A stretch of 64,000 bases of DNA from Pseudomonadota bacterium (lineage in GTDB: Bacteria > Desulfobacterota > Binatia > Binatales > Binataceae), in NCBI GenBank assembly GCA_021325355.1, contig JAJPHI010000009.1, positions 124,001-188,000 of the forward strand, in the 5' to 3' direction. Each line of letters opens with the position of its first letter. Position 1 is the first letter of the stretch. The notes under the pieces are model-generated. The model saw nothing but the letters and a program-made list of their open reading frames with translations, did not search any database and had not been told where the DNA came from. Both the position numbers and the translations under genes were made by a program. Of the stretch, positions 1-64,000 are shown one piece after another.

Positions 1-1031
1 CGCTGGTGGCGCTGCTCAGCGTGATCGTCGTGATGGACGGGCTCATCTGGCAGCCGTTGGCGGCGTGGGCGGAGAAGTTCCGCTACGAATTCGCCGCGTC
101 ATCCGAGTCGACGCCATCGTTCGGCCTGTTCAACTTTCTGCGGGGGATCGGACCGATGGTGGTGCGCGGCGTGCGGACGCTGGCGGCGCCGCTTTTTGTC
201 TGGATGCGGGAACGGCTGCGGACGCGGGCGCCCTTCAATCCGGCGACCTATCCGCGGCTCGCGAAGAGCGGGCAATGGGCGCGGATCACGTTGACCGCCC
301 TGCTGATCGCGTGGTGCGCGTATGCGCTGGTCTCGGGTGGGGCGGCGCTCATCCGCACGTTGGCCCATCCATGGCCCGCGGCGGCGTGGCAAATTCCGGC
401 GGCGACGCTGGCTTCGATGCTGCGGCTGATGGTGGCATACCTGATCTCGCTCTGCTGGACGCTGCCGTGCGCGGTGTATGCCAACGAAAATCCGCGCTTC
501 GGCCAGCGCCTGGCCTCGATCGCGCAGATCCTCGGAGCGGTGCCGGCGACCGCCCTGTTTCCGGTTATCGTGGTGTTCGTGGTCCGCGTGACGGGCGGGA
601 TGAACCTCGCCTCGATCCTGCTCATCCTGACCGGGATGCAATGGTATCTGCTGTTCAATCTGCTGGCGGGGGTGAATCAGATTCCGGCCGATCTGAAAGA
701 GGCGGTGCGGGCCTTCGGTCTCAGTCGGGCGGCGTCGTGGCGCAAGCTGACCCTGCCGGCGGTGGCGCCGTCGCTGCTGACGGGCAGTATCACGGCGTGG
801 GGCGGCGGCTGGAACGCCCTGATTCTGTCCGAATACTTTGTCTTTGGCGGAACGACCTACAAGGTCTTTGGCCTGGGGATGATGCTGGATGAGGCGGTCT
901 ATCAGAGCAACAGCTCGCTGATGATCCTGCTGACGCTGCTCGCGATGGTGCTGACGGTTATCCTGCTCAACCGCTTTGTGTGGCGGCGGCTCTACGATAT
1001 CGCGACCGAGCGTTATCGAATCGACTATTAG
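1..1031 (+). CDS. ABC transporter permease, NitT/TauT-like (5' end outside window)
   Basis: Inner-membrane permease of an ABC importer of the nitrate/sulfonate/taurine superfamily. The reading frame is open from the window edge, so the true start lies upstream. The first 25 visible residues look like the tail of an earlier permease module; after a hydrophilic linker a second module with about six membrane segments runs from about residue 92 to 330. The cytoplasmic EAA loop that contacts the ATPase is visible as EAVRAFGLSRAASWRKLTLP. Two permease modules in one chain are known in this superfamily, so this is probably the C-terminal half of a fused permease. The substrate cannot be told; the cobalamin genes immediately downstream are not proof of a link. 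Confidence 0.8.
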   Translation, partial: LVALLSVIVVMDGLIWQPLAAWAEKFRYEFAASSESTPSFGLFNFLRGIGPMVVRGVRTLAAPLFVWMRERLRTRAPFNPATYPRLAKSGQWARITLTALLIAWCAYALVSGGAALIRTLAHPWPAAAWQIPAATLASMLRLMVAYLISLCWTLPCAVYANENPRFGQRLASIAQILGAVPATALFPVIVVFVVRVTGGMNLASILLILTGMQWYLLFNLLAGVNQIPADLKEAVRAFGLSRAASWRKLTLPAVAPSLLTGSITAWGGGWNALILSEYFVFGGTTYKVFGLGMMLDEAVYQSNSSLMILLTLLAMVLTVILLNRFVWRRLYDIATERYRIDY

Positions 1032-1119
1032 CCCGCGGCGATCGGCGGTCGCGCGGCGCCTCCGGTGGGGGGTCGGGCGGCTTGTGCCGGATGCGCGCCG
1101 ATGGCAGGCTCGGACTGCC

Positions 1120-2184
1120 GTGGAGACGCTCGAAGAGACCCGCGCACGGATCGGCACGCCCGATCGTGAGGCCGAACGCGCCGCAGCGCTGCGCCTCGAT
1201 ACGCTGACCAAGCCGCAGGGGAGTCTCGGCCGGCTCGAGGAAATCGTCGCGCGCTACGCCGCAATCCGCGGCGATGGCGGGACGCGGATGGGCCGCGGCG
1301 CCCTTCTCGTGTACGTGGCCGATCACGGCGTGGCCGACGCCGGCGTGAGCGCCTACCCGCAAGCGGTAACGGTCGAGATGCTGCGCAATATCGGCGCGGG
1401 CGGGGCCGCGATAAGCGTGCTCGCGCGGCGCTTCGGCTACGAGCTGGTGGTCACCGACGTCGGCGTCGCGACCGACACGTCGGCGCGGCCGTTCGCCGGG
1501 GTGCGTTATCGGCGGATCGCCGCCGGCACGCGCAACATGCTCGAAGAACCAGCGCTGAGCGAGGCCGAGGCGCGCGCCGCGCTGGCCGTCGGCATCGAGC
1601 AGGCGGAGGAAGCGGCGCGCCGCGGCGTGACGCTGCTCGGAATCGGCGAGATGGGAATCGGCAACAGCACTGCCGCGGCGGCGCTGCTGGCGGCGCTGAC
1701 TGGTATCGCACCGGCGCGACTGATCGGTCGCGGTACGGGCATCGACGACGCCGGGCTCGTGCGGAAGGTGAATGCCGTCGAGGCGGCGCTCGGGCGTCAT
1801 CGCGAACATCTGGGTAATCCATTGGGAGCGCTGGCGGCGGTTGGCGGTCTCGAGCTGGCGGCGATGGCTGGCGCGTGCCTGGGCGGAGCGGCGGCGCGGG
1901 TGCCGGTAGTGGTCGATGGGTTTATCGCCACGGCGGCGGCGGCCACGGCGATAGGGATCGCGCCGCGCGTCGCCGATTTCCTGTTTTTTGCCCATCGCTC
2001 GGCCGAGGGTGGACATGGGCTCGCACTCGAAGCGCTGAGGGTCCGCCCGCTGCTCGATCTGGGCATGCGTTTGGGCGAAGGCACAGGGGCGGCGCTGGCC
2101 ATGAATCTCGTCGAGAGCGCGCTCGCGCTGTTCCATCAGATGGCGACCTTTGCGAGCGCCGGGGTTTCGGAGAAGATCGGATGA
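1120..2184 (+). CDS. cobT: Nicotinate-nucleotide--dimethylbenzimidazole phosphoribosyltransferase
   Basis: CobT moves phosphoribose from nicotinate mononucleotide to 5,6-dimethylbenzimidazole, giving alpha-ribazole phosphate for the lower ligand of cobalamin. The protein is about 354 residues, the usual length. Family hallmarks are visible: LTKPQGSLGRLE near the N-terminus, the VADHGVADAGVSAYP segment, LLGIGEMGIGNSTAAAAL, and the C-terminal SAEGGHG followed by PLLDLGMRLGEGTGAAL. The GTG at 1120 is chosen because it gives the family length; an in-frame GTG at 1084 is possible. The stop overlaps the ATG of cobS, so the two are translationally coupled. Cytosolic. Confidence 0.95.
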   Translation: METLEETRARIGTPDREAERAAALRLDTLTKPQGSLGRLEEIVARYAAIRGDGGTRMGRGALLVYVADHGVADAGVSAYPQAVTVEMLRNIGAGGAAISVLARRFGYELVVTDVGVATDTSARPFAGVRYRRIAAGTRNMLEEPALSEAEARAALAVGIEQAEEAARRGVTLLGIGEMGIGNSTAAAALLAALTGIAPARLIGRGTGIDDAGLVRKVNAVEAALGRHREHLGNPLGALAAVGGLELAAMAGACLGGAAARVPVVVDGFIATAAAATAIGIAPRVADFLFFAHRSAEGGHGLALEALRVRPLLDLGMRLGEGTGAALAMNLVESALALFHQMATFASAGVSEKIG

Positions 2185-2957
2185 AGCGAAGGGCGGCGGA
2201 GGGCGCCGCCGCAGCGCTTCAGCGAATCGTCGAGCGGATGCGCCTGGCCGCGGCGTTTCTCACGATTTTCCCAACGCTCGACAAGCGGCCGCGCGCGAGC
2301 ACGGAGGTGGCGGCGTCGTTCGGCTGGTTTCCGCTTATCGGTTTCGCGATCGGCGGCGCGGTCGCGCTCGGCGATTGGATGCTGACGCGCGTAATGGCGG
2401 CATCGCTGCGATCGCTTATCGCGGTGGCGGCGCTGGCGCTGATGAGCGGCGGGATCCATCTCGATGGCCTGGCTGACACCGCCGATGCGTTAGCGGCCGG
2501 AAGCGAGCGAGCACGCGCGCTGGCTATCATGCGCGACAGTCGGATCGGCACGTTCGGGGCGCTCGCGCTGATTTTCACAATCGCGCTGAAGGTTGCGGCG
2601 CTCGCCGGGCTGCGCGGCAGTCGGCGCCGGGCAATTCTAATCCTGGCGCCGGGCTGGGCGCGCTGGGCGATGGTCGCGGTGGCGCAGGGAATGAACTATC
2701 TGCGCGATGAAGGCGCGGGAACGGCGTTGCTGCAGCGGAACGACCGGGGAGTGCTGCTGGTCGCCTCGTCGATTGCGCTGATCGGCACGTTGGCGCTCGG
2801 CAAGTGGGTCGGGCTGGCGGCGCCGGTCGCGGCGATCGCGGCGACGGCGCTGTTGCGCGGTTGGTATCGGCGATGGCTCGGCGGCGTGACCGGCGACATG
2901 CTGGGGGCGGCCGGCGAAATCGTCGAAAGCGTGGTGATGCTGGCGGCGGTCAGATGA
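2181..2957 (+). CDS. cobS: Adenosylcobinamide-GDP ribazoletransferase (cobalamin synthase)
   Basis: CobS joins adenosylcobinamide-GDP to alpha-ribazole (or its phosphate), the last assembly step of cobalamin, at the inner membrane. The 258-residue protein is polytopic and carries the signature GGIHLDGLADTADAL, then RDSRIGTFG and the C-terminal GGVTGDMLGAAGEIVE, all typical of the family. The start ATG at 2181 overlaps the cobT stop as ATGA. CobU/CobP and CobC are not in the window, so this is a two-gene fragment of nucleotide-loop assembly. Confidence 0.95.
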   Translation: MKRRAAEGAAAALQRIVERMRLAAAFLTIFPTLDKRPRASTEVAASFGWFPLIGFAIGGAVALGDWMLTRVMAASLRSLIAVAALALMSGGIHLDGLADTADALAAGSERARALAIMRDSRIGTFGALALIFTIALKVAALAGLRGSRRRAILILAPGWARWAMVAVAQGMNYLRDEGAGTALLQRNDRGVLLVASSIALIGTLALGKWVGLAAPVAAIAATALLRGWYRRWLGGVTGDMLGAAGEIVESVVMLAAVR

Positions 2958-3039
2958 AGCGCGACGGATGCGCGCGAGATGGCTCTGCGCTACAATAGGG
3001 ACACTTGATGGGTTCGGTTGCAAACACCGGAGGATCCTG

Positions 3040-3417
3040 ATGGCAGCGGAAGTGCTCAGCAGTGAAACAGCGGCGACTCAGGACGAGACGCCTTCAATCA
3101 GACTTACCCCGAAGGCCGCGGAAAAGGTGCGCCAGATGGCGCAGCATGAAGGTCTCGGCGCCGACCAGGGGTTGCGCGTCGCGGTGGTCGGCGGCGGCTG
3201 CTCGGGTTTCCAGTATGCGTTGAGCTTTGATCAGCGGAAAGACGGCGATATCGTGACGGATTTCGACGGTTTCCGGGTACTGGTCGAGCCGACCGCCCTG
3301 CCCTATATCGCCGGCACCACGCTCGACTACGTCGAGGGTCTCCATAACGCCGGGTTCCGCTTCGACAATCCGCGGGCGTCGCGGACCTGCGGCTGCGGAT
3401 CCTCGTTCAACGTTTAG
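3040..3417 (+). CDS. erpA: A-type iron-sulfur carrier (ErpA/IscA family)
   Basis: A-type carriers deliver Fe-S clusters to apo-enzymes. The 125-residue protein has a 20-residue variable N-terminus, then the HesB/IscA fold with the three ligand cysteines: Cys54 in GGGCSGF and Cys117 and Cys119 in the terminal CGCGSSF. The start ATG is preceded by a good ribosome site (GGAGG, 3029-3033). A TACAAT at 2991-2996 could be a -10 element, but I see no convincing -35. ErpA, IscA and SufA cannot be separated safely from sequence; the symbol is a best guess from the DYVEGL and C-terminal region. Confidence 0.85.
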   Translation: MAAEVLSSETAATQDETPSIRLTPKAAEKVRQMAQHEGLGADQGLRVAVVGGGCSGFQYALSFDQRKDGDIVTDFDGFRVLVEPTALPYIAGTTLDYVEGLHNAGFRFDNPRASRTCGCGSSFNV

Positions 3418-3471
3418 TCTTTTCGGTTGCGCGCGGAGAGCGACTCGGCTCGAGCGGCGGACTGCGGCGCG

Positions 3472-4218
3472 GTGAACGATCTCGCGGGCAAGAGTGTGAT
3501 CGTCACCGGCGCGACGCGGGGGATTGGCCGCGCGATCGCGCTCGAGGCAGCACGGCGCGGCGCCAACGTCGCGTTCAACTACGTGCGAAGCGTCGAGGCG
3601 GCGGCGACGCTGCGGAATGAACTCGAGGCGCTGGGCGCGCGCGCGCTGGCGTTTCAGGCCGATGTCGGCGATCTCAAGAGCGCGCGCGAAATGGTCAACG
3701 CGGTCAAGAAGGAGTTCGGCGCGATCGACGGGCTCGTCAACAACGCTGGGGTGACCCGCGACAAGCTGCTGGTGATGATGACCGCGGAGGACTGGGACGA
3801 AGTTATCCGCACCAATCTGACCGGCGCCTTCAACTTCGCGCGCGCCGCCGCCTTTATCATGATGAAGGCGAAGCACGGATCGATCGTGAACGTCACGTCG
3901 ATCAGTGGACTTATCGGGATGGCCGGGCAGGTCAATTATTCGGCGTCCAAGGCCGGGCTTATCGGCATGACCAAGGCGATGGCCAAGGAGCTTGGGCGGA
4001 CGGGCGTGCGCGTGAATGCGCTGGCGCTCGGCTTCGTCGAGACAGATATGACGGCCGCATTGACGGCAGAGCATCGGGCGGCGGCGCTGGAGATGATCGC
4101 TTTGCGACGGTTCGGGAAAGTCGAAGATGTGGCGCCGATGGCGGTGTTCCTGTTGAGCGATATGGCCGCCTATATCACCGGCACGGTCATCCAGGTGGAT
4201 GGCGGACTGGCGATGTGA
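3472..4218 (+). CDS. fabG: 3-oxoacyl-ACP reductase-like SDR (FabG family)
   Basis: Classical short-chain dehydrogenase of 248 residues, most likely a NADPH-dependent 3-oxoacyl-ACP or 3-oxoacyl-CoA reductase. Visible parts: the TGATRGIG nucleotide loop (residues 12-19), NNAG (90-93), and the catalytic set Ser143, Tyr156, Lys160 in NYSASKAG. The C-terminal VIQVDGGLAM is typical of FabG. GTG 3472 starts the protein right at the Rossmann fold; there is no strong ribosome site. It stands alone, without acpP, fabD or fabF, so a role in the main fatty-acid cycle is not certain. Confidence 0.85.
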   Translation: MNDLAGKSVIVTGATRGIGRAIALEAARRGANVAFNYVRSVEAAATLRNELEALGARALAFQADVGDLKSAREMVNAVKKEFGAIDGLVNNAGVTRDKLLVMMTAEDWDEVIRTNLTGAFNFARAAAFIMMKAKHGSIVNVTSISGLIGMAGQVNYSASKAGLIGMTKAMAKELGRTGVRVNALALGFVETDMTAALTAEHRAAALEMIALRRFGKVEDVAPMAVFLLSDMAAYITGTVIQVDGGLAM

Positions 4219-4248
4219 ACAATCGGCGGCGCCGCCAAGCATTAGCGG

Positions 4249-4277
4249 TTGACCCAATTTTGGGGCGTTACGATAAT
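4249..4277 (+). promoter_or_regulatory. Sigma70-type promoter upstream of the LeuA-domain gene
   Basis: TTGACC (4249-4254), a 17-bp spacer and GATAAT (4272-4277). This is the best match to the sigma70 consensus I found in the window. Expected transcription start near 4284, only about 11 bases before the GTG at 4295. Confidence 0.7.
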
Positions 4278-4294
4278 CAGATGGGAAGCGAGCC

Positions 4295-4807
4295 GTGCCG
4301 CAGACTGAATCGATCTTTTGCGAAACAGAAGCGCCTCAGGCCTCGCGCGAGCTGGCGGAGCTGCGCACTTCAATCGACTATGAACCACCGTTCGAGGTGG
4401 TGCGCCGGCGGGTGATCGACGATTTTCACGACGGCCGGATGACGATTGATGCGACGGTGGTAATCCGGATCGGCGACGTTGAAGTGACCGAGGCGGCGAG
4501 CGGGGTGGGTGTGGTCAACGCCTTCGACAACGCTCTGCGCAAGGCGCTGCTGAAGCACTTTCCATTCCTCGAAGCGGTCCGTGTGACCGAAACGTACGCG
4601 CACGCCAGCGGGGAGTCGACCGAGGCGGAGGTTATGTCGGTCAAGAAATTCTCTGACGGCCGGCTGAACTGGACCACGCTGGCCAAATCGACCAACCTGG
4701 TCGAGGCGGGATGGCTCTCGCTGGTGGACGGTTACGAGTGGCGGATCGTGCAGGAGCGCATCCGGCAGCGCCGGCAGATAAGCAATCCGCGGCTCTCCCG
4801 CCGCTAG
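4295..4807 (+). CDS. Stand-alone LeuA/CimA-type regulatory (allosteric) domain protein
   Basis: A 170-residue protein that looks like the C-terminal LeuA dimer domain of citramalate or 2-isopropylmalate synthase without the catalytic TIM barrel. From about residue 50 the pattern matches the CimA C-terminus: DATVVIRIGDVEVTEAASGV, VNAFDNALRKALLKHFP, then a second unit with LNWTTLAKSTNLVEAGWLSL and VDGYEW. In known enzymes this domain binds leucine or isoleucine and confers feedback inhibition. No synthase gene is adjacent. It may be an amino-acid sensor or a trans-acting subunit; that is inference. GTG start is close to a near-consensus promoter; a weak GGGAAG lies 7 bases upstream. Confidence 0.75.
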   Translation: MPQTESIFCETEAPQASRELAELRTSIDYEPPFEVVRRRVIDDFHDGRMTIDATVVIRIGDVEVTEAASGVGVVNAFDNALRKALLKHFPFLEAVRVTETYAHASGESTEAEVMSVKKFSDGRLNWTTLAKSTNLVEAGWLSLVDGYEWRIVQERIRQRRQISNPRLSRR

Positions 4808-4825
4808 CGCATCGATATCAATCAT

Positions 4826-4865
4826 TGACCGGCGCAACGATAAGACTGACCGGCGCAACGATAAG
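4826..4865 (+). repeat. Tandem pair of 19-bp direct repeats
   Basis: TGACCGGCGCAACGATAAG occurs at 4826-4844 and again at 4847-4865, a 21-bp period (two helical turns). The pair sits just upstream of the GTG at 4880, so it may be an operator or a local duplication of a promoter part (each copy ends in GATAAG). Confidence 0.75.
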
Positions 4866-4879
4866 CGGTTGAAGAGCGC

Positions 4880-5371
4880 GTGCGACCCTTGCGGACACTG
4901 GCGGCGTTAGCAATTCTAGCACTCGGGCTGACCTGGGGCGTTCACTTCGCCTGCGCCGGCGACGACGGTGGGGGATCCGGCGCGGTACCGAATGCCGGCA
5001 GCTACGACGACAGCCTGACGGTCGGTGGTCCGAGTATCCCGGATGCGGACGCGCGGAAGATGAGCGACGCCGAAATCAACGCGATGCTCGCGCGCCTGCG
5101 CAATGGAGATGCAGACGGTCCGCAGATTCAGCCGCACACGCCGCAGGCGACCCAGACGATCGCCGAGCTGCGGCGCGCGTCGAAGCTCGATCGCCTCAAC
5201 GCGCAGAGCTATCGCGGCGGCGAATACAACAAGGCGGCAACCTACCTGACGGACAAGGCCAACAGCGCGGATGAACTGGCGGCGAAGCTGTCCAGCGGAC
5301 AGGCGGTCGCCGAAGCCGACGTCAAGAAGGCGTTGGACACCAGTCGGCTGGTCGGGCTCGGCGGTTACTGA
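4880..5371 (+). CDS. Exported protein of unknown function
   Basis: A 163-residue protein I do not recognise. Residues 1-26 form a signal peptide (positively charged start, hydrophobic core LAALAILALGL, likely cleavage after HFACA). The mature part begins with a Gly-rich stretch and has a low-complexity, Ala/Asp-rich helical body with repeated leucine spacing (IAELRRASKLDRLNAQ; SADELAAKLSSGQAV). There is one cysteine, inside the signal peptide. The GTG start follows a pair of 19-bp direct repeats. Likely periplasmic; no function can be assigned. Confidence 0.65.
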   Translation: MRPLRTLAALAILALGLTWGVHFACAGDDGGGSGAVPNAGSYDDSLTVGGPSIPDADARKMSDAEINAMLARLRNGDADGPQIQPHTPQATQTIAELRRASKLDRLNAQSYRGGEYNKAATYLTDKANSADELAAKLSSGQAVAEADVKKALDTSRLVGLGGY

Positions 5372-5442
5372 TCAAATTGCCGGTGAGCGGCCGTGAAATC
5401 GCGGCGGTGCGCCACGGCCGATCGCGGACCCTGTGCGGGCGG

Positions 5443-6201
5443 CTAGCCGCGGCCGGTGAGCGGCATCTTGGTGGCCATCACGGTCATGAAGAGCACGTTG
5501 GCGTCGAGGGGGAGATTCGCCATATAGAGGACCGCGTGCGCGACGTGGATCGCGTCGAAGGTCGGCTCGGCCATCACGGTGCCATTGGGTTGGGGGACGC
5601 CGCGCTTCATCGCGGCGGTAAGCGGCGTTTCGGCGTTGCCGATATCGATCTGGCCGCAGGCGATATCGTACTTGCGGCCATCGAGCGAAGTGGACTTGGT
5701 CAGTCCGGTCATCGCGTGTTTGGTCGCGGTATAGGGAGCGGAATTGGGTCGCGGGCTGTGGGCCGAGATCGAACCGTTATTGATAATGCGGCCGCCGCGC
5801 GGGGTCTGCTCCTTCATCAGTTTGAAGGCTTCCTGGGTGCATAGAAAGGCGCCGGTCAGGTTGATGTTCACCACGCGCTGCCATTGCTCGTAGCTGAGGT
5901 CTTCGAGCGGAAGCGGCGGCGCGCCGACGCCGGCATTGTTGAAGAGCAGGTCAAGCCGTCCGAAAGTCTCTTTGGTTCTGGCGAACAGTTGTTTGACGGC
6001 GAGGGGATCGGCGACGTCGGTCGGCACGATCAGGGTCGGGGCGCCAAGCTCTTTGGCGGCCGCGGCGACCTCTTCGAGCGGTTCGCGGCGGCGACCGGCG
6101 AGCGTGACCGCCCAATGATCACGCAGGAGTTCGAGGGCGACGGCGCGGCCGATACCGGTACCGGCGCCGGTGATTATCGCGATTTTGTGCTGTGTCTCCA
6201 T
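5443..6201 (-). CDS. Short-chain dehydrogenase/reductase
   Basis: Classical SDR of 252 residues, NAD(P)-dependent oxidoreductase of unknown substrate. It has TGAGTGIG (11-18), NNAG (88-91), Ser144 and the Tyr157-x3-Lys161 pair in APYTATKHA. An Arg-rich RRRE after the second strand suggests NADP(H). The start ATG at 6201 is chosen at the Rossmann fold; a longer in-frame version would add a non-conserved tail and overlap the cysS promoter. It is transcribed away from cysS from a shared 65-bp region and converges on the exported-protein gene. Confidence 0.85.
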
Positions 6202-6229
6202 GGTCCGCCACGCCGCGCGACCAACCGAC

Positions 6230-6257
6230 TTGGTTTGGAGGCTCGGCAACCGATAAT
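6230..6257 (+). promoter_or_regulatory. cysS promoter
   Basis: TTGGTT (6230-6235), 16-bp spacer, GATAAT (6252-6257). The -10 ends nine bases before the GTG start of cysS, so the expected transcription start (about 6264) leaves essentially no leader and no room for a ribosome site. Confidence 0.6.
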
Positions 6258-6266
6258 CTAGCAGCA

Positions 6267-7736
6267 GTGAAGCCCTTCAGCATCTATAACACGCTGACGC
6301 GCAAGGTCGAGGAGTTCGTGCCGCGGCACGGCCGGATCGTGACCTATTATTCGTGCGGACCGACGGTCTATCTGCCGCAGCATCTGGGGAACCTGCGCGC
6401 GTACGTCTTCGTCGATACGCTCAAGCGCGCGCTGCGCTTCAACGGTTACGACGTGCGCCACGTGATGAATATCACGGACGTCGGCCACCTGACCTCGGAC
6501 GCCGATGCGGGCGAGGACAAGATCGAAAAAACCGCGCGGGCGGAGGGAAAATCGCCGCTCGCCGTGGCGAAATACTATACCGATCAGTTCAAACGCGATT
6601 GCGCGCGGCTGCGGATTGAGCTGCCGCCCGACGAAGAATCGATCACCGGGGCGGTCCGGCCGCCGGCGAGTATCCTCTGCCGCGCGACCAATCATATTGC
6701 TGACATGATCGGGCTTATCGAACGAATAGTGCGCAACGGGCTCGGCTACGTTACCGCGTCGGGGGTCTATTTCGACGTCGAGAAGTGGCGCGGACCGTCC
6801 GGGATGGGGCGGCTGTCGCGGCAGAGCCTGACGGAACAGCATGCCGGTCAACGGCTCGAGCATTCGGCGGATAAACGCAGTCCCCACGATTTTGCCCTGT
6901 GGGTGCTCAATCAACCCCATCATCTGATGCAATGGGATTCGCCGTGGGGGCGCGGCTATCCGGGATGGCATATCGAGTGCTCGGCGATGGCGATGCGCTA
7001 CCTCGGCGAGACGATCGATATCCATTCGGGCGGGCTGGATCATATTCCGGTCCATCATGAGAACGAGATCGCGCAGTCCGAGGGGGCGACGGGCCAGCCG
7101 TTCGTGCGCTACTTCGTGCACAACGCGTTTCTGGTCGGGATGGAAGGGGCGAAGATCAGCAAGAGCGCCGGCCGCTTCCCGGTGCTGGATGACCTGGTGG
7201 CGGCGGCGATCGATCCGCTGGCGTTTCGGCTGCTATGCTTCGGCGCGAAGTATCGATCGGAACTGGCCTTCAACCTCGATGCGGTGCGTGCCGCGGCGAA
7301 GAACCTGGGCTATCTGCAGGAGTTCACCCGCAGTCTGCCGGAAAGCGCGATTGGGGCTGACGATGCGGCGTGGGCGGCGGAATATCGCGAGCGCTTCCAT
7401 GACGCACTGAACAACGACCTCAACACCCCGGTTGCACTGGCGGTGATGCTCGAGTTGGTCGCCGAGGCGAATCGACGACAGGATCCGCGGGTGTGGCATA
7501 CGCTCAACGACTTTGATCAAGTGGTTAATCTCGGGCTTGCTCACGAGCTCCGCGCCTCGCGCGAGGAAGCGACGGATGCGCGGCTGCAAGGGCTGCTGGA
7601 GCAGAGAGAAGCGGCGCGGCAGGCCCGCGATTACCAGCGCAGCGATGACCTGCGCCGGGAAATCGAAGCTTTGGGATGGGAAATCAAGGACACCAAAGAG
7701 GGCCCGCGGATCACGCGCCGGCGCGGCACGCCCTGA
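6267..7736 (+). CDS. cysS: Cysteine--tRNA ligase
   Basis: Class I aminoacyl-tRNA synthetase that charges tRNA-Cys. About 489 residues, standard for the family. The HIGH-type motif appears as PQHLGN (37-42), the zinc site is supplied by Cys30, the Cys in WHIECSAMA and the His/Glu of VHHENE, and the KMSKS loop is KISKS. The C-terminal DALR helical part contains the usual LxxREAAR-x-RDYxxSDDLR segment. GTG 6267 is the conserved start ([11 protein letters not shown] follows); no Shine-Dalgarno precedes it and the promoter suggests a leaderless message. prmC follows closely downstream. Confidence 0.97.
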
Positions 7737-7780
7737 CCAACCGTCAAGTTCGACAAAGATTGCCGGCGACGCGTCAAAGT

Positions 7781-8647
7781 TTGACCCTGGACGGGGCGTC
7801 CACCCCGCGCGAGCTGCTCGACGGGGCGGTGCGGATTCTCGCGGCGGCGGCGGTGGCGGAGCCGCGGCTCGACGCCGAGCTTTTGCTGGCGCATGCCAGC
7901 GGGCGCACGCGCGCCGCGATTCTGAGCGGCGGCCTCGAGGTGGACGGCGCCCTGCGCGCCCGCTTCGCGGCGCTGATCGCGCGCCGGGCGCGGCGCGAGC
8001 CGCTGGCCTACCTGACGGGCGAGCGCGAGTTCTATTCGCTCGCGCTTGAAGTCACGCCGGCGGTGCTGATCCCGCGACCCGAGACCGAGCTCGTGGTGGA
8101 GCGGGCGCTCGTCTGGCTGGCGCGGCGCGCGCCCGGCCGCGTATTGGATCTCGGCACCGGATCGGGCGCGATCGCAATTGCGATCGCCGCCCATGCAGAG
8201 GCGGCGGTCGTGGCGACGGACGTTTCGGCCGAAGCGCTGACGGTGGCGCGGCGCAATGTCGTGCGGCATGGTTTGCAGGAGCGGATCGCCCTGCGCCGCG
8301 CGGACGTCTTCACGGCGCTGGACGGCGGTCCGCCGCTCGAACGGTTTGACCTGATCGTGTCGAACCCGCCGTATATCAGTGAGCGCGAGCTACCCCGTCT
8401 GCAGCCGGAAATCCGTTGTTACGAGCCCCGGCAGGCGCTCGCCGGTGGTGACGACGGCCTCAAGTTTTATCGTCTGCTGGCGGCCGGGCTTCGCGATCAT
8501 TCAAGCGCTGGCGGTTGCGTGATCGTCGAGATCGGTGCCGGGCAGGCGGCCGCGGCGGCGGAGCTGTTTCAAGAGGAGGGCTGGCGCGCAATCGAGTCGG
8601 CGCGCGACCTGAGCGGTATCATCCGCGTGCTCGTGGTCACGCGCTAG
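7781..8647 (+). CDS. prmC: Peptide chain release factor N5-glutamine methyltransferase
   Basis: PrmC (HemK) methylates the GGQ glutamine of release factors RF1/RF2 with SAM. The protein has the N-terminal helical domain (TPRELLDGAVRIL), the YLTGEREFYSL-VTPAVLIPRPETE linker, SAM motif I VLDLGTGSGAIAIAIA and the catalytic NPPYIS. The start is uncertain: TTG 7781 gives about 288 residues, close to family length; TTG 7760 is an alternative, and neither has a ribosome site. prfA, the common neighbour, is absent; cysS lies 44 bp upstream. Confidence 0.9.
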   Translation: MTLDGASTPRELLDGAVRILAAAAVAEPRLDAELLLAHASGRTRAAILSGGLEVDGALRARFAALIARRARREPLAYLTGEREFYSLALEVTPAVLIPRPETELVVERALVWLARRAPGRVLDLGTGSGAIAIAIAAHAEAAVVATDVSAEALTVARRNVVRHGLQERIALRRADVFTALDGGPPLERFDLIVSNPPYISERELPRLQPEIRCYEPRQALAGGDDGLKFYRLLAAGLRDHSSAGGCVIVEIGAGQAAAAAELFQEEGWRAIESARDLSGIIRVLVVTR

Positions 8648-8660
8648 GCCGGGTCATACC

Positions 8661-8689
8661 TTGGAGCATCGGCGGCTATCTTGTACACT
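8661..8689 (+). promoter_or_regulatory. Possible promoter before murA
   Basis: TTGGAG (8661-8666), 17-bp spacer, TACACT (8684-8689). A modest match to sigma70 in the 80-bp gap between prmC and murA; it would leave a leader of about 30 bases. Confidence 0.35.
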
Positions 8690-8727
8690 CCGCATCTTCG
8701 GGAGCGGCGAGGGGTTCGTTTTCCTCC

Positions 8728-9984
8728 ATGGATAAAATCGTCATTCATGGCGGCGTCGCGCTGCGGGGACGAATCGCGGTCAGCGGCAGCAAGAACGCGG
8801 CGCTGCCGATCCTGATGAGTTCGCTGCTGACGACGGAACCCGTCGTCGTGCATAACGTGCCGCGCCTGCGCGACGTGCATACGGCGCTCGGCCTGCTCGA
8901 AGGTCTCGGGGTGAAGATCCAGTGGATCGACGAGCACAGCGTGCAACTGCATGCGCGCGAGGTGATCGGTCATGAGGCCTCCTACGAGCTGGTCAAGACG
9001 ATGCGGGCGTCGTTCTGCGTGCTGGGCCCGCTGCTCGCGCGGACCGGCCGGGCGCGGGTCTCAACTCCGGGCGGATGCGCGATCGGGGCGCGGCCGGTAA
9101 ACCTGCATATCAACGGCATCCGAGCGCTCGGCGCGCGAATCCAGTTGCGCCATGGTTACGTCGAGGCGCACGCGCAGCATCTGCAGGGCGCGCGGCTCTG
9201 GCTGGATAATCCTTCGGTCGGCGCCACGGAAAATATCATGATGGCGGCGGTGCGCGCGCGCGGCCATACGACGATCGAAAACGCCGCGCGCGAACCCGAA
9301 GTCCAGGATCTCGGCCGGATGCTGATGGCGATGGGCGCGCAGATCGAGGGCGTCGGCACGCACGTCATCGAGATCGAGGGCGTCGAGCGCCTGCATGGCG
9401 CGGAATATCACGTGAGTCCGGATCGAATCGAGGCGGGCTCCTTCATGATCGCGGCGGCGATCACCGGGGGCGAGGTCCTGATTGAAAACGCCCCGGCGCA
9501 TCAGCTCGACGCGCTGAGCGTCAAGCTGCGCGAGGCGGGCGCGACGGTCACGGTGGTTGACGGCGGTATCCAGGTGACGCGGGCGGGGGCGTTGCGTCCG
9601 CTCGAGGTCCGCACCCTGCCCTATCCGGGCTTTCCCACCGACCTGCAGGCGCAGATGATGGCCTTGCTGACGCAGGCCAACGGCACCTCGGTGATCACCG
9701 AGACGATTTTTGAAAATCGCTTCATGCATGCGCCGGAACTGATGCGGATGGGCGCCGAGATCGCGATGAAGGGCGCGACGGCCGTGGTGCGCGGGCCGAC
9801 GCGGCTCAGCGGCGCGCCGGTGATGGCGACCGATTTGCGGGCCTCGATGGGACTGATTCTCGCGGGTCTGGCCGGCGACAACGAGACCCAGGTCAGCCGC
9901 GTTTATCATCTGGATCGCGGCTACGAAGCGCTCGATGCCAAATTGCGCGGGCTCGGGGCGCAGATCGAACGCGTGCCGGAGTAG
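8728..9984 (+). CDS. murA: UDP-N-acetylglucosamine 1-carboxyvinyltransferase
   Basis: MurA transfers enolpyruvate from PEP to UDP-GlcNAc, the first committed step of peptidoglycan synthesis, in the cytosol. 418 residues. The N-terminus has SGSKNAALPI with the conserved Lys-Asn pair. The mobile catalytic loop STPGGCAIGARP carries Cys117, equivalent to E. coli Cys115, so the enzyme should be fosfomycin-sensitive by this criterion. FPTDLQAQ and RFMHAPEL near the C-terminus are also typical. Its stop codon lies inside the ribosome site of hisD, suggesting co-transcription of murA with hisD-hisB-hisA, a gene order known in several phyla. Confidence 0.97.
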   Translation: MDKIVIHGGVALRGRIAVSGSKNAALPILMSSLLTTEPVVVHNVPRLRDVHTALGLLEGLGVKIQWIDEHSVQLHAREVIGHEASYELVKTMRASFCVLGPLLARTGRARVSTPGGCAIGARPVNLHINGIRALGARIQLRHGYVEAHAQHLQGARLWLDNPSVGATENIMMAAVRARGHTTIENAAREPEVQDLGRMLMAMGAQIEGVGTHVIEIEGVERLHGAEYHVSPDRIEAGSFMIAAAITGGEVLIENAPAHQLDALSVKLREAGATVTVVDGGIQVTRAGALRPLEVRTLPYPGFPTDLQAQMMALLTQANGTSVITETIFENRFMHAPELMRMGAEIAMKGATAVVRGPTRLSGAPVMATDLRASMGLILAGLAGDNETQVSRVYHLDRGYEALDAKLRGLGAQIERVPE

Positions 9985-9991
9985 GAGCGAA

Positions 9992-11296
9992 GTGAGTCTG
10001 CGGATTCTGCAGCACGAATCGGCGAACTGCCGGCGTTTCGTGACCGAGCTCATCGCGCGGCGGGAAGCGAGCCCGGTCGGGGTTGACCGCGCGGTCGCGC
10101 GGATTCTCGAGCAGGTGCGACGCGACGGTGATGCGGCACTGGTCGCGCTGACCAAACGGTTCGACGGGGTGGCGATTGCGCGCGAGCGGTTGCGCGTCAG
10201 TGCGGATGAGCTCGCGGCGGCAAAGTCGGCGCTGCCGCCCAAGGAACGCGCGGCGCTGATGGTGGCGGCGCGGCGGATTGCCGCGTTTCATCGGCGGACG
10301 CTCGAAAAATCCTTCAGCTATCGCGATCCGCTCGGGCTGCGCCTCGGGCAAATCGTTCGACCGCTGCGGCGCGTCGGCATTTATGTGCCGGGCGGACAGG
10401 CTTCATATCCGTCGTCGGTGCTGATGAATGCGCTGCCGGCGCGGGTCGCCGGAGTGAGTGAGATCGTCATGGTCTCGCCGCCGAATCGCGCGGGCGATAA
10501 CGTCGGCGTGCTGGCGGCGGCGGCGATCGCCGGCGTCAGCGAGGTCTATCGGGTCGGCGGCGCGCAGGCGATCGCGGCGCTCGCCTACGGCACCCGGGCG
10601 ATCGCGGCGGTTGACAAGATCGTCGGTCCGGGCAACGCCTATGTGCAGGCGGCCAAGCGGATGGTCTATGGCGTCGTCGATATCGACAAGATGGCGGGAC
10701 CGAGCGAAGTGGTGGTGATCGCCGATGAAAAGGCGCGACCGGCGTGGATCGCGGCCGACCTGATCGCGCAGGCCGAGCACGGCTCCGGCGACGAAGCCGC
10801 AATCCTGATCACGCCCGTGCCGGAAGTGGCGGAGGCGACGGCGATGGCGCTCCGGCGCGCGCTCCTGGACCTTCCGCGCGCGGCCGAGGTGCGTCGCGTG
10901 ATGGCGCGGCGCGGCGCGGCGATCGTGGTTGAAAATCTTGAACAGGCATGCGCGCTGGCAAATCGGATCGGTCCGGAGCATCTGGAGCTCGACCTCGACG
11001 AGCCGCATCGATGGCTCAGCCGGATCGAGTCGGCGGGCGCGATCTTTATCGGCGGACAGTCGCCGGCGCCGCTGGGCGACTATCTGGCGGGACCGAACCA
11101 CGTTTTGCCGACCGGCGGATCGGCGCGTTTTGCCTCGCCCCTGGGTGCGTACGATTTTCTCAAGCGAACCAGTATAATCGAGGCATCGGCGCGGGGTCTG
11201 GCGGCGCTCGGAGCGACCACGGCCCGGCTCGCGCGGCTCGAAGGCTTCGAGGGGCATGCGCGCGCCGTGGAGGTGCGGCTCCGCCCGCCGCTCTGA
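9992..11296 (+). CDS. hisD: Histidinol dehydrogenase
   Basis: HisD oxidises L-histidinol to histidine in two NAD-dependent, zinc-assisted steps, the end of histidine synthesis. 434 residues. Seen: IYVPGGQASYPSSVLMNA, VDKIVGPGNAYVQAAKR, the zinc ligands Gln and His of AQAEHGSGDE, the catalytic Glu-His of GPEHLEL, and the zinc His near GPNHVLPTGG. GTG 9992 follows the ribosome site AGGAG (9983-9987) that overlaps the murA stop. hisB begins 13 bp after the stop. Confidence 0.97.
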   Translation: MSLRILQHESANCRRFVTELIARREASPVGVDRAVARILEQVRRDGDAALVALTKRFDGVAIARERLRVSADELAAAKSALPPKERAALMVAARRIAAFHRRTLEKSFSYRDPLGLRLGQIVRPLRRVGIYVPGGQASYPSSVLMNALPARVAGVSEIVMVSPPNRAGDNVGVLAAAAIAGVSEVYRVGGAQAIAALAYGTRAIAAVDKIVGPGNAYVQAAKRMVYGVVDIDKMAGPSEVVVIADEKARPAWIAADLIAQAEHGSGDEAAILITPVPEVAEATAMALRRALLDLPRAAEVRRVMARRGAAIVVENLEQACALANRIGPEHLELDLDEPHRWLSRIESAGAIFIGGQSPAPLGDYLAGPNHVLPTGGSARFASPLGAYDFLKRTSIIEASARGLAALGATTARLARLEGFEGHARAVEVRLRPPL

Positions 11297-11309
11297 CGTG
11301 AAACGGACA

Positions 11310-11963
11310 ATGAAGCGCGCAAACAAAGTCGATTTTTCGCCAGCCAGCGCAAGCCTGTCGCGGGCGGCGGCGACGCGCGAGGCGCAGATCGAACGCAAGA
11401 CCCGCGAGACCGAGGTGGCGGTCGCGCTGAAGCTCGACGGCGCGGGGGCGGCGCAGATCAAAAGCGGCGTGCCGTTCCTCGATCACATGCTGGAGAGCTT
11501 TGCGCGTCACGGCTTTTTCGATCTGCAGGTGCGCGCCACCGGCGACCTGCATATCGATGACCATCATACGGTCGAGGACGTGGGGATCGTGCTGGGACGC
11601 GCCTTTCGCGAGGCGCTCGGCGACCGCGCCGGAATCCGCCGCTTCGGCGAGGCCACGATCCCGCTGGACGACGCTTTGTGCCGCGCGGTGGTCGATATCA
11701 GCGGCCGTTCGTATCTGGCGTTCGAGGTCGCGATTACCCAGGAGCGGGTGGGTAATTTTCAGACCGCCCTGCTCGGCGACTTCATGAAGGCGCTCGCCGA
11801 CAACGTCGGCATGAATCTGCATCTGCACCTGCTGAGCGGCCGCAATCCCCATCATATTATCGAGGCGTGCTTCAAGGCGCTGGGGCGCGCGATGGATCAG
11901 GCGACAACGGTCGAGCCGCGCGTGGTCGGCGCGCTGTCCACCAAGGGCACGCTGTCCGGCTAG
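11310..11963 (+). CDS. hisB: Imidazoleglycerol-phosphate dehydratase
   Basis: Monofunctional HisB, about 217 residues, dehydrates imidazole glycerol phosphate to imidazole acetol phosphate. Metal-binding motifs are all present: FLDHMLESFARHG, DDHHTVEDVGI and NPHHIIEACFKALGRA, plus the C-terminal STKGTLSG. No histidinol-phosphatase domain is fused, unlike enterobacterial HisB. The N-terminus before ARTRET-like strand 1 is longer than usual by about 20 residues; ATG 11310 is chosen, GTG 11298 is possible. A 119-bp gap, without hisH, separates it from hisA. Confidence 0.95.
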   Translation: MKRANKVDFSPASASLSRAAATREAQIERKTRETEVAVALKLDGAGAAQIKSGVPFLDHMLESFARHGFFDLQVRATGDLHIDDHHTVEDVGIVLGRAFREALGDRAGIRRFGEATIPLDDALCRAVVDISGRSYLAFEVAITQERVGNFQTALLGDFMKALADNVGMNLHLHLLSGRNPHHIIEACFKALGRAMDQATTVEPRVVGALSTKGTLSG

Positions 11964-12082
11964 CGCGGAGCGTCGCGCGGGCGCGCGCCGAAGATCACGC
12001 CAAGGAGCCGTGCGATCGCTGTAACCAGCGCCGTGTCGGAGCGCGGCGGCGGCCAGCTTCTGAGGTAGAGTGTAGGGCAGTC

Positions 12083-12820
12083 ATGTTCAGCCGGTTCACG
12101 GTTATCCCGGCGATAGATCTGAAGGGCGGCAAGGTGGTCCGTCTGCTGCGCGGCGCGATGGATCAGGCGACGACTTACGGCGAGGACCCGGCGGCGGTGG
12201 CGCGCGAGTTCGCCGCGGCGGGCGCCGAACAGATTCATCTGGTTGATTTGGACGGCGCTATCGCCGGCGAACCGCGGAATCTGGCGTCGATCGCCTCGGT
12301 GCGGGCGGCGGTCCGCTGCCGGCTCGATGTCGGCGGAGGCCTGCGCTCGCCGGAAGCGATCCGGCGGGTGATCGCCGCGGGCGCCGACCTGATTTCGATC
12401 GGATCGGCGGCCTTTCTTGATCCGGCGCTGCTGGAGCAGGCGTGCGCGGAATTTCCCGGGCGCGTGCTCGGTTCATTGGACGCGCGCGATGGCCGGATCG
12501 CGATCAAGGGATGGGTCGAGACGAGCGCGCTCACGATTGATGAAGCATTCGCGCGCTTCCGCAAGGCGCGGGTGGCGGCGGTCGCCTATACGGACGTCGC
12601 CCGTGACGGGACCGAGGCCGGGGTCAACGCCGATGCCTACGCCGAGGCGGCGAGCATCGCCGGTCTGCCGTTGATCGCCTCGGGCGGGGTCGCGAGCCTC
12701 GAGGATGTCCGCAGGCTTGCCCGGCTGTACTCCTGTGGAATCGTCGGCGTGATCGTCGGGCGCGCGCTTTACGAGCGTCGTTTCAGCCTGAGCGAAGCGA
12801 TCGCCGCGGCGGGCGGCTGA
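12083..12820 (+). CDS. hisA: ProFAR isomerase (HisA)
   Basis: HisA, 1-(5-phosphoribosyl)-5-[(5-phosphoribosylamino)methylideneamino]imidazole-4-carboxamide isomerase, performs an Amadori rearrangement in histidine synthesis. 245-residue TIM barrel with two half-barrel phosphate sites: VIPAIDLKGGKVVRL (catalytic base Asp12), VGGGLRSPEAI, YTDVARDGTEAGVN (catalytic acid Asp) and ASGGVASLEDV with a final GxIVGRALYE-type loop. HisF would start with a different pattern (RIIPCLD). hisH and hisF are not next to it, so the pathway is completed elsewhere. Confidence 0.95.
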   Translation: MFSRFTVIPAIDLKGGKVVRLLRGAMDQATTYGEDPAAVAREFAAAGAEQIHLVDLDGAIAGEPRNLASIASVRAAVRCRLDVGGGLRSPEAIRRVIAAGADLISIGSAAFLDPALLEQACAEFPGRVLGSLDARDGRIAIKGWVETSALTIDEAFARFRKARVAAVAYTDVARDGTEAGVNADAYAEAASIAGLPLIASGGVASLEDVRRLARLYSCGIVGVIVGRALYERRFSLSEAIAAAGG

Positions 12821-12850
12821 CGGTTCGAGTTTCCAATCTGCGGGGTTCCT

Positions 12851-12860
12851 TTGCTATACG
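12851..12860 (+). promoter_or_regulatory. Extended -10 element of the acyl-CoA synthetase gene
   Basis: TTTGCTATACG region: a TG one base before TATACG (12855-12860) resembles an extended -10 promoter, with no -35 match. Transcription would begin about 12867, two bases before the GTG at 12869. Confidence 0.4.
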
Positions 12861-12868
12861 CCTGAAGC

Positions 12869-15049
12869 GTGGAACAAGGAAATCTCGCCCAGGTTCTAGC
12901 CGAGGTCACCGCCGCCGGACGGCAAGCGCTTTCCGAGATCGACTCGAAACGCGTGCTGGCCGCGCTGGGCCTGTCGGTCGCCATCCCCGAAGTTGCGCGG
13001 AGCGCGGAGGAGGCCGGCGCGATCGCGCAGCGGATCGGCTTTCCGGCAGTGCTCAAGGTGGTCTCCGCCGACGTCACGCACAAGAGCGAGGTCGGCGGCG
13101 TCGTGCTCGGCCTCAAGTCCGAAGCCGAGGTGCGCGAGGGCTTTGCGCGAATCCGGCGCAACCTGGCGGAGCGGGCACCGCAGGCGCGGTTCGACGGCGT
13201 CGCGGTTGATCGCATGGCGCCGGCGGGCGTCGAGCTGATCGCGGGCATCGTGCGCGACGAGCGTTTCGGGCCGATGGTAATCGCGGGTCTCGGCGGCACG
13301 CTGGTGGAAATCTTTGCCGATACCACTTTTCGCCTGGCGCCGATTGATCGGCGCGAGGCGCGCGCGATGCTCGACGAGTTGCGCGGCAGCGCGATTCTGC
13401 GCGGCGCGCGCGGCGCCAAGGCGATCGACTTCGAGGCGGTGGCCGATCTGCTGGCCCGCCTGTCGGAGTTTGCCGCGACCCATCCGATGGTCAAGGAGAT
13501 GGACCTCAATCCGGTCGTCGCCTATGAGAGCGGTCTTCGCGTGCTCGACGCGCGCGTGCTGTGGGACGCGAGCGCGGCGCCCGTCGCCGACGGCGATCCG
13601 CATCATGCGGAGCGGGTAGAGAATCTGAAGCGGGCTTTCAATGCGCGCACGGTCGCCGTGATCGGCGACAAGCGCATGGGCGGCTACATGTGGCTGCGCG
13701 CGATGAAGCGCTTCACCGGCAAGCTCTATTCGGTGCAGATCGACCCGAACGAAATTCCCGGCATCGAAGCGATGGGCGTGGTCAACTACAAATCGCTGGC
13801 CGAGGTGCCGGAGGAGCGGATCGATTATGCGGTCAGCGCGGTGCCGCGACAGGTCGCCCCGCGCATCCTGAAGGATTGCATCGAGAACCGCGTTGGCAGT
13901 ATCGGCTTCTTCACCTCGGGCTTCGCGGAAACCACCGAGGAGCTGGGGATTCGGCTCGAACGCGAGCTCCGGGAGCTGGCGACGGCGTCGACGATCGCGC
14001 TGGTGGGTCCGAACTGCATGGGTCTCTACAGTCCGGCGGTCGGGCTGTGCAACTTTCCCGACCTCCAGGTCGGCGAGGGCGGCGATGTCTGCTTCATCTC
14101 GCAGAGCGGAACGCATTGCATCAATTTTTCGAGTCAGGCGCCCGCACGCGGCATCCGCATCAACCTTGCCGCGTCGATCGGCAACGTCCTGATGCTCGAG
14201 GCGGCGGATTATCTGAAGCTGATGGCCGAGCATCCCCAGACCCGGGTGATCGGGATGTACGTCGAAGGGGTGCGCGACGGCCGGCGCTTTTTCGAGACCT
14301 TGAAGGCCGCCGCCAGCCGCCATCCGGTGGTGGTGTGGAAAGGCGGCATGACCGAGGCGGGCGCGCGCGCAACCTTTTCCCATACCGGATCGCTCGCCAC
14401 TCCTGCCGCGGTGTGGTCGGCGATGGTGCGGCAGGCGGGCGCGGTCAGCGTCTTTGGCCTCGACGCGACGCTCGATGCGATCGAGATGCTGGCGCGGGGC
14501 CGCGCGGTCACGGGTCGGCGGATGGGACTGGTGGCGATGACGGGCGGCCAGTCGGTGGTGATTACCGATACGTTTGCCGCCGCCGGACTGGAGATCCCGA
14601 CGCTTTCGGAAGCGTCGTACGAAGAGCTCAAGAGTTTTTTCAATATCATCGGCGGGAGCTATCGGAATCCGCTCGACGCCGGCGGGACGATCGGCGGCGG
14701 CACGGTCCATACGGGGAATCTGCAGCGGATCCTCGACATTATGCAGCGGGATCCGGTTATCGACGCGATCGTTCTCGAAATCGGGACGGGCTTTGCGGCC
14801 CAGCGCTGGGCCTCGCACGAGGACGAGCTTACGGGATTGCTCGACAAGCTCGCGGATTTCAACCGGCGCATCACCAAGCCGTTCGTGACGATCATGCATC
14901 AGGCCCACGTTCCCGCGGTGGTCGCCCATGCGCGCGAGCTGGCGCGGAGTCGGGGACTGGTGGTGTTCGACGGTTTCGACCGTGCCGCCAATGCGATCAA
15001 GGTGGCGCACGATTACTGGTCGATGCGAGCGGCGCGGGCCGGTGCCTGA
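12869..15049 (+). CDS. NDP-forming acyl-CoA synthetase, single chain with ATP-grasp domain first
   Basis: Member of the ADP-forming acetyl-CoA synthetase family, which interconverts acyl-CoA, ADP and phosphate with acid, CoA and ATP. The 726-residue chain starts with the ATP-grasp (beta) domain (about 15-235; GFPAVLKVVSADVTHKSEVG, GLGGTLVEI, MDLNPVV) and continues with the alpha part: CoA-binding Rossmann domain (about 255-380; TVAVIGDKRMGG, VGPNCMG) and two ligase domains. The phosphohistidine is probably in FSHTGSLA. Where relatives have SQSGA-L, this one reads SQSGTHCIN. Substrate unknown. GTG start behind an extended -10, with no ribosome site. Confidence 0.85.
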   Translation: MEQGNLAQVLAEVTAAGRQALSEIDSKRVLAALGLSVAIPEVARSAEEAGAIAQRIGFPAVLKVVSADVTHKSEVGGVVLGLKSEAEVREGFARIRRNLAERAPQARFDGVAVDRMAPAGVELIAGIVRDERFGPMVIAGLGGTLVEIFADTTFRLAPIDRREARAMLDELRGSAILRGARGAKAIDFEAVADLLARLSEFAATHPMVKEMDLNPVVAYESGLRVLDARVLWDASAAPVADGDPHHAERVENLKRAFNARTVAVIGDKRMGGYMWLRAMKRFTGKLYSVQIDPNEIPGIEAMGVVNYKSLAEVPEERIDYAVSAVPRQVAPRILKDCIENRVGSIGFFTSGFAETTEELGIRLERELRELATASTIALVGPNCMGLYSPAVGLCNFPDLQVGEGGDVCFISQSGTHCINFSSQAPARGIRINLAASIGNVLMLEAADYLKLMAEHPQTRVIGMYVEGVRDGRRFFETLKAAASRHPVVVWKGGMTEAGARATFSHTGSLATPAAVWSAMVRQAGAVSVFGLDATLDAIEMLARGRAVTGRRMGLVAMTGGQSVVITDTFAAAGLEIPTLSEASYEELKSFFNIIGGSYRNPLDAGGTIGGGTVHTGNLQRILDIMQRDPVIDAIVLEIGTGFAAQRWASHEDELTGLLDKLADFNRRITKPFVTIMHQAHVPAVVAHARELARSRGLVVFDGFDRAANAIKVAHDYWSMRAARAGA

Positions 15050-15196
15050 GGACCGCGTAGCCTCTCCGCCGACGCGCCGGCGTCTCGTCTGGTCGCAGGC
15101 GGCATCGTTCAGGCGAGCGATGGTGACTGCGGCCGTTAGCGCGACGTGCGCGGGATGGAAGGTTCTCGCATAATTGACGCGGAGTAGGCCCTTATC

Positions 15197-16198
15197 ATGC
15201 GTGCGGTTGTGGTCGAGCGGCCGGCCGCTATCGAGAGTAATCCGCTCAGGCTGATCGAGCGGGCGCGGCCGCGTCCGGCGGCGGGCGAGATACTGGTGCG
15301 CGTGCGCTGTTGCGGCGTCTGCCGGACCGATCTCCACGTCGCCGAGGGCGACCTGGCGCCGCGGCATCCGCAGATAGTTCCGGGCCATGAGATCGTCGGC
15401 GTGGTCGAGGCGTTGGGCGCGGGATGCCGGCGTTTCCAGCCTGGTGATCGCGTCGGTATCGCCTGGCTGCGCGAGACCTGCGGGCGGTGCAAATACTGCC
15501 GCACCGAGCGCGAGAATTTGTGTCCGAATGCGCGCTTCACGGGATGGGATCATGACGGCGGTTACGCGGACTTCGCGATCGTCCACGAAGACTTCGCCTA
15601 TCCGCTGCCGGCCGCGATAAGCGATGAACAGGCGGCACCCTTGTTGTGCGCGGGGATTATCGGCTATCGCGCCATCAAGCGGGCCGACGTGAAACCGGGG
15701 GCGACGGTGGGTTTGTACGGTTTTGGCGGATCGGCCCATCTGGCGATCCAGGTACTGAAACACTGGCGCTGCCGGATCTTCGTGATGAGTCGCGGCGGCA
15801 CCCATCGGGAGCTGGCACAGGAGCTGGGCGCCGAGTGGATCGGCGCGGCGGAAGAACCCCCACCGGCGCCGCTGGACGCGGCAATTCTGTTCGCCCCGGC
15901 GGGCGGCCTCGTGCGACCGGCATTGGCCGCGCTCGACCGGGGAGGCATCCTGGCGATCGCCGGCATTTATCTGTCACCGGTGCCGACGCTCGATTACGAA
16001 AGCCATCTTTTCTACGAGAAGGAGCTGCGCAGCGTGACCGCGAACACGCGGCGGGACGGCGCGGAATTCCTGCAAATTGCCGGCGAGATTCAAATCCGCA
16101 CGCATACGGTGCCGCTCGAGCTCGATGAGGCGAACCGCGCGCTGAACCTGCTCAAGCACGACCAGCTCAAAGGTGCGGCCGTGCTCCGCGTCAGCTAA
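15197..16198 (+). CDS. Zinc-dependent alcohol dehydrogenase
   Basis: Medium-chain, NAD(P)-dependent alcohol dehydrogenase of 333 residues. Catalytic zinc ligands are Cys42 (CGVCRTDLH), His64 (PGHE) and Cys151; the structural zinc lobe has Cys95, Cys98, Cys101 and Cys109. The cofactor loop is GLYGFGGSAHLAIQ. The GFGGxAH form and the short length resemble the zinc-binding alcohol dehydrogenase family protein group rather than classical AdhP. A GGAG lies 12 bases before the ATG, a little far. The TAA stop overlaps the converging yacG stop by a few bases. Confidence 0.88.
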   Translation: MRAVVVERPAAIESNPLRLIERARPRPAAGEILVRVRCCGVCRTDLHVAEGDLAPRHPQIVPGHEIVGVVEALGAGCRRFQPGDRVGIAWLRETCGRCKYCRTERENLCPNARFTGWDHDGGYADFAIVHEDFAYPLPAAISDEQAAPLLCAGIIGYRAIKRADVKPGATVGLYGFGGSAHLAIQVLKHWRCRIFVMSRGGTHRELAQELGAEWIGAAEEPPPAPLDAAILFAPAGGLVRPALAALDRGGILAIAGIYLSPVPTLDYESHLFYEKELRSVTANTRRDGAEFLQIAGEIQIRTHTVPLELDEANRALNLLKHDQLKGAAVLRVS

Positions 16199-16410
16199 TG
16201 GTCGTCGTCTTCGCGCCTGGGTGCGGACGAGGGGGTGAGGTCGTGGCGGTCGTCGGGATGCTCGCGATCGTCCTGTTTTCCCCCTTCGACGCGATAATTT
16301 TCGCCGGCCCACATCCCGAGGTCCACGAGTTGGCAGCGCTCGGAGCAGAAGGGACGAAAGCGATTCTGCGGCGAGCTTTCCGATGGGCGCTTGCAAATAG
16401 GACAGCGCAT
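16195..16410 (-). CDS. yacG: DNA gyrase inhibitor YacG
   Basis: Small zinc protein of 71 residues. Four cysteine ligands are in place: CPIC (3 and 6), RPFC (22) and SERC (26), followed by the LVDLGMWAGENYRV helix typical of the family. In E. coli YacG binds GyrB and blocks DNA binding. The C-terminal half is very acidic and charged (DDREHPDDRHD; REDDDH), as often seen. Its stop overlaps that of the converging alcohol dehydrogenase gene, and it lies on the same strand as glgB, which ends 16 bp upstream, so it may be co-transcribed. Confidence 0.9.
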   Translation of the reverse strand: MRCPICKRPSESSPQNRFRPFCSERCQLVDLGMWAGENYRVEGGKQDDREHPDDRHDLTPSSAPRREDDDH

Positions 16411-16426
16411 CAGCGGTTCTCCGCTA

Positions 16427-18658
16427 CTATGGCACGCCGAGCCAGAGGACGCCGAGCGGCGGCAGGCGCAGGCTTATCGAGGCGGCGAGCCCGTGATGAG
16501 GAATCGGCTCGGCGGCCACGCCGCCGCCATTGCCGACGTTGCTGCCGCCGAACAGTTCGGAATCGGTATTGAGGATTTCGGGATACCAACCGAGCGTCGG
16601 CACACCGACCCGATAGCCCTCGCGCACCACCGGCGCGAAGTTGCAGACGCAGAGGATGCGGCGGGCGGGGCTATGCGGCGTCATCCGCATGAAGGCGATC
16701 ACGTTGTCATCGGCGTTGTCGGCGTCGATGAAATGAAAGCCGGCCGGCTCGCTGTCGGCCTCCCAGAGGGCGGGTTCGGCGCGGTAGAGGCGATTCAACT
16801 CGCGCACCATGGCCTGCAGTTTCCGATGACTCTCGTCGTTCAGCAAGTGCCAGTCGAGGCTGTGATCGTGATCCCATTCGCGCCACTGGCCGAACTCGCT
16901 GCCCATGAACAGCATCTTCTTGCCCGGTCGCGCCCACATGTAGCCGTAGAGCGCGCGCAGATTGGCGAATTTCTGCCATTCGTCGCCGGGCATCTTCGAG
17001 AGCATCGAGGCCTTGCCGTACACGACTTCGTCGTGCGACAGGGGCAGGATGAAGTTTTCGCTCCAGGCGTAGAGAAAGCCGAAGGTGATGTCGCGATGAT
17101 GGTAGCGGCGATGGATGGGATCGCGCGAGAAGTAGTTCAAGGTATCATGCATCCATCCCATGTCCCATTTGAAGCCGAAGCCGAGTCCGCCCGCGTAGAC
17201 GGGACGACTGATGCCGGGCCAGGCGGTGGATTCCTCGGCGATCATGGTAATGCCGGGCTGGTCGCGGTAGACGGTTTCGTTCATCTGCTTGATAAACTCG
17301 AGCGCTTCGAGGTTTTCGTTGCCGCCGTAGCGATTCGGCCGCCACTGTCCCGGTCGGCGGGCATAGTCGAGATAGAGCATTGAGGCGACCGCGTCGACGC
17401 GCAGGCCGTCGGCGTGGAAATCGCGCAGCCAGGTGAGCGCGCTGGCGACGAGGAAATTGCGGACTTCGTTGCGGCCGTAATTGAAGATGTAAGTGTTCCA
17501 CTCCGGATGAAAGCCCTGGGTCGGGTCGAGATGCTCGTAGAGGGCGGTGCCGTCGAAGCGCCCCAGGGAGAAGGCGTCGGTGGGAAAATGGGCCGGCACC
17601 CAGTCGAGAATCACGCCGACACCCTGCCGATGGAGCTCATCGACGAAGAAGCGGAAATCATCGGGCGTGCCGAAGCGGGCGGTCGGGGCAAAGTATCCGG
17701 TCACCTGATAACCCCACGAGCCGCTGAACGGATGCTCCATCACCGGCAGCAGTTCGACATGGGTGAAACCCATGTCGGCGACGTACCGTCCCAGGGTGGC
17801 GGCGAGCTCGCGATAGGTTAAGGAGCGGTCCTGCTCTTCGGGCACCCGCCGCCAGGACCCCAGATGCACTTCGTAGATGGTCATCGGGCTGCGCGTCAGA
17901 TCGCGGCGGCGGCGAGCCTCGAGCCAGTCGGCGTCGGCAAACTGGTAGCTGCGGCGATAGACGATCGAGGCGGTGGCGGGGGGGAGCTCGGTCGCGGCGG
18001 CAAACGGATCCGCCTTCAGCATCATGTGATCGGCGGTGCGGATTTCGAACTTGTATTTTTCGCCGGCGCCCAGACCAGGCACGAAAATCTCCCAGATGCC
18101 CGAGGCGCCCAGCGAGCGCATCATGTGGATGCGGCCGTCCCAGTGATTGAAATCGCCGACCACGCTCACGCCGGCCGCATTCGGCGCCCATACGGCGAAG
18201 CCGACGCCTTCGACGTCGCCCAACTGTAGCAGGTGGGCACCAAGTTTTTCCGCGATGCGTTCGTGGCGACCCTGATTCCACAAGAGCTGATCCAGGTCGC
18301 CGATGGTGGGCAGGAAGGAATAGGGATCGAAAAACGTCTCGGTTCGACCGTTGGGATAGGTGGCGGCAAGTTTATAGGCAAAGACCTCGTGCCGGCCGGG
18401 AAAGGATGCGGTGAACAAACCGTCGGCGGCGCTCCACGGTGCCATGGGCTCGCGGCCTTCGTCGGTGATGACGGCCATCGCGGTCGCCCCTGGCCGCCAG
18501 GCGCGGATCGTCACCCCGCCCTGATCGAGATGAGCGCCGAGGATCGCGTGAGGATCGGCGTGACGCAGTTGCAGTAAGCGTCGGAGTTCGTCCTGAGGAA
18601 CGCCTTCAGTCGCATTATTCATTCGCTGCCCAAAGCTGCCTGCACCTGCCACGTTCAT
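16427..18658 (-). CDS. glgB: 1,4-alpha-glucan branching enzyme
   Basis: GH13 branching enzyme that makes alpha-1,6 branches in glycogen. About 743 residues: an N1 module (about 30-120), a CBM48 module (about 140-230; WAPNAAGVSVVGDFNHWDG), the catalytic barrel (about 260-600) and a C-terminal beta domain. Catalytic residues are visible: nucleophile Asp422 in GLRVDAVASMLY, acid/base Glu475 in IAEEST, and LSHDEVVYGK. The start is uncertain: ATG 18658 has GGAGG only one base away; ATG 18622 and upstream TTG 18730 are alternatives. No glgA, glgC or glgX is nearby. Confidence 0.93.
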   Translation of the reverse strand: MNVAGAGSFGQRMNNATEGVPQDELRRLLQLRHADPHAILGAHLDQGGVTIRAWRPGATAMAVITDEGREPMAPWSAADGLFTASFPGRHEVFAYKLAATYPNGRTETFFDPYSFLPTIGDLDQLLWNQGRHERIAEKLGAHLLQLGDVEGVGFAVWAPNAAGVSVVGDFNHWDGRIHMMRSLGASGIWEIFVPGLGAGEKYKFEIRTADHMMLKADPFAAATELPPATASIVYRRSYQFADADWLEARRRRDLTRSPMTIYEVHLGSWRRVPEEQDRSLTYRELAATLGRYVADMGFTHVELLPVMEHPFSGSWGYQVTGYFAPTARFGTPDDFRFFVDELHRQGVGVILDWVPAHFPTDAFSLGRFDGTALYEHLDPTQGFHPEWNTYIFNYGRNEVRNFLVASALTWLRDFHADGLRVDAVASMLYLDYARRPGQWRPNRYGGNENLEALEFIKQMNETVYRDQPGITMIAEESTAWPGISRPVYAGGLGFGFKWDMGWMHDTLNYFSRDPIHRRYHHRDITFGFLYAWSENFILPLSHDEVVYGKASMLSKMPGDEWQKFANLRALYGYMWARPGKKMLFMGSEFGQWREWDHDHSLDWHLLNDESHRKLQAMVRELNRLYRAEPALWEADSEPAGFHFIDADNADDNVIAFMRMTPHSPARRILCVCNFAPVVREGYRVGVPTLGWYPEILNTDSELFGGSNVGNGGGVAAEPIPHHGLAASISLRLPPLGVLWLGVP

Positions 18659-18969
18659 GCCTCCACGCTGTTCGCGGGAGAAGCGGAGCAATTTATCTTC
18701 CAAGCTAACGCCCATCGTCGCCAGGCTCAATTACGCGCCGCTTGGTGGTCACGGATGCGTCAATAAGCCGAAGATTTGCGGCGTGCGCGCAACGCCGCAA
18801 GGCCAGGCTAACGACGGCTTCGAGCATCGTTGGTCGGCAACCATTTACGTAGCGGTATCGCGATGGTACGAGGTAACGTAAGTTTTCCGATCATCATGGA
18901 GGCGCGAGACGGCCGGCGCCGCTCGCCCTGAACGTCAGTCACGTTGCATAAGCGAAGCCGGAGAATGCC
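18659..18969. other. Divergent intergenic region between glgB and the MaoC gene
   Basis: About 310 bp without a convincing gene. It must hold the promoters of both flanking genes. I see no strong sigma70 match, hairpin or repeat; a minus-strand GATAAAT (about 18696-18702) lies inside the possible N-terminal extension of glgB and could be a -10 element, which would favour the shorter glgB start. A ribosome site GGAG at 18960-18963 serves the MaoC gene. Confidence 0.5.
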
Positions 18970-19842
18970 ATGAGCGGTTACCAGACGAGCGAAGTCTATG
19001 TCGGGCGCGATTACGGCGGGTTTGACTTCGTGATTGATCGGACAGCGGTCGAGAACTATATCGCGGCGACGGGCGACGATAACCCCTGGTATCTCGGCGA
19101 GTCGCCGCTCGGCGGTCCGATCGCGCCGGCGTTGATTCTGCATTCGGCGGTGTTCCGCACGCAGGCCTGGTACCTGCCGAATATCTTCGGCAATCTGCAC
19201 GCGCGCCAGGAATGGCAGGGTTTCGCGCCGATTCGGTTGGACGACCAGATCCATTCGCGCTCGGTGATTGTCGATCGCTACCTCAAGCGCGATCGCGAAT
19301 ACGTCGTCAATGAATGCCTGTTGCTGAATGGCGCGGGCCAGATCGTGCAGCGCTCGCGCACCCATCAGAGTTTTCTCGTGCAGCAGGCGCCGGCGGGTTA
19401 TGCGGTGGATCGCGGTCGCGAGAAGGCCGCGACCCGCAGTTTCAGAATCGGCGAAGGACCCGGCGAGCGGATCGAGACGCCGATGCGGCGCATCACGCAG
19501 GCGATGTGCATGGCGTTCTCGGGACCGTCGCTCAATTACCACACGGATCGCGAGGCGGCGATCAAGCTCGGCTTCCCCGAGATCGTGGTGCAGGGGATGT
19601 GGTCGGTATGCCTTATCGCCGAGATGATGACCCGCCGCTTCGGTCTCGGCTTCATCATCGGCGGGCGGATGGATTTGCGGCTGGTCAACGTGCTGTGGGC
19701 CGAGGAAATCAGCGGCGCCCGCGGACGCATCGTCGAACGTCATCCGGAAGGAGCGCGGACGCGCGCCGAAGTGGAGGTCTGGACCGAGAAGGCCGACGGC
19801 ACCAAGACGATCGTGGGCACCGCGAGCGCGGTCGAGCTATAG
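18970..19842 (+). CDS. Double-hotdog MaoC-like dehydratase
   Basis: 290-residue protein with two hotdog units. The N-terminal half (about 15-150) resembles the FAS1-type dehydratase N-terminal domain (VENYIAATGDDNPWYLGESPLGGPIAPAL); the C-terminal half (about 170-285) has the MaoC hydratase layout (ITQAMCMAFSGPSLNYHTDREAA, FPEIVVQGMW). Such proteins hydrate or dehydrate 2-enoyl/3-hydroxyacyl thioesters. The canonical Asp-x4-His of R-specific hydratases is altered (the segment reads SGPSLNYHTD), so activity should not be assumed. ATG with GGAG nine bases upstream. Alone between divergent and convergent neighbours. Confidence 0.8.
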   Translation: MSGYQTSEVYVGRDYGGFDFVIDRTAVENYIAATGDDNPWYLGESPLGGPIAPALILHSAVFRTQAWYLPNIFGNLHARQEWQGFAPIRLDDQIHSRSVIVDRYLKRDREYVVNECLLLNGAGQIVQRSRTHQSFLVQQAPAGYAVDRGREKAATRSFRIGEGPGERIETPMRRITQAMCMAFSGPSLNYHTDREAAIKLGFPEIVVQGMWSVCLIAEMMTRRFGLGFIIGGRMDLRLVNVLWAEEISGARGRIVERHPEGARTRAEVEVWTEKADGTKTIVGTASAVEL

Positions 19843-19861
19843 ACCGCACGGGGCGGCGGAA

Positions 19862-19878
19862 CCTGCGCGTCGCGCAGG
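19862..19878. terminator. Hairpin between convergent MaoC gene and pepP
   Basis: CCTGCGC-GTC-GCGCAGG, a perfect 7-bp stem, 20 bases after the MaoC-gene stop and 13 before the pepP stop. No T-run, so a weak or factor-assisted terminator at most. Confidence 0.35.
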
Positions 19879-19890
19879 CGTCGACGTGCG

Positions 19891-21210
19891 CTAGCCGATG
19901 GTCAGCGCTTCGATCTCGGCCACGGACTTCGGGACGGACGCGGTCAGGACCTCGTGACCTTCCGCCGTGACCATCACGTCATCTTCGATGCGGATGCCGA
20001 TGCCGCGGAACTCCTCGGGTGCGGCCTCGTTGTCCGGGGCGATATAGATGCCGGGCTCAGCCGTCAACACCATCCCTGGTTCGAGCGTCCGCGATTGTCC
20101 GTTGAGCCGATAGAGTCCGACGTCATGCACGTCCATGCCGAGCCAGTGACTGGTGCGATGCATGTAGAAGCGATGGAACAGGCCCTTCTGCAGGATCTCT
20201 TCGACGGGCTCCTTGAGCAGGCCCAGATGGCGCATCCCGTCGACCAGCACGCGGACGGCGGCGTCGTGCGGTTCGTCGAAAGTGACGCCGGGGCGAATCG
20301 TGTCGATGGCCTTGAGCTGGGCGGCGAGAACTATCTCATACAGGTCGCGCTGCAGGGGACTGAAGCGCGCGCCGATCGGAAAGGTGCGGGTAACGTCCGA
20401 GGCGTAGAAACCGTACTCGCAGCCGGCATCGATGAGCATCAGCTCGCCGGTGCGCATCTCGCGATCGTTGTTGATGTAGTGAAGGGTGGCGGCGTTCGGT
20501 CCCGAGGCGATAATCGAAGGATAGCTGGGGCCGGCGGAGCCCTGTTTGCGGAAGGTATAGTTGACCAGCGCCTCGATTTCCCATTCCATCATGCCGCCGC
20601 GCGCCTGGCGCATCGCGGCCTCATGCGCGCTTCGCGAGATAGCGATCGCCTGACGCATCGCGGCGACCTCTTCGGGACGCTTGAAGAGGCGCATTTCGTG
20701 GATGATTTCGCGCGGATCGAGCAGCGCATTGGGACCGCGACCGGTGCGCGGACGCATCGCACCGCCCGCCTTGACCATCTCGAGCACGCGCGCCTCGATT
20801 TTGGGATTGACGCCGAGGGGAAAGTAGATGCGCTCGGCGAGGTCAATGATGCGGGAGGCGATGCGGTCGAATTCGTCGATGGTGTAGGCCTTGCGGGCGC
20901 CATAGTCGGCGAGCGCGCCTTCGATTCCCGCGCGGCGGCCGGTCCAGGTTTCGCGCTCCTTGTCGCGGGGGCGGACAAACATGATGAAGTCGTCGGCCTG
21001 GCCCGGGGCAAAAAGGACAATCGCTTCCGGCTCATCGAAGCCGGTCAGGTAGTAAAGGTCGTTATCCTGGCGGTAGATAAATTCGACGTCGCCGGAGCGC
21101 AGCGCGACGGGCGCGCTCGGCAGGATCGCCACGGCCTCGCCAATCGCCGCCATGAATTTCCGGCGACGGTCGGCAAAGACTTCGCGATGGATGGCGGAGT
21201 TCGGGTTCAT
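19891..21210 (-). CDS. pepP: Xaa-Pro aminopeptidase
   Basis: M24B metallopeptidase that removes N-terminal residues linked to proline. 439 residues: an AMP_N domain (about 5-135; FIYRQDNDLYYLTGFDEPEA) and a pita-bread catalytic domain (about 175-425). The five metal ligands can be followed: Asp in LIDAGCEYGFYASD, the second Asp of that segment, His in THWLGMDVHDVG region, Glu in LTAEPGIY and Glu in RIEDDV. ATG 21210 lies only a few bases from an AGAATAT sequence, so its message may have a very short leader. Divergence from no gene; it is followed on the same strand only by convergent DNA. Confidence 0.95.
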   Translation of the reverse strand: MNPNSAIHREVFADRRRKFMAAIGEAVAILPSAPVALRSGDVEFIYRQDNDLYYLTGFDEPEAIVLFAPGQADDFIMFVRPRDKERETWTGRRAGIEGALADYGARKAYTIDEFDRIASRIIDLAERIYFPLGVNPKIEARVLEMVKAGGAMRPRTGRGPNALLDPREIIHEMRLFKRPEEVAAMRQAIAISRSAHEAAMRQARGGMMEWEIEALVNYTFRKQGSAGPSYPSIIASGPNAATLHYINNDREMRTGELMLIDAGCEYGFYASDVTRTFPIGARFSPLQRDLYEIVLAAQLKAIDTIRPGVTFDEPHDAAVRVLVDGMRHLGLLKEPVEEILQKGLFHRFYMHRTSHWLGMDVHDVGLYRLNGQSRTLEPGMVLTAEPGIYIAPDNEAAPEEFRGIGIRIEDDVMVTAEGHEVLTASVPKSVAEIEALTIG

Positions 21211-21251
21211 CGTCGATATTCTGCCTCAGCCGGCTGATGAACGGGAATCGT

Positions 21252-22337
21252 TCAACCGGCCTTGCGCAACTGGGACCGTTTGGAAGCGATACATTCCATC
21301 AGGTCGTTCCACGACTTGACGAAGGCTTCGGCGCCCTCTTTCTGGAGCTGTTCGGCGAGCGCGTCGACGTCGATTCCGGCGCTGCGGAACTGCGCGAGCA
21401 CCTGCTCGCAATCGCCGCCGTCAGGCGCCAGCGGCGGGCCGACCTCGCCGTGGTCGGCGAGCGCATGCAGAGTCGGCTCGGGTATCGTGTTGACGGTGAA
21501 GGGCGCGGCCAGCGCCTTGACGTAGAGCACGTCGGAAGCCCTGGGGTCCTTGGTGCCGGTACTGGCCCAGAGCAGGCGCTGGGGACGCGCGCCGAAATTG
21601 TACGCGCGGAGCCATCGCGGCGAGACCAGGAGCTCGCGCGAGGCTTTGAAGGTGCGCCCTGCTATCGCGATGCCGAGCTTGTCGCGCAGGGGCTCGGGCA
21701 CCTTGCCGGCCACCGCGACATCCCAGCGGCTGATGAACAGGGAGGCGACCGACGCCACCGCGGGATCGAGGCCGGCTTCGATCCGTCGTTCGACGCCGCG
21801 CATATAGGCGTCGGCGGCGGCGAGGTACTGCTCGCGCGAGAACAGCAGCGTGACGTTGACCGGGATGCCGGCGAAGATGGCTTCCTCGATAGCCGGCAAG
21901 CCTTCGCGGGTACCGGGAATCTTAATCAGCAGATTGGGCCGCTGCGCGCGCCGGTGAAGATCGCGTGCCGCGGCGATGGAACGGGCGGTGTCGTAGGCCA
22001 GGAGCGGTGACACTTCGAGCGAGACGAAGCCGTCCACCCCGCTCGTCCGATCAAAGATTGGACGAAAGAGATCGGCGGCGCGCGTCAAATCGTCGAGCGC
22101 CAGGGTGAAAAACAGCTCTTCTTCGGACTCGCCGGAGTCGAGTCCCTGGCGGATGACGTCGTCGTAATCGGCACTCTTCTTTATCGCATTATCGAAAATG
22201 GTGGGATTCGAGGTGAGCCCCGTCACCGAGAGCTCGTCGATATAGCGCCTAAGCGTGCCGCTGGTGAGCAGGGCGCGGGTGATATTGTCGAGCCAGATGC
22301 TCTGGCCGAGGTTGCGTAGAATGGCGTTGGCTTTCAT
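21252..22337 (-). CDS. tal: Transaldolase
   Basis: Transfers dihydroxyacetone units in the pentose phosphate pathway. 361 residues, the length of the cyanobacterial/actinobacterial type rather than E. coli TalB. The Schiff-base lysine is Lys139 in NLLIKIPGT; TGLTSNPTIF (40-49), VNVTLLFS and the RLLWASTGTKDP segment are all characteristic. The ATG at 22337 is fixed by a good GGAGG site six bases upstream. pepP lies 41 bp downstream on the same strand. Often this type clusters with pgi, zwf or tkt; none is here. Confidence 0.95.
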   Translation of the reverse strand: MKANAILRNLGQSIWLDNITRALLTSGTLRRYIDELSVTGLTSNPTIFDNAIKKSADYDDVIRQGLDSGESEEELFFTLALDDLTRAADLFRPIFDRTSGVDGFVSLEVSPLLAYDTARSIAAARDLHRRAQRPNLLIKIPGTREGLPAIEEAIFAGIPVNVTLLFSREQYLAAADAYMRGVERRIEAGLDPAVASVASLFISRWDVAVAGKVPEPLRDKLGIAIAGRTFKASRELLVSPRWLRAYNFGARPQRLLWASTGTKDPRASDVLYVKALAAPFTVNTIPEPTLHALADHGEVGPPLAPDGGDCEQVLAQFRSAGIDVDALAEQLQKEGAEAFVKSWNDLMECIASKRSQLRKAG

Positions 22338-22454
22338 CCTGGGCCTCCGGAAGGCCGGGTTTGGGTTGCTGGAATCAGCATCAGTCGTTTCGCGCGCCGA
22401 GGCAAGCCTTCCACAGATCAATCGATAAAACGCGTCATGAGAGCTTCCGACAGA

Positions 22455-22560
22455 CGCAACGATCGGCTAATAAATAGAGGCTTGACCGGAATAATCGTTA
22501 TTTTCCGAGATTATTCTCTTTTATACTCTTAGGAGCACTACCGACACTGCTGGGTTTGTG
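22455..22560 (+). promoter_or_regulatory. AT-rich regulatory region with two small palindromes
   Basis: A clearly AT-rich patch in GC-rich DNA between tal and the next gene. It holds TTGACC (22482-22487), the palindrome AATAATCGTTATT (22490-22502), the palindrome GAGATTATTCTC (22507-22518) and a -10-like TATACT (22522-22527). The arrangement fits a regulated promoter for the gene at 22602, with the palindromes as operator sites just upstream of the -10. No clean -35 sits at 17 bp from TATACT. Confidence 0.45.
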
Positions 22561-22601
22561 CAATTTAATCCGCCGTCCGATCGCGTCCCGGGATAGTGAT
22601 A

Positions 22602-22979
22602 ATGCAAGAGAGCGCACGACAGACACCGAAGGCAATCGAGTTTACGCCGCGCGAAGCCGAGGCTCTGGCGGAGGCGCGCGAGGCAGGGTGGCTCACGGTA
22701 AATCGCGCCATCGGCGAAGGGGCGCTCGCACAGTGGCAATTCGAGTGCGAGCGCTACGGCCGTCCCTTCGCGGTAGTGCGCCAGGAGCCGTCGCGCAACA
22801 GCATATGGTTTGTCCTGGCGGCGGGCCGCGCCTGGTCGGAGCGCGAACGGAGTCTCGCCGGGCACGTCCTGTCCTCCACGCAGGGATTCATTCTGAGTGA
22901 GAATTCGCTGCGGGCGTTCACGGGTCCCGATGATGCCGGCAGATTGATGCGGCGATTGCTGGCGTTGACGGCGCATTAA
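22602..22979 (+). CDS. Conserved-looking small soluble protein, function unknown
   Basis: A 125-residue protein I do not recognise. It has no signal peptide or membrane segment. The composition is ordinary for the genome (Ala/Arg/Glu-rich), with a helical N-terminus (TPREAEALAEAREAGWLTV), an aromatic mid-section (YGRPFAVV, NSIWFVLAAGRAWSERE) and a C-terminal amphipathic helix. ATG 22602 is chosen; GTG 22596 two codons earlier is equally open. It follows an AT-rich, palindrome-bearing leader and precedes a luciferase-family gene by 60 bp, so the two could form a transcription unit. Confidence 0.55.
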   Translation: MQESARQTPKAIEFTPREAEALAEAREAGWLTVNRAIGEGALAQWQFECERYGRPFAVVRQEPSRNSIWFVLAAGRAWSERERSLAGHVLSSTQGFILSENSLRAFTGPDDAGRLMRRLLALTAH

Positions 22980-23039
22980 TGACTGCCGACGCCTGAACCG
23001 CGCCGGCGCCCGCCGCACAAAGCACGAGGACGACACGAG

Positions 23040-23924
23040 ATGAAAATCGGCTTCTTCGCGATCGGGATCGGCAATCTGGCGCAGCCGGAGTTAATCGCGA
23101 CGGCAGTGGAACAGGCGGAGCGTTTGAACTTCGCCACCGTCTGGGCGCCGGAGCATCTGCTGTTTCCGCAGACGTTCGCTTCGAAATACCCCTATGCGCG
23201 CGGCGAAAATCTGCCGGTCAGCACGGAGATTCCACTGCTGAATCCGTTCCTTGCCCTGACCTACGCGGCGGCGCGGACGCGGCGTATCCGACTCGCCACC
23301 GGCATCTGCCTGGTTCCCGAATACAATCCCATCCTGCTGGCGAAAATCTGCGCGTCGCTGGATTACCTGAGCAAGGGACGTTTTGCGCTCGGAATCGGTA
23401 TCGGGTGGCTGCGGGAGGAATTCGAGGTACTCGGTATCCCGTGGGAGCGGCGGGCGGGGCGCACGCGCGAGTATATCGAGGCGATGCGCAAGCTGTGGCG
23501 CGGCGACCATACGTATCGCGGGGAGTTCGCGAACTTTACCGGCGTGATCAGCCGTCCCACGCCCGCCCGACCGGGCGGTATCCCGATCCTGGTCGGTGGC
23601 CAGACCGACGCCGCGCTGAAGCGCGCGGCGGCGTATGGCGACGGCTGGTGCGGGTTCAATCTGACGCCCGAGGAGACCGCTGAGGCGGTTAAAAAGATCA
23701 AGACGCTGCTTGCCGCCAACGGCCGTGAGCGCGCGCCGTTCGAGTATGCGATGGCGCCCGTCGCCTCGGCGACGCCGGACGATATGAAGCGGTATCGCGA
23801 CGCCGGGATTGACGAACTGTACCTGACGCCGGTGTTTCGCCATCCCCTGGCGCAGGAAGCCGAGGTGATCAAGCTGATGGAAGAACTGGCCCGCGGATGG
23901 GTCGAACCGGCAACCCGGCTCTAG
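23040..23924 (+). CDS. Luciferase-like (LLM class) F420/FMN-dependent oxidoreductase
   Basis: 294-residue bacterial-luciferase-fold TIM barrel. Typical marks: MKIGFFAIG start, ATVWAPEHLL, RIRLATGICLVP, GRFALGIGIGWLREEFEVLG and GGIPILVGGQTDAALKRAA. The GIGxGWxxxEFxxxG pattern is that of F420-dependent members, but cofactor (F420 or FMN) cannot be proved from this. Substrate unknown. Ribosome site GAGGA nine bases before the ATG. The crotonase gene follows 94 bp downstream on the same strand; a joint role in acyl-CoA metabolism is possible. Confidence 0.85.
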   Translation: MKIGFFAIGIGNLAQPELIATAVEQAERLNFATVWAPEHLLFPQTFASKYPYARGENLPVSTEIPLLNPFLALTYAAARTRRIRLATGICLVPEYNPILLAKICASLDYLSKGRFALGIGIGWLREEFEVLGIPWERRAGRTREYIEAMRKLWRGDHTYRGEFANFTGVISRPTPARPGGIPILVGGQTDAALKRAAAYGDGWCGFNLTPEETAEAVKKIKTLLAANGRERAPFEYAMAPVASATPDDMKRYRDAGIDELYLTPVFRHPLAQEAEVIKLMEELARGWVEPATRL

Positions 23925-24018
23925 CGGCAAGGGTTGACGGCTGGTCGGCGCAAAGCTTAGTTCTTCAGGCGCATTGATCGACGCGAGATCCGGCGCGCTG
24001 CCGGAGTGAGGACGGTAA

Positions 24019-24810
24019 ATGGACAAGTACGGCGATGTTACGGTGGAACTCGGCAAGGATTACGTGGCGTTGATGGAGATTCATCGGCCGCCGCATAATT
24101 TTTTCGATGACGCGCTGATTCGCAACCTCGCCGACGCCTGTGAGACTCTGGACAAGGATGCCGGATGCCGCGCGATCGTGCTGGCGGCCGAAGGCAAGTC
24201 ATTTTGCGCGGGCGCAAACTTTCAGAGCCGTCCGGAGCAGAATCCGCTGAATCAGAGCCAGACCCCGAGCGGCAGCAACCCGCTGTATCTCGAAGCGGTG
24301 CGGCTGTTCCGCTGTCAGAAGCCGATCGTCGCGGCGATCCAGGGCCCGGCGATCGGCGGCGGACTCGGCCTCGCGCTGGTCGCCGATTTCCGCGTGGCGA
24401 CGCCGGAAGCCCGCTTCGCCGGCAACTTCGTCAAGATCGGCATCCATCCGGGCTTCGGTCTGACCTTCACCCTGCCCCGTCTGATCGGTCAGCAGCGAGC
24501 GGCGCTGATGCTGCTGACGGGACGGCGCATCGACGGGGAAACGGCGGTCGCCTGGGGTCTCGCGGATCAATTGTCGACGCCCGAGAAGCTGCGCGACGAC
24601 GCGCGCTCACTGGCGGCCGAGATGGCCGAGAACGCGCCGCTGGCGGTCGTCTCAACGCGAGCGACGCTGCGGGCGAAGCTCGCCGATATGGTCGAAGCGC
24701 AGACGCGTCACGAACTGGCGGAGCAGACGCGTCTGATGAAGACCGCGGACCATCGCGAGGGTATCAAGGCCGTCGCCGAGCGACGGGCCGGGAATTTCGT
24801 CGGCCGCTAG
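24019..24810 (+). CDS. Crotonase-fold protein (enoyl-CoA hydratase/isomerase family) lacking both catalytic Glu
   Basis: 263-residue crotonase. Oxyanion-hole segments are intact: SFCAGANF and GPAIGGGLGLAL. Aligning FAGNFVKIGIHPGFG and LIGQQRAALMLLTG with rat mitochondrial hydratase puts Phe at the Glu144 position and Leu at the Glu164 position, so ordinary hydratase chemistry is unlikely. Members of this kind act as isomerases, hydrolases or lyases, or have unknown roles. Located after the luciferase-family gene, same strand. No ribosome site stronger than GTGAGGA (about 24007-24013) seven bases before the ATG. Confidence 0.85.
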   Translation: MDKYGDVTVELGKDYVALMEIHRPPHNFFDDALIRNLADACETLDKDAGCRAIVLAAEGKSFCAGANFQSRPEQNPLNQSQTPSGSNPLYLEAVRLFRCQKPIVAAIQGPAIGGGLGLALVADFRVATPEARFAGNFVKIGIHPGFGLTFTLPRLIGQQRAALMLLTGRRIDGETAVAWGLADQLSTPEKLRDDARSLAAEMAENAPLAVVSTRATLRAKLADMVEAQTRHELAEQTRLMKTADHREGIKAVAERRAGNFVGR

Positions 24811-24848
24811 GCCGCAAGGCTCGCTGCCGGCACGATCCGGAGCCGCGC

Positions 24849-25751
24849 TCAGTCGCGCTTGCCGCGGTCGCCGTCTTTGCCGCCGAGCAGTTTCCGACGG
24901 GCGGCTTCAAGCTCCTTCTGCTGGGCGGCACTGACCTTCGGATAGTCGAGCTTCAGGTCGCTTAAGGTATCGACGATCACCGAGGCGACGACCAGGCGCG
25001 AGAACCATTTGTGGTCGGCGGGCACGACGTACCACGGTGCGTGCGGAGTCGCGGTCCGCTTAATCATCTCTTCGTAGGCGTCCATGTAATCCGACCAGTA
25101 GTCGCGCTCGCGAATATCGGCGGCGGAGAATTTCCAGTTCTTCTCCGAATCTTCGAGGCGCGCGAGAAACCGTTTCTTCTGCTCGCTCTTCGACAGGTAG
25201 AGAAAGAACTTGCGGACCACGATACCGTTGCGGCTGAGATGGCGCTCGTAGGCGGCGATATCCTCGTAACGCTCTTCCCAGATATGTTTGGTCACCAGGG
25301 ATTCGGGCAGCCGCTCGGCGGCGAGCAGCTCGGGATGAACCCGCACGACCAGCACCTCTTCATAGTGCGAGCGATTAAAGATGCTGATGCGGCCGCGCGC
25401 CGGTCCGGCGACCATCGTGCGCCACAAAAACGTGTGATTCAGCTCCTCGGTGCTCGGCTGCTTGAAGGAATGGACCTCGCATCCCTGCGGATTGACGCCG
25501 GACATCACGTGCTTGATCGCGCCGTCTTTGCCGGCGGCGTCCAGGGCCTGAAAGACCAGCAGCAGGCCCCATCGATCCTGGGCATAGAGCTTGTCCTGCA
25601 GTTCGACCATCTGCTCGATGTCCTTCTGCAGGCGCTCGGCGGCGGCGTCGCTCGACTTGAAATCAGCCGTGTCGGCGGGGTCGTAATCCTTCAGACGGAA
25701 GTGGTGGCCGTCGCTCACCCGATAGCGTTTTTCGATCCTGGAGTTGTTCAT
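24849..25751 (-). CDS. ppk2: Polyphosphate kinase 2 family protein
   Basis: PPK2-type polyphosphate:nucleotide phosphotransferase, 300 residues. The P-loop-like Walker A is ALDAAGKDGAIKH (69-81), followed by the lid region with GPARGRISIFNRSHYEEVLVVRVHP, the family signature. These enzymes use polyphosphate to phosphorylate NMPs or NDPs. The length and SRI-N-terminal extension fit single-domain class I or III enzymes; class III members act on AMP and ADP. The C-terminus is Lys/Arg-rich. The ATG at 25751 lies only four bases after the ampG stop, so both come from one minus-strand transcript. Confidence 0.9.
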   Translation of the reverse strand: MNNSRIEKRYRVSDGHHFRLKDYDPADTADFKSSDAAAERLQKDIEQMVELQDKLYAQDRWGLLLVFQALDAAGKDGAIKHVMSGVNPQGCEVHSFKQPSTEELNHTFLWRTMVAGPARGRISIFNRSHYEEVLVVRVHPELLAAERLPESLVTKHIWEERYEDIAAYERHLSRNGIVVRKFFLYLSKSEQKKRFLARLEDSEKNWKFSAADIRERDYWSDYMDAYEEMIKRTATPHAPWYVVPADHKWFSRLVVASVIVDTLSDLKLDYPKVSAAQQKELEAARRKLLGGKDGDRGKRD

Positions 25752-25755
25752 TTGG

Positions 25756-27090
25756 CTAACCGTTTCTGGTCGAGCGCAAACCCTCGAGGGAGTCGCGCCA
25801 CGGACCGGCTTCGAGTTTATGCGGTGACGCAAGCCCGAGCAGGAGCATCAAGGCAGGAATCGTCACGACCGTGGTCAGCAGGAAGAAGGGCGCCCAGCCA
25901 AGATACTGGGCCAGCACGCCGGCCGAGGCGGCGAACAGGGTGCGTCCGACCGCCGATAACGACGAGAGGAGCGCATACTGGGTGGCGGTAAAGGCGGGCG
26001 AGCAGAGATCCGATAGATAAGCGACGAGCGCCGCTCCGGCCATCGCCCCGGTGAGGTTCTCGGCGGTAACGCACAAGGCGAGGTACTCGAGGCGATGACC
26101 GCCGAGCGCCTGCAGCACATAGAAGAGATTGCCGGCGGATTGCAGCACGCCGCACACCAGCAGCGCGCGCATCACGCCGAGCCGCGCCGCCACCACACCG
26201 CCGATGAGGGCGCCGATAATCGTCGCGACGAAACCGAAGAGCTTCGAGACCGCAGCGATCTCCGCCAGGGTGAAGCCGAGCGCGACGTAGAGCGGCGTCG
26301 CCATCACGCCGGCCAGCGCCTCGCCCAGCTTGTAGGCGACGACGAAGACAAGAATCAGCAGCCAGCGCGGGCGCTCCATGAAGTCGGCGAAGGGACCAAT
26401 CACCGCGTCGGCGATCCAGCGGCGCAGGCCGGGGGCCGCCGCGGTTGACGCGTCACCGATCAAAGGGTCGGCGGGGTATTGCGGTTCGGGGGCGAGCGCG
26501 AAGGTGATAAGGCCGACCACCAGCAGCGCAGCCATCGCGGCATAGGCGGTGAACCATCCAGCGCGCGCGGCTATCAGGAGAGCGCCGGCGCCTGAGAAGA
26601 GCGTGGCGATCCGGTAGCCCGTCTGTACCATCCCGGCGCCGGGGCCCTGCTCGGCTTCCGTGAGCAGTTCGACGCGGTAAGCGTCGATCACGATATCCTG
26701 ACTGGCCGAGAGGAAGGCGACGGTGACAGCCAGGATGCCCATCAGGCGCAGATGATGTCGCGGATCGCAGGCGCCAAGAGCAAGGATCGCGACGATCAGC
26801 GCCAACTGAATCGCGAGGCCCCATCCGCGGCGGCGGCCGAGAGGAATCGGCGGAGGCAGACGATCGATCAGGGGCGACCAGACGAACTTCAGCGCGTAGG
26901 GCGTGCCAGCGAGGGCGAACGCGCCGATCGCCGCGCGGCTCACGCCGACCGTCGCGAGCCAGGCCGAGAGCGTCGAGAAGGTCAGGAGCAGCGGCAGGCC
27001 GCTGGCGAAGCCGAGCGGAAGAATCAGCAAGACCCGCGGTTGGGCATAAGGCTTCAGCGCTTTGCGCCACCCTGCGAGCCGCGCGGCCAT
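25756..27090 (-). CDS. ampG: AmpG-like muropeptide permease (MFS)
   Basis: 444-residue, 12-segment major facilitator resembling AmpG, which imports GlcNAc-anhydroMurNAc peptides for cell-wall recycling. Supporting pieces: LGFASGLPLLLTFSTLSAWLA at the N-terminus, SRAAIGAFALAGTPYALKFVWSPLIDR, SASQDIVIDAYRVELL, GYRIATLFSGAGAL, and late ENLTGAMAGAALVAYLSDLC, which match AmpG well. The start ATG has TAAACT six bases upstream and no ribosome site, so it may be leaderless. ppk2 follows with a 4-bp gap. Other recycling genes (nagZ, amiD, murQ) are not in the window. Confidence 0.88.
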   Translation of the reverse strand: MAARLAGWRKALKPYAQPRVLLILPLGFASGLPLLLTFSTLSAWLATVGVSRAAIGAFALAGTPYALKFVWSPLIDRLPPPIPLGRRRGWGLAIQLALIVAILALGACDPRHHLRLMGILAVTVAFLSASQDIVIDAYRVELLTEAEQGPGAGMVQTGYRIATLFSGAGALLIAARAGWFTAYAAMAALLVVGLITFALAPEPQYPADPLIGDASTAAAPGLRRWIADAVIGPFADFMERPRWLLILVFVVAYKLGEALAGVMATPLYVALGFTLAEIAAVSKLFGFVATIIGALIGGVVAARLGVMRALLVCGVLQSAGNLFYVLQALGGHRLEYLALCVTAENLTGAMAGAALVAYLSDLCSPAFTATQYALLSSLSAVGRTLFAASAGVLAQYLGWAPFFLLTTVVTIPALMLLLGLASPHKLEAGPWRDSLEGLRSTRNG

Positions 27091-27205
27091 CGCGTGAGTT
27101 TACACCGCAGACGGCGCTCGTGCTTGAAGCGGCGCGCGCTTTCCCTCGGACGCGGCAGTCGAGCTATCATCAGGGAGCGAAGGAATCTCTGTCCGGGGAG
27201 CCGAA

Positions 27206-27865
27206 GTGAAGTCGCGCAGTTTGCTGATTATAACGCTGGCGCTAATCGGAAGCGTTATCGTACCGTCGCATGCGATCGCGCAAGGCGAGCAGTTTGGGGA
27301 CAAACCCTACTTCCTGGTGGCGCGCGACGACATGTCGGATCCGACCTTTCAGCAAACCGTCATATTAATGATTCCCGCGCCGCCGCAGGCGGCGATAGTC
27401 GCCGGGGTGATCATCAACAAGCCGACCAAGGCGCGGCTCGATCAACTTTTCACCCAGGTGCCACATCTGAACCATCCGGAGCAGACGGTCTATTTTGGCG
27501 GGCCGGTCGAGTACGAAACGCCGCTGCTGATGGAACGGGAAGACCCGGGCAGCGACAGTACGCGACTGATGGGCGATCTCTACGCGACGGCCGACATGAA
27601 CGTGATCATGAAGACGCTGAGCCATGAGTGGTCGGTGAAGGATTGCCGTATCTACTTCGGCCGCGCGCAATGGACCCCGGATCAGCTTCGCGGCGAAATC
27701 GTGCAAGGGGCGTGGGACGTGGCACCCGCCAAGCCGGAGCTGATCTTTGCGGATGATCCGGACCGCACGTGGCGGTCGCTGGTGAAGGAATCGCACGAGC
27801 GTCAGGTGCGGCTGGATGAGGGTGCGGGACGAAGTTTCGAACTGGCGTTCGCCCCCCGTTTGTAG
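27206..27865 (+). CDS. YqgE/AlgH (UPF0301) family protein with signal peptide
   Basis: 219 residues. The core (about 35-205) matches YqgE/AlgH: KPYFLVARDDMSDPTFQQTVILM, VAGVIINKPTKARLDQL, VYFGGPVE and YFGRAQWTPDQLRGEI-GAWDVAPA. Members are normally cytosolic and of unknown biochemical role. Here residues 1-25 form a signal peptide (hydrophobic SLLIITLALIGSVIV, likely cleavage after SHAIA), predicting export to the periplasm, which is unusual. GTG 27206 has GGGGAG five bases upstream, which supports including the signal peptide. Confidence 0.85.
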   Translation: MKSRSLLIITLALIGSVIVPSHAIAQGEQFGDKPYFLVARDDMSDPTFQQTVILMIPAPPQAAIVAGVIINKPTKARLDQLFTQVPHLNHPEQTVYFGGPVEYETPLLMEREDPGSDSTRLMGDLYATADMNVIMKTLSHEWSVKDCRIYFGRAQWTPDQLRGEIVQGAWDVAPAKPELIFADDPDRTWRSLVKESHERQVRLDEGAGRSFELAFAPRL

Positions 27866-28166
27866 ATTCATCGGATCTGGGCTGGCGGATCAGTTTGCGC
27901 AGCGGCTGACGAGCGCGCGGGCGGGCACGGATCGAATATTTCGGCGCGCGGAACAATCCATTACATAGCGGTCGCAGCGCGGTCTGTACGCAGCGCGATC
28001 GCGCGCGATGGTCAGCGCATCGAAACGCCGGCGAATGGTTGCAAAAGCAAAAAATTTCTTGCGTCCACAACCTTGACGAAACGGACGCGAGAAAGGTAGC
28101 TTCATCCGTCGTTTATTCGGCGCCAAGCACGGTTGGGACCCCGTGCAGCAGCGACCAGGAGAAAGA
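27866..28166. other. Intergenic region upstream of the YCF48 gene
   Basis: About 300 bp with no supportable gene. It contains a TTGACG (28073-28078) that may be the -35 of the YCF48-RND operon, with TAGCTT (28097-28102) as a poor -10 after 18 bp, and an A-rich patch (about 28040-28056). Nothing else stands out. Confidence 0.4.
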
Positions 28167-29207
28167 ATGTTGAGAAGATTTTGGGTCAGGGGGACATTTC
28201 GCGCCTTCGCGCTATTCCTGTTCCTTGTTTCACCGATGGCCGCGCGCAATGCGCGGGCGGACGCCACCGCGAACGCACCGGATCCCGCGGTGCGTACGTG
28301 GGAGAATTACTTCGGCGTCGCCATCCTGCCCGACGGGCGCGCGGTGGTGGTGGGCGACCAGGGCTTGATCATGTACTCGGACGACCGCGGCAAGACCTGG
28401 ACGCGGCAGAACCTGAGCAAGGATCAGGAGCTTTACGATCTGTACAGCGTCGGCTTCACCAGTGACGGAAGTCGCGGCTGGGCGGTGGGCGACGGCGGCG
28501 CGATCTATCGCACCGACGATCGCGGCAAAACCTGGACCTTGCAGCAGAGCAAACAAAAGGCGGCCCTGCTCAAGATCGCGGTCATCGACAGCAACAAGGC
28601 CTGTGCCGTGGGCGAGCATGGCACGGTGCTGTGTACCGACGACGGCGGTGAGACCTGGACGGCCAGCAAATTCGAGGATTTCGTTTTCTTTGACGCCGCG
28701 TTTACCGACCCGATGAACGGCTGGGTGGTCGGCGAGTTCAGCACCATCCTGCATACCATCGACGGCGGCAAGACCTGGAAGGTGCAGACCGGCGCTCAGC
28801 GAACGCTTAACTCCGATCCTTACTTCACGATTGCCTTCCTCGACGCGAATGACGCGGTGGTCACCGGGCTTAACGGTATCGACGCGCTCAGCACCGACGG
28901 CGGGAAGACCTGGAAAGCGGGAACCATTCAGGGCGATACTCATTCCGCATATGTGTCAGTGCATCCCGCCTCAGCAAGCAATCTTTTCCTCGGCGGGGCG
29001 GACGGCACGATAGCCGAATATCAGCAGGGCCGGGCGACAGCGGTTGCCAGCGACACCTCGAATTCGATCACCGGCATGGCCTTTTCACCGCAGTATGACA
29101 TGGCGGTGGGGATGGCGGGGACGATTATCGTCAGTTCCGACGGTGGTCAGCACTGGACGTCGACCAATTCAACTCCCACGCAGACGGCAGCCACGGATGC
29201 GCAGTGA
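28167..29207 (+). CDS. YCF48-related exported beta-propeller protein
   Basis: 346-residue exported protein. A signal peptide (about 1-31, ending ARNARA) is followed by six BNR/YCF48-type blades with the sialidase-like Asp-box: DDRGKTWTRQ, DDRGKTWTLQ, DDGGETWTAS, DGGKTWKVQ, TDGGKTWKAG and SDGGQHWTST. Such proteins, distant relatives of photosystem II assembly factor HCF136, are found in non-photosynthetic bacteria next to RND exporters. ATG 28167 has AGGAGA five bases upstream. Its stop overlaps the likely GTG of the RND gene, indicating coupled translation and a joint function in the envelope. Confidence 0.88.
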   Translation: MLRRFWVRGTFRAFALFLFLVSPMAARNARADATANAPDPAVRTWENYFGVAILPDGRAVVVGDQGLIMYSDDRGKTWTRQNLSKDQELYDLYSVGFTSDGSRGWAVGDGGAIYRTDDRGKTWTLQQSKQKAALLKIAVIDSNKACAVGEHGTVLCTDDGGETWTASKFEDFVFFDAAFTDPMNGWVVGEFSTILHTIDGGKTWKVQTGAQRTLNSDPYFTIAFLDANDAVVTGLNGIDALSTDGGKTWKAGTIQGDTHSAYVSVHPASASNLFLGGADGTIAEYQQGRATAVASDTSNSITGMAFSPQYDMAVGMAGTIIVSSDGGQHWTSTNSTPTQTAATDAQ

Positions 29208-31762
29208 GTAAGAGAACCATGCACACAGAATCAAGTTTCAACATCGGCAAGATTATCCTGCGGTTTCGCGCGCCTATCGGCATTCTGCTCGCCTCGATAA
29301 CCGTGTTCATGGTCTGGGCGACGATCCATCTGCAGGTCGGCACCCGCTTCGTGGACTTTTTCCCGAGTTACCATCCCTACACCCAGCTCGACGAGAAATA
29401 CGCGCGTTCGTTCGGCGGCGCGGAGACGCTGGTTTTCATGCTGCGGGTCAAGGACGGGGATATCTTCAATCCGGTTACACTCGAGAAGATTCACGACCTG
29501 ACCACGGCGATGGACAGTCTGCCCGGCGTCAACCACGAGGAAGTTTTCTCGCTGGGCTCGTTTCGCGTCAACTACGTCGAGGCGCAGTCTGGGGCGCTTA
29601 TCTCGAAGCCCTACATGTTTCCCGACGTACCCAAGACGCCGGACGGAATCGCGGCGCTAAAGCGCAACGTGATTATCCATCAGGACGCGCTGCGCCAGTT
29701 GGTCAGCGGCGATTTACGGAGCGCGACGGTTACCGCGTCGTTCAATGACGCGGCGATCAACTACACCGAATTTTTCAACGATGTTGAAAAGATTATCCAG
29801 GACAACCAGGACGCCAACAACGAGATTTTCGTGGCCGGCGAACCGATGGTACGCGGCTGGGGCTATCATTATCTGTATCGGCTGCTGGGCATTATCCTGG
29901 TCTCGCTGATCATCATTGTTATCGTCCACTACTACGGCATCCGCGGCATCGCGCGATGGTGGGCGCCGCTGATGACCGGAACGTGCTCGGCATTGTGGGG
30001 CCTGGGATTCACCGGATTGGTGGGCTTCCAACTCGATCCGGTCATGCTGGTCATCCCGTTCATTCTGACCGCGCGCGACGTCAGCCATGGTATTCAGTGG
30101 CAGCGTCGTTTCTACAGCCAAATTGAACAGTGCGACAACGACGTTCATACGGCCGTTGTCAACACCACGAACCTGATGCTGCCGCCGGGTCTGGTGTCAA
30201 TCCTGGCGGACATTTTCGGCATCATCTTCGTGTCGTTCTCGGGCATCCCGGTGCTCCATCATATCGCGCTGACCGGCGCGGTCTGGGTTGGTTCGAGCCT
30301 CCTGATGGTCTTCGTCTTCCAGCCAATCGTGATGAGCTATCTGCCGCCGCCGCGACTCGAAGGGAAAGTCGATGAGCATCTGGCCGGCGGCCTCGAGGGC
30401 GCAATCGACCGTTTTGTCGGCAGGTTTCTGGATTTTCCGACCCGGCCCGGATGGGCCCGCACGCTGCTGCTGACCGGAGCGGCGGCTTTCATCGTCTTCG
30501 GACTGTTGTCGGGTCAGCGCGCCGAGATCGGGTATCGCACGGTCGGCACTCCGCTCTACAAGGCGGACGCCAAGGTTAATACGGATATCCAGGAAATCGC
30601 GAAGTACTTTCCGGTTGACGAGGGATGGGTGGTGCTGGAAACCCCCAACTATCCCAATGAGCAATCGGTACTGGGTCCGGATCCGCTGCGGATGGCTGAT
30701 GATCTGCGCTACTACCTGCGGGCGCGCGATCCGAACGTGATCCAGGTCACGTCGTTTGCCTCGGATATCGAGAAGCCCTTCAACCAGATGTTCCACTATG
30801 CCCATCCGAAGTATCTCCGGATTCCGGACAGTATCGGCCTCTCGGGCAACCTCTGGTACCTCTATCTGACGGGGACGGCGCCGGGCGAAATGGAACGCTA
30901 CATTCCCACGCAGCAGGCGAATGCCACGTGTATCCGCGTGCTGCTGCGCGACCATACCTACCAGACCCTTACGCGACTGCTCGACGAAATCGAGGCGTTC
31001 AACAGCACGCACGTCAACACGACGCAGGTCGAGAACGCGCCGCAGACCGGTTTCTCAGGAATTCTCACGAAGCTGGCCGGCTTCTTCCAGGGCGAGCATC
31101 AGGCCCCGGTCGGCGTGGCCAAGCCTGGGTTGACGCAGGTGACGAGCCGTTATCTCGGCGGTATCGCCGGATTGTATGCGGGCGCGAATCAGGTTCTGAA
31201 GGTCACCGACTTTTTCAATCTGACGCTGACCCTGATCGCAGTCGGCTTCTGCTGCGCGGTCGAGTTCCGGTCGCCGTTCGCCGGTCTGCTGTTCATCCTG
31301 GCCAGCGTACTGGGGAACTTCGGCGCGTTCATCTATATGAACATGCGCGGCCTGACCCTGACGATCGATACGATTCCGGTCGTTTCGCTGGGTATCGGCC
31401 TCGGTATCGACTATGGCATTTACACGATGGCGGCGATTCGCGACGAAGCGATCGCCGGGCGCGAGCTGACCGATGCGATCACGACGGCGATGCGCGGGAC
31501 GGGTCAGGCCGTGCTCAATACGCTGTTCGTCATGATCGGCGGTCTTTCCGTATGGCTGTTCTCACCGGTCGATTTTCACGTCCGCATGGCACAACTGCTG
31601 ATCTTCCTGATGACCACCAATGCCATCACCGGCGTGATCATCCTGCCGAGCTTCGTGTCGCGGTTTAAGCCGCGTTTCATCACCCGTTACATCGCGACGG
31701 AAGTGGGCGACGTCGGCGGCGGCGGTGGCAACGGCCAATTGCGTGTCGCGGCCGGACGGTAA
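29204..31762 (+). CDS. RND superfamily exporter (MMPL/sterol-sensing-domain type)
   Basis: 852-residue inner-membrane protein with the two-fold RND layout: TM1 (about 20-42), a periplasmic loop, a 5-6 helix bundle (about 225-385), then TM7 (about 420-440), a second loop and a second bundle (about 665-835). VVSLGIGLGIDYGIY, followed by RGTGQAVLNTLFVMIGG, matches the proton-relay region of MMPL/HpnN-like transporters. Family members move lipids or hydrophobic compounds; no substrate is evident. GTG 29204 overlaps the YCF48 stop; ATG 29219 is an alternative. Followed by a strong terminator. This class is usually found with YCF48 and DUF1302/DUF1329 proteins. Confidence 0.9.
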   Translation: MSKRTMHTESSFNIGKIILRFRAPIGILLASITVFMVWATIHLQVGTRFVDFFPSYHPYTQLDEKYARSFGGAETLVFMLRVKDGDIFNPVTLEKIHDLTTAMDSLPGVNHEEVFSLGSFRVNYVEAQSGALISKPYMFPDVPKTPDGIAALKRNVIIHQDALRQLVSGDLRSATVTASFNDAAINYTEFFNDVEKIIQDNQDANNEIFVAGEPMVRGWGYHYLYRLLGIILVSLIIIVIVHYYGIRGIARWWAPLMTGTCSALWGLGFTGLVGFQLDPVMLVIPFILTARDVSHGIQWQRRFYSQIEQCDNDVHTAVVNTTNLMLPPGLVSILADIFGIIFVSFSGIPVLHHIALTGAVWVGSSLLMVFVFQPIVMSYLPPPRLEGKVDEHLAGGLEGAIDRFVGRFLDFPTRPGWARTLLLTGAAAFIVFGLLSGQRAEIGYRTVGTPLYKADAKVNTDIQEIAKYFPVDEGWVVLETPNYPNEQSVLGPDPLRMADDLRYYLRARDPNVIQVTSFASDIEKPFNQMFHYAHPKYLRIPDSIGLSGNLWYLYLTGTAPGEMERYIPTQQANATCIRVLLRDHTYQTLTRLLDEIEAFNSTHVNTTQVENAPQTGFSGILTKLAGFFQGEHQAPVGVAKPGLTQVTSRYLGGIAGLYAGANQVLKVTDFFNLTLTLIAVGFCCAVEFRSPFAGLLFILASVLGNFGAFIYMNMRGLTLTIDTIPVVSLGIGLGIDYGIYTMAAIRDEAIAGRELTDAITTAMRGTGQAVLNTLFVMIGGLSVWLFSPVDFHVRMAQLLIFLMTTNAITGVIILPSFVSRFKPRFITRYIATEVGDVGGGGGNGQLRVAAGR

Positions 31763-31783
31763 GTCTCCTTACCCCAGATGACG

Positions 31784-31821
31784 ACGGCGGCGTCGGGACT
31801 TCCGGCGCCGCCGTTTTTTTT
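31784..31821 (+). terminator. Intrinsic terminator of the YCF48-RND operon
   Basis: A 13-bp stem (one G:T pair; 31784-31796 with 31802-31814), 5-base loop and an 8-T tail (31814-31821), 21 bases after the RND stop. The clearest rho-independent terminator in the window. Confidence 0.92.
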
Positions 31822-31839
31822 GAACGAAAATTTGGCCGC

Positions 31840-32292
31840 TCAGTAACGACCGCCGAGTTTCGAGTGATCCCAGCTCGAGATCTTGAGCGGCGTTATCTTG
31901 AGGAGCACGCGCTTGGGTGCGCTGTTGATCGCCTCCTTCGGCGGACTGTTTTCCGAGGGCTGGCTGCCGGCCATCCCGCGCATCATTCTGGCTACCGTCT
32001 CGCGATCCTCGATTATCTCGCAGGTGCCGCGAATCATCACGCCGCGGAAGTTCGCATAGGCGTTGCCGGTTTCGACCATCACGCCGACTTTCGGATTGCG
32101 GCGAATATTCAGGACCTTCTGCGCCTTGCCGTACGAGGTCATGTAGAGCGCGCCGTCCCGGAACAGGTAGCCCATCGCGACCACGTGGGGAAAGCCGTCC
32201 TTGTCGATAGTCGCCAGCGACGCCTTGTGCGGCTGCGCCAGGAATTCGTTGACCTCGTCCGTCGTAAGAGCGATCTGTTGGCGTCGGTTCAT
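31840..32292 (-). CDS. Pyridoxamine 5'-phosphate oxidase-family (split-barrel) flavoprotein
   Basis: 150-residue single-domain split beta-barrel protein. ASLATIDKDGFPHVVAMGYLF and GALYMTSYGKAQKVLNIRRNPKVGVMVE are the standard FMN/F420-binding strands of the PNPOx-like family; GVMIRGTCEII follows. Members of this size bind FMN, F420 or haem and reduce or sense small molecules; the substrate is unknown. ATG 32292 is chosen because a purine-rich GGGAGAGAG lies just upstream. It converges on the RND operon and diverges from the beta-lactamase-fold gene. Confidence 0.8.
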   Translation of the reverse strand: MNRRQQIALTTDEVNEFLAQPHKASLATIDKDGFPHVVAMGYLFRDGALYMTSYGKAQKVLNIRRNPKVGVMVETGNAYANFRGVMIRGTCEIIEDRETVARMMRGMAGSQPSENSPPKEAINSAPKRVLLKITPLKISSWDHSKLGGRY

Positions 32293-32368
32293 CGGTCTCT
32301 CTCCCTTCGGCAAACCTGAAAAGGACCCGGATTGCGCGGTCGCCATGGTCGGGCGAAACGGGTCCGGC

Positions 32369-32398
32369 TTGACCCGATGGCGCGCAGCGCTGTAGCGT
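32369..32398 (+). promoter_or_regulatory. Possible promoter of the metallo-hydrolase gene
   Basis: TTGACC (32369-32374), 18-bp spacer, TAGCGT (32393-32398). Good -35, poor -10. Expected leader about 40 bases. Confidence 0.35.
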
Positions 32399-32443
32399 GC
32401 GCCGAAAGCTTTACGCTAACCAGACCAAGCGAGGTTGCGCAAG

Positions 32444-33298
32444 ATGAACCAGTGGAAGATCGGCGACGTCAGGATCACCCGCGTGATCGAGTCCGAAACC
32501 GCCTGGGACGGGACGATGCTCCTGCCCAATGCCACGGCCGAGAATGTGCGCAAGGAGCAGTGGCTCTACCCGGCGTTCGCCGACGAAAGCGGCAAACTCA
32601 AGCTCAGTATCCATGCGCTGCTGATCGAGTCGAAGGGCCAGCGCATCATCGTCGATACCTGCATCGGCAATGACAAGGTGCGACCGGCCTTTCCGGACTG
32701 GAATCAGATGCATCTGCCGTTCCTGCAGGATTTGCAGAAGGCCGGCTGCGCCCGCGAGGCGGTAGATCAGGTCATCTGCACGCATCTGCATATCGACCAT
32801 GTGGGATGGAACACGATGCTGCAGAACGGCAAGTGGGTGCCGACCTTCCCCAACGCGCGCTACTTAATCGGCGGCACTGAGTGGGACTTCTTTTCGCGCC
32901 AGCAGGACGAGTTTTTCAAGGCGCCGATCGAAGACTCGGTACGGCCGATTTTCGACCATCAGCGCGCCGAACTGGTCGATGAGACGCGCAAATTGACCGA
33001 AGAGGTGTGGCTGGAAGCGACGCCCGGCCATACGCCGGGACACTTCGCGATTCGCATCTCGTCGAAGGGCGAGAACGCGGTGGTCACTGGCGACCTGATG
33101 CATCACCCGATTCAATGCGCTTATCCGGAATGGGACGATAATTTTGACGTTGATTTGGCGCAGGCCAAAAAGACCCGGCGGGCGTTCTGCGAACGCTACG
33201 CCGATACCGGCACGCTGGTCCTCGGCACCCATTTCGCCACGCCGAGCACGGGCAAGATCCTAAGACACGGCGATGCGTTCCGTTTCGTCGCCGCCTGA
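32444..33298 (+). CDS. Metallo-beta-lactamase-fold hydrolase
   Basis: 284 residues with a complete dizinc site: THLHIDHVGWN (HxHxDH), TPGHTPGH, the bridging Asp in VTGDLMHHP and the last His in LGTHF. No signal peptide, so a cytosolic hydrolase; the sequence is closest in style to AHL-lactonase/quorum-quenching-like and other uncharacterised MBL-fold enzymes rather than to antibiotic-degrading beta-lactamases. ATG 32444 has GAGG nine bases upstream. The next gene begins 33 bp after its stop with its own strong ribosome site. Confidence 0.85.
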   Translation: MNQWKIGDVRITRVIESETAWDGTMLLPNATAENVRKEQWLYPAFADESGKLKLSIHALLIESKGQRIIVDTCIGNDKVRPAFPDWNQMHLPFLQDLQKAGCAREAVDQVICTHLHIDHVGWNTMLQNGKWVPTFPNARYLIGGTEWDFFSRQQDEFFKAPIEDSVRPIFDHQRAELVDETRKLTEEVWLEATPGHTPGHFAIRISSKGENAVVTGDLMHHPIQCAYPEWDDNFDVDLAQAKKTRRAFCERYADTGTLVLGTHFATPSTGKILRHGDAFRFVAA

Positions 33299-33331
33299 GT
33301 GCCGACATCGACTCCGAAAGGGAGGAGATCC

Positions 33332-33901
33332 ATGAAACGGCTCGTGACTCTTCTGGCGACAGCGGCATTGATCGGAGTATCGACAACGGCGCGCGCACAG
33401 GATGTGAGCGCGGATGCGGCCACGGCCAAGGTTTTATCGGCGACGATCAGCGGGACCGCCCTGGCGCCAACCAGCGGCGCCTGCACTTCACCGGCGAATG
33501 GCTATCAGGATCAATGCGAAAGCGGCTCGTGCATCTGCGTGACCGTAAACTCGGCGACGATGACCGGCAAGATGGCGGGTAAAGGCACCGCTGACCTCTC
33601 AGTAACCGTTGATACGGGTGACGCGGTTACCGATGTGGTCTCGACTAACGGATGCTCGCCATTCTTTGGGGTTGGAACGACCAACACGACGCTCAAGAAG
33701 GTCGCCGTGGTGCAGACGTTCGATTTCGTCGGGACTGATTGCGCCGCTTCAAAAGTGACCAAGCCCGATGTGCTGAGCGGCGGTTTCGCGGTCGAACCCG
33801 GCGGTACGCCCCCGGCCTCGGGTTACGGCAGCCTCAACGGGACCTATGACAAGACTACCGGTGTCGTCAAATTCACGCTGAAGGGACCGATAGTGCAGTA
33901 G
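33332..33901 (+). CDS. Exported cysteine-containing protein of unknown function
   Basis: 189-residue protein with a clear signal peptide (1-23; KRLVTLLATAALIGVSTTARA). The mature part is Thr/Ser/Gly/Val-rich and predicted to be all-beta. It has six cysteines, four of them within the first 35 mature residues (ACTSPANGYQDQC and SGSCICV) and others in NGCSPFF and GTDCAAS, so disulfides are likely. I do not recognise a family. The ribosome site (GGGAGGAGA) is very strong, suggesting high expression. Confidence 0.7.
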   Translation: MKRLVTLLATAALIGVSTTARAQDVSADAATAKVLSATISGTALAPTSGACTSPANGYQDQCESGSCICVTVNSATMTGKMAGKGTADLSVTVDTGDAVTDVVSTNGCSPFFGVGTTNTTLKKVAVVQTFDFVGTDCAASKVTKPDVLSGGFAVEPGGTPPASGYGSLNGTYDKTTGVVKFTLKGPIVQ

Positions 33902-33917
33902 GCACCTGCTGACTTGG

Positions 33918-33954
33918 GCGCTGCGCAGAGCCAACAGTCGGCTCTGCGCAGTGC
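33918..33954. terminator. Hairpin between convergent genes
   Basis: Perfect 12-bp stem CTGCGCAGAGCC (33921-33932) with GGCTCTGCGCAG (33940-33951), 7-base loop, extendable to 15 bp with one G:T. It lies 17 bases after the exported-protein stop and just before the stop of the converging carboxymuconolactone-family gene. There is no real T-run on either side; probably a bidirectional, U-poor terminator. Confidence 0.6.
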
Positions 33955-33955
33955 G

Positions 33956-34513
33956 TCACGCGCTTTGAGGTTTCAGGCCGTCGAGGATATTGACCTTGCC
34001 GGCGAACTCGTCGAGGTCGACCTCGAGCGTTTCGAGGATGCTGGCGGTCTGGCGCCAGTGGCCGATGATGATCAGCAGCTCGACGATTTGAGCCGGCGTG
34101 AGATGGCGCTTGAGCGCTTCGAGCGTTTCACGCGAGGCCTTCACGTTCTGGTTGACCTCGTCGGTGAAACGCAGCACCAGACGGTCGAGATCGTCGAAGC
34201 ACGCGGCCGACTGCCAGTTTGCGATCGCGGCAATCTGCTCCTCCGTCACGCCCATCTGGCGGGCGGGTGGCAGATGCTGAGTCCACTCGTAGACTGACCC
34301 GCAGATCTTGGCGGTACGGAGGATCGCCAGTTCCCGGAGCCGCGGAGCGAGCGTGATTTGCGTCATCAGCGCGGTGCTCAGGCGGCTGCGCGCGGGAAAG
34401 AGCGTCTGCGCGTTGGCGGTCATGCGCTGGACATTGAGCACGAGCGGACGCTTCAGGAACTTGAGCACCTCCGGCGATGCATCCTTTTCATCGAGATACG
34501 GCAGCAATGCCAT
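33956..34513 (-). CDS. Carboxymuconolactone decarboxylase-family (AhpD-like) protein
   Basis: 185-residue all-helical protein of the CMD/AhpD-like fold. The core motif LRELAILRTAKICGSVYEWTQH has the Glu, single Cys and His of the subgroup lacking the AhpD CxxC pair, so peroxidase-recycling activity is not expected. FTDEVNQNVKAS and QIVELLIIIGHW are typical. ATG 34513 is picked because AGGAG lies six bases upstream (GTG 34516 is open too). It starts nine bases after the hydrolase stop, so the two form one operon. Confidence 0.82.
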   Translation of the reverse strand: MALLPYLDEKDASPEVLKFLKRPLVLNVQRMTANAQTLFPARSRLSTALMTQITLAPRLRELAILRTAKICGSVYEWTQHLPPARQMGVTEEQIAAIANWQSAACFDDLDRLVLRFTDEVNQNVKASRETLEALKRHLTPAQIVELLIIIGHWRQTASILETLEVDLDEFAGKVNILDGLKPQSA

Positions 34514-34522
34514 CACTTTCTC

Positions 34523-35389
34523 CTAACTCAACTGGGTGTGAACAAAATCAATGATGCGGTCAAGCGCGGCCCGGGACGCGGGCGCTTCGGGCTTGCGCAC
34601 GATAAATCCTTCGGCGACATCGGGGTACATCGCGAGGTCGATCATGCCGCCAATTTTCCGATAACCGCTGATGAAGCGATCGAGATGGGGCCGAGGATGG
34701 GCGATGTCGCGCTCGCCCTGCACGCAGAGCACGGGCGGCGTTTCGGCGCGCTCGCCGCGCTCGAGGGCCATCGTCGGGTTCCCTTCGGCCATTTCGGCCT
34801 CGTCCTTCCAATACTTGTCGTGGAGCGGAAGAACGAGATCGACGAGTTCCGGATAGGGTTTGCCGGAGGCTTTGAGCTCCTTCGCGTAGCGGTACCGCCC
34901 CAGCGGATCGATTACCGGCCACAGCATCACGACACATCTGACGGTCGCGTCGAGCTGCGGTCCTTCTGGCAGCGGCAGCGACGCGTAACGCGGATCGCGG
35001 GGACGCATCGCGGCCAGCATCGCCTGATGGCCGCCGCTCGAACTACCCATCAGGCCGAGGCGTTCGGCGCTACCGTTGAGCTCGGCCGCGCGACTCTTGG
35101 CCCAGCGGATGCCGAAATTGATGTCGATCATCGATCCCGGATATTTGGCGTCGGGCGGCATGCGAAAATCGAGCGCGACGACCACGACGCCGCTCCGCGC
35201 GAGCGCTTCGTTGACGATTTTGTCGTGCGTGCGATCCATCAGGCACCAGGCGCCGCCGTGAATCTCGACGATGATCGGAAACGGACCTGTGCCGCGCGGC
35301 CGAAACAGACGCGCCAGCAGCGGCTTATCACCGTGCCGCAGATACTCGACATCGGAAATCTCGATTTCGTGATTGGCCCTCGCCGTCAT
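34523..35389 (-). CDS. Alpha/beta hydrolase (esterase/lipase-like)
   Basis: 288-residue alpha/beta hydrolase of the hormone-sensitive-lipase-like group: oxyanion motif VEIHGGAWC, nucleophile elbow GLMGSSSGGHQA, an acid residue in the VQGERDIAHPRPH segment and a late His/Asp region around YPDVAEGF. The last catalytic His is not obvious in that final segment, so the triad should be checked by alignment. ATG 35389 has GGAGGG nine to twelve bases upstream. Operon with the downstream CMD-family gene; divergent from a single-hotdog gene across 96 bp. Confidence 0.8.
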   Translation of the reverse strand: MTARANHEIEISDVEYLRHGDKPLLARLFRPRGTGPFPIIVEIHGGAWCLMDRTHDKIVNEALARSGVVVVALDFRMPPDAKYPGSMIDINFGIRWAKSRAAELNGSAERLGLMGSSSGGHQAMLAAMRPRDPRYASLPLPEGPQLDATVRCVVMLWPVIDPLGRYRYAKELKASGKPYPELVDLVLPLHDKYWKDEAEMAEGNPTMALERGERAETPPVLCVQGERDIAHPRPHLDRFISGYRKIGGMIDLAMYPDVAEGFIVRKPEAPASRAALDRIIDFVHTQLS

Positions 35390-35433
35390 GATTCGCCCTC
35401 CTCGTCGGAGCCCGGTGTTTCCGCTAGGCTGCG

Positions 35434-35456
35434 CTTGACGCGGCGCAGCCGTCAAG
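35434..35456. promoter_or_regulatory. Palindrome carrying opposed -35-like sites
   Basis: CTTGACG (35434-35440), 9 bases, CGTCAAG (35450-35456), between two divergent genes. Each arm holds TTGACG facing its own gene, so it may be two overlapping -35 boxes or an operator; the matching -10 boxes are poor (GATAGA at 35465-35470 on +). Confidence 0.4.
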
Positions 35457-35485
35457 GACGACGCGATAGATCGGAAGAATCAGGG

Positions 35486-35917
35486 ATGGCGGAACTGGAT
35501 TCGCAGGTGATCGGCAAAGTCTTCGAGGTTGCCAAAGCGGTGACCGTAACCGGTGAAATGATCGCGGCGTTCTGTGCGGCGACGGGGGCGACGGTCACCT
35601 ATGCAGCGGATGGCCGCGCGATCGCGCCGCTCTCGATTTCCGGAAGCTTTCGCGCGGCTGAGGATATTTTTGACTATCTGCCGAAGTTCGAGCGTCGGCT
35701 GCTGGCGTCGATGGAGCTCGATTTCATCGAGACGATTTTTGCGGGCGACGAAATCCGCGTGGCCTCAGCGGTGGTGGACACCTACGAAAAGACTGGCCGC
35801 AGCGGGCCGTTGCGGTTCACGGTCATTCGCACGACCCTCACCAACCAGCACGGGCGGGTGGTGACGCGCATCGATCAGCGCTTCACCAGCCGCCCGGCCG
35901 TCGCGCCGCCTAACTAG
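35486..35917 (+). CDS. Single-hotdog MaoC/FAS1-like dehydratase domain protein
   Basis: 143-residue protein with one hotdog domain similar to the N-terminal half of FAS1-type/MaoC dehydratases (VTGEMIAAFCAATGATVTY, PLSISGSF, LLASMELDFIETIFAGDEIRV). It lacks the C-terminal MaoC half and the Asp-x4-His hydratase motif. In mycobacterial HadA/HadB-type pairs, such a subunit works with a separate MaoC partner; no partner is adjacent here. ATG 35486 is preceded by GGAAG. The stop is one base from the stop of the converging CoA-transferase gene. Confidence 0.7.
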   Translation: MAELDSQVIGKVFEVAKAVTVTGEMIAAFCAATGATVTYAADGRAIAPLSISGSFRAAEDIFDYLPKFERRLLASMELDFIETIFAGDEIRVASAVVDTYEKTGRSGPLRFTVIRTTLTNQHGRVVTRIDQRFTSRPAVAPPN

Positions 35918-35918
35918 G

Positions 35919-37124
35919 CTAGAGGGTCATCGCCGCGCCGGATTTGATGAGCGCGTCGATCTCCTTATCCGAGTAGCCAATCTCACGCAGAACCTCGCGC
36001 GAGTGTTCGCCGATTGCGGGCGCGCGATGGGGCCGGCGCTTCTCGACGCCGGAGATGAACACCGGGCTGTTGACGGTTTCGAGCGTGCCGTCGTCGAGTC
36101 TGACGATCGCTCCCGACGCGCGCATCTGCGGGTCAAGCACCACGTCGTCGAGCTTCGGCAGCGGCGCGAACTTGATGTCGTTGGCGCGAAAGAGTTGGCG
36201 CCATTCGGCAAAGGGCCGCGACTCGAACTGCGACTGCAGGATTGCATAGAGCGCGGCGGCGTTCTCGCCGCGCGCCGCATTGGTCGAAAACAGATCGCCC
36301 GTGGCCAGGTCCGGCTGCCCGAAGGCGGCGCACAGACGCGGGAACTCGTTATCGGGATCGATCAGGACCAGCAGAAACATTTTCTGATCCGCGGTCAGGT
36401 AGACGGCGGTCAGCGGGTTGGGCGGATGCTTGCCTTCGCCGCGCGTGGGAAAGACGGCGTTGCAGAATTTGGCCTGCAGATCGCAGGCGTTCGCCCACGC
36501 CCCGCTGGCCATCAGCGAGGTCGTGACGCGCATCCCCTTGCCGGTCCGCTCGCGCCGATAGAGCCCGAGCATGATCGCGCCGAACAGCGACATCGAGGTG
36601 GGATGGTCGCCCATTCCGGGTCGCGGCGCGCTGGGGGTGCCGTCGAGCCCGGTGACGCTGGTCATCAGACCTGAACGCGCCCAATAGGCGAGCGCGTCGA
36701 AAGCCGGATCGTCGCAGTCCTCGCCGGCATCCCCATAGCCGGTCAGATGAGCATAGATGAGACGCGGGTTGACGGCGCTCAGATCTTCATAGTGGAGCGA
36801 GAACCTGGTCAGGAGCTGCCGCTGGTAGTTGGTGACGAAGACGTCGGCGCTTTTGACCAGGCGGATCAGCGCGTCGCGACCCTCCGGGCGCGCGAGATCG
36901 AGCGCGACGCTGCGCTTGTTGCGATTGGTCAGCACCCAGCACCAGTCGATTTCCGCGTGTGCGGTACCGGGCAGGCGCGAAAAGAGCCGCCAGAGGTCGC
37001 CGCCGCCAGGCCGCTCGATCTTGATAACATCGGCGCCGAAGTCGGACATCACGGTGGCTGCCGCAGGTCCGGCGACGTAGGTTCCGCAATCGATAACTCG
37101 AATTCCCGCAAGCGCGTTATCCAT
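35919..37124 (-). CDS. Class III (FRC-family) acyl-CoA transferase
   Basis: About 401 residues, family III CoA-transferase (formyl-CoA transferase, CaiB, BaiF). Marks: GIRVIDCGTYVAGPAAATVMS at the N-terminus, ADVIKIERPGGGD, and the catalytic Asp in PGMGDHPTSM, equivalent to Asp169 of oxalobacter Frc. It swaps CoA between carboxylic acids; the substrate pair is not deducible. ATG 37124 gets a GGGGA site seven bases upstream; ATG 37130 is also open. An oxalyl-CoA pathway lies 21 kb away, but family III enzymes are so varied that a Frc role is only a possibility. Confidence 0.87.
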   Translation of the reverse strand: MDNALAGIRVIDCGTYVAGPAAATVMSDFGADVIKIERPGGGDLWRLFSRLPGTAHAEIDWCWVLTNRNKRSVALDLARPEGRDALIRLVKSADVFVTNYQRQLLTRFSLHYEDLSAVNPRLIYAHLTGYGDAGEDCDDPAFDALAYWARSGLMTSVTGLDGTPSAPRPGMGDHPTSMSLFGAIMLGLYRRERTGKGMRVTTSLMASGAWANACDLQAKFCNAVFPTRGEGKHPPNPLTAVYLTADQKMFLLVLIDPDNEFPRLCAAFGQPDLATGDLFSTNAARGENAAALYAILQSQFESRPFAEWRQLFRANDIKFAPLPKLDDVVLDPQMRASGAIVRLDDGTLETVNSPVFISGVEKRRPHRAPAIGEHSREVLREIGYSDKEIDALIKSGAAMTL

Positions 37125-37158
37125 AATCATGTCCCCATGTTCTGAACCGCGTTGTCCT

Positions 37159-38613
37159 TTATTCGGCGGCGGTGGCCTCGGTCAGACGGGCCGCCGCCTG
37201 CAAGGACGCCGGATGGCCGCTGACTTCAGCGCCGGCATGATGCTCCAGCGGAACAAAGAAGGCGACCGAGCAGAGCGAAATCAAGCCGATCACAATGAAG
37301 GCGGCGGAGAAATCACTCGCGGCCACCGTGGTGGCGCCGCGAAAGACCAGTCCCAGATGAAGCACGATCGCCGCGACGGTCACGCCGAGGCTGAAGAACA
37401 ACTGCTGCGCCATGCTCGACAGCGTGCTCGCGCTGCTCATCATCGCCTGCGAGACGTCGGCGTACGCGATCGTGTTGAGACAGGTGAACTGCAGCGAGCG
37501 AAAGAAGCCGCCGGTCAGCAAAGTCGCGATGATAAACAAGAACGGCACGCCCGGATGAAAGAGCGCGTAGGCCATCAGCAGAATCGCGCTGATGACGCCG
37601 TTGCCGACGAGTACGCGGCGGAAGCCGAAGCGGCGCACGATAGGGCCGACGGTGAATTTCATCGTCAGCGCGCCCACCGCGCTGGTGAACGTGACCAGGC
37701 CCGAGGCGAACGGCGTCAGGCCGAAGACCAACTGCAGCAGCATCGCGAGCAGGAACGGCAGCGCGCCAATCCCCATCCGCGACAAACCGCCGCCGAGGAC
37801 CGAGGCGGCAAAGGTCGGGATTTTCATCAGGGAAACTTCGACAATCGGGTACCTGACGCGGCTCGCGTGGCGCACGTAGGCGACGCTGCAGAGCGTGCCA
37901 CCGGCAATCAGGGCGAAGACCAGGTAACCCGGGATCATATTGCGGCCGACCGTCTCGAAGCCGAACACCAGACCGGCGAGACCGATCCCCGTCAGCACGA
38001 AGCCGAGCGTATCGAACGGCGTGCTCTCGGTTTCGCGGATATTCGGGATATAGAGGGTGGTGAGGATAAGGCCGACGATCGCGATCGGCACATTCATGAA
38101 GAAGATCCAGCGCCACGAGCTATAGGTCACGATAAATCCGCCGATCGGCGGTCCCAGCACCGGTCCGAGCACCGCCGGGATGGTAAGATACGACATGGCA
38201 TCAACCAGGCCGGATTTCGGCACGATGCGCAGCACCACCAGCCTTCCCACGGGCACCATCAGCGCGCCGCCGAAACCCTGCGCGATACGCGCGGCGACCA
38301 GCTCGGGCAGCGTTCGCGACAAGCCGCAGAAAATCGAACCGATCGTGAAGATCGCGATAGCCGTGCGAAACACCGAGCGCGCGCCGAAGCGATCGCCCAC
38401 CCAGCCGCTCAGCGGAATGAACACGGCGAGGCTCAACGGATAGGAGGTGATCGCGAGGTTCAGCTTGATCGGATGCTCGTGCATCGAAGTCGCGATCACC
38501 GGCAAGGCGGTCGCGATAACGGTCGAATCGAGCGTCTGCATCAGCAGCGCACATCCGACAATCGTGGGAACCAGGACGTTGGCGCGTCGGGCTGAGAGGT
38601 GTTCGATTTCCAT
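37159..38613 (-). CDS. MFS drug exporter, DHA2 (14-TM) family
   Basis: 484-residue EmrB/QacA-type major facilitator with 14 predicted helices. The N-terminal ALLMQTLDSTVIATALPVIA is the DHA2 signature, followed by the A-like loop GDRFGARSVFRTAI, motif RIAQGFGGALMVPVGRLVV and motif C VLGPVLGPPIGGFIV. Proton-driven export of hydrophobic or cationic compounds is expected. No EmrA-like membrane-fusion protein is beside it. On the same strand between a second MFS transporter (126 bp upstream) and the CoA-transferase (34 bp downstream). Confidence 0.88.
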   Translation of the reverse strand: MEIEHLSARRANVLVPTIVGCALLMQTLDSTVIATALPVIATSMHEHPIKLNLAITSYPLSLAVFIPLSGWVGDRFGARSVFRTAIAIFTIGSIFCGLSRTLPELVAARIAQGFGGALMVPVGRLVVLRIVPKSGLVDAMSYLTIPAVLGPVLGPPIGGFIVTYSSWRWIFFMNVPIAIVGLILTTLYIPNIRETESTPFDTLGFVLTGIGLAGLVFGFETVGRNMIPGYLVFALIAGGTLCSVAYVRHASRVRYPIVEVSLMKIPTFAASVLGGGLSRMGIGALPFLLAMLLQLVFGLTPFASGLVTFTSAVGALTMKFTVGPIVRRFGFRRVLVGNGVISAILLMAYALFHPGVPFLFIIATLLTGGFFRSLQFTCLNTIAYADVSQAMMSSASTLSSMAQQLFFSLGVTVAAIVLHLGLVFRGATTVAASDFSAAFIVIGLISLCSVAFFVPLEHHAGAEVSGHPASLQAAARLTEATAAE

Positions 38614-38739
38614 CCGCTGGCGAAAGTGCGATTCAGTCGAGCAGGGGCGCCGCAGCGCGGCTGCTTCGCTTAAGTATGGCGCATCGGGGGCGTGATGCGA
38701 AAGTCTTTTGGCCGTCGGCGATCGTTGACGGAGTCCTCG

Positions 38740-40005
38740 CTAGACCTGCTGCTCGATTGGCTCGGCCAGCACGATCGACTGCTGGACGGCGCCGCCGCTC
38801 TCACGCAGACGGAGGCTCAGGGCAAAACCGAGCGCCGGCAGTGCGGCCAGCAGAAAGAGCGTTCGCACGAGGCCATAGTGATCGGCGATGGCGCCAAAAA
38901 TGGGCATGGCGAGTCCGCCGATCGTCATCGAAAGGCCGAGCGTGACGCCGGCCGCGAGACCGACCCGATTGGGCAGGTACTCCTGCGCCATCACGACCAC
39001 CACGCTATTGGAAAGGGCGAGCGTGCCGCCGATCGGGACCAGCAGCAACATCGCGAGCGGGCGGCTGACGCTTGCGAGAAACAACAGCATCAAGGGAACC
39101 ACGGCCGCCAGCGAAACCACGATTACGATGCGACGGCCGTAAATGTCGGCGAGGCGACCGCCGACCAACGTGCCGATCGCAACCGCTATCAGCATCACGG
39201 TGAGCGCGTAGGCGGCGCCGGCTTTGGTGCCGGCCAGAACATGAATCCAGTAGAGCGGGATAAAGGTATTGAGTCCGAAGAAGACGATCGAGCGGAAGTT
39301 GACGACGGCGCTCAAGCGGATGAAGTCGGCCCAGTGCTCGGGCGCAGCGGTATCAACGTGCGGCCCGGATGGCAGTGTGGCGCGCGGCGCGACGGCAAGG
39401 CGCGGCAAGCGGCGCCAGACGATCGCGCCCATCAGGGTTACAGGCAGCGCGAGGATCAATGCGCCGCGCGTGCCGCAGGCGAGCAGCGTCGGCGTTATCA
39501 GCAGGGGACCGATGGCGAACCCGAACATCCCGCCGACGGTGAACAGGCTCATCGTGGTGGCCTGGCGCGGCCCGCTCAAGTAACGCACCCGGCGCGCCGC
39601 CTCCGGATGAAAGGCCGAGATGCCGATACCGCTCAGTGCGATGACCGCAAAAATCGTCCAGTAGCCGGGCGCGATCCCGCTTAACGCGACCCCGATTCCG
39701 GCGAGGATCAAACCAAGCGGGATCAACCACGGCGAGGGGCGGCTGTCGGCCATCATCCCGAACAACGGCTGCATCACCGAGGCCGAGAGCGTCTGCGCGA
39801 GCATCAGGCCGGCGGCAGCCGCATAGCTAAGATGGTCCGCAGCGATAAAAAACGGCAGCATCGCCGGGACCACGCCCTGATTGACGTCGTCCGTCAGATG
39901 CGCCGCCGAAAGCAGCGCGACCGCCTTGTAATCGACCGCTTCCTCGCCGCGCGCAACGGGCGGAGCAGTCGCTGCCCCGGCGTCAGCGATCGACGTTGAA
40001 GCCAC
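38740..40005 (-). CDS. MFS transporter, fosmidomycin-resistance (Fsr)-like
   Basis: About 421 residues, 12 membrane helices. The opening VALLSAAHLTDDVNQGVVPAM with LPFF, plus GIGISAFHPEAARRVRYLSG, matches the Fsr family of major facilitators (the HPE segment is diagnostic). Fsr exports fosmidomycin in E. coli; here the natural substrate is unknown. The GTG at 40005 has GGAG four bases upstream and overlaps the end of the dioxygenase gene by 23 bases, giving translational coupling. The first 25 residues are non-conserved. Confidence 0.82.
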   Translation of the reverse strand: MASTSIADAGAATAPPVARGEEAVDYKAVALLSAAHLTDDVNQGVVPAMLPFFIAADHLSYAAAAGLMLAQTLSASVMQPLFGMMADSRPSPWLIPLGLILAGIGVALSGIAPGYWTIFAVIALSGIGISAFHPEAARRVRYLSGPRQATTMSLFTVGGMFGFAIGPLLITPTLLACGTRGALILALPVTLMGAIVWRRLPRLAVAPRATLPSGPHVDTAAPEHWADFIRLSAVVNFRSIVFFGLNTFIPLYWIHVLAGTKAGAAYALTVMLIAVAIGTLVGGRLADIYGRRIVIVVSLAAVVPLMLLFLASVSRPLAMLLLVPIGGTLALSNSVVVVMAQEYLPNRVGLAAGVTLGLSMTIGGLAMPIFGAIADHYGLVRTLFLLAALPALGFALSLRLRESGGAVQQSIVLAEPIEQQV

Positions 40006-40870
40006 CGGACTCCGGCTGATGACCCCAGATGTCCTCGGTGTAGTATTCGGACTGATAGGTCGCGGGACGTCCACCCCATCCGTACTCGATCATCCAGCCG
40101 GACGGATTGCGCAGATAAAACGAGAACATGTGATCGTTCGAGTGCTTGCCGGGCGCGACCGTCACCGGGACCTTGTTCTTCCGCACGATATCGTAGGTCA
40201 GACCGACATCGTCGAAGTTCTCGACCTCGAGCATCAGATGATTGATTCGTCTCTGCTGCGGTCCGACGCCGAAGGCGATCGTGTGATCGCGATCGTTGCA
40301 GTGCATGAAAACCGGAGACACGACGCGGTTGCCCATCCGGATGCGGTATTCGACGCCGCCGCGCATACCCAGGGCAACATAGAAGAGCCGCGCCGCACCG
40401 GGGTCATCCTGGCGCACGATGGTGTGCCCCATGCCGCCGCTGCCGGTCTTGAAGCGCCCGTGCATCCGGCGTCCCGGATGGAACGGTTTCGAGGCCTGGA
40501 TTTCCGGACCGTGGAAGATCTCAATCGGATTACCACCGGGATCGGTCAGCTTCATGACCTGCAGCACGCGGCGCTCGAGCGCTTCATCGTCGGAGCCGAC
40601 GCGAAACTTAATACCGGCAGCTTCGAGCTGATGCTGCATCTCGCCAAATTCGTCGGGACCGGCAACCCGCAGTCCGAGATATTCGAGATCGTCGGACCCA
40701 TTGGCGTGCAAGACGAGTCGATGGTGCCAGTAATCGGTGCGCAGATAGCAGCGATCCGGCTCACCGTCGCTCGCCAGCTCCATCCCGAGAATCTCGGTCG
40801 CGAACTGCTTCCATTCGTCAGGCTTCGCGACGCCGATTCCCATGTAGCCAAGCTCCGTGACAGCCACCAT
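39983..40870 (-). CDS. Extradiol (type I) ring-cleavage dioxygenase, BphC/HsaC-like
   Basis: 295-residue vicinal-oxygen-chelate protein with two repeats. The C-terminal half carries the full Fe(II) site, His149 (GGMGHT), His211 (RINHLML) and Glu262 (WMIEYG), plus second-sphere His196, His243 and Tyr252, at positions nearly identical to Burkholderia BphC (146/210/260; 195/241/250). So it should cleave a catecholic ring next to the hydroxyls with O2. Substrate (biaryl, steroid catechol, other) cannot be decided; no BphD-like hydrolase is in the operon. GGAGGA precedes the ATG. It overlaps the downstream MFS gene and follows the kinase-like gene by 29 bp. Confidence 0.9.
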   Translation of the reverse strand: MVAVTELGYMGIGVAKPDEWKQFATEILGMELASDGEPDRCYLRTDYWHHRLVLHANGSDDLEYLGLRVAGPDEFGEMQHQLEAAGIKFRVGSDDEALERRVLQVMKLTDPGGNPIEIFHGPEIQASKPFHPGRRMHGRFKTGSGGMGHTIVRQDDPGAARLFYVALGMRGGVEYRIRMGNRVVSPVFMHCNDRDHTIAFGVGPQQRRINHLMLEVENFDDVGLTYDIVRKNKVPVTVAPGKHSNDHMFSFYLRNPSGWMIEYGWGGRPATYQSEYYTEDIWGHQPESGGFNVDR

Positions 40871-40899
40871 CGTCGATTCCTCCCTCGGACGATCAGGTC

Positions 40900-41901
40900 T
40901 TAGCCGAGCAGTTCCAGGCCGCGCTCGAACATCCGCGGCGCGGACAGGGCGATCTCCTCCCAATGGGGATCATCGCGCTTACCCCGCCGATGCAGCATCA
41001 GGTTAAAGCAGGTAATCACGCCAAACCGATAACCGGCGAAACTGCGAAACCATCGCACTTCATCGGCGCTGACTGCAAACGGCACGCTCGCGGCGTAGGT
41101 CTCGAAGATTTCCTCCGGAGTCAGCGGTCGGACGCGATCGTCGGTTTCAATCCAACTGTGCGCATCGGCAAAGAAGCTCACCCAGCCGAGGTCGATGAGG
41201 GTCGGGCCGATGGAGGCGATTTCCCAATCGATTACCGCTATGGGTTTTTCCTCATCATAGAGAATGTTGGCGAACTGAAAATCACCATGAACGCAGCCGA
41301 TCCGCGAATTTGTCGGAAGCGTCGCGCGCAGCCGTTCGCGCAGTTCCGGGGCGCGCGCCACGACGGCCGGATCGAGCGTCGGCCGATCGAGCAGATGGTC
41401 CAGCCGTGCAAGTTCTTCGGCGAGCGATTGCGGATCGCCGAAAGCATCACGGCGCGGCTCCCACGGCAGTTGATGGAGCGCCGCCAGCGTCGCGATACCG
41501 CGGCGTCCGAGGATCTTCATGCGGTCGGCGTCGAACGGCGCGTCGCTCAGCTTGACGCCCTCGAGAAACTCGACCACGAAATAGGGTCGGCCGAAGTATT
41601 CAGGTTCGTCGCCGGACCACAGGACGCGCGGTACGGGAACGGCGGTGCCGCGCAATGATTCCATAATCCGCGCCTGGCGCACGATGTCCGCCGGTCCGGC
41701 AATCTTCACGCCTGGCGGCGCAAGGCGCAAAACCAGCTTCTGCTTCGGTAGTGCGGCAGAGCGGGCGAGCTCGAAACTGTAACTGAAGCCGGCGTGACCG
41801 GGCAGCGGCTCGAGCGCGCTAACCGCTGCGTGCTGATCGCCCGTGCGCGCGCGGACAAGACGGGTAAGCTGGTTGAGAACCTCGGTGGCGGCAGCGTCCA
41901 T
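40900..41901 (-). CDS. Aminoglycoside-phosphotransferase-fold (APH family) kinase-like protein
   Basis: 333-residue small-molecule kinase-fold protein of the ACAD10/phosphotransferase group. The catalytic loop is CVHGDFQFANILYDEE (HGDxxxxN) and the metal-binding Asp is in IAVIDWEIASIG. PYFVVEFLEGVKL is the hinge region. In many bacteria these genes sit in acyl-CoA catabolism clusters; the phosphorylated substrate is unknown, and antibiotic resistance should not be inferred. ATG 41901 is chosen over TTG 41922. First clear member of a minus-strand run with the dioxygenase and MFS genes. Confidence 0.85.
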   Translation of the reverse strand: MDAAATEVLNQLTRLVRARTGDQHAAVSALEPLPGHAGFSYSFELARSAALPKQKLVLRLAPPGVKIAGPADIVRQARIMESLRGTAVPVPRVLWSGDEPEYFGRPYFVVEFLEGVKLSDAPFDADRMKILGRRGIATLAALHQLPWEPRRDAFGDPQSLAEELARLDHLLDRPTLDPAVVARAPELRERLRATLPTNSRIGCVHGDFQFANILYDEEKPIAVIDWEIASIGPTLIDLGWVSFFADAHSWIETDDRVRPLTPEEIFETYAASVPFAVSADEVRWFRSFAGYRFGVITCFNLMLHRRGKRDDPHWEEIALSAPRMFERGLELLG

Positions 41902-41933
41902 CACGCTAATCCGCCACACCAACTCCGTTCAGG

Positions 41934-42551
41934 TCAATAGAACCAGCGGTCCTTTTCCCAGGAAAAGATTTCGAGCGTGTTCGTCGTGCGCATCAGTTGC
42001 GGATGAGCTTCGGCGTCGGCCGGAGTCTTACCGGCGAGATAGTAGTCGCGTTCCTCGTAAACCACCTTGCCGAGCGGCACCCCTTCCTCGGATTCCTTGG
42101 CCTTGCATCCGAGGATCTTGCCGTAACCGACGTAGGTCGCGGTCGCATAGCCCTGCTTCTGCTGCCACTGCAGATGGGCGAGGTTGTTGACCTCGCGATC
42201 GTGCAGCATGCGTTGCCATTCGCCACAGAAGGACGGCAGCGCGGCTACCGCCTGGTTCCATTTTTTCTTCAGGGCGGCAGTGAGATGGGCAACGCGCTCT
42301 TTGGTCGTCTGATCATCGGGATCCACCACCGGTGAAGCAGCATCGGCGGCCGGCGAAGTCGCGGCGGCGGTGCCGGATTGGGCACCTGGGTTCGCAGCCG
42401 CTGCGCCGCTCTTCATGACGGTGGCGGAGGCCAGGAGGTTGGCGGACGCATCGTGCGTCTGAGCGTGAGTTTGTGGCGCGAGCACCATCGCTGCGGCAAA
42501 CAGCAGGGTACCTGTTCCGAGATATCGCCCCAGCACAATCACCCTCTTCAT
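41934..42551 (-). CDS. Exported protein of unknown function
   Basis: 205 residues: a signal peptide (1-30; LGTGTLLFAAAMVLAPQTHA), an Ala/Ser/Pro-rich low-complexity linker to about residue 75, then a conserved-looking 130-residue domain with two cysteines (SFCGEW; ILGCKAK) and many aromatics (YATATYVGYGKIL, VVYEERDYYLAG, FSWEKDRWFY at the very end). I do not recognise the family. It starts 27 bases downstream of the ompA terminator hairpin, with GGGGA as ribosome site, so it probably has its own promoter or depends on readthrough. The kinase-like gene follows after 32 bp. Confidence 0.68.
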   Translation of the reverse strand: MKRVIVLGRYLGTGTLLFAAAMVLAPQTHAQTHDASANLLASATVMKSGAAAANPGAQSGTAAATSPAADAASPVVDPDDQTTKERVAHLTAALKKKWNQAVAALPSFCGEWQRMLHDREVNNLAHLQWQQKQGYATATYVGYGKILGCKAKESEEGVPLGKVVYEERDYYLAGKTPADAEAHPQLMRTTNTLEIFSWEKDRWFY

Positions 42552-42577
42552 AACGTCCCCACGGAGCAGCAGTTCGA

Positions 42578-42613
42578 ACGACGCCCCGCCGCTTCCGCGC
42601 GGCGGGGCGTCGT
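42578..42613 (-). terminator. 15-bp perfect hairpin after the OmpA lipoprotein gene
   Basis: Stem 42578-42592 with 42599-42613 (15 of 15 pairs, GC-rich), 6-base loop, 11 bases beyond the ompA stop on the minus strand. Only two T follow. Either a U-poor terminator or an RNA-stabilising 3' hairpin. Confidence 0.7.
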
Positions 42614-42624
42614 CTGTTCAACCG

Positions 42625-43296
42625 CTATTGAACCGGAACCAGTTCGACGCGCCGGTTCTGCGCGCGACCCTCCGCCGTCTTGTTGGTGGCGACGAAGTCG
42701 GTCTTGCCGAAGCCCTGCGGTATCAACTGGTCGGCCGGGATGCCCTTGCCTTCCAGGTAGTTGGCCACCGCTTCGGCGCGCTTCTGCGACAACTTCAGGT
42801 TGTAAGGTACCGTACCGATAGCGTCGCAGTAGCCGTTGACGTCGACCTTGACGTTGGGATTCGCCTTCAAGGTGTCGGCAGCCTCATCGAGCACCGGCTT
42901 ATCGACGTCACGAATGAAGTACTTGTCGAAGTCGAAATGGACCCCGCGCAGAACGATCTTCTGCGGTGCCGGCGGAGGCGGCGGCGGAGGTGGAGGCGGC
43001 GGCGGTGCCGGGGTTGCTTCCGGAGTGGGCGACGGCGCCATCGCACAGCCGACGGCTCCGCCTAAGAGTGCGCCTACCCCAACACCGAGCGGAACCCCGA
43101 TCGCATAGTTGCGCGACTTGTTGCCGGCTTGATCGGCCACGAGAGCGCCCGTACCGCCACCCAGGAGCGCTCCGGAGGCGGCGCCGATGAGACAGTACTG
43201 CTTCTGCTCCGGCGACATCGAATTCCACCAGGAACACCCGCCCAGCAGTGAGAGTGCTCCCAGCCACGTCAAGCCCAGACCCAATTTTCTGCGCAT
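42625..43296 (-). CDS. OmpA-family peptidoglycan-binding lipoprotein
   Basis: 223 residues. Signal peptide with lipobox ALSLLGGC (lipid on Cys21); then a glycine-zipper region (about 35-90; GAASGALLGGGTGAL, GVPLGVGVGALLGGAVG) that probably inserts in the outer membrane; a run of 12 prolines (about 98-110); and an OmpA-like C-terminal domain (115-220) with VHFDFDKYFIRD, VDVNGYCDAIG and LSQKRAEAVANYL. It tethers the outer membrane to peptidoglycan. ATG 43296 is preceded by an A/G-rich ribosome site. A promoter-like TTGCAA/TATATT pair lies about 180 bases upstream; a strong hairpin follows the stop. Confidence 0.9.
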   Translation of the reverse strand: MRRKLGLGLTWLGALSLLGGCSWWNSMSPEQKQYCLIGAASGALLGGGTGALVADQAGNKSRNYAIGVPLGVGVGALLGGAVGCAMAPSPTPEATPAPPPPPPPPPPPPAPQKIVLRGVHFDFDKYFIRDVDKPVLDEAADTLKANPNVKVDVNGYCDAIGTVPYNLKLSQKRAEAVANYLEGKGIPADQLIPQGFGKTDFVATNKTAEGRAQNRRVELVPVQ

Positions 43297-43299
43297 CAA

Positions 43300-43661
43300 G
43301 CTTCCCCTTCCCTCTCCACGGCAACTTTTGCATTTGCCGGGTTCGTGTATCTACGGCGTCCAACCAGACTCCGTGATCGCCAGATCCACGGGTCGACCGC
43401 AATCACGACGCTTTGATTCGGGGTGCAGGCTGTGACCACCTCAACCGCATCCCGCATCGCGCCAGCCCGCGACGAAATATACTGTTAACTTGACTACCCT
43501 TGCAACCGCATGTACGCGCCTCGGCGATGGTGGTTACGGAGGCTGATACGCCTTAGCGCGCCTCGGGACACCGAATGGGTCAGCCTTGCCATCCTGCACC
43601 GTCTTATGCGGAAATTGGTCTCTGCTCAAGTAGGACGGTCTGTTAGGCTTTACGCCACTTT
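43300..43661. other. Divergent intergenic region between ompA and the antiporter gene
   Basis: About 360 bp with no gene I can support. The middle (about 43470-43520) is AT-richer and holds promoter-like elements on both strands. The stretch 43300-43470 would be the long 5' leader of ompA; 43520-43661 that of the antiporter. No riboswitch fold or strong hairpin was evident. Confidence 0.5.
43476..43505 (-). promoter_or_regulatory. Candidate promoter of the OmpA lipoprotein gene
   Basis: On the minus strand: TTGCAA (43505-43500), 18-bp spacer, TATATT (43481-43476). It predicts a leader of about 170 bases. A GTTAAC and GACTACCCT within the spacer recur upstream of the DUF1302 gene. On the plus strand, TTGACT at 43490-43495 could serve the antiporter gene. 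Confidence 0.5.
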
Positions 43662-45911
43662 ATGAGCAACTCCGCGGGTGCATCGAGAGTCGCAGCGTTT
43701 TCGCTGTATGCGGCCACGATCGTGGTGGTGATAGTGGCTTTCCTGGTTATCCGCTCCTGGGGCGATGGGCTCGCCGCGCCGGCGACTGCGGGCGTCGTCA
43801 GCGGAAAGTCCGCGCAGGCCCACGCGAGCGATTTGCTGCATGTGCTGCTGGCGCTGGCCGCGGTGGTCGGGATGGCCCGGGCGCTCGGCACTCTCTGCCG
43901 CAATCTGAATCAGCCGCCGGTGATCGGCGAGATCATCGCCGGCATCCTGCTCGGCCCATCGTTGCTGGGGCACTTCGCGCCGCAGGCCTCGGCCTTTTTG
44001 TTTCCGGCTACGGTGCCGCCGGCCCTCAATGTCATTTCGCAGGTCGGTGTCATCCTTTTCATGTTTCTCGTCGGCGTCGAACTCGATCTCGGCCTGCTGC
44101 GCAAACAAGGCCATTCGACCATCGCGATTTCGCATGCGAGCATCCTGACGCCATTCATTCTTGGCGCCGCGCTGGCGTTGCTGCTGTATCCGCGGTTGTC
44201 GTCGAGTGACGTGACTTTCACGAACTTTGCCCTGTTTCTCGGCGTCTCGATGTCGGTCACGGCGTTTCCGGTGCTGGCGCGTATCCTGACCGATCGCCGG
44301 ATAAGCCGCACCCGAATGGGAGTGCTGGCGCTCACCTGCGCGGCCGTCGATGACGTAACGGCGTGGTGTCTCCTTGCGTTCGTCGTTGGCGTCGCCCGCG
44401 CCGAGGGTGTGGGCGTCCTGCGGACCGCCATTTTTGCCGTGGCCTATATCGTCATGATGCTCGTGGCGATCCGCCCGCTGATGGTGCGGCTGACGCGCGT
44501 GTACGGCAACAAAGGCCGGCTGACGCAGGGGCTGATGGCGACGATCTTCGTCCTGCTGCTGCTTTCCGCCTCGGCGACCGAGATTATCGGCATCCACGCA
44601 ATCTTCGGCGCCTTCGCGCTCGGCGCCATGATTCCGCACGACAGCGGGATGGCCCGCGAGCTGACCGATCGGCTGGAAGACCTTGTCGTTTCGCTGCTGC
44701 TGCCGGCGTTCTTCGCCTTCACCGGCCTGCGCACCCAGATCGGCCTGCTCAACAACTTCAGTCAGTGGGAGTTGTGCGCGCTTATCATCCTGGTCGCCTC
44801 GCTCGGCAAGTTCGGCGGCAGCCTGGTTGCGGCACGCATCACCGGCCTCGGATGGCGCGATGGTTCGGCGCTCGGCGTGCTGATGAACACGCGCGGTTTG
44901 ATGGAGCTGATCGTGCTGAATATCGGCTTCGAGATGCGGATCATTTCGCCCACCTTGTTTGCGATGATGGTCATCATGGCCCTCGTCACGACGCTGGCGA
45001 CGACGCCGATACTGCATATGATCGTCGGTGACGAAGCAGATGAACGGCTGCAGGCGCAACCCTCGCCGGCGCCGAGCGCCGAAGGGCGCGGCTTCCTGGT
45101 GCCGGTTGCCAATCCGGCGGGAGTCGCGCGCCTGATCAATTTCGCTCTCGCTGCGACCCCGTCCGGCGCGCCGCCGCCGCGCGTCCTGGCGCTAGTGCGG
45201 CGTCCTGCCGGCGGCGTCCGCGCCGACTACGGCGACGGTCAACGAGCGCCACGTTCAGCGGCTCTCACGACGGCGCTCGAGCTCGCATGGGAGAAGAACA
45301 GCGTCATCACCCCGCAGGCGGTATGGAGCGACGATCCGGCGGCCGACCTCGTGCGTATTGCGGCAGAAGCGCGCGTGGGTTGGGTGCTCCTCGGACCCCA
45401 TCAGCCGATCTTCGGCGAAGATTTCAAGGGCGGGCTGGTGCGCACGGTGCTCGAACGCACGCGCGAGTTGCCGTTGAACGTCGCCGTGGCGCATCGCGCG
45501 ATGGACGATCACTTTGCCGATGTTGTCGTGATTGCCGACGACGGCCCCGATGGTCACGCAGCGCTGGAGCTCGGCACGCGGATTGTGCAGCAGCGCGACG
45601 CCGAACTTCACGTCGTCATCATTACCTGGAATGGCGGACAGGCCGGGATGAGGCTTAACAGCGCGCTGGCGGAAGCGGCGCGAGTCGCCGGCCGCCGGCT
45701 CCATACTGAAGTAATCGATTCGCCGGCGCCCCAGGCGATCCTGGAACGCATCGCGGATGGCCTCGCGATCGTCGCGACCAGCGTCGACGATCGGCTGGCT
45801 CGCTTTGGTCGTCGTCTCTCGGGTCGCGCGGCGATGGTGCTGGTGCAGGGTTCGCGACTTGCCCCGCCACTCACCGCGGCGGCGCGCGATCCACGCTCGG
45901 CGGCATCATAG
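43662..45911 (+). CDS. CPA2 cation:proton antiporter with C-terminal USP-like domains
   Basis: 749-residue integral membrane protein. Residues about 12-32 form a first helix; a Na+/H+ exchanger module of about 12 helices runs from about 60 to 445 (QPPVIGEIIAGILLGPSLLG, VSMSVTAFPVLARIL, LTCAAVDDVTAWCLLAF with the paired Asp). The 300-residue cytosolic C-terminus has two universal-stress-protein-like halves (LDRP-less; VVVIADDGPDGHAAL). KefB/CPA2 members exchange K+ or Na+ for protons. There is no TrkA-N domain, so control by NAD or glutathione is not predicted. First gene of a plus-strand run. Confidence 0.88.
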   Translation: MSNSAGASRVAAFSLYAATIVVVIVAFLVIRSWGDGLAAPATAGVVSGKSAQAHASDLLHVLLALAAVVGMARALGTLCRNLNQPPVIGEIIAGILLGPSLLGHFAPQASAFLFPATVPPALNVISQVGVILFMFLVGVELDLGLLRKQGHSTIAISHASILTPFILGAALALLLYPRLSSSDVTFTNFALFLGVSMSVTAFPVLARILTDRRISRTRMGVLALTCAAVDDVTAWCLLAFVVGVARAEGVGVLRTAIFAVAYIVMMLVAIRPLMVRLTRVYGNKGRLTQGLMATIFVLLLLSASATEIIGIHAIFGAFALGAMIPHDSGMARELTDRLEDLVVSLLLPAFFAFTGLRTQIGLLNNFSQWELCALIILVASLGKFGGSLVAARITGLGWRDGSALGVLMNTRGLMELIVLNIGFEMRIISPTLFAMMVIMALVTTLATTPILHMIVGDEADERLQAQPSPAPSAEGRGFLVPVANPAGVARLINFALAATPSGAPPPRVLALVRRPAGGVRADYGDGQRAPRSAALTTALELAWEKNSVITPQAVWSDDPAADLVRIAAEARVGWVLLGPHQPIFGEDFKGGLVRTVLERTRELPLNVAVAHRAMDDHFADVVVIADDGPDGHAALELGTRIVQQRDAELHVVIITWNGGQAGMRLNSALAEAARVAGRRLHTEVIDSPAPQAILERIADGLAIVATSVDDRLARFGRRLSGRAAMVLVQGSRLAPPLTAAARDPRSAAS

Positions 45912-45984
45912 GGTCATCGTGGCAAGGCCCGGTGTGACCATTCCGACGCCCAGCGCCGGCAAATCCAGTAAATCCTGACGCACG

Positions 45985-46800
45985 ATGCCGCCTCATGATG
46001 TTAGTATCGCGCTGCTGACCGATTTCGGTTATCGCGATCATTACGTCGGCGTGATGAAGGGTGTCATCACATCGATCGCCCCACGTTGCCGCATCATCGA
46101 TATCACGCATGGCATCCCGCCCCAGCAGATCGCGGCCGGGGCGCTCGCGCTGGCGCAAAGCTGGCGGTTCTTTCCGGCCGAGACGATCTTCGTCGCGGTC
46201 GTCGATCCCGGGGTCGGCAGCGCCCGACTGCCGATTGCGATTACGACGAAGGCAGGCGCGCGGCTGATCGGTCCGGATAACGGCCTGCTTTCGCCTGTGG
46301 CTGACGCGGCGGGGATCAAAACGATCGTCAGGCTTGAAAATCCGCGTTATCGCCTCGCCGCGACCAGCTCGACTTTTCACGGCCGGGATATTTTCGCGCC
46401 CGCGGCCGCATGGCTCGCTCGCGGGATCCGACTGCGATCGCTCGGCCCCGAGCTCGCTTCGATGGTGCGAATCGACCTTGACGGGAAGGTGCGCGAAGGC
46501 GCGCGGCAACTCCGCGGTGAAGTCATTTATATCGATACTTTCGGCAATCTCGTAACCAACCTGACGCGGGGCCGCGTGATGGATTTTGCTGAGCGATGCG
46601 GACGCGGTAGGCTCTTGGTGGATATCGGCGGCTCGCGTCGGATCGGTTTGCGGAAAACCTATGCCGATGTGGCGGTTGGCGCGCCAGTTGCTGTGTTCGG
46701 TAGTTTTGAAACGTTGGAGATCGCGATTCGCGACGGCAGCGCCGCAGCGCGGTTCAAACGTGGCGTGGGCAGCCCGGTAGTCTTGAAAACGGAAGATTGA
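45985..46800 (+). CDS. SAM hydroxide adenosyltransferase (DUF62 family)
   Basis: 271-residue relative of fluorinases. Members of this group hydrolyse S-adenosylmethionine to adenosine and methionine. Family motifs in order: LLTDFGYRDHYVGVMKG, IDITHGIPP, VAVVDPGVGSARLP, IGPDNGLLSPV, STFHGRDIFAPAAAWLA, YIDTFGNLVTNL and late VFGSFETLEIAIRDGSAA. The FHGRD triad region supports the hydroxide-type rather than halogenase activity. The next gene overlaps or nearly overlaps its stop, so the two are coupled. Biological role of the family is unclear. Confidence 0.9.
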   Translation: MPPHDVSIALLTDFGYRDHYVGVMKGVITSIAPRCRIIDITHGIPPQQIAAGALALAQSWRFFPAETIFVAVVDPGVGSARLPIAITTKAGARLIGPDNGLLSPVADAAGIKTIVRLENPRYRLAATSSTFHGRDIFAPAAAWLARGIRLRSLGPELASMVRIDLDGKVREGARQLRGEVIYIDTFGNLVTNLTRGRVMDFAERCGRGRLLVDIGGSRRIGLRKTYADVAVGAPVAVFGSFETLEIAIRDGSAAARFKRGVGSPVVLKTED

Positions 46801-46808
46801 AGATTTCG

Positions 46809-47918
46809 ATGGAACCCAGCAGCGCGCGCTCCGCGACCTCGCCGGTCGTTACCGAAATCCCCCGCTTCGACGGCGTCGCGCCGATTCCGGAGATGGAGCC
46901 GGCGCCACGGCGCGAGGGGCGGCGTTTCCCGATCGTCAACGTCGTCCTGTTCCTCCTGACCCTGTTCGCCACCACGATGGCGGGTGCGCTGGCCAACGGC
47001 GCCGAGGTTTCGCTGTGGCAACCAGCATCGCTGGTCAATCTAGTCGCCGGCCTCTCCTTTTCCCTTCCCTTGATGGCAATCCTGCTGGCTCACGAGATGG
47101 GCCACTATCTCACCTCGCGTCATCACGGCGTCAACGCGACCCTGCCCTTTTTTATTCCGGGACCCTGGATGGTGCCGTTGCCGGGCACCTTGGGCGCCTT
47201 TATCCGGATGAAGTCGCTGCCGCGCAGCCGGCGCGCAATGTTCGATATCGGCGCCGCCGGACCGTGGGCGGGGTTTATAGTCGCCCTGATTGCGACCGCG
47301 ATCGGCCTGCGGATGTCGCAGGTGTCGCCGCTCGATCCGTCGCAGGGAGGTATCGACTTCGGCAATTCGATCATCTTCTGGGTGTTGTCGCGCGTCCTTT
47401 TGGGCGTTAATCCCAATACGGTTGAAATCAGCCTGCATCCGCTCGCCCTCGCCGGATGGTACGGGATCTTTGTTACGACCCTGAACCTGCTGCCGGTCGG
47501 CCAGCTCGACGGTGGCCACGTCGCCTATGCGCTGTTTGGCCCGCGCGGCCATCGTCTTGTTTCACGTCTGGCCTGGCTGGGATGCCTCGGGCTCGCGGTG
47601 GTGCCGCTGGTGCTTGGCTTCGAGTTCTGGCCGGGCTGGTTCCTATGGTTTCTGATCGTCATCGCGCTCGGCCTTGGCCATCCGTCGACCGGCGATATCG
47701 AGACTCCCCTCCGCGGCCCGCGCCGTCTTGCCGCTTGGGCGACGGTCGGGCTCTTCATTATAACCTTCGTGCCGGTGCCGCTTTCGATCGTGACGCCCAA
47801 GGCGCCCGTCGTGATCCCGCCCAGTGAGGGCCCGCGCTACAGCGTGATGTATCGCGTCGCAAGCAGCGGCGCATGGCGGCCGCATGCCGCGCTTCCTTAT
47901 AGTAATCTCATAAGATAG
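46809..47918 (+). CDS. Site-2 protease-family (M50) intramembrane metalloprotease
   Basis: 369 residues, about seven membrane helices. Zinc motif AHEMGHYL (HExxH) in the second helix region and the third ligand in LNLLPVGQLDGGHVAY. Between them, FFIPGPWMVPLPGTLGAFIR resembles the EGY/slr-type group of site-2 proteases rather than RseP, and no PDZ domain is present. It may process a membrane-bound regulator or remodel membrane proteins. A Pro/Glu-rich cytosolic N-terminus (1-40) precedes the first helix. ATG 46809 is chosen; TTG 46797 overlaps the upstream stop. Confidence 0.85.
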   Translation: MEPSSARSATSPVVTEIPRFDGVAPIPEMEPAPRREGRRFPIVNVVLFLLTLFATTMAGALANGAEVSLWQPASLVNLVAGLSFSLPLMAILLAHEMGHYLTSRHHGVNATLPFFIPGPWMVPLPGTLGAFIRMKSLPRSRRAMFDIGAAGPWAGFIVALIATAIGLRMSQVSPLDPSQGGIDFGNSIIFWVLSRVLLGVNPNTVEISLHPLALAGWYGIFVTTLNLLPVGQLDGGHVAYALFGPRGHRLVSRLAWLGCLGLAVVPLVLGFEFWPGWFLWFLIVIALGLGHPSTGDIETPLRGPRRLAAWATVGLFIITFVPVPLSIVTPKAPVVIPPSEGPRYSVMYRVASSGAWRPHAALPYSNLIR

Positions 47919-47968
47919 GTTCATACTGCGTCGCGCTTGCGGGACGAATCCATCGAGGAGACTGTGCG

Positions 47969-49270
47969 ATGAAATTCACGTGGTTTCATCTGATGCCCTA
48001 TCGCTATCTGCCTGAGGATTTCACCACCAGGTATCGCAGCGTGTGGGTGGATATTCCGCGCGATCTATATGATCCGAAAGTCGGCCATCGCCTGTACAAC
48101 GACTACCTCGATCAGCTTGAGTTTGCCGATCAGATGGGTTTCGACGGGCTCGGCGTCAACGAGCATCATCAGAATGCCTACGGCCTGATGCCCTCGCCGA
48201 ATATCATGGGCGCCGCGCTGGCGCGCCGCACACGCAAGGCCAACCTGGTGATCCTCGGCAACTCCATCGCGCTGTATAACCCGCCGGTGCGTGTCGCCGA
48301 GGAATTCGCGATGCTCGACGTGCTGAGCGGCGGGCGGCTGGTCGCCGGCTTCCCGGTCGGCACCTCGATGGACACCAACTTCTGCTATGGCGAAGTGCCG
48401 GCGACGCTGCGCGAGAAGTATCGCGAGGCCCACGACCTCATCCTCAAAGCATGGAGCGAGAAGGAGATGTTCGCGTGGAACGGCAAGTTCACCAAGCTGC
48501 GCTACGTGAACCTGTGGCCGAAGCCGCTGCAGCAGCCGCGACCGCCGATTTGGATTCCCGGCGGCGGCTCGATTGAAACCTGGGATTTTTGCGCCGAGTT
48601 CGGCCATCAATACAGCTTCCTTTCGTACTTCGGCTATATCGCGGCCAAGAAGGTTGCCGACGGCTACTGGAACGTGATGGCCAAAAAGAACAAGCCGCTC
48701 AATCCCTATGCGATGGGCTTCGCGCAGGCCGTAATGGTCGCCGAGACCGACGAGCAGGCCGAACGCGACTACGCCGAACATATGGATTATTTCTACAACC
48801 GCTGCCTGCACGTCTATCAGGGCTTCGCCGACGCGCCCGGCTATCGCACCGAAAGCACGATTCGCGCGGGCTTCCTCGCCCAGGTCGGCCGCGCCGCGGC
48901 GCTGCGGCGCGAAGGACTGAAGTGGAAGGACTTCATCCGCGAGGGTTATATCATCGCCGGCTCGCCGAAGACCGTCCGCGAGCGGCTGCGCGAAGCGATG
49001 AAGAGCCTCAACTGCGGCCATCTGATGATCCTGCAGCAGCTTGGCTCAATGCCGCCCGAACTGGTGCGCAAGAATACCGAGATCTTCGCGACCGAGTGTA
49101 TGCCGTATCTGCGCGATCTCTGGAGCGACTGGGAAGACCATTGGTCGCCGCGCCCGCTGCCCGAAGCGGAACGCGCGATGCCCGCCCAGCTTAATCTCAA
49201 TTTCCCGCGCGCCACGAACGGTAACGCGGTCCACGCCGGCAACGGCGAGGCGCGCGCCGCAGCAAAGTGA
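47969..49270 (+). CDS. Luciferase-like (LLM class) flavin-dependent oxidoreductase
   Basis: 433-residue LLM-family monooxygenase, longer than the F420-type protein earlier in the window. Seen: MKFTWFHLMPYRYLP start, FDGLGVNEHHQNAYGLMPSPN, ARRTRKANLVILGNSIALYNPPVRVAEEFAMLDVLSGGR and GGGSIETWDFC. The NEHH motif is common in FMNH2-dependent monooxygenases. The C-terminal tail (about 395-433) is low-complexity. GGAG precedes the ATG by 7-8 bases. The alpha/beta hydrolase gene begins 17 bp downstream, so the two likely act in one catabolic path. Confidence 0.87.
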   Translation: MKFTWFHLMPYRYLPEDFTTRYRSVWVDIPRDLYDPKVGHRLYNDYLDQLEFADQMGFDGLGVNEHHQNAYGLMPSPNIMGAALARRTRKANLVILGNSIALYNPPVRVAEEFAMLDVLSGGRLVAGFPVGTSMDTNFCYGEVPATLREKYREAHDLILKAWSEKEMFAWNGKFTKLRYVNLWPKPLQQPRPPIWIPGGGSIETWDFCAEFGHQYSFLSYFGYIAAKKVADGYWNVMAKKNKPLNPYAMGFAQAVMVAETDEQAERDYAEHMDYFYNRCLHVYQGFADAPGYRTESTIRAGFLAQVGRAAALRREGLKWKDFIREGYIIAGSPKTVRERLREAMKSLNCGHLMILQQLGSMPPELVRKNTEIFATECMPYLRDLWSDWEDHWSPRPLPEAERAMPAQLNLNFPRATNGNAVHAGNGEARAAAK

Positions 49271-49287
49271 GCACGACGGAGTAACGC

Positions 49288-50070
49288 ATGAAAGAGCTAC
49301 GACGCATCGGGGGTGGCCGTTTCACGATCGAGACCCACATGTTCGGGACCGGCGAACCGCTGCTTTTCCTGCACGGGGCGGGCGGCCTGCTCGGGGTCGA
49401 TCCGTTTCTGGAGGACCTCGGGCACAACTTCAAAGTGATCGCGCCGCACCTGCCGGGATTCGGGGAATCCACCGGCGGCGAGCATATCGAGGACATTTTC
49501 GATGTCGTCCTCTGCTACCATCAGTTGCTCGACGAACTGGGGATTGCGAGCGCGCACGTGATGGGTCATTCGCTCGGTGGAATGCTCGCGGCAGAGTTTG
49601 CCGCCCTCGACGTGCATCGCGTGAAAAAGCTCGTCCTCGTCACCCCTGCCGGTTTCTGGCTCGATGAGCATCCGATACCGGATGTCTTCGCGATGGAGCT
49701 GCCGGACCTGGCGGCCCATCTGTTCCACGATCCGCAGTCACCGATCGCGCAGATGTTCACCACCGTCCCCGAGGATATGAAGGTGCTCGAGGATATGTAC
49801 GTCGAGCGGGTCAAGCGCTTTACGCAGGCCAGCAAGTTCCTGTGGCCGATACCCGATCGCGGTCTTAAGAAGCGCGCCTGGCGCATCCAGGCTCCGACTC
49901 TGATCCTGATGGGCGAGTCGGACAAGCTGATACCGCCCGTGTATGCAAACGAGTTCACGAGCCGGATCAAAAAGTCGAGCGCGGTGACGTTGAAGGAAGT
50001 CGGGCACATGCCGATGTACGAAAGGCCCGACGAGTTCGTCAGAACGGTACGGGAATTTCTGCAGGGTTAG
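49288..50070 (+). CDS. Alpha/beta hydrolase
   Basis: 260-residue alpha/beta hydrolase similar to meta-cleavage-product hydrolases and haloalkane/epoxide-type enzymes. LFLHGAGGLLG forms the oxyanion loop, the nucleophile Ser95 lies in VMGHSLGGMLA, the acid in MGESDKLIPP and the His in VGHMPMYERPDEF. A Ser nucleophile rules out dehalogenase and epoxide hydrolase (Asp). It follows the LLM monooxygenase by 17 bp and is followed by a cluster of hairpins. A link with the extradiol dioxygenase 8 kb away is possible but unproven. Confidence 0.85.
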   Translation: MKELRRIGGGRFTIETHMFGTGEPLLFLHGAGGLLGVDPFLEDLGHNFKVIAPHLPGFGESTGGEHIEDIFDVVLCYHQLLDELGIASAHVMGHSLGGMLAAEFAALDVHRVKKLVLVTPAGFWLDEHPIPDVFAMELPDLAAHLFHDPQSPIAQMFTTVPEDMKVLEDMYVERVKRFTQASKFLWPIPDRGLKKRAWRIQAPTLILMGESDKLIPPVYANEFTSRIKKSSAVTLKEVGHMPMYERPDEFVRTVREFLQG

Positions 50071-50083
50071 CGCTTTCCGGGCG

Positions 50084-50220
50084 GCCGCTTCCCACCGCGG
50101 AAGCGGCGGGGCCCGGATCGCCAGGACGACGCAGGAGCGGCGGGCGCCCCAAGGCGCCCGCCGCTCCTGCTCTTTCTTCTCGTCGCCGATGATGGAAGCG
50201 GCGGATGCCGCTTCCATCAT
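50084..50220. terminator. Cluster of three perfect hairpins between convergent genes
   Basis: Hairpin 1: 50084-50092 with 50099-50107 (9 bp). Hairpin 2: 50131-50148 with 50153-50170, 18 bp without a mismatch, loop CCAA, then TCTTTCTTCT. Hairpin 3: 50189-50202 with 50207-50220, 14 bp perfect, loop GGAT. Hairpins 1 and 3 share the arm GGAAGCGG. Hairpin 2 with its T-rich tail is a good terminator for the plus-strand hydrolase; hairpin 3 ends the DUF1302 gene on the minus strand. Confidence 0.8.
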
Positions 50221-50228
50221 TGCTTTCT

Positions 50229-52181
50229 CTACATCAAATCGAAGTTGTACTGGAACTGCGCCGTGAGCTGGTTCTGCCCCTTGAAGAGACCGAAATTCTG
50301 CATCTTGTCGCCGCTCAGAACCTCGATTGCCCCCAACTGCATGAAGTACTTCTTGGTCCACGGCGGGTTGAGCGCCAGCGTCGGGAACATCGCTAACGCG
50401 CGTCCCTTCGGATTGAAGATCATCGCCCACGTCGGCACGATATCCGACCATAGCCAGCTCGTTGAGACGCTCATCAGCGCATCGACGTCGGTGTGGAGCA
50501 GATTCGAGCTCAGGTCGTTACCCACACCGCACAGCCGGCAGGTATCGGGATAGATGGTGCTCATGACTTCGAAGAACGAGGTCAGGTTACCGGTCTGCGT
50601 AAGCCACGGCGCATAGGCCTGGTCAACGTCAACCGCCAGCATGTACTTGATCTCGTCCGAGTAGCGCTGGGTGGTGAGGTAACCGGGCTGCATCGTCCCC
50701 ACACTCACGTGATTCAGATAGACGGCTTCACCGCGTCCGACCGCCGGGAAGTATTCACCCCACGAAGCCGGAATCGGCAGCGGCCGGTCCGCCGTTACGC
50801 CCATCTCCTGAATGTCATAAAAGGAGTAGTTCCACAGATTCGTATAGGGCGTCCACTTAAGTGACCAGGGCACGCCGCCGCTGACATTATCGTTGTAGTA
50901 AAGCGCGGTGATCTCGGTCGAGCCGACTAGCGTATGCAGCCGCACGCCATCGTTCCAATTCTGCGGCTGCATCCCCGGCACATGCCAGAAGCCGGTATCG
51001 GTGAGGGTCGCATCGCCGATTGGCGAGATCGGGTTGTTGTGCTTGTTGAAGCCAAGCCGGCAGGGTTTGATGAAGCCGGCATTCCCTGGCCGCAGGAAGA
51101 AGTTATATGGAAATTGAACCAGGGGAGCCAGTTGCGAGCAGGTCATGAACTCGCGCGCCGCCGGCTGGTTGACGTTGGCGAACCCCGAGGCCAGATTGCC
51201 GTTGAAGTTGGGTCCGCCGGCGCCGGGCGTGATGAGCGGAGCGGTCAAGCCGAAGACCGGCTGGCTGGTGTATTGCACGTCGAACCGCGCGCTCGGACCG
51301 TGGCTTGCCGCCGGGAAGCAGGGCTGAACGCGGCCGGCGGTGATCATTTCGCGATACTTATGATACGGGTCGCCGGTCTGCTCGGGCCACCATACCGGGG
51401 AAAAGCCCGGCTCAATCACGGCCTCGATAAAGTTGGACGTAAACGGTCCCCATTCGGGTAGATTGAGGATCGGATGCAGCATCCATTGCGCGTTGCGCGA
51501 CTGCTCGAGGTTGGCGAAGCCGAACGCCCAGCAGGTGTCAGCCGGATTGATCACGTCGCCGACGCGGAAGGCGACCGACTGACCCCACACAACGATCTGG
51601 TTGCCGACGAAGGTGGTCAGGGGGCCGAGCTTGTTCTGCCACCAGAAGTCGCGAATCTGGTAGTTGTTATAGTAGTCATTCATCATCGAGCCGTAGCTCG
51701 CATGATTCGGCGCGCCATAGAACGGATTATTGGCGCTGTTGTACGAATAGGGCGGCTCGTACACGAACCACTCGCGGCCGAAGAACGTATTGTTTTCGTT
51801 GAGCCGCCAGTTCTCGTCGACTTGCAGCAGCGAGCGCGAGGTCGCGAGGCTGTTGCGGCTGTGGGTGTACTCGCGCAGACCGGTCGAGTTCTGCCACATG
51901 CCGAAGAGCTGGTTGCCATAGCCGGAGACGTGCAGACCGCTCAGCAGGCTTTGATCGGCTGCCTGAGTCTGCGGCAACAGGGAAGTTCCTGCGCCTGATA
52001 CTGAGATGCCGTTGTTGGATGCGGTCGTTACGTCGGCGGCGGTGTTGGACTGACCGCTCAGATCACCGGCGTACCCGCGTAATGGCGAGAGTGCAAAGAC
52101 CAGAAGCAGCGCCGCCATCGTGAAGAGAACCTTGCGTGTGCCCCGACACACGTCAGAACCGCAATCAGTTCTGAACCTCAT
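50229..52181 (-). CDS. DUF1302-family outer-membrane protein
   Basis: 650-residue predicted outer-membrane beta-barrel of the DUF1302 family. A signal peptide (about 1-39, ending RGYAG) is followed by Asn/Tyr/Trp-rich strands. The stretch FVGNQIVVWGQSVAFRVGDVINPADTCW is the hallmark of the family (GxQ-WG-S-RxGDVINP). The chain ends in QLTAQFQYNFDLM, an alternating barrel-closing strand, though the last residue is Met rather than Phe. Members pair with DUF1329, YCF48 and RND genes, probably for hydrophobic compounds. GGGAGG precedes the ATG. Strong hairpin 9 bases after the stop. Confidence 0.82.
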   Translation of the reverse strand: MRFRTDCGSDVCRGTRKVLFTMAALLLVFALSPLRGYAGDLSGQSNTAADVTTASNNGISVSGAGTSLLPQTQAADQSLLSGLHVSGYGNQLFGMWQNSTGLREYTHSRNSLATSRSLLQVDENWRLNENNTFFGREWFVYEPPYSYNSANNPFYGAPNHASYGSMMNDYYNNYQIRDFWWQNKLGPLTTFVGNQIVVWGQSVAFRVGDVINPADTCWAFGFANLEQSRNAQWMLHPILNLPEWGPFTSNFIEAVIEPGFSPVWWPEQTGDPYHKYREMITAGRVQPCFPAASHGPSARFDVQYTSQPVFGLTAPLITPGAGGPNFNGNLASGFANVNQPAAREFMTCSQLAPLVQFPYNFFLRPGNAGFIKPCRLGFNKHNNPISPIGDATLTDTGFWHVPGMQPQNWNDGVRLHTLVGSTEITALYYNDNVSGGVPWSLKWTPYTNLWNYSFYDIQEMGVTADRPLPIPASWGEYFPAVGRGEAVYLNHVSVGTMQPGYLTTQRYSDEIKYMLAVDVDQAYAPWLTQTGNLTSFFEVMSTIYPDTCRLCGVGNDLSSNLLHTDVDALMSVSTSWLWSDIVPTWAMIFNPKGRALAMFPTLALNPPWTKKYFMQLGAIEVLSGDKMQNFGLFKGQNQLTAQFQYNFDLM

Positions 52182-52466
52182 ACCTTTCCTCCCGTTGAGC
52201 TGAAGACTCCACGTCGGCCGTCCCCCGGCCGACCCATCACTTCTTACTCCCGCCTTCCCATGCGGGAGCTCATTTCGAGGACGGTTTTTAGCTACTTATT
52301 GATTTGCTTCGTTTTGTCCCACACGCAGGCCGCAAACGCGTGATTTCGCGGCCCCTTGCTCACCTCCCCCGAAAAGTTAACCCTAGCGACTACCCTAGTC
52401 CGGATAGAAACGCAAGCCCCACAAGTCCGGCGACGCAGAATTTCCGAATGACCGTGGCAGAAGCGC
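52182..52466. other. Leader region of the DUF1302 gene
   Basis: About 285 bp between the DUF1302 start and the stop of the MFS gene (both minus). It includes an AT-rich block (about 52285-52312) and, 195 bases before the DUF1302 start, GTTAACCCTAGCGACTACCC (52376-52395) with a repeated CCTAG. I see no clear -10/-35 pair and no gene. Confidence 0.45.
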
Positions 52467-53690
52467 CTAGCCGGCACCGGCGCGCGCCGAAACCAGTGAG
52501 TCCGGTGACGACGCCGGCAGCGGATAGAGCAGAAGGAGCGCCGCGAGGCCGCAGGCGCCGGCAATGATCGCGCCCCACAGGTAGCCGCCGCGGTCGATCG
52601 CGAAGCCGACGGCGGGCGGACCCAGGAGCGCGCTCACCGCCGAACTCGAGTACATCGCGCCGAGCAGCGTGCCGAGTCCGTCCAGACCGAAGAGTTCGGC
52701 GATCAGCGCCGGCGACATCGAGACCATCGCACCGTATGAGGACCCCATCACCAGCGTGAATAGCAGCAGCGTCGCGTACCCGCCGGCGAACAGCCAGACG
52801 GCATAACTGAGCGCCATCACCAGCAGCGCTGCGCGATAGAGGGGCAGCACGCCGAGGCGATCAGCCATGGGACCGATACCGAGGCGTCCGATCACGCTGG
52901 CGGCGCCGACCAGACCGACCAGAGAGGCTGCGGCGACGTCGCGGATGCCCCGTGATGCGGCAAAGCCCGGCAGGTAGACGAACGGCGTGTAGATTGTCAC
53001 CGAGATCAGCAGCGACGACAAATAGAGCAGGACGAAATCCCGCGAGCGGAACACTTCGCCGACCGAACGGAGCTTGAAGTTTCGATGGGGCGGCGGGGCC
53101 TCGACCATCACGGCACAGACCAGCAGAATCGCGGCGCCTGCGAGCCCCATCACGCGGTAGCATCCGCGCCATCCCAGATGGTCGATCAGCAGGGCGGCGA
53201 CGGGAGCGACGGTGAGCGTACCGACCCCAATCCCCGAGACGGCAACGCCCATCGCGGCGTTACGATGGCGTTCGAACCATCCGCCGACCACGGCCAGCAT
53301 CGGCACATACGAGCATCCGACGCCGATACCAGCACCGATTCCATAGGTCAGGTACGCGGCCGTCAGCGAGTGGGCCGCGCCGGTCGCCATCAGGCCTGCG
53401 GCGAGCGCGACGGCGGCGACGACCAGCGGCGTGCGCGGCCCCAGACGATCAGACATGCGCCCGCCGACGAGTCCGAGAATCGAGAAGACCGTCGCGGTGA
53501 AGGAAAACATGATCGAGGTGTGGGCGCGATCGGCGCCGAACGCGGTCGCCATCGGACGGAAAAAAGCCCCGAAGCTGTAGACGATCCCGAAGCCGACGAA
53601 GCAGGTGGCGAAGGCGAGCCCCGCCATCAGCCAGGCACGCGGCGAATCGAGTTGGCGCGGGTTGCTCAGATCGTCGCTGGCGAGCGACAT
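52467..53690 (-). CDS. MFS transporter, monocarboxylate/oxalate-formate antiporter-like
   Basis: 407 residues, 12 membrane helices. The first segment WLMAGLAFATCFVGFGIVYSFGAFF and GGWFERHRNAAMGVAVSGIGVGTL resemble the MCT and OFA groups that move small carboxylates. LGPRTPLVV/GGRMSDRLG is the usual loop 2-3 motif. The protein lacks a diagnostic OxlT pattern, but given the oxalate-degrading operon 4.4 kb upstream on the same strand, a carboxylate (oxalate, formate, lactate) substrate is a reasonable hypothesis. Peroxiredoxin lies upstream, separated by a hairpin. Confidence 0.8.
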   Translation of the reverse strand: MSLASDDLSNPRQLDSPRAWLMAGLAFATCFVGFGIVYSFGAFFRPMATAFGADRAHTSIMFSFTATVFSILGLVGGRMSDRLGPRTPLVVAAVALAAGLMATGAAHSLTAAYLTYGIGAGIGVGCSYVPMLAVVGGWFERHRNAAMGVAVSGIGVGTLTVAPVAALLIDHLGWRGCYRVMGLAGAAILLVCAVMVEAPPPHRNFKLRSVGEVFRSRDFVLLYLSSLLISVTIYTPFVYLPGFAASRGIRDVAAASLVGLVGAASVIGRLGIGPMADRLGVLPLYRAALLVMALSYAVWLFAGGYATLLLFTLVMGSSYGAMVSMSPALIAELFGLDGLGTLLGAMYSSSAVSALLGPPAVGFAIDRGGYLWGAIIAGACGLAALLLLYPLPASSPDSLVSARAGAG

Positions 53691-53735
53691 GGGAGTTTGG
53701 CAGGGAACTTGGGCGCCGCTCGCGGAAGGTTTATC

Positions 53736-53775
53736 CCCGCCATCCCTTCCGCCAGGCGCCGGAAGGGATAGCGGG
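53736..53775 (-). terminator. Hairpin after the peroxiredoxin gene
   Basis: Ten perfect pairs (53742-53751 with 53760-53769), one mismatch, then five more (53736-53740 with 53771-53775), starting 11 bases after the peroxiredoxin stop. No T-run follows. Confidence 0.6.
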
Positions 53776-53786
53776 TACAGACAGGC

Positions 53787-54254
53787 TTACTGCAACTGTT
53801 TGAGACAGGCCTTGATTTCCTCGAAATTCGGCACTTTGCGGGCGTCCTCGGAGACCGAGGCGTAACGAATCTTGCCCTCCTTGTCGATGACGTAGGCCGA
53901 GCGTTTGCACACGCCCTTGAAGCCCATCAGATCGTCGTACAGCGTCTGGTATTGGCTCGATACCGTTTTGTTGAAATCCGAGAGCAGCGGGAAGTTGTAG
54001 CCTTCCTTCTCCGCCCAGGCGTTGAGCGCGAAGGGGCTGTCGGTGGAAATGCCGAAAACCTTGCAGTTGAGCCCTTCATAGTCCTTGAGGGCGTCGCGCA
54101 TGCTGCAGAACTCGCCGGTGCAGACCTGCGTAAACGCGAGCGGCACGAAGAGCAGCAGAACGTTGTTACCGCGCAGGTCGGACAGTTTCACGTCCTGCAT
54201 CTTGTTGGACTTCAAGGTGAAGTCGGGCGCCTGCGATCCAACGGCCAGAGCCAT
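53787..54254 (-). CDS. Peroxiredoxin (BCP/AhpE type)
   Basis: 155-residue thiol peroxidase reducing H2O2 and organic peroxides. The active-site segment is PLAFTQVCTGEFC: Thr42 and peroxidatic Cys45, with Cys50 five residues on, the CxxxxC spacing of atypical 2-Cys BCP enzymes. The conserved Arg is in CKRSAYVIDKEGKIRY. Like AhpE, it has the short KSNKMQDVKLSDLRG front. A third Cys is in the GVCKRS segment. GAGGAGA lies upstream of the ATG. SMP-30 gene upstream, 44 bp away; both may share a transcript. Confidence 0.92.
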   Translation of the reverse strand: MALAVGSQAPDFTLKSNKMQDVKLSDLRGNNVLLLFVPLAFTQVCTGEFCSMRDALKDYEGLNCKVFGISTDSPFALNAWAEKEGYNFPLLSDFNKTVSSQYQTLYDDLMGFKGVCKRSAYVIDKEGKIRYASVSEDARKVPNFEEIKACLKQLQ

Positions 54255-54298
54255 GGTAATCTCTCCTCAGTAAGGTTGACGATGAATCCTTAGCATAA

Positions 54299-55153
54299 TC
54301 AGTTGAACCGCGCCTTGGGAACAGGCAGTCCCGGGATTTCGACGCGAGTGCGGAAGATCGTGCCCTTGCGCGAGGCATCCTCGGCGTTATCGGCGGTCAC
54401 GATATACAGATCGCGCAGATCGGCGCCGCCGAAGGTCACGCTCGTCACCATTTCGGCCGGCACCTTCATCCGCCAGTCGAGCGTGGCGTCGGGCTTGAAA
54501 CGCACCACCTCGCCGTAATTGACGATCGCCACCACCACGCCGCCTTCGGCGTCGATCGCAAGACCGTCGGGCCATCCGGCGGGCATCTTGGCGAATACTC
54601 GCCGATCCTTAACGGTGCGATCCGGCTGCACGTCGTAAACCCATACCGCCTTGGTGGTCGAGTCGGCGTGGTACAGATGCTTGCGGTCGGGACTGAAGCC
54701 CATGCCGTTGGTCGTCTCGATACCTTCGTAGAGCTTGGTGACCTTGCCATCGGGATCGACCCGATAGAGGCTGCCGGGGATCCGTTTGGCGCCGGGCTCG
54801 AGCGCATTATGTTCGAGCGATCCGACAAAGATTGAGCCGTGATCGTCGGGCTGGAGATCGTTCAGGCCGTTGAGCTTGCGCCCTTCCCACTCGACGAAGA
54901 GATCGCGGCTGGTGCGCGTCGCTTCATTCCAGTAGATAAGGCCGCGGCCGGTGCAGACGATACCGCCCGCCTCGTTCAAGGCGATTCCGCCGACGCCGCG
55001 GCGTTTCGGGATCAACGTCTCGATTGAGCCGTCAGGGCTGCGGCGATAGACGCCGCCGTTGGGAACGTCGCTGAAGTAGAGCCGGTTGCGCTCGTCGCAG
55101 CGCGGACCTTCAAGCAGCCCGAAGCCGCTTGCCAGAGTTTCAAATTGCGCCAT
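54299..55153 (-). CDS. SMP-30/gluconolactonase-family lactonase
   Basis: 284-residue six-bladed beta-propeller. Metal-ligand positions of the regucalcin/gluconolactonase family are visible: Glu in FGLLEGPRCDE, Asn-Asp in KLNGLNDLQPD, Asn in ETTNGMGFSPD and Asp in WPDGLAIDAEGG. So it should hydrolyse a sugar or other lactone with a divalent metal; substrate unknown. No signal peptide. The ATG follows GGAGGG by 10 bases. It faces away from the large ATPase gene across a 182-bp divergent region. Confidence 0.88.
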   Translation of the reverse strand: MAQFETLASGFGLLEGPRCDERNRLYFSDVPNGGVYRRSPDGSIETLIPKRRGVGGIALNEAGGIVCTGRGLIYWNEATRTSRDLFVEWEGRKLNGLNDLQPDDHGSIFVGSLEHNALEPGAKRIPGSLYRVDPDGKVTKLYEGIETTNGMGFSPDRKHLYHADSTTKAVWVYDVQPDRTVKDRRVFAKMPAGWPDGLAIDAEGGVVVAIVNYGEVVRFKPDATLDWRMKVPAEMVTSVTFGGADLRDLYIVTADNAEDASRKGTIFRTRVEIPGLPVPKARFN

Positions 55154-55335
55154 GGCGAAGTGCCCTCCTCACCGCAAGCGTTTAGCACGCCCCGAGCGAT
55201 CGCGGCCAGCGCAGCCGGTTGCGCCGCGCCGGCGCCGTCACCTCCCGGCGACGACCCGATCGTGCGGCCGCTTTCGATATTGTCGGCGCTGACCAGCAGC
55301 TAGCAAAGGAGCGCTGCTCGCGGTAAACACTGATC

Positions 55336-57771
55336 ATGCCGTCCGCGCGGTCCGCAGCCTCCGCCGCTTCGCTCGCCGACGAAATCGACCTGAATCCGCA
55401 GATTGTGGACCGCCAGGAGTTGACGCGGTCGCCCGATGCGACCGTCGTCGCGTATTACGTGATGACGCGGGAGGCTGGGCGCGCCTGGTCCGCCGTTAAC
55501 CATCTGTCAAGCGGCGCCCGCGGCGGCGTCGTCTGGATCGGCGGCGCCGCCGGCAGCGGCAAGACGCACTTCCTTAACTATACGGTCGCGCTGAGCGCCC
55601 GGGCCGGATCGCCCGACGCGACCGGCGGCCGCCATCTGACGGTCGCCGTCGTTCTGAAGCGGACGCGCGACCTCGGCGCCGATCTCGCCGAAGGGATCGC
55701 GCGGGAGCTTGACGCCGGCCGCGCGGCGGCCAATCTCTGGCGGCACTTGAGCGGTGTCGACGCCCTGCGCGTGGTGCTTGGCCAGACGCGGCGCCTTGGC
55801 GTCAGCAGCCTGACTCTGGTCGTCGATTGCGGAACGCTCGATGTCGCGCCGCTGGCCGCACAATTCGCGGCGGTCAACGAGCTGCTGATCAACGCGACCG
55901 CACCGAAGATTGTGGTCGTGGCGGCCGGTCGGTCAGCCGGCGTCGCGGCATCGATTCCCGCCTTCGCGCTCGACCCTCCGGGCGAAGAGGAAAGCGCGGT
56001 GATCATCGGACACGCGCGCCGCCTCAAACGGATCCCTGCGCGCCCGCTCGAGCAGTTGTACCGGGGAACCGGCTTGAGCGAAGCCAGGATGGCCGCAATC
56101 TGGCCGTTTCAGCCCGCCGCCGCCGCGCTTCTGCCCGAGTTTGACGGCACGCCGCGGCGCATTCCCGTATGTGCACGCATCGCCCGCGACGCGATCGCGG
56201 CATGGCGCGAAGCGCCGGAGAAGCTGATCGCATCCGCCGACATTCTCCGTCTGCCATCAGCGCAAAACGCCCTGCAGGAACGCCTGTCGGCGAGCGAAGG
56301 CAACGCCTTCAGGATCGCGCAAAGGGCGGCGCTGACGATGGATCCGCAGGATGCCGAGCCGAGCTCCGCAATTGTCGCAGTGCTCGCGCTGAAGCATCTC
56401 GCGGCACCGCGCCAAGCGCTAAGTCTCGCGACGCTGCATGAGCATCTGCGGGGCCGCGCGCCGACGCCGCTCAGCGGCGCGGAGCACGCCGAGCTTGCGC
56501 GGATCGTCGCCGACCTCGCGACGCGTTCCCACGCAACCATCTTCTATAGTGCGAGTGAGCGGAGCGCGCGCTTCAATCCCGAGGCGGCCGCGGCGCCGCA
56601 AATCGCCGCGTTTAATCGCGCCCTGCCGTTGCTCCGCTACTTCCGCGCGGATCTCGCAGAAGTCGCGCTTCCGAGCGAGCTTGCCGCAGCTCTCGAACGC
56701 GCGCGCGAGGCGATGGCGTTCGTGCTCGAAGAGGCCGAGCGCAGCCGCAAGATACTGCGCGAGGCTGCTCATGACTTCGGCACGACGCTCGCGCCGGAGC
56801 GTGAACGAACGCTCGCCGACGTAATCGAGATTGCACGCCGGGGACCCGAGGGCGTGCCAGCCGGTACTATCGCGGAGGGAGCGGAACGCAGCCTGCGGGA
56901 ATACGCCACGATCGCGGCGATCGCCGCCGCGGTGCCGCGCCTGCGTGCGATGCGTGAGTATCTGTGCGACCTCGGCCTGATCGAGCCGCGCGACGATCCC
57001 GGGCAATCGGACGCGATCGCGCGCCTGGAATCGGAGTGCAAACTGCTGATCGTCGATATCGGGGGCGCGCTGCATGCTCGCTCGAGCGCGGCTCTGGACG
57101 CCCTCGAGTCGCGCTTCCAACGCTTCAAATGGACCTATGTTCCGATCTACCGCGCGGCCCATCAGGCGTGGCAAAAGGACATGGAACAGGCGGTCAATCT
57201 CGCGACCGACGCCCGCCAATACGTCGCCGCGCTTGAGCGACTTAATACGATAGGCGCCCTTGGCGCGCCACTGGCGGTCGAGCTGAGGCGGGAACTCACG
57301 GAGGCGACGCCGCAGCTCAGATCCTGTGACCCGGAGACGGCGCTCGCCCCGGAAGTGACCCCGCGATGTCCCCGCTGTCATTTCGTCCTCGGGACCGTCG
57401 CGCCGATCGAGGCTTTGGCCGCTATCGTCGACCGCGCCCGGCGCGCGCTCGACGAAAAACTCCGACTACTCTCGCAGAGCGCGGTGATACGTCTTATCCG
57501 CGATCATGACCGTGGGCGGCGTCTCGAAGGGTTTCTCAAGATCACGCAGGCGGCGCAGGCGGATGCGATCATCAAGGTGCTGGATGACGAACTGACCGAG
57601 TATCTGGCGTCGCTGCTCGAAGAAAATCGCGCCGCGCCGCCGACGGCTCAGCGCAGCGACGAACCGGCAGTGGCCGAGGCATCCGCGTCAAAAGTCCGCT
57701 CCAAACCGCCGCGCTCTCGCGCGACCGTAAGCCCGCTCCTGCCGGCGGGCGGCCGAGCGAAGACGCGGTAA
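55336..57771 (+). CDS. Orphan large P-loop ATPase with C-terminal Cys pair
   Basis: 811 residues; family not recognised with certainty. Residues 60-200 form a P-loop core: Walker A GGAAGSGKTHF (Lys76), a likely Walker B SLTLVVDCG (Asp164) and a sensor-like PKIVVVAAGRS. A long helical middle (about 240-660) contains coiled-coil-prone stretches (EEAERSRKILREAAHDFG). Cys678 and Cys681 (RCPRCHF) could be half of a zinc site. The tail is Lys/Arg/Pro-rich. P-loop near the N-terminus, helical body and late CPxC recall BREX BrxC/PglY and DUF6079 ATPases, but no methylase, PglZ or helicase is near. Codon use matches the neighbours. ATG 55336; AAGGAG lies 25 bases upstream, too far. Confidence 0.6.
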   Translation: MPSARSAASAASLADEIDLNPQIVDRQELTRSPDATVVAYYVMTREAGRAWSAVNHLSSGARGGVVWIGGAAGSGKTHFLNYTVALSARAGSPDATGGRHLTVAVVLKRTRDLGADLAEGIARELDAGRAAANLWRHLSGVDALRVVLGQTRRLGVSSLTLVVDCGTLDVAPLAAQFAAVNELLINATAPKIVVVAAGRSAGVAASIPAFALDPPGEEESAVIIGHARRLKRIPARPLEQLYRGTGLSEARMAAIWPFQPAAAALLPEFDGTPRRIPVCARIARDAIAAWREAPEKLIASADILRLPSAQNALQERLSASEGNAFRIAQRAALTMDPQDAEPSSAIVAVLALKHLAAPRQALSLATLHEHLRGRAPTPLSGAEHAELARIVADLATRSHATIFYSASERSARFNPEAAAAPQIAAFNRALPLLRYFRADLAEVALPSELAAALERAREAMAFVLEEAERSRKILREAAHDFGTTLAPERERTLADVIEIARRGPEGVPAGTIAEGAERSLREYATIAAIAAAVPRLRAMREYLCDLGLIEPRDDPGQSDAIARLESECKLLIVDIGGALHARSSAALDALESRFQRFKWTYVPIYRAAHQAWQKDMEQAVNLATDARQYVAALERLNTIGALGAPLAVELRRELTEATPQLRSCDPETALAPEVTPRCPRCHFVLGTVAPIEALAAIVDRARRALDEKLRLLSQSAVIRLIRDHDRGRRLEGFLKITQAAQADAIIKVLDDELTEYLASLLEENRAAPPTAQRSDEPAVAEASASKVRSKPPRSRATVSPLLPAGGRAKTR

Positions 57772-57782
57772 TCCGTCGACGT

Positions 57783-58043
57783 TTAGCCGGTTCGATCACC
57801 GGCCGCGCGGCGCAGCCGCCGCGGCGCAACGCCCGGAGGAAAGGCGCTCGCGCGGCGCCGTCGCGGTTTGATATTGAGGCGATCGAGCAGACGAAAGAAC
57901 CGATTGCGAATGATCTCGAGTCCCCAGAGCAGGGCCAGGCCGACCGTGACCCCGATCGCCTGGATAAGCTCCATAAAAAAATCACGCCAGCCAAGCTTTT
58001 CGACTTCAAACGGCGCTTCTGTAGGCTCTAGCTGCTGAGACAT
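57783..58043 (-). CDS. Small single-pass membrane protein, unknown
   Basis: 86 residues: an acidic N-terminus (QLEPTEAPFEVEK), one hydrophobic helix (about 24-43; ELIQAIGVTVGLALLWGLEI) and a strongly basic C-terminal tail (RRRRAS, RRLRRAAGDR). By the positive-inside rule the tail is cytosolic. No family recognised. Its stop lies 11 bases from the end of the converging ATPase gene. Coding status is supported by the sensible topology and upstream placement relative to nothing else; moderate confidence only. Confidence 0.55.
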   Translation of the reverse strand: MSQQLEPTEAPFEVEKLGWRDFFMELIQAIGVTVGLALLWGLEIIRNRFFRLLDRLNIKPRRRRASAFPPGVAPRRLRRAAGDRTG

Positions 58044-58129
58044 CGGTACGAGGTTATGGGTCAACCGACACACTCGCAAGAGGCATCCGTGTCCATCCCG
58101 TCACAGGACCGATGAGTAACGCCTGAACC

Positions 58130-59842
58130 TTAGGCTCGCGACAGCGAACTTTTGGGGTTGAGATTCTGGATATGACCGCTCTCGGTTCCGGCCGTCGGAT
58201 CAATCACGCAGTTGATCAGCGCCGGCCGGCGGGAGGCGAGAGCTTCATCGAGCGCGCTCTTGAGACTCCCCGGATCGGTCGCGTGATAACCGGTCCCACC
58301 AAAAGCCTCGATTAGCTTATCGTAGCGAGCATCACTGGTCAGGGCCGTGGGAGCCGGATCGGGACCACCGCCACGGTTCAGTTCGTCGCCGCGATAGATG
58401 CCGCCGTTGTTGAACACCGCGACAACGACCGGCAGACGGTAGCGGCAGACGGTTTCGATTTCCATCCCGCTGAAGCCGAAGGCGCTGTCGCCCTCGATAG
58501 CGATAACCGGTTGGCCGCTCGTCACGGCGGCGCCGATCGCGTAACCCATCCCGATTCCCATCACGCCCCAGGTGCCGCTATCGAGGCGATGGCGCGGGGC
58601 GTACATATCGATAACGTTGCGAGCGATATCGAGAGTATTGGCACCCTCGTTGACCAGATAGATGTCTGGGCGTTCGGCGAGAACGTCACGGAAGACGCGC
58701 AAGGCGCTGTGAAAGTCCATCGGCGACGGATTGGCGGCGAGCCGCGCCTGCATTCTATCGAGATTGGTTCTTTTGCGCTCGGCAATCGCCGCGAGCCACG
58801 TCGAGGCCGGTGTGACCCCCGCGGATTTGAGTTCTTCGAGCAGCGCCGGGACGGCGGCCGCGATATCGCCGACGATCGGCGCCGCTATAGGCCGGTTGCT
58901 GTCCATCTCGACCGGCTCGATGTCAAGTTGAATAAATTTGGCGGTCGGCGACCATTGCGGCGCTTGCCCATGACCGAGGAGCCAGTTGAGCCGCGCCCCG
59001 ACGAGCATCACGACGTCGGCCTGACTGAGCGCGAACGATCGCGCCGCCGCCGCCGACAGCGGGTGATTGTCCGGCAGCAGTCCTTTCGCCATCGACATCG
59101 GCAGGTAGGGAATGCCGGTGGCTTCGATCAGTGCGCGCAACTGCGCGTCGGCCTGAGCGTAGGCCGCGCCCTTTCCCAGGATAATCAGCGGACGCGCCGC
59201 GGTGGCGAGGAGGCTCGCGGCGCGCCTGAGCGCTTCCGCCGAGGGACGCTGCGGGGAAGCCGGATCGATCACCCGCACCAGCGATTGCGCCGCCGTCTGC
59301 GCGTCGACGCTGGCGCTGAGCGTCGCGGCCGGCAGATCGAGATAGACCCCGCCCGGACGGCCCGACAGCGCCGCGCGGATCGCGCGGGCGACGCCCACAC
59401 CGATATCGGCCGCGCGATTCACGCGGAAGGCCGCCTTGGCGTACGGCCGCGCCGCATTCAACTGATCGAGTTCTTCGTAATCGCCCTGCTGCAGGTCAAC
59501 GATCGCACGGTCGCTGGATCCGCTAATCTGGATCATCGGAAAGGCATTGACCGTGGCATTGGCGAGGGCGACCATCCCGTTCAAAAAACCGGGAGCGGAG
59601 ACCGTCAGGCAGACCCCGGGGCGGCGCGTCAGGTAGCCGCTGATGCCGGCGGCATAGCCGGCCGACTGTTCGTGACGGAAGCCGATGTAGCGCATCCCGG
59701 CAGCCTGCGCGAGGCGCGTCAGATCGGTAATGGGAATGCCTGCAACGCCGTAAAGCGTGTCTATACCGTTGGCTTTCAGAGCCTCGATGACGAGATGGAA
59801 TCCGTCGGTTGCGGCTCCTGTCGGCCTGTCTGCTTCTTTCAT
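58130..59842 (-). CDS. oxc: Oxalyl-CoA decarboxylase
   Basis: Thiamine-diphosphate enzyme that turns oxalyl-CoA into formyl-CoA and CO2. The 570-residue sequence matches Oxalobacter/E. coli Oxc closely: DTLYGVAGIPITDLTRLAQA, GFRHEQSAGYAAG (catalytic Glu58), VSAPGFLNGMVALANATVNA, MIQISGSSDR, VDLQQGDYEELDQLN, GKGAAYAQAD, LPMSMAKGLLPD and the TPP/Mg site EGDSAFGFSGMEIETVCRY with NNGGIY. Its ATG lies six bases after the stop of the oxalate-CoA ligase gene, forming a two-gene operon. ADP stimulation is known in the family. Confidence 0.96.
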   Translation of the reverse strand: MKEADRPTGAATDGFHLVIEALKANGIDTLYGVAGIPITDLTRLAQAAGMRYIGFRHEQSAGYAAGISGYLTRRPGVCLTVSAPGFLNGMVALANATVNAFPMIQISGSSDRAIVDLQQGDYEELDQLNAARPYAKAAFRVNRAADIGVGVARAIRAALSGRPGGVYLDLPAATLSASVDAQTAAQSLVRVIDPASPQRPSAEALRRAASLLATAARPLIILGKGAAYAQADAQLRALIEATGIPYLPMSMAKGLLPDNHPLSAAAARSFALSQADVVMLVGARLNWLLGHGQAPQWSPTAKFIQLDIEPVEMDSNRPIAAPIVGDIAAAVPALLEELKSAGVTPASTWLAAIAERKRTNLDRMQARLAANPSPMDFHSALRVFRDVLAERPDIYLVNEGANTLDIARNVIDMYAPRHRLDSGTWGVMGIGMGYAIGAAVTSGQPVIAIEGDSAFGFSGMEIETVCRYRLPVVVAVFNNGGIYRGDELNRGGGPDPAPTALTSDARYDKLIEAFGGTGYHATDPGSLKSALDEALASRRPALINCVIDPTAGTESGHIQNLNPKSSLSRA

Positions 59843-59848
59843 CGGTGA

Positions 59849-61348
59849 CTATCCGGCGGCCCTGAACATCGCGGCGACGTCGCGGCGGACGACTTTTCCT
59901 GTGGCGTTGCGCGGTAACGCGGCGACGAAACGAATTTCCACGGGTACTTTGAAATCGGCCAGATACTCCCGGCAAAGGCGCTTCAGTCGCGCGGCGTCGG
60001 TGTCGCCCTTGAGCACCACCGCCGCCCATACGACTTCGCCGTACTTGGGATCCGGCATCCCGAACACCGAGGCCTCGGCGACGGCCGAATCGCGGAGCAG
60101 CGTGGCCTCGATTTCGTTGGGCGCGATCTTTTCCCCGCCGCGGTTGATCAACTCCTTGAGGCGGCCGGTCAGGGTCAGATAGCCGTCCGCGTCGCAGACG
60201 CCCATGTCGCCGCTGCGAAACCAGCCGTCCATGAAAGCCTCGAGATTGGCCCGCGGATTGTCGCGATATCCGGTCATCACCTTGGGCCCGCGCACGATCA
60301 CTTCGCCGGCCTGATTTGCCCCAAGACGCTTGCCGGTCGGGTCGATAATGGCGATTTCGACCCCGGTGGGAAGCCCGACGCTGCCCGGCTTATGGGGACG
60401 CGGCGGCAGCGGATTGGAGGCGGCCTGATGGGTGGTTTCGGTCATCCCGTAGGCCTCGATAACCGGCGCGCCGAAGCGTTCCTCGAGCTTGCCGAGCACT
60501 GCCGGCGCAAGCGACGCCGAGCATGAACGAATGAAGCGCGGGCCATGATATGGCGCACCGTCACCGTCGGCGCGCGCGAGCAGCACCAGATGGATCGTCG
60601 GGACCGCGGTGTACCAGGTGGCGCCATACGCCTGAAAGGCGCTCCAGAAGCTCGCGGCGGAGAACCGCGGCGGCACGATCAGCGTCCCGCCGGAGGACAG
60701 CGTCGAGAGCGCGGCCCCGATCAGCCCGTGCCCGTGGAACAACGGCATCACCAGCAGGGTGCGGTCGGCGGGACTCAGGGCGTAGTGGGCGGCGATATCA
60801 AGGGCGGAGGCCAGGAGATTCGCCTGGGTCAGCGGCACCATCTTCGGGCGGCCGGTACTGCCGCTCGTCTGCAGGAGCAGCGCCGCCTGATCGGCGGCTG
60901 GTGGGGGCGGAGCGCCAAGCGACCGCGGCGTCGCTCCGTCCAGCGTGACCGCGCCGCGCGCGTCCAGTTCCGGAGACCATAGCTGGACGCCGAGCTCGCG
61001 CGCCGCCTCCGCAGCCGTCGCATCACCGGCGCGCGCGAGGAGTGCGCGCGCGCGATTATCCATCAGCGAGGCTTTCAGCTCCTCGACCCGAAAAGCCGGG
61101 TTAAGGGGAGCGACGGTGATACCGAGCCGCGTGAGCGCCAGAAATAGCTCGATAAACTCGAGGCTGTTGGGCAAAAACATCGCCGCGCAATCGCCCGGCC
61201 GCAAGCCGCGCGCCGCCAACTCGGCGGCCAATCGTTCGCTCGCCTCCGCGAGGTCGCGGTAGGTAATGGAGAGCGCGGGCTCGAGCGAAATGATCGCCGG
61301 TTCGGCACTCCGCGGGTCGTCAATCAGCTTTGCCAACGTGTCGCGCAT
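59849..61348 (-). CDS. Oxalate--CoA ligase (AAE3-like acyl-CoA synthetase)
   Basis: 499-residue AMP-forming synthetase. The P-loop is TSGSTGRPKMVPLT; then LFHGHGL, TWYTAVPTIHLVLL, RFIRSCSASLAP, EAYGMTETTHQAASNPLPP, GWFRSGDMG, GRLKELINRGGEKIAPNEIE and the catalytic Lys in RNATGKVVRR. Several of these (ATWYTAVPTIH, SCSASLAP, THQAASNPLPP) are nearly those of plant AAE3 and yeast Pcs60, which activate oxalate to oxalyl-CoA. The tight linkage with oxc makes oxalate the most likely substrate. ATG 61348; upstream promoter not obvious. Confidence 0.9.
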   Translation of the reverse strand: MRDTLAKLIDDPRSAEPAIISLEPALSITYRDLAEASERLAAELAARGLRPGDCAAMFLPNSLEFIELFLALTRLGITVAPLNPAFRVEELKASLMDNRARALLARAGDATAAEAARELGVQLWSPELDARGAVTLDGATPRSLGAPPPPAADQAALLLQTSGSTGRPKMVPLTQANLLASALDIAAHYALSPADRTLLVMPLFHGHGLIGAALSTLSSGGTLIVPPRFSAASFWSAFQAYGATWYTAVPTIHLVLLARADGDGAPYHGPRFIRSCSASLAPAVLGKLEERFGAPVIEAYGMTETTHQAASNPLPPRPHKPGSVGLPTGVEIAIIDPTGKRLGANQAGEVIVRGPKVMTGYRDNPRANLEAFMDGWFRSGDMGVCDADGYLTLTGRLKELINRGGEKIAPNEIEATLLRDSAVAEASVFGMPDPKYGEVVWAAVVLKGDTDAARLKRLCREYLADFKVPVEIRFVAALPRNATGKVVRRDVAAMFRAAG

Positions 61349-61475
61349 CTGCTTCCTGACCTGGCCTAACTTAGCCCGGATTTCGGGCGGGCATCCGGAT
61401 TATCTTAGAGTATGCAAAGCCCGCTGAGACAGAGACGGCAACAAAATTGGTGAGGCGGCAAATTAGGGGGTTGAT

Positions 61476-61552
61476 TGGTTGCGGGGGAGGGATTTGAACC
61501 CACGACCTCCGGGTTATGAGCCCGGCGAGCTACCAGACTGCTCCACCCCGCC
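61476..61552 (-). tRNA. Initiator tRNA-fMet (anticodon CAU), CCA encoded
   Basis: 77-nt cloverleaf on the minus strand. Anticodon CAU (61516-61518) sits on a stem with the three G:C pairs (GGG/CCC) that mark initiator tRNAs; the D-arm GGAGCAG...GGTAGC and TTCAAAT loop are standard and CCA is encoded (61478-61476). The unpaired 1:72 end is G1:A72 here, not the usual C1:A72. The T-stem has a U50:U64 mismatch. Confidence 0.95.
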
Positions 61553-61557
61553 CGCGC

Positions 61558-61587
61558 ATAGTAACGATCGTCTTACGGGCGGGTCAA
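61558..61587 (-). promoter_or_regulatory. Promoter of the initiator tRNA
   Basis: Minus strand: TTGACC (61587-61582), then TACTAT after 18 bp (61563-61558) or TTACTA after 17 bp (61564-61559). The predicted start falls at 61551-61552, the first base of the mature tRNA. Confidence 0.6.
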
Positions 61588-61635
61588 CGGGGGGTGACGA
61601 CAAACCGCGCAAGTCGCTGGAGGGCATCTCGGGCT

Positions 61636-62712
61636 TCAGCGCAGGTTGCCGGGCGCGAGCCGATCGCGCAGATGATCGCCGAGAAAGTTGAACGCCATCA
61701 CGGCCAGCGAAAGAAAAAGCCCGGGGAGAAGGACCCAGGGATAGTGTTCGATATTCTGCGGATCCATCGCCTGGCTCAGCAGGTTGCCCCAGCTCGCGGC
61801 AGGCTCCTGGATGCCGAGTCCGAGCAGCGAAAGCGCGCTCTCGCCGAGCATGTAGCCGGGAATCGAAAGGGAGGCATTGATCGCCGCAAACCCGAGCATC
61901 GCGGGTATTACGTGGCGCGCGAGGATTCGCGCACGCGAGCCGCCGAGGGCGCGGCCAGCGACCACGAACGGTTCCGCGCGAATCGCCGCCGCCATCCCGC
62001 GAATCACCCGCGCGAAGCTCGCCCAACTGATGAAGGACATGATGGCGACGATCAGGAAGAAGCTCGTCACCGTGCTGACCCCGGAGGGGATCACCGCGGC
62101 GAGGGCGAGCAGAAAGTAAAACTGCGGCAAAGACATCTCGATTTCGCACCAGCGCATGATGAGGTTGTCGATCCGTCCGCCGACATAGCCGGAGAAAGCC
62201 CCGACAAAGAGGCCGAGCGAGAAGCTGATCAGAACGCCCACCAGGCCGATACACATGCTGACGCGGGCGCCGTAAACGATGCGCGAGAAGAGGTCGCGGC
62301 CGAGCCCTTCGCTGCCCATGAGAAAATACGGCGTCGAGGCATCTTCGGTGGTGAAGAGATGTCCGCGGTAAAAGAAGCGCAGGTAGGTCTTGCGGCTCAG
62401 ATCGGGCACGAAACGACGGGCGAGCGGATCGACCATCTTCAAGGGATAGGCGAAGAGCCAGCCATGGACGCGGTCGGCACCGCGCGTCAGATGCAGGGCC
62501 ATCGGGGGGCAATCGGGAAGGTCGCGATACTGCCGGACCGGATCATAGGGGGCGATTAGCGGCGAGGCGGCGGCGAAGAGATAAAAAATCACGAGCATTA
62601 CCAGCGAGGCCCGCGCCGGCCAGCGCATCAGTCGCCATTCGCGCGCGAGCGCGCCGCGGTCGCGCCGCTCCTCGGCGAAGGCGGGTTCAAGCGTTCGCGG
62701 CAGTGCGCTCAT
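61636..62712 (-). CDS. Oligopeptide/dipeptide ABC transporter permease, DppC/OppC type
   Basis: 358-residue inner-membrane permease with an N-terminal helix (about 33-53), a long periplasmic loop of some 100 residues, and a five-helix transport core (about 145-350). The marker GSEGLGRDLFSRIVYGARVSM is typical of DppC/OppC, as are the EAA loop (VVAGRALGGSRARILARHVIP) and ESALSLLGLGIQEPAASWGNLL. The loop between the first helix and the core is longer than in E. coli DppC. ATG overlaps the stop of the partner permease (ATGA), so the pair is co-translated. Confidence 0.93.
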   Translation of the reverse strand: MSALPRTLEPAFAEERRDRGALAREWRLMRWPARASLVMLVIFYLFAAASPLIAPYDPVRQYRDLPDCPPMALHLTRGADRVHGWLFAYPLKMVDPLARRFVPDLSRKTYLRFFYRGHLFTTEDASTPYFLMGSEGLGRDLFSRIVYGARVSMCIGLVGVLISFSLGLFVGAFSGYVGGRIDNLIMRWCEIEMSLPQFYFLLALAAVIPSGVSTVTSFFLIVAIMSFISWASFARVIRGMAAAIRAEPFVVAGRALGGSRARILARHVIPAMLGFAAINASLSIPGYMLGESALSLLGLGIQEPAASWGNLLSQAMDPQNIEHYPWVLLPGLFLSLAVMAFNFLGDHLRDRLAPGNLR

Positions 62713-63689
62713 TGGGCAGCGAGGGTGGCGAAATCGACGCGCGGATCGACGGCGACAAGCGCGAGGTCGGCGAGCAGGTTGCCGACCAGCAGCAGAATCG
62801 TCCCCATCAGCACCGAAGCCATCACCAGCGGCACGTCGAGTGAACGGACCGCATTGAGCAGCAGCAGGCCGAGCCCCTGGAGATTCATCACGGCCTCGAC
62901 CAGGGCGGCGCCGCTCAGGAGGTCAGCCAGCGCATACCCGGCCATCGTGACGAACGGGTTCAGGGCGTTGCGCAGCACGTGTTTGTAAAGCACGCGCGAT
63001 TCGGGCAGGCCCTTGGCGCGGGCGGTGCGCACGAACTCGGCGTTTTTGATCTCGAGGATTTGCGAGCGCATCAGCCGCATCAGCGACGCCATCCCCGCAA
63101 GCCCCAGCACGGCCGCCGGCAGCACCAGGTGATTGATGCGATCGGCGACCTTGCTCCACGTATCGAGGCTGGCGTAGTCGGGCGAGAACGTGCCGCCCAC
63201 TGGAAACCATCCTGTGCGCAGCGCGAAATCCATCGCGAGAAAGGCCAGGAAAAAGGCCGGCACCGACATGCCGAGAAAGCACGCCACCGAGAGGATACGG
63301 TCGACGATCGAGTTCTGCCGCATCGCGACGATAACTCCGATCGGGATGGCGAGAAGCCACGAGAGCAGCATGCTCGCGAGCGACAGGAGGACCGTATTGA
63401 AGGCGCGGGAGGCGATCAGAAAGGTGACGTTGGTGCGATATTGAAGCGAGATGCCGAAATCGAGATGGAGCACCGCCCACAGCCAGCGGCCATAACGGAC
63501 CAGCAGCGGCTGATCGAGGCCGAACTGCGCTTCCATCTGCTTGATGACCGCTTCGGGGATGCGCGGATCCATCGCGAGGTTGGAAACGAAGTTTCCGGGC
63601 ACCAGGGCCATGGCACAGAAGGTGATGAAGGTGATCCCGATTATCAGCGGGATCATCAGGAGCAGGCGGCGGACGATAAAGCGCGCCAT
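62709..63689 (-). CDS. Oligopeptide/dipeptide ABC transporter permease, DppB/OppB type
   Basis: 326-residue permease with six helices. The N-terminus MARFIVRRLLLMIPLIIGIT is the classical DppB start; RYGRWLWAVLHLDFGISLQY and the EAA loop FVRTARAKGLPESRVLYKHVLRNA follow. Together with the DppC-type gene it forms the membrane channel for peptides or other solutes (nickel, oligosaccharides and opines are also moved by this family). The solute-binding protein gene ends nine bases before its start; ATPase subunits would lie outside or elsewhere. Confidence 0.93.
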   Translation of the reverse strand: MARFIVRRLLLMIPLIIGITFITFCAMALVPGNFVSNLAMDPRIPEAVIKQMEAQFGLDQPLLVRYGRWLWAVLHLDFGISLQYRTNVTFLIASRAFNTVLLSLASMLLSWLLAIPIGVIVAMRQNSIVDRILSVACFLGMSVPAFFLAFLAMDFALRTGWFPVGGTFSPDYASLDTWSKVADRINHLVLPAAVLGLAGMASLMRLMRSQILEIKNAEFVRTARAKGLPESRVLYKHVLRNALNPFVTMAGYALADLLSGAALVEAVMNLQGLGLLLLNAVRSLDVPLVMASVLMGTILLLVGNLLADLALVAVDPRVDFATLAAQ

Positions 63690-63698
63690 CCGAAACCC

Positions 63699-64000
63699 TC
63701 AATCAGCGCGGAATTCGATCATTTCGGGACGGTAAAGACCCCAGACCGTTGGCACATAATTCTGCAGGCTGTTTTTATACGCAATAAAGCGCCGCGCGCG
63801 AACCGTCTCGATGATCGGCAACTGGTCGTGGAGGATTTCCTGAATACGCCAGTAGTAGGGCGCTCGCGCCTGCGGATCCATCACGGCCGCGCCCTCGTCG
63901 AGGAGCCGGTCGATCTCCGCCTCCCACGGCGTCGCCGGGGTCGGCTCGGAAGGATTCCACAGATGCAGATTGCCGGAGGAGCGCAGAAAATTGGCGCCGT
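63699..64000 (-). CDS. Solute-binding protein of the peptide ABC transporter (SBP family 5), 3' part only
   Basis: Only the C-terminal 99 residues are in the window; the frame runs off its right end, so the gene starts beyond 64000. The visible part shows the family-5 pattern: SSGNLHLWNPSEPTPATPWE, then AEIDRLLDEGA, RAPYYWRIQEILHDQLPII and a final VPTVWGLYRPEMIEF. This periplasmic or lipid-anchored protein would present the substrate to the DppB/DppC-type permeases directly downstream (9-bp gap to the DppB start). Substrate class cannot be read from this fragment. Confidence 0.9.
   Translation of the reverse strand, partial: GANFLRSSGNLHLWNPSEPTPATPWEAEIDRLLDEGAAVMDPQARAPYYWRIQEILHDQLPIIETVRARRFIAYKNSLQNYVPTVWGLYRPEMIEFRAD

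Follow-up and report, generated by a model that had tools for sequence, protein, structure and literature searches.

A conserved stand-alone gene for a LeuA/CimA-type regulatory domain in Candidatus Binataceae

Known regulatory domains and the protein of this locus

In the textbook picture, LeuA and CimA are enzymes under feedback inhibition, with a regulatory domain that is tethered to the rest of the chain. The CimA domain has been solved in isolated form with isoleucine (PDB 3f6g and 3f6h; LiCMS, the citramalate synthase of Leptospira interrogans), and the LeuA domain is represented by structures from Mycobacterium tuberculosis (PDB 1sr9 and 3fig). Other pathways have separate regulatory subunits: HisZ works in trans on HisG, and IlvN does so on acetohydroxyacid synthase. 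Leptospira LeuA2, according to PMC12345160, is a synthase without a regulatory domain. On that description, LeuA2 resembles the case presented here in that the 2 parts of the enzyme are separable in evolution, while being its mirror image, with the catalytic part lacking the regulatory one.

Here, we describe a copy of this regulatory domain that occurs naturally as a separate protein, is conserved, and has a promoter of its own. We found no account of such a free and conserved LeuA/CimA domain in the literature searched, and a term search of one Binatota paper (PMC8262859) gave no match. The protein is like the CimA domain in fold, glycine loop, and descent, but differs from it in having a natural separate gene, its own promoter, no barrel, and changed pocket positions. 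With the LeuA domain, it shares the domain family and the fold; the LeuA domain, however, is part of a chain of 571-577 residues and is more distant in sequence. HisZ and IlvN are comparable in that a feedback function resides on a separate small or noncatalytic protein, but they belong to unrelated families and have a known partner.

The gene occupies positions 4295-4807 on the forward strand of the window (the whole stretch of 64,000 nucleotides that was analyzed), and encodes a CimA-derived LeuA_dimer protein of 170 amino acids from a GTG start codon. The first-pass annotation had read it as a stand-alone LeuA/CimA regulatory domain of 170 residues and had proposed a search with PF08502 (LeuA_dimer). 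That search bore the reading out, with a match over residues 49-147 (E 5.7e-11; 42.9 bits against a curated cut-off of 24.9) that was the sole Pfam match up to E 1. The best NCBIfam match was to the C-terminal part of citramalate synthase (TIGR00977; E 4.5e-15), covering only profile positions 374-520 and scoring 55 bits, far below the cut-off of 450 that applies to the full-length enzyme. Two isopropylmalate synthase models scored far lower, TIGR00973 reaching only E 0.045. The HMGL-like catalytic barrel (PF00682) was found neither in the protein nor on its contig at E <= 0.01, and the IlvN/IlvH small-subunit domain (PF10369, ALS_ss_C) gave no match in the protein up to E 1.

Structure prediction yielded a model with a pLDDT of 87.1 and a pTM of 0.82, in which residues 1-9 are unsure. 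Its elements run in the order of a helix, three strands, helices, three strands, and a long helix. Both beta-beta-beta-alpha units are present, judged by the secondary structure of the model and by the fold match, so that residues 31-152 (4385-4750) form a complete double beta-beta-beta-alpha regulatory domain. The top ranks in Foldseek were held by LeuA and by the citramalate synthase domain of LiCMS. In VIA-align, model residues 31-152 matched 3f6g_A with Z 14.9 and an rmsd of 2.1 A over 117 residues, against Z 8 for unrelated entries; ribosomal S5-like entries, at Z 8 or lower and mostly over residues 31-89, were taken to reflect a common arrangement. Neither the protein nor its profile retrieved a regulatory domain when solved structures were searched by sequence, and the link to the solved domains therefore comes from fold comparison. 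Ahead of the domain lies an N-terminal segment with the first helix (residues 8-25; 4316-4369), which carries the invariant residues F8, P14, A16, and S17 and starts at the point where CimA changes from linker to regulatory domain.

The glycine loop and the helix start that follows it (residues G70 to L81; 4502-4537) are common to CimA: G70, G72, V74, A76, D78, A80, and L81 are kept in type A stand-alones and CimA alike. The side-chain pocket for isoleucine in the Leptospira enzyme is presumably formed by L451, Y454, and V468. Mapped by hand, these columns correspond to L97, Y100, and V113 in CimA, whereas type A stand-alones have V, mostly T, and mostly V. As pocket positions that the CimA of this genome retains are altered in the stand-alone, the alignment suggests another ligand, probably not simply isoleucine.

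The reading that we favor, with about an even chance of being correct, is that of a free-standing allosteric domain that dimerizes, binds an amino-acid-like ligand, and passes a signal to a partner protein. The free domain would form a dimer as the LeuA_dimer domain does in LeuA and CimA, and a small amino-acid-like ligand would bind where the two subunits meet, beside the conserved glycine loop. From there, the signal would reach the partner via surface residues common to the stand-alones only. Dimerization, ligand binding, and action in trans are the most likely properties of the free domain, with the limit that a shared fold is no proof of function. Such a free domain makes it testable what the LeuA/CimA regulatory domain senses and controls when untethered.

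Copies in the source genome, distribution, and descent

The source genome (3.36 Mb, 95% complete) contains 3 matches to PF08502, namely a 559-residue frame (LeuA), a 588-residue frame (CimA), and the stand-alone protein. Its only 2 catalytic barrels (PF00682) are those of the LeuA and CimA frames, both on other contigs, in agreement with the earlier statement that no TIM barrel is in the vicinity. A further idea, that the LeuA or CimA of this genome might lack the regulatory domain, proved wrong: both full-length enzymes carry it. The free domain thus replaces no missing part, and a role as a substitute for a missing LeuA or CimA domain was rejected. A role as a substitute for the IlvN small subunit was rejected as well, as PF10369 is found in 137 of the 143 genomes of the class, including the source genome, where it belongs to a separate gene elsewhere on the same contig.

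Instead of serving an independent partner, the protein might act in trans as a subunit of the genome's own CimA or LeuA, with mixed dimers shifting feedback inhibition in a manner comparable to HisZ and HisG. We regard this as rather unlikely. It would fit a dimerization domain that descends from CimA, and it would also fit the occurrence of the threonine deaminase regulatory domain, which was found in 2/72 genomes with the stand-alone and in 20/71 without it (a tally that assumes one set of 143 genomes, of which the unmatched ones are partly listed). CimA may therefore be the only route to isoleucine in the genomes with the stand-alone. The same domain (PF00585) was found in only 22/143 Binatia genomes overall, so that most of Binatia may make isoleucine via citramalate. 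However, the pattern tracks a few whole families, and several families have neither the deaminase domain nor the stand-alone, which makes it a weak hint. In addition, the regulatory domains of CimA and LeuA in this genome are complete, and the stand-alone shares just 36% identity with the domain of its own CimA. Its gene is also distant from cimA or on a different contig in genomes with both placed, and away from leuA in the source genome.

Within Binatia, the stand-alone form was detected in 40 of the 41 genomes of the source family, Candidatus Binataceae (Binatota; f1), and in 15/16 genomes of a second family (f5). The genomes without it are 53% complete in f1 and 80% complete in f5, and one of the counted f1 copies (G019) ends at a contig end. 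A second, diverged sister form is present in 20/25 genomes of one further family (f2) and in the single genome of another (f17). In other Binatia families, matches among the rows listed were found only in long CimA-like frames. The stand-alone is thereby a family-wide gene of uncultured soil bacteria, known by its domain alone.

Scanning genome contigs with the single protein gave no matches. An alignment-based scan, which rested on two peptide patterns, kept 80/136 relatives; further stand-alones may thus exist outside Binatota. L107-L118 have stand-alone frames (L117 being cut at a contig end). The frames of L119-L155, which belong to other phyla going by record title, span 450-829 aa and were read as full-length CimA. 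A plasmid search returned 4 cimA genes and nothing else. One record titled Klebsiella pneumoniae (MAG), CAMBFS010000010.1, bears a Binatota stand-alone gene of the f5 family and is probably a mislabelled bin.

Identity to the protein of the window ranges from 65 to 84% within f1. The stand-alone is 84% identical to its counterpart in a relative of the same genus, for which the values of the flanking genes are lower, at 78% for fabG, 76% for iscA, and 68% for cysS. The CimA regulatory domain is conserved marginally better than the stand-alone, with 90 versus 88% over the domain in this relative and 80-87% versus 69-80% in five other f1 genomes. Across 9 pairs, dN/dS was 0.06-0.26, with synonymous sites near saturation. 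The gene is under purifying selection.

In a tree of 46 domains, a branch supported at 97/90 separates the 27 stand-alones from all CimA domains; the branches of this tree are long, and attraction is possible. Both types of stand-alone, A and B, have in common 11 residues at which the CimA majority is different (F8, Y29, P32, R37, A67, K87, V95, E99, F119, G146, and W149), which argues for a single origin. F8, Y29, P32, R37, G146, and W149 among them are new conserved residues that set the stand-alone apart from the CimA domain. The stand-alones start just ahead of the AS-x-E motif with which the regulatory region opens in CimA. A plausible history would be that, in an ancestor within class Binatia, the C-terminal regulatory domain of CimA was duplicated without the catalytic barrel. 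The duplicated domain would then have acquired its own start codon and a strong promoter, and would have been inherited vertically since.

A recurring promoter

A sigma70-like promoter, TTGACC-N17-GATAAT, is located at 4249-4277 on the forward strand, its -10 element ending 17 bases ahead of the start codon. It is the only 10-of-12 match in four scans that together covered all 64,000 bases of the window, and in that sense is the best sigma70 promoter of the window, as the first-pass annotation had it. The scans found eight sites, a number no higher than in shuffled sequence, so that the 10-of-12 match alone proves little.

Similar sites in relatives add to this single match. A site of 9 of 12 or better within 100 nt upstream was found in 22/32 f1 species, representing 11/16 genera, whereas 200 shuffles gave 1.06 species on average and never more than 4; this count leaves out L033 (contig end), G006, G019, and the f1 genomes G070-G075. 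A 10-of-12 site was present in 15/32 species (shuffle mean, 0.14), and 10/32 species lacked any site reaching 9. The recurring site often reads TTGAAA-N17-GATAAT. Its distance to the start codon ranges from -38 to -70 in f1 species, arguing that it is not merely aligned ancestral sequence. Of 105 other genes in these loci that are preceded by a gap of at least 60 bp, 14 reached 9 of 12 and 3 reached 10, and one other gene family of these loci (c7) had good promoter scores too. Sites scoring at least 9 were present within 150 nt in 12/15 loci of f2 and f17 taken together; in f5, a site scoring at least 9 was present in only 1/10 loci.

The conserved promoter also bears on whether the gene could be the 3' remnant of a degraded synthase. 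The first-pass annotation had named, as signs of such a remnant, a lack of conservation in relatives, or a full-length paralogue combined with relaxed selection. Full-length paralogues do exist in the source genome, but conservation and purifying selection contradict the rest. The architecture is the same in 40/41 f1 genomes, dN/dS is well below 1, and the stand-alone clade is separate from CimA. A degraded remnant was rejected on conservation, dN/dS, and the conserved promoter, and we give it next to no probability.

Gene neighborhoods and candidate partners

The neighbors of the gene differ between families, and none is a branched-chain amino-acid gene, which points to a gene with its own promoter in differing contexts. 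In f1, fabG lies directly upstream on the same strand in 12/17 loci and beyond inserted opposite-strand genes in 4 more, and was not seen in 1. A DCC1-like (thiol-oxidoreductase-like) gene lies closely downstream in 26/33 f1 loci, and cysS is found downstream in most. In f5, the gene is mostly preceded by a divergent guaB-like gene and, in 6/10 loci, followed by an ArsC-like one. Loci of f2 and f17 have a yceG/mltG-like gene and a divergent gene lacking a Pfam match on the upstream side, with an abhydrolase gene directly downstream in 9/15.

These associations could indicate that the protein no longer binds a ligand and has become an adaptor between proteins or a structural partner, for example of FabG or of the DCC1-like thiol oxidoreductase. 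The frequent presence of fabG, DCC1-like, and ArsC-like genes beside it is consistent with such a role, as are the altered residues of the presumed side-chain pocket. However, the source genome keeps the protein and yet has no DCC1-like gene (it is absent from the locus in the window and from that of the relative of the same genus), the neighbors in f2 are different, and the kept glycine loop suggests that a ligand is still bound. An adaptor role seems rather unlikely to us, and no neighboring gene is a safe partner.

The free-standing allosteric domain favored above could, in a bolder form, be a novel type of free allosteric sensor or subunit, re-targeted in this lineage, whose ligand pocket and partner surface are both new and which would control another pathway in trans. 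We put this forward as a tentative possibility. The DCC1-like and ArsC-like proteins both presumably have a thioredoxin-like fold, and their genes downstream in f1 and f5 would then hint at a link between amino-acid supply and the thiol redox state.

Some loci showed additional features. In 4 f1 loci (L039, L042, L044, and L045), an inserted gene of about 670 aa, read in the opposite direction, separates fabG from the stand-alone gene; it has an SLT transglycosylase domain where tested (L042). In the window, a 163-residue ORF (4880-5371) occupies the place taken by the DCC1-like gene in most relatives; its N-terminal stretch is signal-peptide-like by eye, its best Pfam match reaches only E 0.059, and it clusters with no gene of other loci. 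Between the stand-alone gene and cysS, a short-chain dehydrogenase gene is encoded on the reverse strand (5443-6249), which is not there in other f1 loci read apart from the genome of the same genus (L034), where the protein is 81% identical. Finally, a 19-base direct repeat (TGACCGGCGCAACGATAAG) is present at 4826-4865, in two exact copies with a spacing of 21, between the stand-alone gene and the next ORF.

What the first reader, a model, noticed from the sequence alone, without database searches (positions are those of the whole stretch)
55336..57771. Orphan 811-residue P-loop ATPase of unclear family
It has a convincing Walker A (GGAAGSGKTHF, Lys76) and Walker B-like strand, a long helical body, a CPRC pair at 678-681 and a basic tail. 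The layout (N-terminal ATPase, late CPxC) recalls BREX BrxC/PglY and DUF6079 ATPases, but there is no PglX, PglZ, BrxL or helicase nearby, only a converging single-pass membrane protein 11 bases away. It could be a solitary defence or stress ATPase. This is my best candidate for something undescribed.
Basis: partly seen in the sequence, partly recalled or inferred. Interest (0 to 1): 0.62.

Follow-up and report, generated by a model that had tools for sequence, protein, structure and literature searches.

The report
Stripped-down BREX ATPase outside defence
This gene encodes a shortened relative of BrxC, the ATPase at the core of the BREX anti-phage system, which one family of uncultured bacteria (Binataceae) inherits vertically as an ordinary chromosomal gene without the BREX partners, so it looks like a defence part that was given another job.

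Summary
The ORF is real: 811 aa at 55336-57771, with Walker A, a CPRC pair and a converging membrane gene 11 bases away. It is not an orphan of unclear family but a shortened BrxC (DUF6079). Its AlphaFold model matches Acinetobacter BrxC 2-552 best of the solved structures compared (Z 18.9; next ORC/Cdc6, 13.4). Its C-terminal third is homologous to the BrxC coiled-coil, three-Cys and dimerisation region (hhalign E 2.5e-17). The DNA-binding middle of BrxC (alpha+beta domain, second winged helix) is missing. The Walker-B glutamate is Phe, Leu or Cys in all 19 aligned members. The family was found only in Candidatus Binataceae: 30 of 41 genomes, 2 decayed, 8 absent, 1 undetermined. It is under purifying selection and tracks vertical inheritance as PBP3 does. 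It usually lies beside the mraZ/dcw cluster and always converges on a conserved single-pass membrane gene (27 of 27 testable). PglZ, which BREX needs, is absent from the window genome and from 39 of 41 family genomes; no plasmid or viral homologue was found. Likeliest reading: a vertically inherited, BREX-free BrxC that works as an ATP-binding assembly scaffold with little hydrolysis. A solitary defence role is not excluded, but nothing here points to it. Its cellular task is unknown.

The parts
55336..57771 (+). BrxC-derived AAA+ protein, 811 aa, stop included
55369..56259 (+). N-terminal ORC/Cdc6-BrxC-type AAA+ module (about residues 12-308)
   Evidence: AlphaFold model and VIA-align to BrxC 9zll/9zdx over model residues 12-415; boundary to the winged helix read from DSSP, approximate
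55540..55572 (+). Walker A GGAAGSGKTHF (residues 69-79, Lys76)
55801..55830 (+). Walker-B strand (residues 156-165): Asp164 invariant, the following catalytic Glu of BrxC replaced by Cys here and by Phe/Leu/Cys in all aligned relatives
   Evidence: BrxC E269 from PMC13326643
56260..56580 (+). winged-helix domain (about residues 309-415), equivalent to BrxC wHTH1
56581..57315 (+). coiled-coil region (residues 416-660), starting where the BrxC alpha+beta and wHTH2 domains are missing
57325..57378 (+). three-Cys knuckle C664, C678, C681, shared with BrxC/DUF6079
57406..57633 (+). most conserved block (residues 691-766), equivalent to the C-terminal dimerisation region of BrxC
   Evidence: dimerisation function from PMC13326643
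57783..58043 (-). converging small single-pass membrane protein (86 aa from the ATG; basic C-terminal tail with an RASAFPPG motif)

Best explanation
It is a BrxC/DUF6079-lineage AAA+ protein that lacks the DNA-binding middle of BrxC (alpha+beta domain and second winged helix) and the Walker-B catalytic glutamate. It keeps the ATP-binding AAA+ module with wHTH1 and the C-terminal coiled coil, three-Cys knuckle and dimerisation region. The ancestor of the Binataceae already carried it, and the family inherits it vertically, without BREX, at a chromosomal site that is usually beside the dcw cluster. Most likely mechanism (inferred): a constitutive dimer through its C-terminus whose ATPase heads associate when ATP is bound and separate slowly because hydrolysis is weak or absent, so that it acts as an ATP-gated assembly scaffold rather than as a motor or a DNA-recognising restriction component. 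The partner is unknown; the best candidate is the adjacent basic-tailed membrane protein. Shown: homology, architecture, absence of the Glu, absence of the middle, vertical inheritance, absence of PglZ, constant pairing of the two genes. Inferred: ATP binding, weak hydrolysis, dimerisation, scaffold role, partner.
For: Fold: best solved match is Acinetobacter BrxC (9zll), Z 18.9 over 380 residues (model 12-415), and 17.9 for a second entry (9zdx), against 13.4 for ORC/Cdc6. Sequence: C-terminus to a true BrxC in a sister genome, E 2.5e-17; to a DUF6079 alignment, E 3.9e-12; N-terminus to BrxC, E 1.8e-7; 4 orthologues pass the Pfam DUF6079 cut-off; 13 of 19 hit a PADLOC BrxC model. Missing middle: model residues up to 415 align to BrxC up to 552, and residue 425 already aligns to BrxC 948 of the sister genome. 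No Walker-B Glu in 19 of 19. BrxC E269Q binds ATP, dimerises and hydrolyses poorly; BrxC 1-551 does not bind DNA; the last 80 residues dimerise (PMC13326643). Vertical: pairwise identities follow PBP3 with r 0.91, the same as the PBP3-MraY control, 0.90; present on both sides of the deepest split with several losses; dN/dS 0.20-0.41. Not BREX: PglZ in only 2 of 41 genomes, not in the window's. Neighbours.
Against: No biochemistry. Another acidic residue (invariant Glu218 is a candidate) could replace the missing Glu. Equivalents of the BrxC arginine fingers and sensor 2 could not be placed. The membrane protein also occurs in 10 genomes without an intact ATPase, so the pair is not obligate. 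Eight genomes lack the gene and two hold decayed fragments, so it is dispensable. Several further genomes show a split or cut frame, which may be assembly artefacts or more decay.
Confidence: 0.6

Rival explanations
1. Solitary defence ATPase: it still protects against phages, alone or with unlinked partners.
For: BrxC homologues otherwise occur in defence systems (BREX, BREX-related, Dnd/Ssp; PMC13326643, PMC12839542); repeated loss is usual for defence genes.
Against: Mostly fixed site beside dcw genes, vertical inheritance equal to PBP3, no plasmid or viral homologue, no PglZ, loss of the DNA-binding middle and of the catalytic Glu.
Confidence: 0.15
2. Two-gene membrane module: the ATPase binds the basic cytoplasmic tail of the adjacent single-pass protein, and the pair serves the cell envelope or division, in line with the dcw neighbourhood.
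For: Adjacent and convergent in 27 of 27 testable genomes; the pair stays together in both genomes of the window's genus although the dcw cluster is elsewhere; the positive C-terminal flank predicts a cytoplasmic tail.
Against: The membrane protein is in 40 of 41 genomes including the 10 without an intact ATPase, so it does not need it. Convergent genes are not co-transcribed. Conserved synteny with dcw can be passive.
Confidence: 0.2
3. Relic under decay with no present function.
For: Two genomes hold fragments with stops and several more hold split frames; it evolves faster than PBP3 (median identity 0.41 against 0.60).
Against: dN/dS 0.20-0.41 over about 790-818 codons, not far from PBP3 (0.13-0.21); 50 or more invariant positions across 19 members and full length kept in most genomes.
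Confidence: 0.05

Closest known systems
BrxC / PglY (DUF6079), core ATPase of BREX
   Same: AAA+ plus wHTH1 fold (Z 18.9 to 9zll), Walker A, coiled coil, three Cys in the same order, homologous C-terminal dimerisation region
   Different: 811 instead of 1200-1300 aa; no alpha+beta domain or wHTH2; no Walker-B Glu; no PglZ in the genome; vertically inherited
DUF499 ATPases of BREX-related systems
   Same: related N-terminal AAA+ and wHTH (PMC12839542)
   Different: DUF499 ends in wHTH/RRM domains; this ends in the BrxC-type coiled coil and Cys knuckle; no methyltransferase or helicase seen in the neighbourhood
ORC/Cdc6 initiators and STAND NTPases
   Same: same wider AAA+ fold (Z 11-13)
   Different: clearly lower score than BrxC; no shared C-terminal part; no effector domain
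SspC of Ssp (phosphorothioate) defence
   Same: weak profile match in 3 of 19 members (best E 5e-4)
   Different: weaker than BrxC (13 of 19, best E 1.1e-6); Ssp partners were not searched for

Membership tests
BrxC (DUF6079) ATPase | N-terminal BrxC-type AAA+ with Walker A | tested here: met
BrxC (DUF6079) ATPase | Walker-B catalytic Glu (E269 in Acinetobacter BrxC) | tested here: not met
   F/L/C at this column in 19 of 19
BrxC (DUF6079) ATPase | arginine fingers (K326, R330) and sensor 2 (R430) | tested here: inconclusive
   alignment too uncertain in this stretch; conserved Arg199, Arg226 (His here), Arg228, Arg284 are candidates
BrxC (DUF6079) ATPase | wHTH1 after the ATPase | tested here: met
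   model aligned to BrxC through residue 415
BrxC (DUF6079) ATPase | central alpha+beta domain and wHTH2 | tested here: not met
   ours passes from the equivalent of BrxC 552 to about 948 within 10 residues; length 811
BrxC (DUF6079) ATPase | C-terminal coiled coil with terminal subdomain / dimerisation region | tested here: met
   hhalign E 2.5e-17 and 3.9e-12; dimerisation itself not testable here
BrxC (DUF6079) ATPase | Pfam DUF6079 gathering score | tested here: not met
   19.1 against 23 bits for this protein; four orthologues do pass
BREX system | PglZ in the genome | tested here: not met
   none in G000; 2 of 41 family genomes
BREX system | BrxB, BrxX/PglX, BrxA or BrxL next to the ATPase | tested here: not met
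   neighbourhoods of the loci examined; judged from gene families and reading, not by separate profile searches
DUF499 / BREX-related | C-terminal wHTH/RRM domains | tested here: not met
   C-terminus is coiled coil plus Cys knuckle, homologous to BrxC

The most novel reading that the evidence does not exclude
A core BREX ATPase was recruited to a constitutive cellular role: a non-hydrolysing, ATP-gated scaffold that pairs with a basic-tailed membrane protein beside the division/cell-wall cluster and acts in envelope or division control in Binataceae.
Probability: 0.2. Interest if true: 0.75.

Novelty: new variant of a known kind. Interest (0 to 1): 0.47.

Why it matters
In the papers read here BrxC is described only from defence systems. 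A vertically inherited, BREX-free member that lacks the DNA-binding middle and the catalytic glutamate separates the ATP-driven assembly function of BrxC from its DNA reading and restriction functions. It offers a small natural construct on which to test what the AAA+ module and the C-terminal dimeriser do by themselves. It would also be an example of a defence ATPase passing into ordinary cell biology.

Tried and rejected
Plain family scans gave only sub-threshold hits and phmmer against the PDB gave none; these would have left it 'unknown'. PHROGs gave nothing useful. Viral contigs and plasmids gave no homologue, and predicted viral structures gave only general AAA+ matches. The C-terminal part folded alone (pLDDT 84.5) gave no significant PDB match by Foldseek; only N-terminal BrxC constructs are resolved or deposited among the solved entries met here, so this says nothing about novelty. 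The ATPase as an obligate partner of the membrane protein was rejected: the latter occurs without it. A membrane-gene hit in another family of the class (G093) proved spurious on reading. Residue-level placement of arginine fingers and sensor 2 failed. A literature search for DUF6079 and orphan BrxC found no described stand-alone case, within an open-access library only. A plasmid search for more BrxC sequences gave too few.

Full report
Observation. The ORF at 55336-57771 is real and complete: 811 aa, ATG start. Walker A (GGAAGSGKTHF, Lys76), the Walker-B strand ending at Asp164 and the CPRC pair (C678, C681) are present. The converging small gene ends 11 bases downstream. Only the 'basic tail' is incidental: tails of relatives vary from 2 to 50 residues.

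Where it is. The window lies in a 3.36 Mb genome (G000:C20:124001-188000). So the organism is a member of Candidatus Binataceae (phylum Binatota; the phylum name is from general knowledge and PMC8262859). The class as searched had 148 genomes, 41 of them in this family.

Family. Searching 148 genomes of the class with the alignment gave full members only in this family; a pattern-based scan of 84,980 species genomes gave 24 loci, all attributable to it. Counting the 41 genomes: 30 carry the gene (some cut by contig ends or split by frameshifts), 2 (G020, G029) carry only fragments with stops beside the membrane gene, 8 lack it (6 with the membrane gene still beside the dcw cluster, 2 of genus g5 with the membrane gene elsewhere), and in 1 (G024) the contig ends at the site. 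No match in viral contigs or plasmids.

What it is. The AlphaFold model (alignment A3, pLDDT 82) has an AAA+ domain, a winged helix, a long coiled coil, a Cys knuckle and a returning helix. Foldseek alone ranks ORC/Cdc6 proteins first, but VIA-align on its candidates puts Acinetobacter BrxC clearly on top: 9zll Z 18.9, rmsd 4.0, 380 residues, model 12-415 on BrxC 2-552; 9zdx 17.9; next 13.4. The C-terminal third is homologous in sequence to a genuine BrxC found in a sister genome beside genes that read like BrxB and BrxA (G021, L050): hhalign E 2.5e-17 over our 425-770 and BrxC 948-1294, and E 3.9e-12 to a DUF6079 alignment (which includes that BrxC as one of four). The three Cys match in order and nearly in spacing (C664-C678-C681; C1088-C1102-C1105 in the first member of that alignment). 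A profile of the N-terminus also hits BrxC (E 1.8e-7 for a single comparison). Four orthologues pass the Pfam cut-off for DUF6079; this one does not.

What it lacks. BrxC is 1200-1300 aa with an alpha+beta domain and a second wHTH between the AAA+/wHTH1 part and the coiled coil (PMC12839542; PMC13326643). Ours goes from the equivalent of BrxC 552 (residue 415) to about 948 (residue 425), so that middle is missing. In BrxC this region is needed for DNA binding: the 1-551 construct does not shift DNA. The Walker-B Glu, E269 in BrxC, is Phe, Leu or Cys in all 19 aligned members while the preceding Asp is invariant. The E269Q mutant of BrxC binds ATP, dimerises and hydrolyses poorly; by analogy, and only by analogy, this family may sit naturally near that state.

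Not a BREX part. PglZ (PF08665) is absent from the window genome and from 39 of 41 family genomes; one of the two exceptions, G021, holds a real BrxC as well as our gene. No BREX neighbour was seen at the loci examined.

How it is inherited. In most genomes the gene lies between acyl-CoA dehydrogenase/CaiB-type genes and mraZ-rsmH-ftsL-ftsI-murE-mraY (gene names by reading the translations). Genomes without it mostly keep the flanks and the membrane gene. Its pairwise identities track PBP3 with r 0.91, the same as PBP3 with MraY (0.90). On a PBP3+MurE tree it is present on both sides of the deepest split, with about five separate losses among sampled genomes (midpoint-rooted FastTree, some weak nodes). 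dN/dS is 0.20-0.41 in seven close pairs, against 0.13-0.21 for PBP3.

The neighbour. The converging 86-aa protein has one hydrophobic helix, an invariant Trp and Glu, and a basic C-terminal tail with an RASAFPPG motif. It is in 40 of 41 genomes, including those that lack the ATPase, and is adjacent and convergent to the ATPase in all 27 genomes where both lie on one contig (counted from the coordinates). In the window's genus the pair stands apart from the dcw cluster, which is on contig C13 in G000 and C47 in G001, and the pair has different surroundings in the two genomes. So the pair tends to stay together, but only the membrane gene is near-universal.

Reading. The identity and the history are well supported. 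The mechanism, an ATP-gated, poorly hydrolysing assembly scaffold, rests on transfer from BrxC biochemistry to a protein that keeps the modules concerned. Its cellular task is open; an envelope or division role with the membrane protein is a guess from synteny, and solitary defence a weaker one. In the papers searched nobody describes a stand-alone BrxC of this kind, within an open-access library.

Noticed in passing
L050 (G021:C5) 111-5415, minus strand; L121 and L135 (G021:C13): A sister Binataceae genome holds a BrxC (1323 aa) next to genes that read like BrxB and BrxA, plus another DUF6079-like ORF and PglZ on a second contig: BREX parts in the same genome as the shortened BrxC.
   Followed up: partly
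family genomes: Genomes that lack the ATPase are larger (median about 4.65 Mb against 3.6 Mb; Mann-Whitney p 5e-4), but the comparison is not corrected for relatedness.
   Followed up: no
window 57783-58043 and homologues in 40 of 41 genomes: A small single-pass membrane protein family with a conserved RASAFPPG tail, usually beside mraZ/rsmH; no significant Pfam or PHROGs match.
   Followed up: partly
window 58130-61348, minus strand: ThDP-dependent decarboxylase (570 aa, reads like oxalyl-CoA decarboxylase) and an acyl-CoA ligase (499 aa) 6 bases apart: perhaps an oxalate catabolism operon. Named by reading, not by a search.
   Followed up: no
loci with gene family F8, e.g. L041, L042, L045: A 260-330 aa gene, secreted or lipoprotein-like by reading, of unknown function lies between the membrane gene and mraZ in about half of the genomes.
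   Followed up: no
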